Origin: Strigamia acuminata
Taxonomy: Eukaryota > Arthropoda > Chilopoda > Geophilomorpha > Linotaeniidae
NCBI GenBank assembly: GCA_949358305.1
Contig: OX442314.1
Location: 1,925,087-1,989,086 of the forward strand
Length of the DNA stretch: 64,000 bases
Direction of reading: 5' to 3'
Position 1 is the stretch's first letter, and each line of letters starts with the position of its first letter. Position numbers and translations under genes: made by a program. Shown here in pieces: positions 1 through 64,000 of this stretch. A model generated the notes under the pieces. It was not told the DNA's origin. It saw only the letters and a list, made by a program, of their open reading frames with translations, and did not search any database.

Positions 1-789
1 ATTCAACTCCTTCATGATCGGCGTGAGGTGAAAACGATGTTTTTCCATTACTTTCAACAAATCGGCATTGTATGCATATCGAGACTGGTTTTGCACGAAG
101 CAATGGACGTGGTGTCTGTACAATCTACTTGTGTCTCTGTCTTCGTTTTCAACAGTGTTTCTAGTCTTCTACCATACACGTGGATGCGAATGCGGATACG
201 TGACGTGTATCACGTAAATATGACGTGACACAATGAAAATAGGAAAAAACAAATTGTAATTCATGTAATATTTAATTTAAAAAAATTAAATTCAACAGAA
301 AATACATTTATTCGCTCAATTTTGAAAAAAATGTTCGAAAATCAAATTATTTCCATGCAATTAAAACAAATTTACACTTTTTTCAAACATTTCTCAAAGT
401 AAAATTGTGTCTAACAAAAAATCTCACTCCAGATGTAAAATGTAAAATAAACAGAAGAAATTGAGAATAAAAAAATAAAATTGCTGGAAAAAATTTAGTT
501 TATCATGGAAGCGCCATTTTGTATAAAATTAAATCCCAAAATCGCAAGGATTCTGATTCTGAATAAATTTCTGTGGTATAATTTTGAATTTTAATTGTTT
601 ATTGCAAAATTTGGCACAGTGTGCAATTTTTAACTTAATCTAAATAAAATTGTAAAATTAATAATTTAAATAGAATCCATTTTGGATGATGAGGTGCATA
701 TCATAAAGACATACAAGGGGGTGGCTGTTCTGGCAAAAATATTAGTGTTTTTTGCCAAGAAATGAGTGTGTTTGGTTGGGCATAACTTG
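1..789. other. AT-rich intergenic DNA, no gene seen
   Basis: I see no convincing coding exon. The stretch from about 395 to 570 is closely similar to 14597-14775, the 3' flank of the second Prp8-domain gene, so this is the left part of a duplicated block later split by the insertion of the gypsy element. A 66-residue open frame at 28-228 has no recognisable domain. Confidence 0.6.
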
Positions 790-970
790 TGTCATGTATT
801 GTGCCGATGACGTTATTGTTATGCGCCCCCTGGCGAATGAAAATAATATGTTATGTAACTGAGTGCAATTGCACTCACTCATGTTTACGACTCAGCTGAG
901 TAAGGTTAATAAAACGTGAGTTCATTTGTGCACCATCGATGTTGGTTTCATTCAATACGAATACAGTTCA
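790..970 (+). repeat. 5' LTR of the gypsy element
   Basis: 181 bp, TGTCATG at the start and CAGTTCA at the end, same sequence as 5177-5357 by eye. It contains AATAAA near position 911, a plausible polyadenylation signal. ACTTG precedes it. Confidence 0.95.
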
Positions 971-971
971 C

Positions 972-989
972 TGGCGACGAGATGGGATT
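972..989 (+). promoter_or_regulatory. Putative tRNA primer-binding site
   Basis: The sequence TGGCGACGAGATGGGA begins one base after the 5' LTR. TGG is the expected complement of a tRNA 3' CCA end. I cannot say which tRNA without a search. Confidence 0.6.
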
Positions 990-1113
990 AATTGTGATGT
1001 GTTTGTGCGTGTGAGGACGATTTGTGAGCGAGTTTAACCGGGGCGAAGTTTTTGAGTGAATAATACATCGCGACCTTCTCAAGGACGTGTGCGGTGATTC
1101 ATACGAGTGCGCC

Positions 1114-4100
1114 ATGTCGGTTATCGGCAAAATTGGTGAGTTTGACGAAGCAAAAGAGGAATTTTATCTGTATATTGAGCGTGTAAAACATTTTTTCACT
1201 GCGAACGCGATTAAAAGCGACGTGCAAACTTCCACGTTGATGGCGGTAATGGGCCCCGCCACGTACAAACTTTTAAGAAACTTAATGCAGCCAACGGAAC
1301 CCAAGGACTGGACAATGGATGACATTATAAAAAAATTATCTGATCACTACAGGCCTGCCCCAATAATTATTGCTGAACGTTTCAGATTTTTGAAGAGAGA
1401 CCAGCGCGTCGGTGAATCGGTGGCGGCGTACATTGTGGAGTTGAGGCGTTTGGCTTCGACGTGCAACTACGGTACCTTTTTGGACGAGGCCATTCGCGAT
1501 AAATTTGTGTGTGGTTTGGCGTCAGAGGCGACACAAAAACGATTACTGGCGAAAAAGGATTTGAAATTGGCGGACGCTTTGGACACAGCGGCTGCCATGG
1601 AGATGGTCGACCACGACACAACAGAGTTGAAGGTGCCAGTGGCGACCGTGAGTAAGGTGGAAGGAGGGCGCCCTTTTAGGCAAAAATTCGAAAGAAACAA
1701 GGAAAAAAGAACATGTTTTCGTTGTGGTTTTAATCATTCAGCGGATAAATGCAAATATATCGGCGCAACTTGTCATTCTTGTGGAAAGATGGGCCATATT
1801 TCTCCGGTTTGCAGGTCGAGACCGAGCAAGGACGTCAGCATGGACAAGCAGACGTTTCGTGGCGAACCAAAGTTCACAAAGAAGGTGGCTGCGCAGGAAC
1901 CGGAGGAGGATGACAAATATGCGGTTTTCGAGATGTATCCGGTTCATTCGATTGGAAAGTTGGGTAATTGTAAAAAATACGTTGTTCCTGTGTGCATTGC
2001 GGACGCGCCCATCGAGATGGAGCTGGATACGGCGGCGGACGTGACGGTTGTCGGCGGAAAGTGGTTCAGAGAGAATTTTCCTAATGTTGTTTTGGATCCG
2101 TGCCGTATAACTTTGCTCTCATACAGCGGTGACACGGTGGAAATTGATGGCCAAACTGAGGTGGTGGTTACACACGAAGGAGGGAAGTATACCTTGCCTT
2201 TGGTCGTGGTGAAAGGTGACCGCCCGGGCCTTTTTGGCCGAAATTGGATTAAGGAGGTAAAATTGGATTGGAAAAATATTTTTACAGTGATGAACGTGGA
2301 AGTCCCGGATAAAGAAACCACAACTATAGAGGATTTATTAAGGAAGTACGCATCTCTGTTTGAACCAAATAAGGAGCCGATTAGGAATTTTAAGGCGACC
2401 ATCAAATTGAAGAAAGATGCAAAACCGGTTTTTTGTAAACATCGCCCGGTCCCCTATGCTTTGAAGGCAGCTGTGGAGGCCCAGATTCAGCGGCATTTGG
2501 ACGCGGGAATTTGGGAACGTGTGGAGCATTCGAAGTGGGCGACACCATTGGTTAATGTCGTGAAACCGAACGGATCAGTGCGATGTTGCGGCGACTTCAA
2601 GATAACGGTAAACCCACAATTAGACATTGATCAATATCCTTTACCTACCCAACAGGACATATTTGCGACGTTGTGCGGTGGCGAGGAATTTTCGACCGTA
2701 GACTGTTCGGATGCGTATGAACAGATCGAATTGAGCAAGCAGGCCCAGGAAATTCTAACTTTGAACACGCACATGGGTTTGATGCGCCCTAAGCGTTTGG
2801 TATACGGGTTTGCGGGAGCGTCCGGCATTTTTCAGCGGGCGATCGATTTGATCATTCAGGGAGTGAAGCGCGTGGTGGCGTTTCAGGACGACACGATGAC
2901 CACCGCGCCATCGAGACCCGAACATTTGATGGGTTTGGAAAATCTTTTCGAGCGTTTTAAGAGAAATAACGTGTGCCTCAATCGAAAGAAATGTAAATTT
3001 TTGCAGAAGAGGATCAAATACCTGGGGCACATTATAGACAAAGAAGGCATTCATCCCACGACAGAAAAAATTGATGCAATTAGCAAGGTGCCATCACCTA
3101 AGAACGTGTCGGAGTTGCGTTCTTTTCTCGGATTGTTGAACTACTATTGTAAGTTTTTGAGGGGGTTATCAACTAAATTGGCCCCTTTGTACAGTTTGTT
3201 GCAAGATAAGGTCGAATGGGATTGGTCGGAGACGTGCGAGCAGACTTTCCAGCAATGCAAGAACGCACTGACGTCCGAGGCGGTGCTGGTGCATTACGAC
3301 GTGGGTAAGCCGCTTCGTTTAACGTGCGACGCGTCGCCTGTGGGCGTTGGTGCTATTCTGTCGCACATCATGCCGAATGGCGAAGAGCGCCCCGTAGGAT
3401 ATTCATCCCAGACTCTAACTCAGGCTCAACGGGGTTATCCACAAGGGGAAAGGGAAGCTTTGGCAATTGTGTGCGCGGTCCAGAAATTTTATCAGTATTT
3501 GGTGGGTAGGGAGTTCACCTTGGTTACGGATCATTTGCCGTTGGTCGCAATTTTCGGCGATAAACGGGGTATCCCGACTTTGGCGGCCGAGCGCATTCGT
3601 CGGTGGGCATTATTGTTGTCGACTTTTCGATACAAAATCGAGTACAAGAAGGGAAGCGAGAACATAAACGCAGACGTTTTATCCCGCATGCCTGTGACGG
3701 ATGGTGTTGTCGGCATCGAATCGCACGTATTTAAGTTGTCGTTCATCGACGACATACCCATTGTGGCGAAAAACATCAGCGCCGCAACTAGAACCGATAG
3801 GATTTTGGGGTGCGTGATTCGTTATATCGAGAGCGGATGGCCCGGAAGCGTTAAGGATCCGGAGCTCTTGCCGTTTTCGCGTCGGCGTGACGAATTGTCC
3901 ATTGACAGCGGATGCATAATTTGGGGAATGCGTGTAGTTATTCCAGTTAAATATCGACCCCATATGTTGGACCTTTTGCACGACACCCATTCCGGTATGG
4001 TAAAGATGAAGTCGATAGCGCGCGCTTTTGTTTGGTGGCCGGGTTTGGATGCGGAAATTGAGGACATCGCAAGGAGATGCCATGCTTGTCAACAGTGTCA

Positions 4101-5124
4101 GGCCGACCCTCCGGAGGCGCCATTCAAATCATGGTCATGGCCATCCGGTCCCTACGAGAGAGTGCACATTGATTTCGCGGAGTTGCGAAAGGTGCATTAT
4201 TTGATCATGTACGACAGTTACTCCAAGTGGATTGACGCCATACCGATGACAACAACCACGTCCGAGCGGACCATAGAGGTTCTGCGTTGGAGGTTCGCGG
4301 ATTTTGGGGTGCCGGCTGAAATAGTGTCGGACAACGGACCCCAATTTTCTTCTGCCGAATTTGCGACGTTTTTAAGCCTGAATGGAATCAAGCAGACGTT
4401 GGTGCCAGCGTACTATCCGGCCACCAACGGAGCTGCGGAGAGAGCGGTCCGCACTTTCAAGGATTCGCTTGAGCGAATGCTGACCGACGATAGGGACAGC
4501 ACGACGACGAGTCATAAGATTGCGAGATTTTTATCTCGTTACCGTAACACGCCGCATTCAGTCACTGGTAAGACCCCCGCTGAACTTTTCATTCGCAGGA
4601 CTGTGCGTACCCGTTTGTCTTTGGTGAGACCGGACGTTAGGCGCCACGTTCACGAGCAGTTGGACAAGATTCACACCACGCAGACGGGACGCCAGGCGCG
4701 AGTTTTTGAGGTTGGACAGTCGGTGTGGGTAAAGAGGCACCACATTCGTGGCACCGAATGGACACGTGGAACCGTGCAATCGATTCAAAGTTCAAGGACT
4801 TATGTAGTGGTTTGCGGCACAACATCTAGAACGTTTCACGTGGATCACGGGACGCATCATAACACCCCGGCTTACGGGGGGGAGACATTTCAACACGATG
4901 ACGGTGCGGACGAGGAAGACGTCGTTGTGCAGAACGCGCAGCCGATGCCGGAGGTACAGGGCACAGAAGCCGAGGTGAACCCCGCACCAGAACCGCACGA
5001 GGTTCAGCGGGCGGTGCCCCATCAGGAGGATAATGCCCCAGACCGGGAGAACAACGCGGAGCCGAGGCGTGCGGACTTGCACCCAAGAGAGACATTACAG
5101 AAACCGAAAAGACTAAATTTGTAA
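1114..5124 (+). CDS. Gypsy Gag-Pol polyprotein (retrotransposon)
   Basis: The frame gives 1336 residues from the first ATG at 1114; it is also open a little upstream without an ATG. Two CCHC zinc knuckles lie near residues 201-245, the aspartic protease motif LDTAAD near 303, the RT catalytic motif VAFQDD near 589 and the RNase H motif TCDAS near 738. The integrase HHCC zinc-binding module is near 955-995, followed by a DDE core (IDFAE, SDNGPQF, ERAV). An acidic, proline-rich tail follows. Gag and pol are fused in one frame with no shift or stop, so all catalytic modules would be made as one precursor. The protease has DTAA where most elements have DTGA or DSGA. Every expected motif is present, so the element may be autonomous. 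Confidence 0.95.
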   Translation: MSVIGKIGEFDEAKEEFYLYIERVKHFFTANAIKSDVQTSTLMAVMGPATYKLLRNLMQPTEPKDWTMDDIIKKLSDHYRPAPIIIAERFRFLKRDQRVGESVAAYIVELRRLASTCNYGTFLDEAIRDKFVCGLASEATQKRLLAKKDLKLADALDTAAAMEMVDHDTTELKVPVATVSKVEGGRPFRQKFERNKEKRTCFRCGFNHSADKCKYIGATCHSCGKMGHISPVCRSRPSKDVSMDKQTFRGEPKFTKKVAAQEPEEDDKYAVFEMYPVHSIGKLGNCKKYVVPVCIADAPIEMELDTAADVTVVGGKWFRENFPNVVLDPCRITLLSYSGDTVEIDGQTEVVVTHEGGKYTLPLVVVKGDRPGLFGRNWIKEVKLDWKNIFTVMNVEVPDKETTTIEDLLRKYASLFEPNKEPIRNFKATIKLKKDAKPVFCKHRPVPYALKAAVEAQIQRHLDAGIWERVEHSKWATPLVNVVKPNGSVRCCGDFKITVNPQLDIDQYPLPTQQDIFATLCGGEEFSTVDCSDAYEQIELSKQAQEILTLNTHMGLMRPKRLVYGFAGASGIFQRAIDLIIQGVKRVVAFQDDTMTTAPSRPEHLMGLENLFERFKRNNVCLNRKKCKFLQKRIKYLGHIIDKEGIHPTTEKIDAISKVPSPKNVSELRSFLGLLNYYCKFLRGLSTKLAPLYSLLQDKVEWDWSETCEQTFQQCKNALTSEAVLVHYDVGKPLRLTCDASPVGVGAILSHIMPNGEERPVGYSSQTLTQAQRGYPQGEREALAIVCAVQKFYQYLVGREFTLVTDHLPLVAIFGDKRGIPTLAAERIRRWALLLSTFRYKIEYKKGSENINADVLSRMPVTDGVVGIESHVFKLSFIDDIPIVAKNISAATRTDRILGCVIRYIESGWPGSVKDPELLPFSRRRDELSIDSGCIIWGMRVVIPVKYRPHMLDLLHDTHSGMVKMKSIARAFVWWPGLDAEIEDIARRCHACQQCQADPPEAPFKSWSWPSGPYERVHIDFAELRKVHYLIMYDSYSKWIDAIPMTTTTSERTIEVLRWRFADFGVPAEIVSDNGPQFSSAEFATFLSLNGIKQTLVPAYYPATNGAAERAVRTFKDSLERMLTDDRDSTTTSHKIARFLSRYRNTPHSVTGKTPAELFIRRTVRTRLSLVRPDVRRHVHEQLDKIHTTQTGRQARVFEVGQSVWVKRHHIRGTEWTRGTVQSIQSSRTYVVVCGTTSRTFHVDHGTHHNTPAYGGETFQHDDGADEEDVVVQNAQPMPEVQGTEAEVNPAPEPHEVQRAVPHQEDNAPDRENNAEPRRADLHPRETLQKPKRLNL

Positions 5125-5162
5125 ACCTATTGTGATATTTTTATTCTTTTAATTGGCTTTTT

Positions 5163-5172
5163 AAAAGGGGGG
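5163..5172 (+). promoter_or_regulatory. Polypurine tract
   Basis: AAAAGGGGGG lies 4 bases before the 3' LTR, the expected place for the plus-strand primer of an LTR retrotransposon. Confidence 0.8.
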
Positions 5173-5176
5173 ATAT

Positions 5177-5357
5177 TGTCATGTATTGTGCCGATGACGT
5201 TATTGTTATGCGCCCCCTGGCGAATGAAAATAATATGTTATGTAACTGAGTGCAATTGCACTCACTCATGTTTACGACTCAGCTGAGTAAGGTTAATAAA
5301 ACGTGAGTTCATTTGTGCACCATCGATGTTGGTTTCATTCAATACGAATACAGTTCA
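5177..5357 (+). repeat. 3' LTR of the gypsy element
   Basis: 181 bp, reads identical to 790-970, followed directly by the second ACTTG target duplication. Confidence 0.95.
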
Positions 5358-5397
5358 ACTTGAATGTTTTTAATAAATGAAAATATTTTTTTGGCTT

Positions 5398-5492
5398 AGA
5401 TAAAAACTGAATTTTGTGTTCAAAAAACTGAATTTTTGGTCCAAAAACTGAATTTTTGGTCCAAAAACTGAATTTTTGGTCCAAAAACTGAA
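5398..5492. repeat. Short 20-bp tandem array
   Basis: About four units of a 20-bp motif (aaaaactgaatttttggtcc). A related motif with 'tcggtct' in place of 'ttggtcc' recurs at 12690-12776. Between gene 3' ends rather than in an intron. Confidence 0.8.
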
Positions 5493-5607
5493 CTTTGCAT
5501 AACTTTGCAAAATATTAAATCGCAAGGATTATGAAAAAACGGCTGAAGAACAAAATTTAAAACTACAAAAACGCCGGCAACACTGCGCACCGATTAAATT
5601 TTAATTC

Positions 5608-5613
5608 TTTATT
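5608..5613 (-). terminator. Polyadenylation signal of Prp8-domain gene A
   Basis: AATAAA on the minus strand, 17 bases past the stop codon. The same signal in the same context follows the second copy (14795-14800), so both genes have kept a usable 3' end. Confidence 0.7.
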
Positions 5614-5629
5614 GGTTTATATTAATTAA

Positions 5630-6472
5630 TTAAAAGATGTTTAAGAAATCTGCTTTGATGAAACTAAACACGATACACACAAGAATAACGAAAACAAATC
5701 TAGTCGGGCTACCGAGAATTTCCCGGTGGCCTGTGGCCCGTCCTTGACCCTGTGGCCAGAACCATCCAGATTTCTCGGTACTTAATTTGTCCCCAGTCCA
5801 GCTCTGGTTGGCTATAAATCCGTGGAGTTGGCTGAGGGCTTCGGTCCATCCCTCCTTTGTGAACGTGGGCCAAATGTGGTGTGCTTCGATCGGACTGAGC
5901 ACGACAGACATGCGCTCGTTGTCGTTGCTACAACGCAGCCCCGTCAAGATGAGACTGAGACGCCAGAAAGCGGCGTTATGTGAAATGGTCTTCAACCAAT
6001 CGTCGTAAAGGTTGAGAACGACCATTTTCGCTTCGCTGGCTCCGTTGATCAAATCATCAAACTGACTTACTTCAAACAACGCTTGGAAATATAATTGCAC
6101 TTCGTACGCCTTCACCTCGATGACGATGTCGGGCAAATCGCGCAAATGCTTTCGCAACGGCTCGAACGCTCCTTTGCGGGAAACGACAATCCGTTCGGGT
6201 CGTTCCTTCGCCGGCAAAGAACGGATGAGTGCGGACACTTGTTTCGCCGTTTCCCATTTCGCTAGTTCGGGTGAACGTTGTTTATAAGCCGCCCAGTCGG
6301 ACGCGTGAACAATTTTCAAGAATAATTGTCCGGTGATCGAGTTGAAAATGTAAATGGCGCCGTTGATCGGGATAGTCGTTAAATTTCCTTCTGCAGTTCG
6401 GTGCGTTTTGACCCTATAAGCACAAGTGTCGTCGACAAACCAACTAATTTCGTGTGTCAATGAGAAATCCAT
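5630..6472 (-). CDS. Stand-alone Prp8 RNase H-like domain protein, copy A
   Basis: A single-exon frame of 280 residues. Residues about 8-230 follow the RNase H-like domain (domain IV) of spliceosomal Prp8 almost without gaps: WFVDDT near residue 11 (the aspartates that bind metal in Prp8), then EGNLTT, TGQLFLKI, AKWETA, NLYDDWLKTIS and HHIWPTFT. Prp8 itself is about 2300 residues, with large, RT-like, endonuclease-like and Jab1/MPN parts; none is present here. The domain stops after the HHIWP region and is replaced by a glycine/proline-rich linker and a hydrophobic C-terminus (about 15 residues, then K-x-DFLNIF). A close second copy lies at 14814-15656. Lack of introns in an intron-rich region suggests an origin by retroposition; loss of introns is the alternative. 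Function unknown. Confidence 0.85.
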   Translation of the reverse strand: MDFSLTHEISWFVDDTCAYRVKTHRTAEGNLTTIPINGAIYIFNSITGQLFLKIVHASDWAAYKQRSPELAKWETAKQVSALIRSLPAKERPERIVVSRKGAFEPLRKHLRDLPDIVIEVKAYEVQLYFQALFEVSQFDDLINGASEAKMVVLNLYDDWLKTISHNAAFWRLSLILTGLRCSNDNERMSVVLSPIEAHHIWPTFTKEGWTEALSQLHGFIANQSWTGDKLSTEKSGWFWPQGQGRATGHREILGSPTRFVFVILVCIVFSFIKADFLNIF

Positions 6473-6527
6473 AGTTGGGTGTCAGTCGAAGCGTCGGGCT
6501 CTTAATAACCACAGATTGCTCTTGTGT

Positions 6528-6537
6528 CTTTTAAATA
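6528..6537 (-). promoter_or_regulatory. TATA-like box of copy A
   Basis: TATTTAAAAG on the minus strand, 56 bases upstream of the start codon. The box and the 45 bases after it are conserved in copy B (15730-15739), although the adjoining leader differs by insertion. Confidence 0.55.
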
Positions 6538-6639
6538 GTCATAAATGACACGCAGAGGACTCGTATATCAAAACGTTGCACACACGTCCATTCATTCGAT
6601 TATCTCGCAAAACAGTCGGCAGATTAAACGTTTGAATTG

Positions 6640-7390
6640 AACGGAAAAATCACCGGAAATAAGAATTTTAGAAATATTGTGTACTGGAATTTGTAGTACA
6701 CCTCGCAGTACCTGAGATTACGCGAGATCTTAAAGCTGCTGTTTTTGGACGAGATGAGACGTCAAATCAAATACAGTTCGCGCATGTTATCTTGATGCTA
6801 AATTCCTATTGCGCATCCCATTCTGCGTAGACGATTTTCTAATTCCAGTTGTTATTTAGCAGCATTAAACCTAATAATTACGCCTAAAAAATAAACAACA
6901 ATATTTTGGTCGTACAGGTGTAAATTACTTTTAATAATGAGTTTGTAGCTGTTTATTTACTTTATTGATGAAAAATGCAGATATCTCGAGAACGAACGCT
7001 CGGATCGTCAAAAACTAAACACCAAACAAAAGAGCGGAAAAAGAAGCCAGTGAGTCAGAAATAGTTAAAATAATTTATAATGTTCTATAATTCTATAATT
7101 GTATAATTATTTTTTCTTAAGGTCCAGTTTTACTCCGTCAAATTGAGTAAAGCTTTCAAAAACGCACACGGATCCCAGGCCAGAAGGAACCGTCCATTGA
7201 GAAGGATATACGGCCATATTCCGACAGTAGAATGGGAGGTGTTTCGTCGTGCCACCGTAATAAAGCAACATTCTTTAATATTCTGTTCATTTCTGAAACA
7301 TTTCTTTTCCACATTTGTTCAGTTCTATTTCTGAGACCATCCCAGCACTGAGGCATTACGTAGACAGCTTGAAGAGTAGCTGAAGTTTGA
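6640..7390. other. Intergenic DNA without recognised gene
   Basis: Homology to the upstream region of copy B fades near 6612. Small open frames at 7130-7356 on both strands overlap each other and have no domain. I see no exon. Confidence 0.5.
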
Positions 7391-7470
7391 AATTCAATTC
7401 ATTAATGTTGCATCGGAATACGAGCGGCCGTCGTATCGGATCGACGAAGGCCGTAGATACCTGCAATGCG
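7391..7470 (+). repeat. Dispersed structured repeat, copy 1 (5' truncated)
   Basis: Matches 26708-26785 nearly base for base, from GTTGCATCGG through TACGAGCGGCC to GATACCTGCRATGCG. The outer ends GCATCG and CGATGC (CAATGC here) can pair. Directly followed by a TIR fragment (7485-7501) in the same arrangement as at 26800. Confidence 0.75.
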
Positions 7471-7484
7471 TCGAATTTCATTTA

Positions 7485-7501
7485 CAGTAGAACGCCGATT
7501 A
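7485..7501 (+). repeat. Fragment of pogo/Tigger-like terminal repeat
   Basis: CAGTAGAACGCCGATTA preceded by TA, the same terminal sequence as the element at 26800-27357. No right-hand partner was found before the copia fragment, so this end is a remnant. Confidence 0.55.
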
Positions 7502-7547
7502 TTTATGGCAGGGCGCGTCGAGGCAGCAAACGTTGCAGAACACGTCT

Positions 7548-8998
7548 GAGGTTTTTACACCAGATATGTACGAGGAAGCCGTCAGTTGTCCGGACCGTGA
7601 AAAGTGGCTTGACGCCATGGAAAGTGAAATTGATTCGCTTCACGTTGTGGTGATTCGGCATCACCTGAAGAAGTAATTAGCGACGATTATTATGTTACTA
7701 ATACTCGCCACTAGGTCGCGCTAGAAATACCGACTAGACTAACTAGTCTCGTGTTTCTGCGAACCTGCATAATCAAAAGGATTTGCATATGACGTCATTT
7801 CCGGTTAATATATAACACCGATGCTTGACCGGAAACGACACTACAGTTACCACTTTCAGCAAGAGCACCATTTACCTCACCTTTCAGGCCGTTTCACGGA
7901 TTGATCGAGGACCGGTGCCCGCTGACCACTTCAACTGTACAACAGCCACATTTATTTAGCGTAGCCAATCTACGCTAGAATAAATATCCAAACGATATTC
8001 GTTTAATTCGCACGAGAAAGCGAATTCTCGCGTGTTCATTATAACACGTGGAAAACTACCCTAGACAACAACCAGACCACGCGTAGGACTAAACAATTGG
8101 ATCCGCCATTGTTTAGCGGCACATCGTATTCGCAGACGAATCCGAGGACCACCGTAGGAATCATCTACATTCATATTGTATTAGTAAGCGTGTTTAATAA
8201 AGCAGTATTATAACTAGTATTGTATTCCCGAGTATTATTATTTATTATCTTTAACCACAAAGTCGAATCACGACAACGTGAATCAAGTTTGGCGATTGGT
8301 CAAGCAACGGCTGGAAATGAGGACGATCCGCAGCAAGTGGATCTTTAGAATCAAGCTGAATGCAGATAGATCCATCAACAAATACAAGGCTCGTTTGGTG
8401 GTGGTTGGCTATGCCCAACGCCCAGGCATTGATTTTACCGAGAAGTTTTCACCAGTTGTCCGCACAGAGTCTTTACGGATCATTTTGTTTCTGGTTGCGA
8501 CATTGGGTTTGAAGACCAGGCAGTTTGATGTCAAAACTGCTTATTTATATGGAGATTTGGAGGTGGAGATATTTATGGAACAGCCAGAAGGTTTTTCCGA
8601 GGACGAACAAGAAGTTTGCAAGCTAGAACGTAGTCTCTACGGATTGCGCCAGTCTGGACGCTGTTGGAACAGACGCCTGAACGACGAGCTTATAAAATTG
8701 GGTTTGGAACCGTTGACTGACGACGCGTGTGGCTACACTTATGTAGAAAAAGATGGCATACTCATCCTTGAAGTGAAAAAATTTTGGATTGGCTACTGGT
8801 GGGTTTGAAGAAAGTCTTCGAGATCGTGGAGTTGGGCGAGGTCCATTACCTGCTAGGAATGGAGATTCGGGTCCCAGGGGAAGGCATATGGATTGGGCAA
8901 CAGAAATTTATTGACGAAATTTTGGACACCTTCGATTCACAAGATCGTTCAAAGGCCTGCACACCAGTGGTGGTGGGGCAAGATCTCGATATTTTTTA
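7548..8998 (+). mobile_element. Decayed Ty1/copia reverse transcriptase fragment
   Basis: The frame starting near 7548 has the region before the RT of copia elements (YEEAV, EKWLDAMESEIDSL). It is cut at 7645 by a solo LTR and resumes at 8280 in the matching frame with KYKARLVVVGYAQ, DFTEKFSPVVR, FDVKTAYLYGDL and LYGLRQSGRCW. The region of the catalytic YVDD box is disrupted: a stop and a frame change follow, and only the downstream GEVHYLLGMEI block (8830-8990) remains. Upstream gag and integrase parts are absent. This is a dead fragment. Confidence 0.9.
7646..8275 (+). mobile_element. Solo LTR inserted in the copia fragment
   Basis: 630 bp starting TGTGGTGATTCGG and ending CGAATCACGACA, with short inverted ends. 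It is flanked by a 4-bp target duplication ACGT (7642-7645 and 8276-8279). Taking it out with one ACGT restores the copia frame exactly, which proves the boundaries. It holds a TATA-like motif (taatatataac near 7808) and AATAAA near 8199. No internal coding region is left, as expected after LTR-LTR recombination. Confidence 0.88.
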
Positions 8999-8999
8999 G

Positions 9000-9657
9000 G
9001 ATTCCAAGAGCGTCGATCAATGAGCGTATCAACGGATTTTGGGCTCCGTGATGCATTTAATGATCGTTACGACCCCGAGTTCAGCCGTCGAACGAGCTGT
9101 GAACCATACTACGAATTCTCACCAAAAAAAGCGATGACCAATCGTTAAGAAGGTTGTGGGCCAACGAAAACAATAAAACAGCAAGCGCCTGAAAGTGAAA
9201 ATCATCCCGCTATACTGGAAGAATTAATGCTGAATTTAACAATTCCGATGTCATCATAAATGTTTACGAAAGTGGTCAATATACGATTGACCACTTTTTG
9301 TTTACAGTTGGTGTTATTTTGACTATTCATGGACTTCAGTGTTTAAAGATATTGTATGTAAACTATTTTAAATGTATAGAATTCAATAGTTAAGGAATTA
9401 TTTTTATTTTTAAAGAAGTGTCTTTAGATTTAAGGGAGAGAAGATGTAAGATTTGCATTTATTCATTTTTACATTTTTATATAATATATTATTTGTTTGT
9501 CATAGAATCGTAGTGTTAAATTTAAGTCGTTTGAAGTGTGTTTATTTTTAGTTTAATATAGTATGTTACGTGTGTCATTATTATGTGTCATTGTATTGTT
9601 CTTTTGTTAAATAGTTTACCTTCTAAATCTAAACCAACACAAACCCACCGAGAGCAG
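9000..9657. other. AT-rich DNA, no gene seen
   Basis: No coding exon recognised after the copia remnant ends. The only distinct item is the hairpin at 9269-9297. Confidence 0.5.
9269..9297. other. Perfect 12-bp hairpin
   Basis: AAAGTGGTCAAT, loop ATACG, ATTGACCACTTT. No neighbouring gene explains it. Confidence 0.8.
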
Positions 9658-10049
9658 TACCGGATTATCACAACGACATACTGGTAGCTACAAGGACCTT
9701 GGATGAACATTTTTCAACTCGGCCCCGCGATCGGGCCGGTGCATTTGCTAGGAGGTTTTTACAAAAAGTAAACAAGCAATGTAAGGCGAGTCTCGAAAGT
9801 TCGCCTGAAAGTGAACATCAACCGGAACCAAACGGAAGGTTCCCAACACTAGTTTACAAGCCGAGATTTACTATTAATATATATGAATGTGGACCATTAT
9901 TCTGTTGTGCGGTTTTGATTGTATTGGCCGTTATTGTAATTTGTTGTGTAGTGGCGGTATGGATTTTCTGGCCAAAACAGAAAAGTTCATATTTTTATAA
10001 AGGTACAAGAAGAAAAATATTGAATTTTTACCAAAACAAGAAAAAGTAG
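9658..10049 (+). CDS. Possible exon of a single-pass membrane protein
   Basis: An open frame of about 130 codons follows a plausible acceptor (gagagcag at 9650-9657). It has a basic and polar N-terminal part, then a strong membrane segment of about 25 residues (CCAVLIVLAVIVICCVVAV) and a lysine-rich tail with stop at 10047. There is no ATG near its start, so it would be a 3' exon of a gene whose earlier exons I cannot see, or a remnant of a mobile element, since its last bases lie in a segment repeated at 11372-11507. No family recognised. Confidence 0.35.
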
Positions 10050-10157
10050 TAGAGCAAAGGAAATAGATTTGACCAAGATAAAACCTATCTATATCATGTG
10101 GGCTTTGTTAAATTATGCATTTCCATAGTATTATTAAATTATCTAGATATATTGTTA
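10021..10157 (+). repeat. Direct repeat, copy 1
   Basis: From 'ccaaaacaagaaaaagtagtag' to 'attatctagatatatt' it matches 11372-11507 with only a few differences. The two copies are 1.35 kb apart in the same orientation, as for LTRs or a local duplication. Confidence 0.85.
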
Positions 10158-11371
10158 TTATTGCAGTTGCCAAAGACGCTAGCCTTTCTATGGCAACCCA
10201 GCACAGTCAGAAGAAATTGTAGAAAGTCAAGAGAATGAGATAAAAGGATTCCAATAAGAGACAATAAAAAGTTGGATATTAATCAAACTGAACACCAGCA
10301 TGTTGTTGTTTTCCAATAGCAAAAAATTTTTCTTTTATTTGTTAATCTTTGAGGATTTTTGCAACTCTGGAGAAAGTCATTTTGAAAAAAGTGAAAACTT
10401 CTCAAAGGTTTACAAATATTTAAGTTTAACAACAGCTAGGCTGGTCAAAATGACCCAATGGGTTTCCAATAGTTTTTTGATGCTTTACATCATAAAACAG
10501 CAAACGTGGCATTTTTCTTAAAAAAGAATTAAAAAAAAAAGAGAATTCACCTAGAACGACTGAAACCGATCCGATTGGTCCGTGCACGTTCAGAAACACC
10601 TTGGGGCGTCCCCAACAAAGATGAAAAGACAAAGAACAACCACTCCTAGCTGGCCAAAGTCCTGTACCATGGGTCATCCAGAAATAGATGACTGAAAAAT
10701 TTTCTACAGTCCCAGAGAAGTCCAACTGAGAGCATTTCAACACCTGAGTACCAAAATTTTCAAGTTAAAAACATTATTCAATGCAGCAATTGCTATACTG
10801 AAACTGAAAGCCAAGTCGCCAGGTTCCATCAATTCAGTTAATACAGGTTATAAGATCAAGTGGTTTTATTTAGTTTTAATTAGTTGTATTTAGTTTCTGT
10901 TGTATTTAAAGTGTGAATTACCAAATGCAAATAATAAATGAATAATTAATTAGATCAAGTGCAGAATCAGTGTCAAGAGAAGAAAAGAGTATCAAAGTGA
11001 TGAAAAGCATTGCACCACTAGTGTCTATGCGTATGCAAGGCAATATTGACGAACTTTTCGTTTGTACATTGCAAAAACCGTCCCTTTTCCTTTTTTATAG
11101 ATTAAAGCTTTAAAACAACTTACAGTCATTCCAATGTTTGTATTCTAATAGTATGAAAACATACATAAAGGAGAGCGAGGTGTCTGTGAAGACCAACTAA
11201 CAGTTGTTGCTCATAACCTTTGGGAAGAGCAAGAATACTACTGTACAGCTTGTTTGGAGACCCATATTTGCAGAAGAAAAGAAACTCAAGGAAGACAACG
11301 TTAAACAGGAATAGTTCCATGAAAGAAGCTCATTGCCAGTTTTGGAATGAAAAATTTACATTTTTAAGAAA
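10158..11371. other. AT-rich DNA between two direct repeats
   Basis: No convincing coding sequence on either strand. It could be the interior of a non-autonomous element bounded by the 135-bp repeats. Confidence 0.4.
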
Positions 11372-11507
11372 TAAGAATTTACCAAAACAAGAAAAAGTAG
11401 TAGCGCAAAGGAAATAGATTTGACCAAGATAAAACCTATTTATATAATGTGGGCTTTGTTAAATTATGCATTTCCATAGTATTATTAAATTATCTAGATA
11501 TATTTGA
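11372..11507 (+). repeat. Direct repeat, copy 2
   Basis: Partner of 10021-10157. Divergence between the copies is small, so the duplication is fairly recent. Confidence 0.85.
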
Positions 11508-11600
11508 TGGATTTTACACTGAAAACATTGACATTCTTAAATTAGTAGTGGCGTTTGCTATTGTCATGTTAATCTTTGCTATAGTCATTTTTTTTGGATT

Positions 11601-11672
11601 GAAATAAAATAATAATAAAAATTATTATTTTAAACCGAAATAAAATAATAATAAAAATTATTATTTTAGACC
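11601..11672. repeat. 36-bp tandem duplication with internal symmetry
   Basis: Two copies of a unit whose core AATAATAATAAAAATTATTATT is nearly self-complementary, so each unit can fold back. Confidence 0.8.
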
Positions 11673-12060
11673 GAAGCGCAGTTCCTTGAAGAACGCCGCC
11701 AAAATAAAATAAAAAGAAAATATCAATAGATCCTTGACCAAAATCAAGATAAAAATGGATGAGACGCAAATTCAATCAGATAGTAAAGTGGAAAGACAAA
11801 AATCCACGTTTTGGGTCAATGGTAAATGCTACATTCATAGATTGCAATGCACTCCCACAATACCAAACGATTTGCCAAAATAACATGGCAAATTCACATA
11901 GAATAAAACAAATGGTTTGGAAATAAATAAATGTCTATTTCATCAGACTGGACCAAACATCAAATGGAAAATTAGAAGAAAATAAATAAACTGAAGGAAG
12001 GAAAGAATGAAATCATCCTGTTTGGCTGGATGACCAGAGCTCTCGTTTAGTCCACTGGCA

Positions 12061-12122
12061 GGATCGCCCAGTGGTCCAGGGGCTACCACGAGGAGGTAGA
12101 GAGTTGGATTTTTAGCCCCCGC
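12061..12122 (+). other. Degenerate tRNA-like sequence
   Basis: A D-arm (GCCC, loop AGTGGTCCAG, GGGC at 12066-12083) with a good A-box is followed by an anticodon-like arm (CTACC, loop ACGAGGA, GGTAG). The T-arm is poor (GAGAGTTGGATTTTTAGC), position 33 is not U and the acceptor stem does not pair well. It is best read as a tRNA pseudogene or the head of a tRNA-derived SINE. Confidence 0.35.
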
Positions 12123-13232
12123 ACAAAAACAAATACAATTTTGGCAAAAATAAAATCAAATCGCCAAATGATTTATCACCGACTTTCCAGAAATAAATAG
12201 AATGCTAAACCTAACGCAGTTCCTTCACATTTTTTAGACACGAACAAATCAGAAATATTAACAAAAATCAAACCATTGACTCACCAATCCGACCTTAATC
12301 CGTTTCCTTGATCATGAATGAGCAAAATTCTTCATGAATCCCATCAAAAAAGGAATGAAACGTGTGAAAAATATAAAGAGAAAATGCAGGATCTGAGAGA
12401 GAAATGTAATGCAGAACACAAACACGCGATCGTTGCTATGCCGACGGAAAAGCATCGCAAGTTGTTGCCACCAGAGCGGCGCTGCAACTCAGTGTGAGGA
12501 AAGTTTGAATGTGGAGATTGGGAAAAAAGTCGAAAACGATGATACGGTTGTAAGAAATGAATTGAACATAATTGATTCTGATTTTGATTTCTGCGATAAA
12601 TAATACATTAATTCCTGAATTTCGTTCAAATCAAATTTCCAATCGTTACAAATTAAATTTGTAATTAAGTTAATAAAAAAAAAAATTCAAAAAAATTCAA
12701 AAAAACTGAATGTTCGGTCTAAAAAAACTGAATTTTCGGTTTAAAAAAAACTGAATTTTCGGTCTAAAAAAACAAGATTTTTAGAAGTGCAAAGCGAGGG
12801 TAAAATCCAAAAAATTTGCTGCCGATTTTTCTGGGCAAAAAAGAAATTTCTTTACGGTTGCTTTTCTGTCTAAAAAGTTGATACTCAATATGCTGTTAAC
12901 TTTCTTGATAAATTATGCATTCTAAGAAACTATTAATGCAAAATTAAGAACTTTTAATTGAGCTCAAATTATACAATCAAAGCAGCAAAACAAAATGTAT
13001 AATTTGATCGACTACACTTTATAACTTATAAATGAAATAAATTAAATAAATTAATGTAAATGTTTATCACATTTTGAGTGACAAAAAAATATTCATTCTA
13101 CATACTGGTTATGTCAAGTTAGAAAAAAATCAATAGAATTTGATGAAATGGTTAAAACAAAAGAAATTTTTTTTTTCAATTCTCATCGAAACAATCAACT
13201 ATCAGTATTGATTGGTATTCATCTCCTTCATA
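12123..13232. other. Intergenic DNA; weak coding-like stretch
   Basis: A short plus-strand frame near 12370-12497 reads as a charged, coiled-coil-like peptide (KYKEKMQDLREKCN) but has no clear splice sites or family. At 12690-12776 there are three or four units of an aaactgaattttcggtctaa motif related to the array at 5398-5492. Nothing else is supported. Confidence 0.4.
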
Positions 13233-14339
13233 TTAATCTTCATCTTGATGGACCAATCTAGTTTGCAACAACTGCTTACGCCGGGTTTTCTTTTGACTGG
13301 ACCACGTATCCACCCTGCACTCGACTATTGAGTCTAAAACTTGCGACCGTGTTTGACTCGTGATCTTCGTACGACAAACCGGACATTCACTCTTTTCTCT
13401 GACGCAGTACGAGCAGATCGAATGCGAACAATTCAACACAACAGCCTGAAACATTGAATGAAATATGAAAATGAAATATTAAAAAATCAAAATCAAAATC
13501 ACCATCATTAAAAGTTCCGAACACAGGCAGCACCGGAGTTCGATGTCTAGGTAATCGCTCTGACGTTTGTGAATCTCCAATTCCCGGCTCACATTCTTCA
13601 GACGCTGCGCAGTACGATCCACTTGGCCCTTCATGTCGTCCATCGATTTTTGTAATTGGATATTATCAATCTTTACGCGTTTCCTTCGCTGAATCGGTTT
13701 TTGTTCCAGCAACGCTCGAACTCTCTCTCTCTCGTTCGCCTGACAATTGATCCTCTCTTGTTTCATTAATTCATTCCGGAAGTGCTCGACTTCCTTTTCC
13801 AATCTCTCGTTTTCTTTCTTCAACTTGTCACCGCCAGAGAAACCTGTGGTTTCGGTGAAAGTGAAAAATAATTCTTCGTCCGGTGTTTTCTCGCCAAAAC
13901 AAACCGAGTAGCCATCTTGCAATGGCGTCTGCTCGCGCGCTACTAATTTTACGCCATTAACATAAACTCCGTTTTCACTCTGTGAATTATTAAAAAATGA
14001 ACTCATTAAATATGTATAATTTTCATCCTAAATTCATTATTTCGTACATTATTATCCTTCACGTGCCACACGCCGTTCCATTTGGTGAAAACTGAATGTA
14101 TGCGCGACAGTATCGGCGAATCGAGTGTATAATCGGCGTTCGGGGCCCAACCAACGGTGATCTGCGGAAACAACTCAATTAAATAATTCTTTTAAAATAA
14201 AACTAATTATTAAGAAATTAGTTTATACCACATCTTCATCTAAGCTAATTATTCTGTCCACTGCATATTCGCGACTATCTGCCCGCCATGGGAATAATTT
14301 CGTGTACGAAATTAGACACGACGACTTCACCGTGGCCAT
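13233..14339 (-). CDS. RNF8: RNF8-like E3 ubiquitin ligase (FHA, coiled coil, RING)
   Basis: Four exons: 14229-14339, 14048-14161, 13503-13979, 13233-13445; phases agree and give 304 residues. RNF8 ubiquitinates histones and H1 at DNA breaks after its FHA domain docks on phospho-threonine. Here an N-terminal FHA domain (about residues 35-115, with LSRIHSVF and NGVYVNG) is followed by a charged coiled coil (120-205). A C3HC4 RING at about 225-255 (CCLC, NCSHSICSYC, CPVC) leads into a tail that follows RNF8 closely (RSQVLDSIV). Two oddities: the FHA arginine that normally binds phospho-threonine is tryptophan (VGW), and the loop between the last two zinc-ligand pairs is shorter than in vertebrate RNF8. 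The protein is shorter than the 485-residue human one, mainly in the central region. Confidence 0.88.
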
Positions 14340-14794
14340 GAGTAAACTTATTGAGCGACAGCTGACGAGTGTTCGTATTACTTAGGTTTTAGGTACCTTG
14401 ATGACTTAGGCGCCTTTTCCACCGGAAAAGGATGCAGATAGAGCTAACTAATCGAGTGAAGGATAATGCCAATCAGAACCGAGAAAACATGCGAGAGACT
14501 ACAGTAGTTCTGAGTGGACAGCCATAGAATTTCTCAAAAAATGTCCGTGATTAAATGATCTCTGGAGGGGTTGGCGACGACAAATATTTATCAAAGTAAA
14601 ATTGTTTCCAACAAAAAATCTCACTACAGATATCATCAAATGTAAAATAAACAGAAGAATGAGAGATAAATAAATAAAATTGCTGGAAATTTTTTTAAAA
14701 GGAAATGAAGTTAATTAGTTTATCCTGGAAGCGCCATTTTGTATAAAATTAAATCCCAAAATCGCAAGCATTCTGAATAAATAGATTTTAATTC

Positions 14795-14800
14795 TTTATT
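14795..14800 (-). terminator. Polyadenylation signal of Prp8-domain gene B
   Basis: Minus-strand AATAAA, 14 bases past the stop, in the same context as in copy A. Confidence 0.7.
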
Positions 14801-14813
14801 GGTTTATATTCAA

Positions 14814-15656
14814 TTAAAAGATGTTTAAGAAATCTACTTTGAGGAAAATACACACGATAGACACAAGAATTACGGAAACAAATCTAGCCGATCTAGTTGG
14901 TGGCAGTGCTGGAGCTGGACTGACCCGTAGCCTGTCCCCGTGGCTCGACCCATCCAATTTGTCCCCAGTCCAGCCCTGGTTGGTGGTCTTGTTGACTATC
15001 AATCCGTGGAGTTGGCTGAGGGCTTCGGTCCATCCCTCCGCTGTGAACGTGGGCCAAATGTGGTGTGCTTCGATCGGACTGAGCACGGCAGACATGCGCT
15101 CGTTGTCGTTGCCAAAATGCAGCCCAGTCAAGAGGAGACTGAGACGCCAGAAAGCGGCGTTATGTGAAATGGTCTTCAACCAATCGTCGTAAAGGTTGAG
15201 AACGACCATTTTCGCTTCGCTGGCATTGTTGATCAAATCGTCAAACTGACGTAATTCAAACAACGCTTGGAAATATAATTGCACTTCGTACGCCTTCACC
15301 TCGATGAGGATGTCGGGCAAATCGCGCAAATGCTTTCGCAACGGCTCGAACGCTCCTTTGCGGGTAACGACAATCCGTTCGGGTCGTTCCTTCGCCGGCA
15401 AAGAACGGATGAGTGCGGACACTTGTTTCGCCGTTTCCCATTTCGCTAGTTCGGGCGAACGTTGTTTATAAGCCGCCCAGTCGGACGCGTGAACAATTTT
15501 CAAGAATAATTGTCCGGTGATCGAATTGAAAATGTAAAAGGCGCCGTTGATCGGGATAGTTGTTAAATTTCCTTCTGCAGTTCGGTGCGTTTTGACCCTG
15601 TAAGCACAAGTGTCGTCAACAAACCAACTAATTTCGTGTGTCAATGAGAAATCCAT
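14814..15656 (-). CDS. Stand-alone Prp8 RNase H-like domain protein, copy B
   Basis: Intronless, 280 residues, about nine-tenths identical to copy A by eye. It keeps WFVDDT, TGQLFLKI, NLYDDWLKTIS and HHIWPTFT. The domain part differs from copy A by scattered substitutions, many conservative. The linker after residue 235 differs by insertions and frame changes, yet the last 25 residues return to the same pattern: RFVSVILVSIVCIFLK then DFLNIF. Return of the same tail after a divergent linker suggests the tail is under selection. The two genes share promoter and 3' flanks, so they come from a block duplication rather than two retroposition events. Jab1/MPN and all other Prp8 parts are missing. 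Function unknown. Confidence 0.85.
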   Translation of the reverse strand: MDFSLTHEISWFVDDTCAYRVKTHRTAEGNLTTIPINGAFYIFNSITGQLFLKIVHASDWAAYKQRSPELAKWETAKQVSALIRSLPAKERPERIVVTRKGAFEPLRKHLRDLPDILIEVKAYEVQLYFQALFELRQFDDLINNASEAKMVVLNLYDDWLKTISHNAAFWRLSLLLTGLHFGNDNERMSAVLSPIEAHHIWPTFTAEGWTEALSQLHGLIVNKTTNQGWTGDKLDGSSHGDRLRVSPAPALPPTRSARFVSVILVSIVCIFLKVDFLNIF

Positions 15657-15729
15657 AGCAACACAAGTGAGTGATGTTGTGTGTCAGTCGAAGCGTCGGG
15701 CTCTTAATAACCACAGATTGCTCTTGTGT

Positions 15730-15739
15730 CTTTTAAATA
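15730..15739 (-). promoter_or_regulatory. TATA-like box of copy B
   Basis: TATTTAAAAG on the minus strand, 74 bases upstream of the start codon; conserved with copy A. Confidence 0.55.
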
Positions 15740-16012
15740 CTAAAAAATATCGAAACGTTGCACACACGTCCATTCATTCAATTATCTCGCAAAACGAGAC
15801 ATTCCGATAACCAGTTTGTGCCATTTATTTTCCAGTTTATTAATTGATGATGATTATTATTATAACTGCGAAATAAAACTTTAATTTTTTTCAAATTTAG
15901 TTCTATTTTAGATTTGTTTTTCCCGCGGTAGTTTCGCCGCCATGTTTTGGCTCGGACAATAGCTCCGCCTGGTGGCGATAATCGCCAGTTGAATACATCT
16001 TTTGTGGTTGCG

Positions 16013-16821
16013 ATGACATTGATCATGGCAAACGGAGACGTAGCGGAGATTTTGGACTTGCTGTGCAGTCCCAAGAAGCTGGAGAGAGACAGAGCGATAC
16101 CGAGCCTGGAGAAATACATCGAGGTGGCGAGTCCGAAGGAAATCGAGACTTTGGGCGACACGCTCATCCGTCACGCCGAGAATTCCGACCCGACTTGGGA
16201 GATGCGCAACTCGGCCATGCTCGGCTCCAAATGTTTGCTCGTTCACATGCATTCCCACGACAAATACGGCGAAGAATTCGCCAAGGGGATTCGGATCCTC
16301 GCCCTGCGACTTCTCACCGACGACGAAGTTCGCGTGCGAATGGCGGCGGGTCTGTTCAAAACAATTTAAAAACATTTAATTAACTTATTTTTTATTTTTC
16401 TTTTCTTTTCTAAACTAAATGTTTAACTTGCTCGAATTATTACAGAGCACTTCAATCGATGGTGGACGGTTGCGGCCAACGGTTTGAGGAGTACATGACT
16501 CAAGAACTCGTCGACCTCATCTTCGAGAGTTTGTCGCATGCGAATCGTTTTGTCCGCGAGACCGGCTTCGGCGTTCTCTCATCCCTCATCTGCGGCTGCG
16601 CGCTCGAACAGACGGCGGACGGCGATCCGGCGTCGCTCACGGAATCGAGCCCGATTTTCCGCTTCGGCCACCAGTGTGTCGGGCTGACAGACAATTGGAG
16701 CCAGCATGTGCCTTTGGCGGCCGCCGTGGCCACGAGGAAGTTTCTGTCGAGCGTCGGCGAACACACCAAACAGGCGTTCTACCCGGAAAGAGAAATCTAT
16801 AGAAATCGGGCAAAATTGTGA
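16013..16821 (+). CDS. Partial HEAT/ARM-repeat protein gene
   Basis: The first exon starts at 16013 or 16025 (MANGDVAEILDLL) and encodes two or three HEAT-like helical pairs ending RVRMAAG near 16350. A second coding block (16447-16785) has MVDGCGQRFEEYM, HANRFVRETGFG and GEHTKQAFYP, patterns I associate with an uncharacterised eukaryotic HEAT-repeat family. The join is uncertain: a weak donor after 16349 and an acceptor at about 16448 would keep the frame but skip the segment that normally links the blocks. After FYP the frame runs into unrelated AT-rich codons and stops at 16821, so the usual C-terminus is missing. It is a truncated gene, a pseudogene, or a gene with exons I could not find. 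A YY1-like CCGCCATGTT motif lies at 15938-15947. Confidence 0.5.
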
Positions 16822-17398
16822 AAAACCTTTTCCAAAATGGCTAAATTTCAAGTAAAATAGCGCAAATCGTGCAAAAACTTTTCAAAAACCGCTAATTTTC
16901 AAATAAAATGGTGCAAATCTTGAGAAATCTCGATAAATCTTGTGCAAAATCGTCAAAAAATGAGGTTGAGCAGTTGAGCGTGAATTGACAAGGATTAGAT
17001 AAGATTAGTTGTATGTGCCTCCATAGTCAAGAAGAATTGATGAATCTGGAATGGCTGAATTTAAATTATTTAGATTGTAAGGAGACTTTAATTTTACGTT
17101 CATTTCCTTTTCAACTTGGCATAAACACTCAAATAAAGTGTACCTTCCCTTTCTTTCATTGCCTTATTTATTTACATTTATTGGAATTACAACATTTTCT
17201 AACATGGTTGACACGAAAAGGGTTTTTGCATCCCAAATACACCCTAGACATTCCGCGCACTAATTACTCATAAAAATACCTAAAAATACATAAAAGTTAT
17301 TGGAGCTACTGTTTGCAATACAGTATGCAGTATGGATATATCCTTGCTGTATGGATGTCACACCTGTAACAGGTAAAAACATGCTTTTTTTGAAAAAC

Positions 17399-17413
17399 AG
17401 CGCCATCTGTTGG
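17399..17413 (-). promoter_or_regulatory. CTCF-like motif 1
   Basis: Minus strand CCAACAGATGGCGCT, which fits the bilaterian CTCF core CCASYAGRKGGCRSY at 14 of 15 positions. It lies in a roughly 45-bp repeat (gaaaaacagcgcc, then atctgttgga) that recurs twice near 18.4 kb. Confidence 0.45.
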
Positions 17414-17459
17414 ATGTTAAAGCAACTTACGCAATACCATAGTATGAAGTCCATTCATT

Positions 17460-17645
17460 TCGTCGCCATTCATTTCGTCGCCCTCGTATTTTTTTTTGTT
17501 AAATGCAATGTTGGAAATTTTTTTTTCATTTCGTCGCCTTCATTCCTTCAACATCTCATTTCGTCGCCATATCATTTCGTCGCCGTGTCATTTCGTCGCC
17601 ATATAATTTCGTCGCCATATCATTTCGTCGCCATGTCATTGTTGT
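17460..17645. repeat. 16-bp minisatellite (catttcgtcgccatat)
   Basis: About eight degenerate units of 16 bp. The same unit returns at 18170-18345. All frames stay open through it, which explains spurious ORFs. Confidence 0.85.
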
Positions 17646-17896
17646 GGCATTTCTGTTGCAAACAGCGAGGAGTTTCAGTACAGTTTTGTTTTGGCGGTTA
17701 CGTACAATTTACGTCACGAGTTGTGACAATTCAAATCCCAAAACGGGCCAAAACGTCATTGTTACGTTTTGGATTGTGAACTATATAACCAGCAAATAAA
17801 GATGATTGTGTCGTCTCATCATCTGGCGTTTCATCCGCAGCTTCGACTCTTTTCATTCGTAACTTCGAATCGTAACTTCGAATTGTTGTGCTTCAG

Positions 17897-18076
17897 CGAG
17901 AGCAGGCTGATACGGAGATCGCCATTGAAAAGGTCAGACGTAGAATTCCACGACCAAAGAAGAAAAAAGACCTGGAAATTTTAGAGGCCAAACTGATGTC
18001 TCTGGTGGCAGATAGGCTGACAATGACTCCATTAGAATTCATTCTCGGCATTGCTCACATCTATAAATTTTCTTAA
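17897..18076 (+). CDS. Possible terminal coding exon
   Basis: After a good acceptor (tgtgcttcag) comes a 59-codon charged, helical frame (AIEKVRRRIPRPKKKK) with a stop at 18074 and an AATAATAAAAA stretch just after. No family recognised and no partner exon found. Confidence 0.25.
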   Translation, partial: REQADTEIAIEKVRRRIPRPKKKKDLEILEAKLMSLVADRLTMTPLEFILGIAHIYKFS

Positions 18077-18299
18077 AGTAATAATAAAAATTTGTGTTCT
18101 TTAATCCTATCATTTGATTTTGTAATCCCATCAATTTGTGTTCGGTTTGGGTTGTTTCGGTTAATTAGCCGTATCATTTCGTCGCCCTTCATTTCGTCGC
18201 CGTGTCATTTCGTCGCCCTTCTGTTCGGTTTGGGTTGTTTTCATTGTTTAGCCATATCATTTCGTCGCTCTTCATTTCGTCGCCATTTTTCCGTTTTGG

Positions 18300-18337
18300 G
18301 TGTCATTTCGTCGCCAAAAACGGCGACGAAATGACAC
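18300..18337. repeat. Perfect 16-bp palindrome with 6-base loop
   Basis: GTGTCATTTCGTCGCC, loop AAAAAC, exact reverse complement. It joins two minisatellite tracts in opposite orientation. Confidence 0.9.
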
Positions 18338-18391
18338 GGCGACGAAATGAAGAAACCTCCATAGGATGGCAATACTAAATATTTGAAAAAC

Positions 18392-18406
18392 AGCGCCATC
18401 TGTTGG
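18392..18406 (-). promoter_or_regulatory. CTCF-like motif 2
   Basis: Same core as motif 1, in the same orientation. A third copy at 18447-18461 carries a mutated core (GATGACAC). Confidence 0.45.
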
Positions 18407-18474
18407 ACGTAAGAGCAACACACGCAAAACTAAATATTTGAAAAACAGTGTCATCTGTTGGACGTAAAAGCAAC

Positions 18475-18716
18475 ACGGGATTTTATTTCCACGGGATTTT
18501 ATTTCCACGGGATTTTATTTCCACGGGATTTTATTTCCACGGGATTTATTTTCACGGGATTTTATTTCACGGGATTTATTTCCACGGGATTTTATTTCCA
18601 CGGGATTTTATTTCCACGGGATTTTATTTCCACGGGATTTTATTTCCACGGGATTTTATTTCCACGGGATTTTATTTCCACGGGATTTTATTTCCACGGG
18701 ATTTTATTTCCACTGG
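18475..18716. repeat. 16-bp minisatellite (ggattttatttccacg)
   Basis: About 15 nearly perfect 16-bp units; two units have small deletions. All frames are open, so overlapping ORFs of up to 147 codons here are artefacts. Confidence 0.95.
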
Positions 18717-18971
18717 AACAGGTAGTTGTCACTAAATCTCGTATAAAATCGCAGAGTTCACTCGTAACTAGCACCACGAGGCGGGAACCTTATATTTTTC
18801 AAAATTTGCCCAAAATCTTTCAACCTCTTTCTTTCTCAATAGTTGGAAAGTGCAAATTAGAACAGACTAGGCTCAAGTTTTGCCTCGTTTTTTTTACATA
18901 ACATATATATTTATTAATATTATCATTCATGAATTTGTCGGTACAAATAAATTATTCACTCGTTCGTTCAT

Positions 18972-38939
<19,968 letters not shown>

Positions 38940-40199
38940 TTTGTCGCTTCGAGTATCACTGCATAATAATAGTTTTAGGGTTAAAGCCGTTCGAACTGAT
39001 CGGATGACAAAAGTACTGAAAAATCAGTCCGTCATCCGGGGATCAAACTGAACTGCTGCAGCGAGTGCGGTACGCCAATTATGACATCATCGTCATTTTT
39101 GAAAGATTTTAAATACCTAAATAAATGGAATAAATAAAATTATTCAGCATTTTTCGATCGGGAAAAAAGCTTTATTTTTATATCTAGTTTGTGGAATATA
39201 TTTTTAATAGTATACAAAGTTTCGTGTTCGCATCCGGGAATCGAATTATACATCACGTGATTTATATGTTGGCTAAAAGTGCTACCCGGTACACCACGAC
39301 GTCATCCTTACATTTAAATAAATTAAATATTAAACTGGAATTAATTCTCGAAAAAACAAAACTAGTCGGGGGAATTTTATAGGGAATTAATAAAACCGAG
39401 CGAGCGAAATCGGAAAAGGAAAAAATGTAATTTAATTCGGAGCACGTGACCAATCGTTTTGATAATGGAGGTCGTGGGCACTTCCGATCTGAGTGCAGTG
39501 CTTGCGATAATTCCTTGAAAGGATTAGTTTTTGTTTTGCTAAGACCCGCACGAAGCGTACACATAGCGTGATGTTTAATGCCCGCCGTAATCGTTTGTGA
39601 GATGCCCGATTCGCAAAAGTTGTAAGTCTACACCGGACAATATTCTAATTATTATCGTCGTCGTCGTTTCTACGGTCTATCGCTTTCATCGTTCTCTATG
39701 TGCGGATATTTTTAACTGTTGTATGACTCTTTGTTTAGCCATTTCTGGATGATAAATGAAGCGAGTTCCTGCCCGAACACATTTCGCTGATTAGCTGGAA
39801 TGCGCCACGAAAATATCCACTAATATTCACCTTTTTCTCACCTAGAAATTTTTTTAATTTTTTTAAAATATAAAATTTTTAATTTATTTATTTTTATTTT
39901 TAATTTTTTTCGGGAAAAAATTTTTATTTCGGAGAAAGAAAAAATTCTTTTGTGTTTTTTTTTTTTTTCGGTTTTATTCTTCAGTTTGTGAGTCCGTGAG
40001 TCATAGTATTTGATAAATGACAAATTCGTGATTGGTGGATCGTGTCCCGACCTGTTATTTCCCTTTTTTATTATTTCCCTACAGAGAAAAAATGCGCAAA
40101 ATAAGTTGGCGCGAGTCCAAAATGAGGAAAAATTAATTTTTTTATTTTTAACTTTTCTAATTTTTGTTATTTAATTTAATTTAAAAATTCATTGCGCAG
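38940..40199. other. Shared upstream region of dynein and Pellino genes
   Basis: The two genes are transcribed apart from here. I could not place the first Pellino exon, which should lie in this stretch. No repeats of note. Confidence 0.5.
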
Positions 40200-42519
40200 A
40201 AGCGACGACGTTTCTTCCGGTCCCAGGTGTCACGACAACAGCGAAACCACTCCAGTCTCGAACCCTTCCACGCCGAAGAATGAGCGACGGGACAACGGCC
40301 ACGGATCGCGTCAACAACTCGTCAAATACGGCGAACTCATCATCCTGGGGTAAACGAACTTTAATTAATTAATTAATCAATTAAATCTAATTTAATTTAA
40401 TGTTAATTAATTCAAGGTACAACGGATTTCTACCTCAAGGCGATAAAGGCAGACGGCGCAGCAAATTCGTGTTGTACAAACGATCAAAGTCGAACGGCGT
40501 CAAACCCTCGAAACATTATGTCGTCAAAACTCCTCAATCGTCCAAAGTATTTGAAAAATAAATCGAAATTACGACAAATAAATATTTTAATGTGATTTTT
40601 AGGCCATTTTGGACAGTCAGCAGCACTCGATTTCGTACACTTTATCGAGAAACCAGGCCATTATAGTCGAATACATGCCCGATGACGACACAGACATGTT
40701 CCAAGTGAGTTTTTATTTGTTTAGATTTTATTTTTATTTATTTTTTTAATTTTTTTAACTAGATCGGCCGTTCCTCTGAGTCGCCGATCGACTTCGTCGT
40801 CATGGACACGATTCCTGGGAACAAAACGGGCGAGACGAAAGTGACTCAGAGCACAATCTCCAGATTCGCTTGTCGCATCCTCTGCGATCGGAACAATCCG
40901 AGCATCGCTCGCGTCTACGCTGCAGGTTTCGATTCGTCGCGAAACATTTTCCTGGGCGTGAGTTTGTTTCCCCGATATCAAAAAAATATTTTTTTTTTAA
41001 ATAAAATTTATTTTTGGTAGGAAAAAGCGACGAAATGGCAAAACAACGGGGAGATCGACGGGCTGACGACGAACGGCGTACTCATTATGCACCCGCAAGG
41101 AAATTATTGCGGTGGAGGAACGTCGGGAGTGTGGCGAGAAGTTTCCGTGGGCGGAGGGATTTACGGGCTGCGGGAATCGCGCTCGGCACCCCAGAAAGGA
41201 GCCATGGCGAGTTGGATCGATGTGGTTATAGGGTGTAATTATTAACGTGTGTAATTATGTGCAGATCGAAGATGAGAGTAACGTGCTGCGCGATGGGTCG
41301 CTCATCGATTTGTGTGGAGCCACGTTGCTGTGGCGTTCGGCTGAAGGACTCGCATCTTCGCCCGTGAGAACGATAATTCTATTTTCCTTGATTTTCTCTG
41401 ATTTTTCTTGAATTTCTTAGCGAATTTATTGATTCTTATTGATTTTCTTTGACTTTTCTTCATTTTTCTTGAATTTCTAACGAATTTCTTGATTTTTCTT
41501 GAATTTCTAACGAATTTCTTGATTTTCCTTGATTTTTCTTGAATTTCTAACGAATTTCTTGATTTTCCTTGATTTTCTTAACGAATTTCTTGATTTTTCT
41601 TGAATTTCTGAATTTTCCTTGATTTTTCTTCATTTTTCTTGATTTTCTTAACGAATTTCTTCATTTTTCTTGAATTTTTTCATTTTCCTTGACTTTTCTT
41701 GATTTTTCTTGAATTTCTAACGAATTTCTTGATTTTTCTTGAATATCTTTACGAATTTCTGGATTTTTCTTGAACTTCTTCACGAATTTCTGGATTTTTC
41801 TGGATTTTCTTAACGAATTTCTGGATTTTTCTGGATTTTCTTAACGAATTTCTGGATTTTTCTGGATTTTCTTAACGAATTTCTGGATTTTTCTGGATTT
41901 TCTTAACGAATTTCTGGATTTTTCTTGAATTTTTCAACGAATTTCTGGATTTTTCTTGAATTTCTCAACGAATTTCTGGATTTTTCTGGATTTTCTTAAC
42001 GAATTTCTGGATTTTTCTTGAATTTCTCAACGAATTTCTGGATTTTTCTTGAATTTCTAAACGAATTTCGTGATTTTTTTAACTTACTTAAATTTCTTGA
42101 ATTTCATGAAAAGACTCAACGGCATTTAGAACGACGGGTGGACGAATTGAATGCGGGCCGGCCCCAGTGCCCGGTCGGGCTCAACACGTTGGTCATTCCG
42201 CGCAAATCCACGATGACGAACAACGAGAAGCAGCCGTACGTGTACGCGACTTGCGGTCACGTGCAGGGTCTCCACGAATGGGGCCAGGAGAAGGATTCGG
42301 ACGATCGCACCTGTCCCATGTGCCTAAAAGTATTTAATAAACAAAAAATTGTATTTTAAATTGTTTTACTAAATTCCTTTGACCTAAATCAGGTCGGCGC
42401 TGTCGTGAAGGTGTGCGTCGGCATCGAGCCCGTCTACTACGTGGACGACGAGCCGCCAAACTATGCCTTTAATCCTTGCGGTCACATGGCATCGGAGAAG
42501 AGCATCAAGTAATGATGAT

Positions 42520-42560
<41 letters not shown>

Positions 42561-42699
42561 TTTGATTTTAAGGTATTGGTCGCTGGTTCCGATTCCGCAC
42601 GGCACCAACGGATTCCACGCCATGTGCCCGTTCTGCGCGACACCTCTCGAGGGCGACCCCGGTTTCATCAAGCTCATATTCCAAGATTACGTGGACTGA
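40200..42699 (+). CDS. PELI: Pellino E3 ubiquitin ligase (first exon not found)
   Basis: Exons: 40200-40349, 40417-40546, 40603-40704, 40763-40957, 41021-41206, 41265-41363, 42114-42329, 42393-42508, 42573-42699; phases agree, about 440 residues. Pellinos ubiquitinate IRAK kinases in Toll/IL-1 signalling. The FHA-like substrate-binding part starts at KYGELIILGYNG and includes YTLSRNQAIIVEY, SRFACRILCDR and SLIDLCGATLLWRS. The C-terminal RING-like part has RPQCPVG, ATCGHVQG, TCPMC, PCGHMAS and CPFC. The 5' exon begins at an acceptor, so the initiator ATG is further upstream; an in-exon ATG at 40280 is in another frame. Intron 5 appears to use a GC donor (ATG then GCGAGT), because only that join gives the family's sequence there. 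Intron 6 is a 31-bp minisatellite. Confidence 0.92.
41385..42075. repeat. Pellino intron 6 array, 31-bp unit
   Basis: Unit aacgaatttctggattttt followed by a second ctggattttctt half; the left part is more degenerate (gatttttcttgaatttcta). Confidence 0.9.
42518..42560. repeat. (TTTA)n microsatellite in Pellino intron 8
   Basis: About nine tetranucleotide units, next to the acceptor of the last exon. Confidence 0.9.
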
Positions 42700-43229
42700 T
42701 TGATTGATTGATTGATCTCAATCTCACGGAAGTGCGCAAAGAATTATTTTTGAAAAATGCGACTCGTCACGTCGCGTTTCGTCCGCTCCGCGTCAAGCCG
42801 CGAAAATGCCGAAAATGCGCCATATCAATCTCGCACGCACACACGTCACATTCCTCTCTTTTCTTTCTTTTTTAAATTTTTTCTTTCGTTTCATAATAAG
42901 AGTGTGATTTGATGGGATGACGGTACGAAACGCTGCAATTTTTGTTTCCCGGAGGTTTTATTTTTCTAAGTGACCAAAAAAATAAATAAATAAACGAATA
43001 AAATGTATCTGGATTCTGAATGTCGTCGTCGTTCTGGTTCTTCTGTACAGTTTTGCGTTTTTCTTTCCCTTTTTCGTAATTCCTAGTGGGATTATTTATA
43101 CCATCGCAGTTCCTTTGTGTTGTAAAGTTCTATTGTATTATTAATTATTATTAATTATTATTACTTATTCGTCCAATAAAAATGATTTTCTACCGTGTCA
43201 TTGTTGGTGTTTATTGGTTGGGGAATAAA
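42700..43229. other. Pellino 3' UTR and LRRC74-like 5' flank
   Basis: AT-rich, with AATAAA-type signals near 42983 and 43000. The two genes are in tandem, 530 bp apart. Confidence 0.5.
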
Positions 43230-44156
43230 ATGTTCAATAAAGCGGCGAAATCTCAGGAAAAGAAGAAGAAATGGAAACGGTCGAACGAAAGCGCGCAGAG
43301 CGGCTCTCAATTGGGCGGACCCGAGACGGATTCCATCGAAAGTCAAGTCTTGTAAGACTAGAATTAATGAATGGTTTACTTTTAAAATTGACGCGGCCGA
43401 ATTGCAGCAGCGAACTTCAATTGGCCGCGCAAATGCTGGAGAAGAAACAACTGGACGAGTTGATCGCGCCGCTCACGGATCCCGGCTTAGACGAATTGCC
43501 GGCTCTGCCCAGTATACGATAAACGTGCGTAAATGTCGATTTTGTTTGCTATCGAAATTCATTCAGATCTGAAACCCGACTACGATCGAGCGGGAAAGGC
43601 CATGTACTTGCAAATGTGTCACGAACTCAACTTGGTTCCCGTCTCCTACTACTTGCGTCATTGCGAAGACAGGTTTCTCAATCTCGGACATCGCGGCCTC
43701 GGAGGTCTCGGCGTGCGAGCAGTCTGCAAAGCACTGGCCGTAAGCATCGTTTCATTCCTTCATTCTTTTATCTCATTTTATTTTATATATTTTATTTGTT
43801 TATTTAAACACTCAAAGTAAATGTTTGTGTGTTTACACCTCCTGTACCAGACCCTACCGGTAGACGACATATGGTGTCACCAGGGCCGGATTATTATTAT
43901 TATTTTTATTATTTTTATTTTATTGTTTACACTCCGAAAAAGTAAAGTAGAGTGCGGAGATGGACTAGTTAACAATTTTTGATTTTTTAATCGGTGAATA
44001 TTAAGTTTTGCGAGAAAGTGTCGATGGTGGTAATGGCATGCCAATAAACATCGTGGAGCGTCATAGGCTTTATAGATTATAGGTGAAGGAGTTTACTATT
44101 ACCGTATTTTTTAGACTTCTAAACTTGATGTTTAGAAAGTCTAATGAAACGGTCAT

Positions 44157-44187
<31 letters not shown>

Positions 44188-47100
44188 CGTCGTCATCGAT
44201 TCTGCAACACACCTACGCAATCTGTTTACATCCCGGCTTTTGGAAAATCTTTAGAAAAAGTTTGTGGATAACCATTTGAATGATTTAATTTGCGAAATTG
44301 GTTGTTTTGTGTCGTTAATCAATTTCAAATTTACATTTATTATTATTTCAGTTCGATGGTGATACGAGACGTAACATTAAGGAGTGCCGCAAATCAAAGT
44401 TTGATTTAAGTTTTGATTTGGGTTTCTTTAATATATTGGGGTAACAAACTATGGAAATTTCTCTTGGGATGTTTTTTTTTAATTAGGGATAGAGGGGCAG
44501 GGTTTAGAAGTCTAATATGTAATGCTGCCCTGCATTACAAATGTTAACTTGTTCTAATAAAAGACGCCCTCGATTACAAGCCGCGGCTAATATTGAAGAA
44601 ATTCACAACAAAAAATTTACTGGTGAAGTAAAATTTAGTTAAGTATTTAAGCTGTAATAAATAAGATAAAATAAAATAAAAATATTGATATAAAACAGTG
44701 CCAAAATGGCAATTTTGAACATTATGCAGACAAAATTGCCACATTAGCGCTGTCAATTTGCGTTGGCACTATGTACGCACCGAAAACAATTTCAATTAGA
44801 AGTCACCCTCAATTATAGGTCGTGGCAAAAAATCGCGATTTTTAATCGAAGAAGTACGGTTTCAATTAGCAACAAAGTAGAAAAAAATAGTTTTAACATT
44901 TTCAACATTTCCCAGCGTTTAAAGTTCTCTACTCAGTTGGAGGCCCCAGCCAGACCACAGGTGGTCTTTACACTGTTTTCGAGAGAACGAGTGTCTGTGG
45001 CGGGGCGAGAGATTGAGTGGGGCTAGAATGCCTGGCAAAGACAGAGAGAGATTGCATGGTGATAGATTGCGTGGGCCAGAGATTGCATGGGGAGAGATTG
45101 CGTGGGCGAGAGAATGCTACCCCATCTCTCCTCCGACAACCCCAGATGATGCCACTGCTTGGTGAAAGAGCTTCTGGGTGGAATTCAGAAAGTAGTTGTG
45201 ATCACTCGGTTGAAAACAGATTTTAGAGGGCACAGGTGTGGTTTGTTTAGGGTTCCGTAACTAATTTTGGGATAAAGAGTTTTAAAGTAGTTTTAATGAA
45301 TTGGGGCAGTTGTTTGTGGGTCAGGGTGGTGCAGATTCTTTTCATTCATTCATTCGTTCGATTGCACGCAGACGAATCCTCATGTTTACACGCTCGACCT
45401 GAGCGACAACTTGATGGGCATTCAGGGACTCGAATACGTGGCTGAATTGCTCCAGTTCAGCGTCATCTCGGAAATGGTAAAATCGTGAACAAAGGATAAC
45501 ATGGACATGTATGCACACGTTCAGTGCGTTTTGCCACCGTTGGTGTCCCAAATGAACAAAGCCAGTCAAATAACGAAAAGACCATTTGAGTGAGATGAAT
45601 GAAACGAATGTAGTACTAGTAAACTAAGTGAGGGCATTTCAAAAATGTGAAAAAATTTGACCTCTGACCTTTTCTTCAAGGTCATTCCAACTCTAACTTC
45701 TAAACTAAGACTGTCCATGTCATCCTTGGTTCATTCTGCATTCGTTACGCGGCTCTTATTCAGCTGAATTCTTCGTTTATTCCAATTTTTCTTTGAAACC
45801 AATTTAATTTCTCGTCAGCATTTGGCGCAGAATAATTTGGGCAGTGCCGGTGCGCGGTTGATCGGCGAAGTTTTGTACAACAATCCACCGCACCTGAAAA
45901 AACTGAACATCGCGAGTAAAAGAAAGCCGAACAACATGATTGCACCGTGGTAATGTGAAATCTAATTGTGCAGATAACAACTTCCAGGACGCCGACGCGA
46001 CGCACATCGCCTACGGACTGGACGGCAATGACCGTCTCACGGCGATCGACCTGAGCCACAATGAGTTCGGCGTGCAGGCGGGCAAGATCTTCTCTAATCA
46101 GGTGGCCGTGACGACCCTCGAACAGGTGGACTTGAGCTGGAACCACTTCCGAGCGGCCGGCGCGGTAGCACTGGCCACGGCCATCCGAGTGACGCCCATC
46201 AATCACCTCAACCTGGCGTGGAACGGGTTCGGCGAGGAGGGAGGCATCCTCATTGGCCGATCCATTATGTTCAACACGGCGCTGCAGTTTCTCGACATTT
46301 CCAGTAACCGCATCGGAGTCAATGGTGCCATGGCCATCGCCAAAGCTCTGGAAAAGAACGAAGCGCTCGTGACGCTCAAGGTAATGCCTACCTTCTCACT
46401 TGAACCACTTTTCTACATAACTTTTAGAAACTCTCGTGTTCACACTTGTTCTAGTTTTCTACAACTCACTTGTCAGAACAAATTGGCGACTCTTCTACAA
46501 CTTGAGGTTGTAAAGGGTGTCCCAAAAATAACGCAAGATTTGAATTTGCCGCCATTTGTGCAGTAAATTGTTGGCAACCCTGAAACAACAACAAATTGAC
46601 AGCTAAGAGTTTAGGGTTAGTTTTAGGGTTAGTGAAAATGGAGTGTTACACGATACAACGTGTTTAGGGTTGGTAAACATGGAGCAATACTCGATACAAC
46701 AACGTGTAACAATTCAATTACTGCAAGAGACATTTCCTGGTCGTGTACTCTCTCGTTTCGGTTACCAGAATTGGCCCCCTAGATCGTGTGATTTAACACC
46801 ATTAGATTTCTTTTTATGGGGTTATTTGAATTCAAAGGTCTATGTCAACAAGCCCACAACCACCCGTGCATTACAATTCTGATCACCGAAACGAGAGAGT
46901 ACACGACCAGGAAATGTCTCTTGCAGTAATTGAATTGTTACACGTTGTTGTATCGAGTAATGCTCCATGTTTACCAACCCTAAACACGTTGTTGTATCGT
47001 GTAACACTCCATTTTCACTAACCCTAAACCTAACCCTAAACTCTTAGCTGTCAATTTGTTGTTGTTTCAGGGTTGCCAACAATTTACTGCACAAATGGCG

Positions 47101-49258
47101 GTTAATTCAAATCTTGCGTTGTTTTTGGGACACCCTTTACAAGTGAGCCAGTGACTTCTAAAACTTGCTGTCACAACTCTAAAATTGGTTTACTATAAAG
47201 TAGAAGTTTCTTTCTTTAATTGTTCATTATCTACAAGTAGAAATACAAGCCCCTACATTTCAGTGAACAACATTTCGCCAAACATAAACAATGTACAGTT
47301 CTTTTTGGGAATGCATTACCCTACTGCCTCATTTAAACGCCCTGGCGTTTAATTTTTATTTGGGCCTATCGGTATCGGCCACGCCAAAAAATATCGGATG
47401 CGATATCGGCGAATACCGAAATATCGGCCGATAGCCGATACCGATACCTGCATCGGTCAATGTCTACAATAAACGCCGCCGAACCCCCAGCGTTTATTCG
47501 GGCCCGGCGTCTGAATGAACCCGGGCGTTTAAATGACACAGTACGATATTTACTTCTTATAAAAACTGACTAATTTCTACAAAACATCCCCACTAGTGTC
47601 AACACCCACTTTTTAACTTCTACAAATTAAAGTTTCTAAAAGTTGCAACTTCGACAAAAGTGGTTCAAGTGTGATCAAGGCATAAGAAATGAAGAGAAGC
47701 GAGGTGAGTATTGTTTTGTTCCAATAGATGGAGAGAAATCCAATCACCTATGACGGGGCATTGGCGATCATCAAAGGCCTCACCAAGAATGCTCTATCCC
47801 AGCTCAAGGTGTTGGATCTGAAGGTAGGGACAGATTTCTACTACGAGTTTTATATAAGGAATAATTATTGATGGTTGGTCGGCAGGAAGTTTATGTGAGT
47901 CGGGAATTCGACGCTTTGTACACTCAGCTCAAACTCACTCGCGAAATTCAGATCTATTACACGTGCGGCGACTGCCACGTCAAGGAAATTGTGCTCAAGT
48001 CGCGGAGAGCCACGAGTAAAGTGACAAGACGAGCAGGATTAAGCATCAATATCCCCATAAATATCCAGATAAAATTTTTCGAGCAAAATAAATGCATTTT
48101 GAAGAGAAAAAAAATAAATTTTGAGCTGAAATATTGGAATTTCACACAATCATGCATTTTTTGATAAAATAATGCACTTTTTTGATAAAATAATGCACTT
48201 TTTGATAAAATAATGCACTTTTTGATAAAATAATGCACTTTTTTGATAAAATAATGCACTTTTTTGATAAAACAATGCACTTTTTTGATAAAACAATGCA
48301 CTTTTTTGATAAAATAATGCACTTTTTTGATAAAATAATGCACTTTTTGATAAAATAATGCACTTTTTGATAAAATAATGCACTTTTTGATAAAATAATG
48401 CACTTTTTTGATAAAAAAATGCACTTTTTTGATAAAAAAATGCACTTTTTTGATAAAAAAATGCACTTTTTGATAAAATAATGCACTTTTTGATAAAATA
48501 ATGCACTTTTTGATAAAATAATGCACTTTTTTGATAAAAAAATGCACTTTTTTGATAAAAAAATGCACTTTTTTGATAAAAAAATGCACTTTTTTGATAA
48601 ATACATTTATTTTGGCAAATTAATGCATTTATTTTGGTAAATTAATGCATTTATTTTGGCAAATTAATGCATTTTTTGGTGAATTAATGCATATTTTGGA
48701 TGAATTACTGCATTTTGATCTGATAAACTGCATTTTGATCCGATAAAACTGCATTTTGTATGATTACCAGGGCCCCTTGCTTAATCCTGCCCTGGTTACA
48801 CGACGCCAAAACCCATTAAATAATTGTTTGTCCCTTTCGCAGCCGTGGAGGAACGAGTGAGACGAGCGAAGCAAATAGCCGAAGCGAACGGCATTCGAAT
48901 CAGCCAGATCGTGGAGGTGTTAGAAGACGAGGTCATGTCGGCCATCGATTTCCGCGCTTGGCTCGAAATGGCGGTAATTATCAATCAATCAATCAATTAT
49001 TATCGCCATCATTTATTACGTGCAAATTAATCACTTTCTGTCCAGCTCGGTGCCAAATTACAACTGTCGAAAGTGGTTTGCGACGAATTGACCCTTTGTT
49101 TGTCTTCGGACGGAAATATTTACAAATCGTTGAGTATTTTTAATCGATTTACGATTTTTTGTCATCCATTTCTTAGTTTTTCGATTATCACTAGGCAAAT
49201 TATAGAACAATTTCAACTGTACACGCCACCGGTCACGCCGGCTGGAAAACTGAATTGA
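43230..49258 (+). CDS. LRRC74-like leucine-rich repeat protein
   Basis: Eleven exons: 43230-43351, 43408-43511, 43567-43739, 45372-45476, 45819-45915, 45974-46380, 47728-47823, 47886-48015, 48843-48973, 49046-49128, 49195-49258; phases agree, 503 residues. After a basic N-terminus, the sequence YLRHCEDRFLNLGHRGLG opens a run of ribonuclease-inhibitor-type LRRs: TLDLSDNLMG, HLAQNNLG, AIDLSHNEFG, QVDLSWNHF, HLNLAWNGFG, FLDISSNRIG. A helical C-terminal region of about 170 residues follows. This order fits LRRC74A/B, whose role is poorly known. The exon 10 donor (gttgagt) is atypical. Intron 3, intron 6 and intron 8 hold mobile elements and an array. Its stop is 9 nt from the ARL2 stop on the other strand. 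Confidence 0.85.
44111..44525. mobile_element. Putative MITE with 14-bp inverted ends
   Basis: TTAGACTTCTAAAC at the left and its exact complement at the right, with a second GTTTAGAAAGTCTA copy just inside the left end. A (GTCT)n run is at 44158-44182. No coding capacity. LRRC74-like intron 3. Confidence 0.55.
46513..47137. mobile_element. Foldback element derived from a mariner-like transposon
   Basis: Arms of about 250 bp (46513-46762 and 46886-47137) are nearly perfect inverted repeats, starting AAGGGTGTCCCAAAAA and flanked by TA. The unpaired centre encodes the C-terminal catalytic end of a mariner-type transposase (WPPRSCDLTPLDFFLWG). The arms carry its N-terminal end (MEQYSIQQRVTIQLL) spliced directly to that by an internal deletion. 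The catalytic core is gone, so it is non-autonomous. It lies in LRRC74-like intron 6. Confidence 0.85.
47324..47541. mobile_element. 218-bp MITE with TA target duplication
   Basis: Left end CTGCCTCATTTAAACGCCC and right end, inverted, CTGTGTCATTTAAACGCCC, flanked by TA. The interior is rich in TATCGG and CGATA words that can pair. A degraded relative with GCGTTTAAATGGG is at 55465-55580. Confidence 0.75.
48160..48605. repeat. LRRC74-like intron 8 array, 20/21-bp unit
   Basis: About 21 units of tgcacttttttgataaaat plus one or two bases. Units differ mainly by T5 against T6 and by taa against aaa. Confidence 0.95.
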
Positions 49259-49267
49259 TCGGTCCGA

Positions 49268-50401
49268 TCAATCCAGGGTGAATATTCGCGCCGCGATGTC
49301 GTCCAGAAGCCAATCGATCCCCAACAGCAAATTTTGTCCCGTCACGGCGCTGCACCACACGATGTGCCAATGATGGCTGCCGATGTTGTTCAACTCGAGC
49401 AGCTACATAACAAAATCGTCAGAGTTTTTCAATGCAATTACAATAATAATATTTCAGTCGAGTACCTCGGAAATCTCTTGTATGCTCATTGCACCCGGCA
49501 AATCGTGTTTGTTGGAAAAAACCAATAAAGTCGCTCCGGCCAATCTCTACAAATTCAATGTCTGTAAAAATTGTGTTTTTTTAGTCTAAACTAGGGTGTG
49601 TGACCAGATTTCAGTTTTCGCCCAGAATATTTTAAAATAAAATCAAAAAATAACATAAATAACATTCAATTCATTGATTTTTCACCAAAAATCGAAAAAA
49701 TGATCGAAAAACAACAAAAATAACGAACAAATTCAAATTCACGTTGATTATTCATCCATTTAAACGGTAAAAATCCCGTTATTTGTGCATTTTTAACGGA
49801 AATTCATCGATTTTTCGCCCAAAATCGAAAAATAATCGAAGTAAGGTATATTTATACAAAACACGGTCACCCGGAGAAACCCTGAGACCTGGTCACCCTA
49901 AACTATCATTTAAAAATACTTCTTCTTTTAATAAACTGTGTAATTCGTGTTTGCAGTCGTTCAAACGTCGTCGGTCGGCGCTGTCGACGACCCACACGAG
50001 ACCGTCGGTCGTCTCGAAGTAATTTCTCCAGTACGAACGTAACGACTTTTGGCCGCCGACGTCCCAAATATTCAATTTGAATCTAAAAAAAAAATAAAAC
50101 ACAATAAAATAATTTTATTCCCACTCATTTCTTCATTTATTCACCCTCTGTGTTCCAACGTTTTGATGTTGAATCCGAGTGTGGGCGAAATGGTGTGTAT
50201 GTCTTCGCCATTGAATTTCTTCAAAATTGTCGTTTTGCCCGCATTATCTAATCCTCTGCATTCAAATATCGTTCAATTAAGTGAAAATAACCAAAATCAA
50301 CAAAATTCGGACGTGTCCACTTTCTCGTAAGGATACAACATGAGTATTCTGACTTCTTTCTCCTTCTGCTTCATCTTTTTCAGTATCGTTAGCAGCCCCA
50401 T
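49268..50401 (-). CDS. ARL2: ARL2 small GTPase
   Basis: Exons: 50337-50401, 50145-50255, 49920-50082, 49466-49546, 49268-49402; phases agree and give 184 residues, the normal ARL2 length. ARL2 works with tubulin cofactors C and D in tubulin folding, and with effectors such as BART and PDE-delta. Seen here: N-terminal GLLTILKK amphipathic helix (no N-myristoyl-type use in ARL2), P-loop GLDNAGKT, switch I threonine in [15 protein letters not shown] (switch II), NKHD and the CSAVTG loop. The C-terminus [17 protein letters not shown] is the ARL2 signature. The asparagine-aspartate of NKHD and the switch II glutamine are intact, so GTP binding is expected. Confidence 0.95.
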
Positions 50402-50491
50402 TATTTCCTTGCTACACCCAAAAAGCAGCTCTGCACATCCAATCACGGCTCTTATCGCAGTTGGCCAATCACACCGCTCTATCTATCTTGG

Positions 50492-50506
50492 GCAACAGAT
50501 GGCGCC
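50492..50506 (+). promoter_or_regulatory. CTCF-like motif in the ARL2/RPS6KC1 upstream region
   Basis: GCAACAGATGGCGCC, sharing AACAGATGGCGC with the two motifs near 17.4 and 18.4 kb, here on the opposite strand. Confidence 0.35.
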
Positions 50507-50650
50507 AAAATCGATTTTCGTACTGTCTGCTCGATCCGAGGTCTGGAAGTTTTTGATGTGTTTATCAAATGTGCTATTCTAGTCTATAGAGTATGAAAAC
50601 AAGTCAAAATGTTTTCAGCAGTGTATTTATAAATAATAAAAATAAAAAAT

Positions 50651-50777
50651 TTATTCGTTTTCCTCTAATTTTACGAGCACCCGATTAATTACAAATCGCG
50701 ACCTCTGTTGCTCGTTTTGCGACCGCAATCTATCCAAATCCCAGTCGACTTGCGAATGGGGCTCACCCACAACCTTG
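50651..50777 (-). CDS. Possible terminal coding exon
   Basis: After an acceptor (tcgttttccag) comes a 41-codon charged frame (WDLDRLRSQNEQQRS) with a TAA at 50651 and AT-rich 3' sequence. It would belong to a minus-strand gene lying across the RPS6KC1 5' end, for which I find no other exon. Unrecognised. Confidence 0.25.
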
Positions 50778-50864
50778 CTGGAAAACGACGCGATAAAATG
50801 TCGACGCCCACGTTAATGCATCGTGGTGTTGTTAATTATTTCGACAGTGTTTATTCGTGATCGA

Positions 50865-53800
50865 ATGGCTCCGAAACCCGACCCGTGGGTCCGATTGTTC
50901 GATGTGCGCGACCCCGCGCGACACAAAAAGGGCTACACGGTCTACAAAGTCATATCGACGGTGCGCAATAATTAAACTTGGAACGATCGCAATTTAATTA
51001 ATTAATTTGTGTTTAGGTGTATCCGCGATCGGCACCGGAAGCCGTAACGCAAGTAAAATAAATAAATAATTTTTAAAAAAAAAACTGGTTTTACAAAATG
51101 GATTTTTCTGCTAGATTGTTGTTTGGAAACGCTACAACGACTTCAAAAACCTGCACAAAAGCCTGCAAATCCTGCACACCAAGCTGTATTTGAAAGGGGT
51201 CTTCCCTCCGTTCGCCAAAGCTCGTTTGTTCGGTGAAAAAGAAATAAAGAAATATCGAGGAATGGAATGATTAATTAATTGTATTGCAGGAAGATTCGAC
51301 GCGAGCGTGATCGAAGAACGACGTCAGAGCGCGTATGCTCTGTTGGAGTTTGTCGCTCAGCACCCGCCGCTTTTCACGAGTCAATTATTCGTTAAATTTT
51401 TCGAAGTAATTTAAATATAAGGTTGCACTGGATAGCAATAATGCAGAATTAACCGAACACGAGAAAAAAGCAATTTTTGCGTTGATAAAAACTGTTTTTG
51501 CGTTGAAAAAAGCTATTTTTGCGTTGAAAAAAGCTATTTTTGCGTTGAAAAAAGCTATTTTTGCGTTGAAAAAAGCTATTTTTGCGTTGAAAAAAGCTAT
51601 TTTTGCGTTGAAAAAAGCTATTTTTGCGTTGAAAAAAGCTATTTTTGCGTTGAAAAAAGCTATTTTTGCGTTGAAAAAAGCTATTTTTGCGTTGAAAAAA
51701 GCTATTTTTGCGTTGAAAAAAGCTATTTTTGCGTTGAAAAAAGCTATTTTTGCGTTGAAAAAAGCTATTTTTGCGTTGAAAAAAGCTATTTTTGCGTTGA
51801 AAAAAGCAATTTTCGGGTTGAAAATGCAATTTCCACGTCAAAAAAGGCTATTTTGGGACTGAAAAATGCAATTTCCACGTCATAAAAGGCTTTTTTGGGG
51901 CTGGAAAATGCAATTTTCACGTCAAAAATGCAATTTTCGTGCCAAAAATGCAATTTTCGTACCAAAAATGCAATTTTCCACTCCAAATAATAAAAAATTT
52001 GCATAAAATATTCAATCATCACTTAAAAATACAAAGTTATTAACCGATAAAATTCATTTTATGTAGTCTAACTTGTAAGTCATCAGTATTCATCTTAAAA
52101 AATGCGAAACTTAGATGCAAATGATGTTCGGTGAAACCCTAATACAAACCAAATCATTTTTACCACAAATTCCAATGTGAATTAATTTTGTTTTCTTCTC
52201 ACAGAGCGGTCAGAAAATCACCCCATCCAAACTGATCCGCGACCCCGCCGAGAGCCCGGACGTGTTCGATGTGCTCGTGGTCGCACCGCCGCTCGAATCG
52301 CTCGTGGAAAGACCGGCGGAAGCGAACTCGCGCCTGGGCGGAATTTGGCAATACCCGCGCGAATCGGTCAGCTCGAGTTCGGACAGCAGCACGGACGAGC
52401 GCACGACGACCGACGGCGACGGCGACTCCGTCCGGAGCGCCGCGTCCACCGTCGAACTGTTTGATCCGTGTCGCGGCGTGGACGCCGACCGCTTCGTCGA
52501 CAACAACGTGTGGTTGCTCGCCACGATGGCCAACTGCGGCAAAACGGACGAGGAAAGACTCGAGCTGGATCCGTCGCTGTCGGTGAACCTGAACACGAAG
52601 GCGGAGCTCGATCCGTCGCCGCCGTCGGTTCCGCCGCCGCAGTCGCCGGCGCCGTCGATGGACGAGTCGGATTACATCGTTTCGGCGGCCGACGCCATCA
52701 GCAAGGCGCAGCTGAACGAGGCGGATGGCAACTACGAAATTTCGTTCATGTTTTACAAGCGCAGCGTGCAGATACTTCTAGAGGGCGTTCGCGGGGATTC
52801 GGACGGGGCGCGCAGAGATGCGGTGCGAAAGAAGACGGCGCAGTACTTGAGCAGGGCCGAGGAAATCTACAGGAAATATTTGGTTTGCAACGGAGACCTT
52901 CACGACGTTGGTTGAAACGAAATGAGTGTTGATAAAATGCGAACCTTTAGTTCACGTTCGCGAACGACGTTTGTTAGTTCAAGAAGGCGTTCACCATAAA
53001 AATAAAAATTGAGCGAAGGAATTGGAGATTTTTATAAAAATTGAATTTACAAAAATTGACCAAAAGTTGAGAAATTTAAAAAAATTGACCAAAATTTTGA
53101 GAAATTTACGAACATTTTGAGAAATTTTGAGGAATTTCTAAAAATTGATTAAAATTTCGAGATTTTTACAAAAAATGATTTCAATTTCGTGTTTTTTACA
53201 AAAAACGATTGAAATTTCGTGATTTTTACAAAAATTTATCAAAATTCATCAAAATTTACAAAATTGATCAAAAGTTGAGAAATTTACAAACATTATGAGA
53301 AATTTTGAGGAATTTACAAAAATTGATTAAAATTTCGAAATTTTTACAAAAAATGATTGAAATTTCGTGATTTTTACAAAAATTTATCAAAATTCATCAA
53401 AATTTACAACAATTGACCAAAATTTGGAGAAATTTACAAACATTATGAGAAATTTTGAGGAATTTACAATAATTGATTAAAATTTCGAAATTTTTACAAA
53501 AATTACGGTAATCAAAATTTTGAGATTTTTACAAAAATTGATTGAAATTTCGAAATTTTTACAAAAGTTGATCAAAATTTTGAGAATTTTTACTCAAGCA
53601 CACTAACTTTACTTTATTTTACTAACATTTCGCAAAAAAAAATTGTTACAAAAATTTTTCAGAATTTCCCAAAAAAATGCAAAAACAATTACTAAAAATT
53701 TTAGATAAATGAACGCAAACTTTTAATCCAACTTCATGAACTTAAACTAATTCATTTCTGTAAAATTTCAAGTCAACATTAGCGTGAACACGTTCAGACG

Positions 53801-56692
53801 GCCGTGAACGTGAACGTAAACAAGTTGCAACACCGCTTGAAATGATTAAATTAAATTACTTAATTAACTTTGTCTCTTATTTAAATTGCAGGTTCCTTCA
53901 AGAGACGCGAGTGTCAACGGAGCGATCGGCAGTTTACTCCAGTCGCCGCTTTCCGAGCTGAAAAACTACAAAGTTCTCGGCGTGATCGACAAGATCCTCC
54001 TGGTCCTCGACGTAGCGACGCAAAACACTTTTGTCATGAAAGTAAACAAACAAATAAATTCTATAATAAGCCTATTTTAATTCTATCTTCCTTAAAAATC
54101 TCTCCAGATTCTACACAAAACTTCGTCGCCGAGCGACCCTTACGCCACTTCCGTGGTTCCCTCAAAGATCCGTTTCATGGTGCAACTCTACAAATTCGTC
54201 GAAAGCGACTACGCCATCTTTCTCGTCCAGGAGCACGCCACCGGCGGCCGACTGTGGAATTACGTCCGCTCGTATTTAGTCAACAACAGTCCCCACGACT
54301 CGCGATCCACGATCCACGCCGACCAGGCGCCGACCAACGACCGCAACGTGTATTCGGGCAAAAAACTCCTCGTTCCGCGCGCCGACGACTCCGTGGCCGC
54401 GGACACGACCACGGACGACTTAAAAACGGATCCGGCGGACGACGTCGACTCGGACCTGGTCGCCAAGGGCGAGTGCGCTTCGAGTTACGTCAACTTGTTC
54501 ACCAGCTACGCGGCCTCGCTCGCCGGTGGTGCGGGCGCGGGCGACTCCGACGCCGACGTCGGGTTGGCGAAATGCCATCTGGCGGCAACGGCGAGCGACA
54601 GCGACCGAAGATTCGAAGAACTCGAGTCCCAACGGCGCGACGTCCACTTCCCCGAAGACTTGGACGAGTTGGTCGGGCCCGTGGAGCAGAACGGCGGCGT
54701 CGACTTGAACCGCGTTACGACGCTCGAGGACCTGGGTCGACTGGGCGCGGACGATCTGATCGAGTGCGCGCATAAATTGATGACCACCGTCGACCGCACG
54801 CTGCTCCGGGCGGCGGCGAAGCGCGAAATCTCGGACGACGACGACGATAACGCCAAGACGAGTTCGCCGCCACCGACGGAGCGTTTTAAGGAGAAAAAAG
54901 CGGGAGGGCGACGTCGGCGATCGCGGCCGATGAGCGACGACGACGTGTTCGCGTCGCCGCAGCACCAGCGTCACCACGAACTGCGTCGTTCTTTGTCGGC
55001 CGGCAGTCTGGCACCGGGCGGCGCTCGGCGGCCCCGACTGCGTCATTTGTCGGCGGCGTTTGACCAGCTCGACTCGGCTAATTCGTCGAAAAACGCACGC
55101 TTGCCCGAGTCGTGCATTCGAGTGTGGGCCGCCGAGATGATCGTGGCCGTGTGGCAGCTGCACAGCCTTGGGATCGTGTGCAGGGACCTGTGCCCGGACA
55201 ACGTGCTGCTCGGCAGCCGGGGTCACATCCTCCTCACTTATTTTGGCCAGTGGGCGAACGTTGAACGCACCGTGCGTCCGTCCGCGCTGGAGAACATGTA
55301 CGCGGCACCGGGTACGCGACACCGTTTCATTTAAATATCAATTCGCATGTTGACGCGCATTTCAAGCTTTTCTTCTTGAGAATAGAACACATTTTACTCA
55401 AAAGTTATCACGCCTCGTCATGTCATCCAGGAAAATAAAATACGTAAAGTAAAGCTTCAAATTGCAGCCCAGGCGTTTATTTATTTATTTTATTTTATTT
55501 GAACCCTGGCGGTTATTCGGGCCGTTTTTTTTAAAAATTGTGATATTTTGGGACCCCAGCGTTTAAATGGGTCCCGGCACCAATTTGAAGCATTTCGATA
55601 GGTATTTAAATACACGTAGAAATTAATTAGAATGTACTCTGTGTAGACTAGACAAGTTTGCAAGTCCCGACCTGTGTTTATCAATGTTTGATTGCACTAG
55701 TCATTCCTGAATTCCAGATTACGCGCAGATGTATCTGTACGAGACCGTACGAGATTTATGCGTAGTTCGCACTTGAACCACTTATGTACAAGTTGTGACT
55801 TTTAGAAAGTCTAATTTCTACAAGTGTGAATGATCTATTTTTAGACTGTTCACACTTATTCAGTAGTTATGTAGAAATAAATCAGTGACACAGGTTATGT
55901 AGAAAAGTGTGAACATTGCATTTGTGAACTTGAGACTTGGCAAATTGGGAGAAAAATGGATTAAAAATGCAAATATCCTTGAGAAAATTAAACAGAAACG
56001 AAAATTAAACAACACTGCCAACAACTTCTGATTAATCTATATTTAATTGACCAGCGTATACATTTTTTTAGACACCCTGTATTGTCCAGTCTACACAGAG
56101 TACGCTGTATGTCGAGATTTTGAAAATTGAAATTTCTCGAGTCCCCCTATTTCCCAGGACTGGAGACCTAAAAAAATGACAATAATTTCTTAGGTTCCCT
56201 AAGGAAAATTAATATACTCCATACACTTCTAGTTTCTTGAAATTTCTTTTTAAAAAAGCCTTAAATGTGCGTCAATACAGTAAGTAAATCAAATTAAATA
56301 AAATTTCTTAAATTTTCTTAATAAACAGAATTAAACGGCATCGAGGTGGCGACTCCCGCCTGCGACTGGTGGAGCGTCGGCGCGCTGCTCTTCGAACTCA
56401 TCACCGGCAGGACTTTGATCTCGTGTCACCCGGGCGGCGTGACGAGCCATTCCCAGCTCAACATCCCGCCCCACATTTCAGCCGAAGCACGTTCACTGCT
56501 CGTAGAAGTGAGTTCGTTTATATATTATTAGAATGTCATTTTTCTAAATTTCCTTTTTTCTGTTCTTTCCAGTTTTTGCGATTCGCTCCGAACGAACGAC
56601 TCGGCGCCGGTGCCAACGGAATGGAGGCGATCAAAACACACTCGTTTTTTCACAATATTAACTGGGATCAAATTATTTATGAACACACGTAG
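50865..56692 (+). CDS. RPS6KC1: RPS6KC1-like PX/MIT pseudokinase
   Basis: Nine exons: 50865-50960, 51017-51052, 51115-51232, 51290-51405, 52205-52882, 53892-54041, 54108-55311, 56329-56507, 56573-56692; phases agree, 898 residues. The family binds PI3P on endosomes and sphingosine kinase. Domains: PX (residues about 5-125, with WKRYNDFKNLH and GVFPPFAKARLFG), acidic linker, MIT (about 265-340, DYIVSAADAISKAQ), then a protein kinase domain split by a large acidic insert. The ATP-binding lysine (TFVMKIL) and RDLCPDN are present, but DFG is YFG (LLTYFGQW), as in vertebrate RPS6KC1, so catalysis is doubtful. CDWWSVGALLFELITG and RLGAG close the fold. Introns 4 and 5 carry tandem arr ays. Confidence 0.93.
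51473..51805. repeat. RPS6KC1-like intron 4 array, perfect 21-bp unit
   Basis: Fifteen units of aaaaaagctatttttgcgtt plus one base that read as identical, with diverged units after them to 51980. An A6 tract and a T5 tract alternate every half unit. Confidence 0.97.
53030..53600. repeat. RPS6KC1-like intron 5 degenerate array
   Basis: Irregular units built from atttacaaaaattgatc and aaatttcgagatttt words; higher-order repeats of about 110-150 bp can be seen (53225-53340 against 53395-53500). Confidence 0.8.
55465..55585. repeat. Remnant related to the 47.4-kb MITE
   Basis: GGCGTTTATT at the left and CAGCGTTTAAATGGG at the right resemble the ends and interior of the element at 47324-47541. 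RPS6KC1-like intron 7. Confidence 0.4.
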
Positions 56693-56809
56693 AATTTAAA
56701 ATAAAATATATAATATATATTTGTATATAGGCGAAATAATCGTTATTCCGTAGACTAGAATGTTGCGACAAAGAGTAATCAATCAATTAATTAATTAATT
56801 AATTTAAAA

Positions 56810-58804
56810 TTAGACGTTCTGCGCGAGTTTCTCGGCGTCTTGGCTGCTTAGTAGTTCCATCCTATCGGCGTTTTTCGGTAAATTCACCACGGGGTTCTGC
56901 GAGTACAGGTAGGTGGCGTACGAGACGATGGCGATGGCCGCGACGGTGTTGGCGTCGACGGCGATGCCGAAGATGATCCAGCAGAGCACGGCCGTGAACA
57001 TGAGTTCGAGCGCGCTGGCGAACGTCTTCAAAATGGAATTCAAGTTTTTGAGAAACAGACTCGTCACGATGCCGATGCCCGCGCTGTTCACCACGATCAA
57101 GAGCACCTTGAACTGCGCCAGCGAGCCGATCGCCGCGCTCGTGAACGCCGTCGACAGCTGCCCGTTGAACGCCAGCACGCCCACGTTGCACACGATCGAG
57201 TCGCAGTACATGAACACGTTTTGCATCATTATGTGCACGTCCGCGCCCGTGTCTTTGAGCAGATACTCGTTGTACACGCCGGCGAAACACGAGCAGAAAA
57301 CCTGACCAATCAAAAATCAATCAAAAAATCATTTCACATTACACATTTCTCTCGTACTTGTAATAAGATTAAAATTAAATTGAAGCTCAGCACGGAGCCC
57401 ACGTCGTTGGCGCTTCCGTCCGATTTATGCGCGGTCGTGTGCAGCTGCTTGATGACGCATCCGACGGTCAACAGCACCAGCGACATCCATTGCTTCCCGC
57501 TCAATTTTTTCGAAAATAGGATCTGCAAAATTTATTATGAGTTTAGATATTTAGAATTTAAGTCGTTATTTGTTTAGTTCACCTGAAAAATGATGCCGGT
57601 CACTACGACGCGAAACTGAAGTAAAAGAAAATAAGTGGTGGGGTCGAAAGCGGCCAAATTGACGAATGTCAGGTTGTTGTACAGACAGTAGAGAAGAGAC
57701 GGAACGAAATAGAGCAGGAGAACTGTAAAGCGAAACCAACAACGCTTAAAAATGTGTTATTAAAAACCGTATTATCCCGCTATTACGCCAGTAAATGAGA
57801 ATTGAATCAAAACAAGCTTAGAAAGCGTTTTTATATGTCCAAAATGTAGGAAATTAGCCTCAATTTCTATAAATTTACCAAAATTTTAATAATAACTGTC
57901 AGAATTTCAAGAAAACTCAAATTTGTGGCTCAAATTCCAACTCTACCATCATGTTTCACTTTTTACCGGCATGCCAGTATAAGCTTTATGACTGAAACTA
58001 CTAATGTTATGGTAATCCCATGTACAGCGGCATGCAGCTTAAAGCGGGGTAATACAATACGGTAATTTCGATCGTTATACCGTTTGTGTGCTTGAACATC
58101 TCGCTGAACATCTGGCGACAAGAATGACTGCAAAAATTAAACAAAAATAATTACCGTAATTTAATTTAATTTAGAATTGTAACACCCAATTCTGTTTATA
58201 CATGAAAAATAAATTCAATTCTGGTTTAACACGATTTCTTTTGATTTAACAGTTAAAAGAAAATTGTCTGCTTAAAATTTGATTTAAATTTTAAGGAGAA
58301 AGATTTCTATTTCCCATAATTTTCTATAAAATACTTAGGGAATTCCCCTTGTTTATTGCCTAAAAAATACTTGGGGAATTCCCCTAGTTTATCTTTTTTT
58401 TTCCTTGGAATATATCTACACTGTAAAAACAGAATTGGATATATTCTGCTAGATCTCGGTATGCTGATTGAGGAAGAAAAAAATAAAATTATGTAATACA
58501 TTACAACTTACTCCTTGAGATATATGCTCGTGGAAATGACAAGTTTGAGGCATTCCGTGAGTAATACAACGGTTATGGTGTTGTAATTGTATTGATTTTT
58601 CGAGTCCTGTGTGGCAGTGACTAGAATTCCTAAAAATTGCAATCCGGAAAAAATATAAAACTTCAATCATACGAAACGATGATTTCCGCGCGGCGCGTTC
58701 GTACCTTGGTTTATAAATAAAACCATGTAGGAAATAAATACGATGAAACTCCATTTCGTCGGAAATAAGTCGGCGCTGAGCCAGCGCTGCTCGCCGGCAG
58801 CCAT
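56810..58804 (-). CDS. SLC35A-family nucleotide-sugar transporter
   Basis: Exons: 58705-58804, 58512-58629, 58081-58127, 57583-57722, 57358-57522, 56810-57301; phases agree, 353 residues. The family exchanges cytosolic nucleotide sugars for nucleotide monophosphates across Golgi or ER membranes. Family features: VLLTECLKLVIS early, YCLYNNLTFVNLAAFDPTTY, a conserved LLQFRVVVTGI helix, then FAGVYNEYLLK and a run of hydrophobic helices to SYATYLYSQNP near the C-terminus. About ten membrane segments are expected. The frame is also open upstream of the chosen ATG to 58972, so an N-terminal extension is possible. I cannot decide the SLC35A subtype or the sugar. Stops 117 bp from the RPS6KC1-like stop, tail to tail. 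Confidence 0.9.
57767..58063. mobile_element. MITE with ACCGTATT ends in SLC35A intron 3
   Basis: Left end ACCGTATTATCCCGCTATTA and right end, inverted, ACCGTATTGTATTACCCCGC share the terminal 8 bases and a CCCGC block displaced by 6 bases. No coding capacity. Confidence 0.55.
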
Positions 58805-59009
58805 ATTTAAATCGAGCGTTGCATGCTGGGATAATGAGGAGTTGTGCGCCGCTTCCATTGGCTGCGAGTTACCATGTAGTAAAGATAGTAAGAGCCGGAA
58901 CTCTGCCGTTTTTGATGCAATCAGGCTACGCCTCCAAACGACACTAGCGCTCGTAGTGGAGGGGCTGTCCAACAGTTTCAGATCAACGTGTGATACCCGC
59001 CAAATTGCA

Positions 59010-62000
59010 ATGATGGATTGGACAATGGCACCTCTAAAGAGTAATGGAAATTATTGCAGTGCCTGCAAAAACTGCCAAAGGATTGGTTCAAAGAAATCTT
59101 TTTTTAGGTTTCCCAAGGATACAAATAGGTATAAAACAAATTTTAAAAATGTATTTATAAAACCTGTGCAATAAAAGTTGAATAGATTAAAAAGTTACAT
59201 TATTTGATTAAATTTGTCTCAAATATTTGTATCATAGTAATTAATTTTATTTATAACATTATCTGCTAGATGTAAAAATTGGGTTCAATATTCACGACGA
59301 GACGATCTGGCTAAAAAAGAATCTACATACTTATACACACATAATCGGCTATGTGCAGACCATTTTGAAGATTCACAATTTATGAATGCAAACCTAAAGT
59401 AAGTTACAAGTACAGTTAGCAACAACTTCAACTTCATAACTTTCCTTTTGGTTATTTTTCCGTAAGTAAGCTCTGATACGTTATAAAGTAGATGAACACA
59501 GAGAAATATTACTTTTTCATCATCAAACCAAATCAAAAAATGCTAATGAAATGATGAAATTTTTTTACAACAGTTTTAGCAATTTTAATAATGTTTCATT
59601 TTTATTAGAAATAAATTGGTGCATGATGCTGTGCCAACACTTTTTGATGTACCCAATCCACCACCGAAAATAACATTAAAAAGGCCAAAACGAGACCGCT
59701 CATTGCAAAATATTGGTGGAAACAAACAGAAAAAAATTAAGGTTTTTATTTCAATTTATTTTTGCAAAAAGCAATCTTACAAGTTCTTTCGAAATAGGTT
59801 TGTAAAATCGTCTCAGATGACCATCAAGCTTCAACTTTAACTTCAACCACAACTGCATCTAGCTGTAGTCAGCTGTCTTGTGATGTTTCATTAGATCATC
59901 CAGAAACTTCAAATGTGCCTGATAATGAAACTTCAAATGTGCCTGATAATGAAACTTCAAATGTGCCTGATAATGAAACTTCAAATGTGCCTGATAATGA
60001 CACTGCAAATGAAATGGAAATTAGTACTGAGAATGCTGCAAGTGACTGCACTCCCAGAAAATTTCAACTGCAATGCCAGCTAAATAATGAGAGATGCAAA
60101 ACATCAATGTATCGCAAAACAATACGGGAGTTGCAGACTCAGGAGCACAAAATAACGAATGAAGAACTTATAAGAGCACTCAGAAAAAAGTTACCATCAC
60201 ATTCTGCAGACTTCATTGAATCTCAGCTCGAAGCATGTGGCAACAAACCAAAAGGAGTAAGATGGAAAACATCGGTAAAGCAGATTTCTTTGGCTTTACT
60301 GTATGCCAGTAGTAAAGCATACAAAATATTCAAGTCGATGTTTGCTACACCTGATGAACAGACACTGTCACGAGCTGTCGATTTATTCCCAGCCGGACCA
60401 GGTATTAACAATGCACAGATAATTTTTTTAAAGAAAATGTCAACAAATATGACTGTGGACAAAGAAAAGGTCATTAGTTTGTGTTTTGATGAAATGTCTC
60501 TCCATGCAAACCTGTATTATGATGAATTCCAAGACATAATCCACGGCTACACGCAATATACCAACAACGGCGTATCACCTGCTCTACATGTTCTATTGTT
60601 TGTAATGTCTGGGTTGTATGGAAAGGCATGGAAACATCCCATCGCTTATTACTTTACAGGAAACAGTATGGCAAACACTGATTTTGAAGAAATCCTGTAT
60701 GAAGTGATTGCTGCCATAACTGATTGTGGATTTCATGTCATTAATATTACTTGTGACATGGCAAGCAGAAATGTTGCATTGACAAAGCGATTAGGTGTGT
60801 CCAAGGAACAACCTTTTTTGATACATAATGGGAAAAAGATTTTTTGGATGTTTGATCCACCTCATCTTGTTAAGTGTTTTCGCAATAATTTAAAGAAGCA
60901 CCCATTGGATACAGGTAATGGTATTGCTAAGTGGGATCACATCATTAAATTTTATGAATCAGACATAAAGTCTGAACTCAGACTTGCACCAAAAATATCT
61001 GATAAGCACCTCACATTACCTGCCTTTACCTCAATGAAAGTGAAATTGGCTACGCAGGTACTAAGTCACACAGTTGCAGCGGGAATGTTCACTGCAACAT
61101 CTTTGCCTAATTCTGGTGTGCCAGCTGATGCAGTTACAACTGCAATATTAATTGACCGTGTAGATCAATTGTTTGATTGCATGAACAGTGTGAGCTTAAA
61201 AGACACGAAAGAAAAACGCCGTGCAATTACCTCAACTTCTAGTCATTTTAAATTTTTAGAAGAAACATTGGCACTTATAAACTCTTGGAAATTTTTAAAT
61301 GTACGCAGTCAACCACCATCATTGTATGGATGGAAATTAACTATAAATTCAGTTTTGCAGCTTTGGAAGGAATTAGAAACACGTTTCAACTATAAATTTA
61401 TAATGACTAGAAGACTAAACAAAGATAGTGCTGAAAACCTGTTTTCTATTGTGAGGCAAAGCAGTGGTAACAATGTAAATCCAACTGCAAAACAGGTGGA
61501 GGCAATAATGAAAAACATTGTTATTTCGGCATTGCTAAAGCCATCTGCTGGTGCCAATTGCCAGGAAGATGGTTTAGAATTTTTTCAGTTGTTAAAAGAA
61601 TTCGGAAAAAATGATCCCACTACAAGCAACACAGTTACCAACTTCAATGAGTCCTCTGTTGCATCATTTTGTGATGAAAAATCATCACAAAATGATGACA
61701 ATATTCCAGATGATGGAATTTTAGATAAAGAAAAATTGGACATGCTAACTCATGATTCACATTCAAATGCAGTTGCCTATATAGCTGGATATATTATTAT
61801 GCGAGTAGAAGAAAAACATAATTGCCCAAATTGTTTATGTCAGATTAAGGATAGTGACGAGTTGTCTAATGACTCGCAATTGTTTCAGCTATTCAAAGCG
61901 TTTCAAACTGCATCAAGTAATCGGTTTGGTTCCCCTAAAATTTCCCTTAAAGTTCCATCAAAAAAATTTATTTCATATTTAAATTACTGCGAAAACATTT

Positions 62001-62230
62001 TTTTAGATTCCTTTCCAACAATTAAGACACTACCTGATGTAAGATTAAATTTGAAAAAAAAAATTGAAGTTTATCCTCAACAGTTTGATTTATGTGCAGG
62101 CGTAAATGAAACAATCCTCACATTATTTTTGCAAATACGCATTAAACATGCAATAAAATTAGAAAACAGCATGATTACGCAGAAACCTAGAAAAGCAAAC
62201 AGAAAATTAAATAACATAACTCACAAATGA
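59010..62230 (+). CDS. THAP-domain P-element-type transposase (THAP9-like)
   Basis: Exons: 59010-59128, 59270-59398, 59609-59741, 59873-62230; phases agree, 912 residues, close to the length of THAP9. The N-terminal THAP zinc finger is complete: YCSAC, FFRFP, NW, LCADHF and the AVPTLF box. A four-copy repeat of a 7-residue ETSNVPDN unit starts exon 4. The catalytic RNase H-like part has LCFDEMSLH, CDMASRN (GTP-binding insertion region follows), DPPHLVKCFRNNL and MTRRLNKDSAENLFS, with acidic residues at the expected places. A zinc-finger-like CPNCLC region ends the protein. No stop or shift anywhere. I could not find terminal inverted repeats, and the gene shares a 205-bp head-to-head upstream region with the SLC35A gene. 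It is either a recent, intact element or a domesticated gene. Confidence 0.9.
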
Positions 62231-62783
62231 TTAACGAAACTATTACATTTTTAAGCCTAACATGTACCTCTTTTAATTAAATATTACTCATTACTTATTT
62301 TAACCTATTCAACCTAATTTAACTACCGTACATTTGTAAACAGATGACATTAAAACTTGAGTTCATTATATTTGTCTTTCAATCTATTTCTGTCCTGAAA
62401 TAAAATAAAATTGTTGTTTTTAATAAATATCTTAACTTATCTAACGAATGTTTAGTACTGCGGAAGATCGAAACTTGAACCGCTGTAATGTTTTAGCGAC
62501 GTTTTACCCTTGGTTTCTTTGTTTGTTGTTGTTTTTTTCTCTTGTTTTTCCTGTTTTTCCGTGTTTTTTTAGGTTTTTAGGTTATCATTATTAGCGAACT
62601 CGTGGTGGGAAGTTTGAAAAGATTACAATCGAGGTAAAAGAATAAATAAAACGATAATTGTTTTATACACGATACACGGACGATGATACGTCTTTGATCG
62701 GATTTTACAATTTTTTTACAGGCTGTGCGATGCAAAAATTATACAAAAAAATTGTATAAAAAAATTAAATTGAAAAGAATAAA
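62231..62783. other. Intergenic DNA between convergent genes
   Basis: AT-rich. AATAAA-type signals at 62276 (taaatatt region) and 62400. No exon or clear transposon terminus recognised. Confidence 0.45.
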
Positions 62784-64000
62784 TTAAACCCAGAATCCCC
62801 ACGTTGACCCCCACACTCGGAGACACTCGTGGCAGTTCAACGCGTCTCTTCGGACAATCGAACGAGCCGTGTCCGTCAACCAGGCGACGAATGGTTCCAA
62901 TTCTTTTTCGTAGTACACGTACATCGACAAAATTCCTCGAGCCTGAAGGAAATCAAAAATTATAAACAAAATTGAAAAGAAAAAGAAAAATGTGTGTACA
63001 AGTTAAACTACTTGACATGTAAATCAGACTAAAAATCGTTGTTTCGATTACTCAAGTAAACCACAGTGGGATCCAGGAGTTACATAAAATTCAATTTTTT
63101 CAACAAAAAATTCAGATTTAAACCCAAGAAATTTATTCCGAGACCAAAACAGCCAATTTTGGGCACAAAACAGCCAATTTTGGGCACAAAACAGCCAATT
63201 TTGGGCACAAAACAGCCAATTTTGGGCACAAAACAGCCAATTTTGGGCACAAAACAGCCAATTTTGGGCACAAAACAGCCAATTTTGGGCACAAAACAGC
63301 CAATTTAGGGCACAAAAAAGCCAATTTTGGGCACAAAACTCAAATTTGGCTCAAAATCTAATACAACGCGGGTGTTCTAATCCCAAAATTCAGATTTTTT
63401 TCGCGCTTTATTAGGGACCCAGGCACAATGAAGATTTCCAGTAACGTTAACAAACACACCGTGGCAAAGCCAGCCCGTTCTAATTCCACCCTGGCTTCCG
63501 GCCCAATGCCCGGTAAATCTTCGGCGGGTTTATCGGCCAAGTCGCGGGACGACAGAAAGCGTAGTCTTTTCGTCTGTGCTGAAGCGGACGATTCGTCGTT
63601 CGTCGAAAGCGACCTTAAAGTTCTTTAAGACAAATGTTACGTCACGATTAATGCAATTCCTCGACGTGTTTCTAACCTGTCAGGTTGGACGGATGGAACA
63701 GCCGATTGTTCGCTCGGGCTTTGGTCCCCCAGTTGTTCGCAAGTGCGTTTCGAATCCTGTTTGCGAGTGAAAACATATATTAGTTAGAGAACACGGTAAC
63801 TCGAATCGTTTTTACCCTCGTCATCTCGGTCGAATCGTCGGCCACTCTCTTCGACCGCGAGGATTCGCCGACGACGTTTATCAGATCGAGTTTGCCGTCG
63901 TTTTCCACGCCGGCTTTGGCGAGCGCTTCGAGCAGAGATTCGCGGCAGCCGTCGTAGTTGGGTATTTCCTCGAAACCCAACATCACGACGTAATCGAACA
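62784..64000 (-). CDS. BAF-domain protein with N-terminal extension (5' end outside window)
   Basis: Four exons seen: 63816-64000 (continues beyond the window), 63677-63756, 63427-63613, 62784-62942; phases agree. The last two encode a barrier-to-autointegration-factor fold: SSRDLADKPAEDLPGIGPEA (BAF N-terminal helix and helix-hairpin-helix), ELERAGFATV, then FVAWLTDTA and LNCHECLRVWG (the BAF C-terminal helices). BAF is normally about 89 residues and starts with this domain. Here it is preceded by at least 100 residues of a different sequence (EIPNYDGCRESLLEALAKAG) and a serine/glutamine-rich linker. An insert of about 8 residues sits between BAF helices 3 and 4, and the protein ends GSTWGFWV. 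BAF binds DNA and LEM-domain proteins at the nuclear envelope. Role of the fusion unknown. Confidence 0.75.
63152..63335. repeat. BAF-gene intron array, 21-bp unit
   Basis: About nine units of aaaacagccaattttgggca plus one base; the last two differ by one base each. Confidence 0.95.

Follow-up and report, generated by a model that had tools for sequence, protein, structure and literature searches.

A family of free-standing, probably retroposition-derived copies of the Prp8 RNase H-like domain

Prp8 is commonly taken to be indivisible and encoded by a single gene copy, and its RNase H-like domain (domain IV) is regarded as non-nucleolytic. Retrogenes and chimeric young genes are characterized by an intronless copy of a multi-exon parent, a promoter of their own, a fusion that supplies the start codon and coding sequence made by a transposon. 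A contact of the Prp8 domain with Aar2 is known from PDB titles. PMC8894380 describes the RNase H-like domain as able to regulate BRR2 and cites a paper on the inhibition of Brr2 loading by this domain; PMC11208138 has it contacting the U4 Sm core and moving during activation. Among the literature titles listed, which do not establish absence from print, none points to a paralogue or retrogene of Prp8 or to a domain IV that stands alone; one of these papers concerns a Drosophila Prp8 disease model and mentions truncated Prp8.

The window analysed here, the whole stretch of 64,000 nucleotides, lies on contig C1 of a 237.5 Mb assembly. The COX1 sequence marks the host as an arthropod, perhaps a centipede: its best match is the geophilomorph centipede Mecistocephalus marmoratus (84%), closely followed by horseshoe crab (83%). 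The window holds two intronless open reading frames that had been picked out in a sequence-only reading of the DNA, which did not mention their strand:

5630 to 6472, minus strand: open reading frame of copy A, 280 aa, of which residues 6-220 are the Prp8 RNase H-like domain (domain IV)
14814 to 15656, minus strand: open reading frame of copy B, 280 aa, with the same architecture as A

The plus strand is crowded with stops at both loci. The B protein is 82% identical to A (tblastn), and the DNA is 96.5% identical across the 660-base domain. Both copies stand above the curated cut-off of 25 bits for the Pfam family PF12134 (PRP8_domainIV), A over profile positions 14-228 of 230 (E 5e-68, 229.6 bits) and B over positions 14-230 of 230 (E 4.2e-68, 229.8 bits). 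A Pfam scan of A and B at E<=1 returned PF12134 alone and no second family, bearing out the claim that they encode domain IV and no other Prp8 domain; the combination of PROCN, U6-snRNA-binding, RNase H and Jab1/MPN domains in one chain, by which Prp8 proper is recognized, is present in neither. The WFVDDT motif is kept in both, as had been stated. By sequence, the best PDB match to A is human Prp8 domain IV (E 1e-70). An AlphaFold2 model of A, computed from an input of 42 relatives, places 98 of the 280 residues at pLDDT >=90 and 103 at 70-90 (mean 76.1), with linker and tail at low confidence, and a Foldseek search with this model ranks human PRP8 RNase H chains at the top (TM 0.90 by target length and 0.72 by query length, 55% identity). 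In this predicted structure, A adopts the same RNase H-like fold as the experimentally solved domain of Prp8. The earlier observation of two free-standing reading frames for domain IV is confirmed.

A profile search of the genome for PF12134 gave 22 matches, which correspond to three exons of the true Prp8 and, in our grouping by coordinates, to 18 other copies, one of them with two matches. The true Prp8 is a multi-exon gene on contig C9 with two introns within domain IV, and all three PROCN and both U6-snRNA-binding matches of the genome are found there. Because this sole multi-exon Prp8 found lies on a different contig, A and B are not pieces of a nearby Prp8, and their origin as fragments of a neighbouring full gene is ruled out, in line with the earlier expectation. 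Identity of the copies to the Prp8 of their host is 47-56%, and reaches 70% in L009. Ten of the 18 are open across the domain stretch: A, B, a third near copy (C) 7 kb past the end of the window, L009, L011a, L011b, L013, L014, L015 and L017. In two of these, L011b and L017, the C-terminal half of the domain is incomplete, and the start codon is altered in L013 and present in its sister L014. The domain unit of L013 (4421-5258 of that locus) is flanked on both sides by a direct repeat of about 70-90 bases. The remaining eight copies are relics, either short or, in five cases, stop-bearing, and the family therefore decays readily. The sequence-only reading had missed copy C, the rest of the family and its relics, as well as the promoter link between members and the C-terminus built by a transposon that are described below.

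Around copies A to C, several other features were noted. Copy A is adjoined by a 1345-aa open reading frame (1087-5124, plus strand) with retrotransposon reverse transcriptase, RNase H and integrase domains. A segmental duplication common to B and C spans the window around 14600-16800 and positions 2320-5551 of L010, comprising about 1.8 kb at 93% identity and 366 bases at 89%. Pfam gave no match for the reading frame at 15911-16375, and the divergent reading frames beside C are HEAT-repeat-like by eye. Further along the window, dynein heavy chain exons run on the minus strand over about 19273-37011, from N-terminal region 1 to the C-terminal domain (nine of ten reading frames scanned), and a 771-aa reading frame with TNP-like RNase H and P-element-type transposase domains lies at 59915-62230 on the plus strand.

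Database searches over about 5.8 billion proteins revealed no relative closer than Prp8 among the matches listed (the best 120 of 148 and the best 120 of 539). The top scorers among them are Prp8 or pieces of Prp8 at 55-56% identity, rising to 63% over short parts. Many short database matches are single-exon or intron read-through gene models and were excluded from the count of free-standing genes. A viral origin was also considered and set aside: viral contigs held no relative (55 stretches fit a pattern, none of them confirmed), and no viral structure matched at E<=0.001.

Phylogenetic analysis points to one origin for the open copies. In a maximum-likelihood tree of 34 rows, whose bootstrap is not fully settled, all ten lie on one side of a branch with 97/97 support and form a single clade; of the 24 rows set against them, one is the Prp8 of the host, 14 are Prp8 from elsewhere and 9 are further short proteins, the 23 from outside the host being hand-picked. 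The relics, L016 and seven others, were left out of the tree and of the codon models. Within the family, L011a, L011b, L013, L014, L015 and L017 form clade 2 (support 100/99), and the grouping of L009 with A, B and C is weak (83/61). None of the ten open copies has an intron in the domain, the loss expected of a processed copy, and a reverse-transcribed Prp8 message is therefore the likely source. The structure of L009 additionally shows how such a copy acquired a start. It begins MNSSCADQIVWYVDDT, and its DNA corresponds to Prp8 SYKMNSSCAD followed directly by Prp8 QIIWFVDDT, with about 146 codons (counted on P0004) absent between them; the number of codons ahead of the I-x-W of the domain is the same in A, B and C as in L009. 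The start codon of L009 is thus the Prp8-internal methionine of SYKMNSSCAD, fused to the domain. What the family is and how it arose, as free-standing domains derived by retroposition, can be put forward with high confidence.

The copies differ in the residues that they retain. D1781, T1800 and R1865 (human numbering) are named in PDB titles, and D1782 and T1783 we take to be metal-site residues of Prp8. All five are kept in A, B, C and L009; retention in clade 2 is 3/6 for D1781, 1/6 for D1782, 5/6 for T1783, 1/6 for T1800 and 0/6 for R1865. The hairpin stretch has a 3-residue gap in L009 and is missing or replaced in clade 2, where the alignment is uncertain. A predicted structure of the clade-2 member L014 (mean pLDDT 82.3) contains the RNase H core and no hairpin strands, and matches human PRP8 at a TM of about 0.8.

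Both A and B were said to have a TATA-like box and an AATAAA signal. These are present at each locus, and the TATA element of A turns out to be common to distant members of the family:

6515 to 6552, minus strand: core promoter-like element of A, CGTGTCATTTAT..TATTTAAAAGACACA..GCAAT, common to the distant members L011b and L017
15717 to 15739, minus strand: TATA-like element of B, TATTTAAAAGACACAAGAGCAAT, with the TGTCATTTAT half missing
5608 to 5613, minus strand: AATAAA of A, read from the sequence
14795 to 14800, minus strand: AATAAA of B, likewise

Counted from the first base of the ATG, the motif TATTTAAAAG is 56-65 bases upstream in A and 74-83 bases upstream in B; counted from the first base of the stop codon, AATAAA begins 19 bases downstream in A and 16 bases downstream in B. 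Upstream regions were compared in 36 pairs, with 500 single-base shuffles each. The score of A against L011b, over the whole of CGTGTCATTTAT..TATTTAAAAGACACA..GCAAT, was reached by 0/500 shuffles, as was that of A against L017 over the first part; for A against L011a the count is 6/500. Matches of B and C to the clade-2 promoters are weak (4 to 10/500), the upstream half being lost in both, and L009 attains 0/500 against L017 alone, by one point. With at most one mismatch, the clade-2 form of the promoter occurs at four sites genome-wide, and all four are upstream of family members, two at L017, one at L011b and one about 495 bases upstream of L011a; four further sites with three mismatches compare with three for a reversed control. 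For the A/B/C form, the 24-mer TTTAAAAGACACAAGAGCAATCTG, the exact genomic sites number three, those of A, B and C, and a single additional site has three mismatches. A and part of clade 2, which have a TATA promoter in common, were therefore duplicated at the DNA level, promoter included. The upstream region common to L014 and L015 differs from those of the other copies. A repeat shared by L014, L015 and L016 stands directly ahead of the reading frame, and its end resembles, by eye, a polyadenylation signal and a splice acceptor; a captured repeat promoter may be the driver of these three.

Beyond the domain, the frames of A and B continue into a linker and a hydrophobic tail:

5705 to 5806, minus strand: remnant of a hAT-like mini-transposon in the A frame (linker); of 41 genomic matches to the A unit, 35 are confined to this stretch, a lower bound with 40 of 279 candidates scored
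14904 to 14978, minus strand: remnant of the same mini-transposon in B, with the 8-base direct repeat CCACCAAC at 14979-14986 and 14896-14903
5630 to 5704, minus strand: hydrophobic C-terminal tail of A, reconstructed as former 3' untranslated sequence
14814 to 14888, minus strand: hydrophobic C-terminal tail of B, as in A

Alignment of the A linker with six genomic matches resolves it as a mini-transposon, the genomic copies of which have terminal inverted repeats CAGGGCTGGACTGG...CCAGTCCAGCACTG, and in B and C an 8-base target duplication, CCACCAAC, is found on both sides. Inverted repeats, an 8-base duplication and many copies (35 further matches) are the features of a hAT-type element, and hAT is presumably the appropriate superfamily name. 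When the element is removed in silico, the frame of B and C ends in ...VNKTTN-stop at 226 aa, near the lengths of other members; the right transposon end is deleted in A, and the empty site is read in B and C, not in A. As reconstructed, the insertion ran past the original stop codon in all three copies and thereby added both linker and tail, the tail being former 3' sequence and accidental. It has a hydropathy of 2.5-2.6 (19-residue window) and is modelled as a low-confidence helix. Its origin as overrun 3' sequence makes it a weak argument for a membrane anchor, and a functional tail anchor was not retained as a candidate, though A, B and C all read the tail in frame.

The explanation preferred overall, which we place midway between doubt and confidence, is that of retroposition-derived free-standing domains that are possible trans-acting competitors of Prp8's own. 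Its components differ in strength. Copies A, B and C probably are functional proteins; competition in trans is a tentative proposal, and mimicry of a spliceosomal domain is the leading guess as to what such proteins might do. If they are made, A, B and C, with their metal-site residues kept, could stand in for or compete with the Prp8 RNase H-like domain at one of several candidate docking sites, namely Brr2/U4-U6, the U4 Sm core or the assembly factor Aar2, and splicing or U5 assembly would be modulated wherever they are expressed. The clade-2 proteins, with the hairpin missing or replaced, might compete for protein contacts only or may have drifted to another role. A broader picture is more doubtful still, in which a family with its own promoter, with branches that keep and branches that lose the metal site, and with a mixture of constraint and diversifying selection would turn detachable core-domain copies into a means of tuning splicing.

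These proposals have to be weighed against slow decay of a retropseudogene family, in which a founding retrocopy was duplicated along with repeats, the copies still open have escaped damage so far, and A and B make no useful product. In favour of decay are the eight truncated or broken copies among the 18, a linker that accommodates a transposon, the position of L014, L015, L016 and L019 amid repeats, and an A lineage so poor in substitutions that its frame stays open by chance in 0.58 of simulations. The earlier statement that the mild substitutions between copies all point to functional genes is too strong in this respect, with a one-omega model giving 0.57 for A/B/C, not distinguishable from 1 (p 0.15); the corresponding value for six members of clade 2 is 1.04 (p 0.77), and that for the A/B/C tips in a branch model is 0.595 (p 0.165). 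Constraint is indicated by the older branches and the indel-free domain, and both speak against decay. Omega is 0.385 on the A/B/C stem (p 0.0035) and 0.32 on the clade-2 stem (p 0.005), with 0.64 for a four-member clade-2 subset (p 0.016) and 0.42 for L009 (p 0.118). Under neutral substitution, the chance of a stop-free A/B/C stem is 0.005-0.026; single-lineage chances (L009 0.03, L014 and L017 0.05 each, L015 0.08, L011b 0.14, L011a 0.45) are not fair independent tests because the copies were chosen as open. In the domain, A-B, A-C and B-C each differ at 23/660 bases with no indel. Outside it, identity is 65-76% for the gapped linker, 87-94% for the 5' flank and 68-98% for the 3' flank, and gaps occur in seven of the nine comparisons of these three regions; the tail is gap-free at 89-95% identity. 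A further point against decay is that A and some clade-2 members have retained a common core promoter. Long-term constraint on the stem branches is thus moderately supported by the codon models, recent constraint on A and B is undecided, and decay as an account of the whole family appears somewhat unlikely.

A functional family that acts away from splicing would fit a different part of the data, and it is less probable than decay. It might be a fast-evolving conflict family, for example a decoy or RNA-binding factor directed against a virus or mobile element, or a factor specific to reproduction. Copying and loss have been repeated, and in clade 2 the hairpin and metal site have changed with the fold still predicted for L014. 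Site models with an omega >1 class are preferred for clade 2 (p 3e-7), for the ten copies (p 2.7e-5) and for A/B/C (p 0.008), and remain so once columns no more than three positions from a gap are excluded (three sets at p 0.003-0.005; 0.0034 on 99 columns). This strict filter keeps 99-120 columns, with 2-3 sites per set above 0.9 posterior, and one of the strict tests omits L015 and L017; few sequences, old divergences and uncertain alignment can moreover inflate such tests. Gene conversion is possible, the A, B and C pairs all being 23 bases apart though B and C share longer flanks. Diversifying selection is accordingly a hint only, because gene conversion and alignment can mimic its signal, and the Prp8 residues kept in A, B and C also count against a role in conflict. 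The suggested nuclease role, which would have to be regained, is very improbable. An RNase H fold with a kept metal-site motif is compatible with it; the residues inspected are those of Prp8 itself and lend it no support, and the motif is largely lost in clade 2.

If expressed, the preferred trans-acting domains would constitute a natural counterpart of the isolated domain studied in vitro, and a comparison of the branch that keeps the hairpin with the one in which it is changed or lost could separate RNA-handling from protein-docking roles. The family also illustrates clearly how a gene can be made from a single domain, via a retrocopy, an internal deletion that gives a start, a portable promoter and a C-terminus rewritten by a transposon.

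Compared with the Prp8/PRPF8 RNase H-like domain (PDB 3enb, 4jkc, 7pjh), A, B and C share the fold, a full-length match, WFVDDT, the hairpin strands, T1800 and R1865; the family differs in being free-standing, with its own start codon, promoter and C-terminus. The nearest parallels are short domain-IV proteins of 278-293 aa with little beyond the domain, namely P0074 and P0079 from Symbiodinium, the MMETSP transcript P0269 (293 aa, labelled complete) and P0077, a possibly incomplete protein from a contig of 1,049 bases. These Symbiodinium-type proteins, a name that rests on two Symbiodinium records, keep D1781, D1782, T1783, T1800 and R1865 as A, B and C do (read by eye). Unlike the family, they extend into the stretch past the domain; they are 67-71% identical to their host's Prp8 and form a clade of their own (100/100) apart from the arthropod copies. 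This separate placement suggests a second release of the same domain, and they appear to be an independent case. The short domain-IV proteins P0267, P0272 and P0258, one of them from the plant Castilleja, have T1783 changed or the hairpin stretch shortened, and may be further releases. Set beside retrogenes in general, the family matches their intronless, promoter-bearing, fusion-started and transposon-extended structure and differs in that it consists of a single domain of a core spliceosome scaffold present in 18 copies. It is a real and unusual family, and a variant of domain retrogenes.
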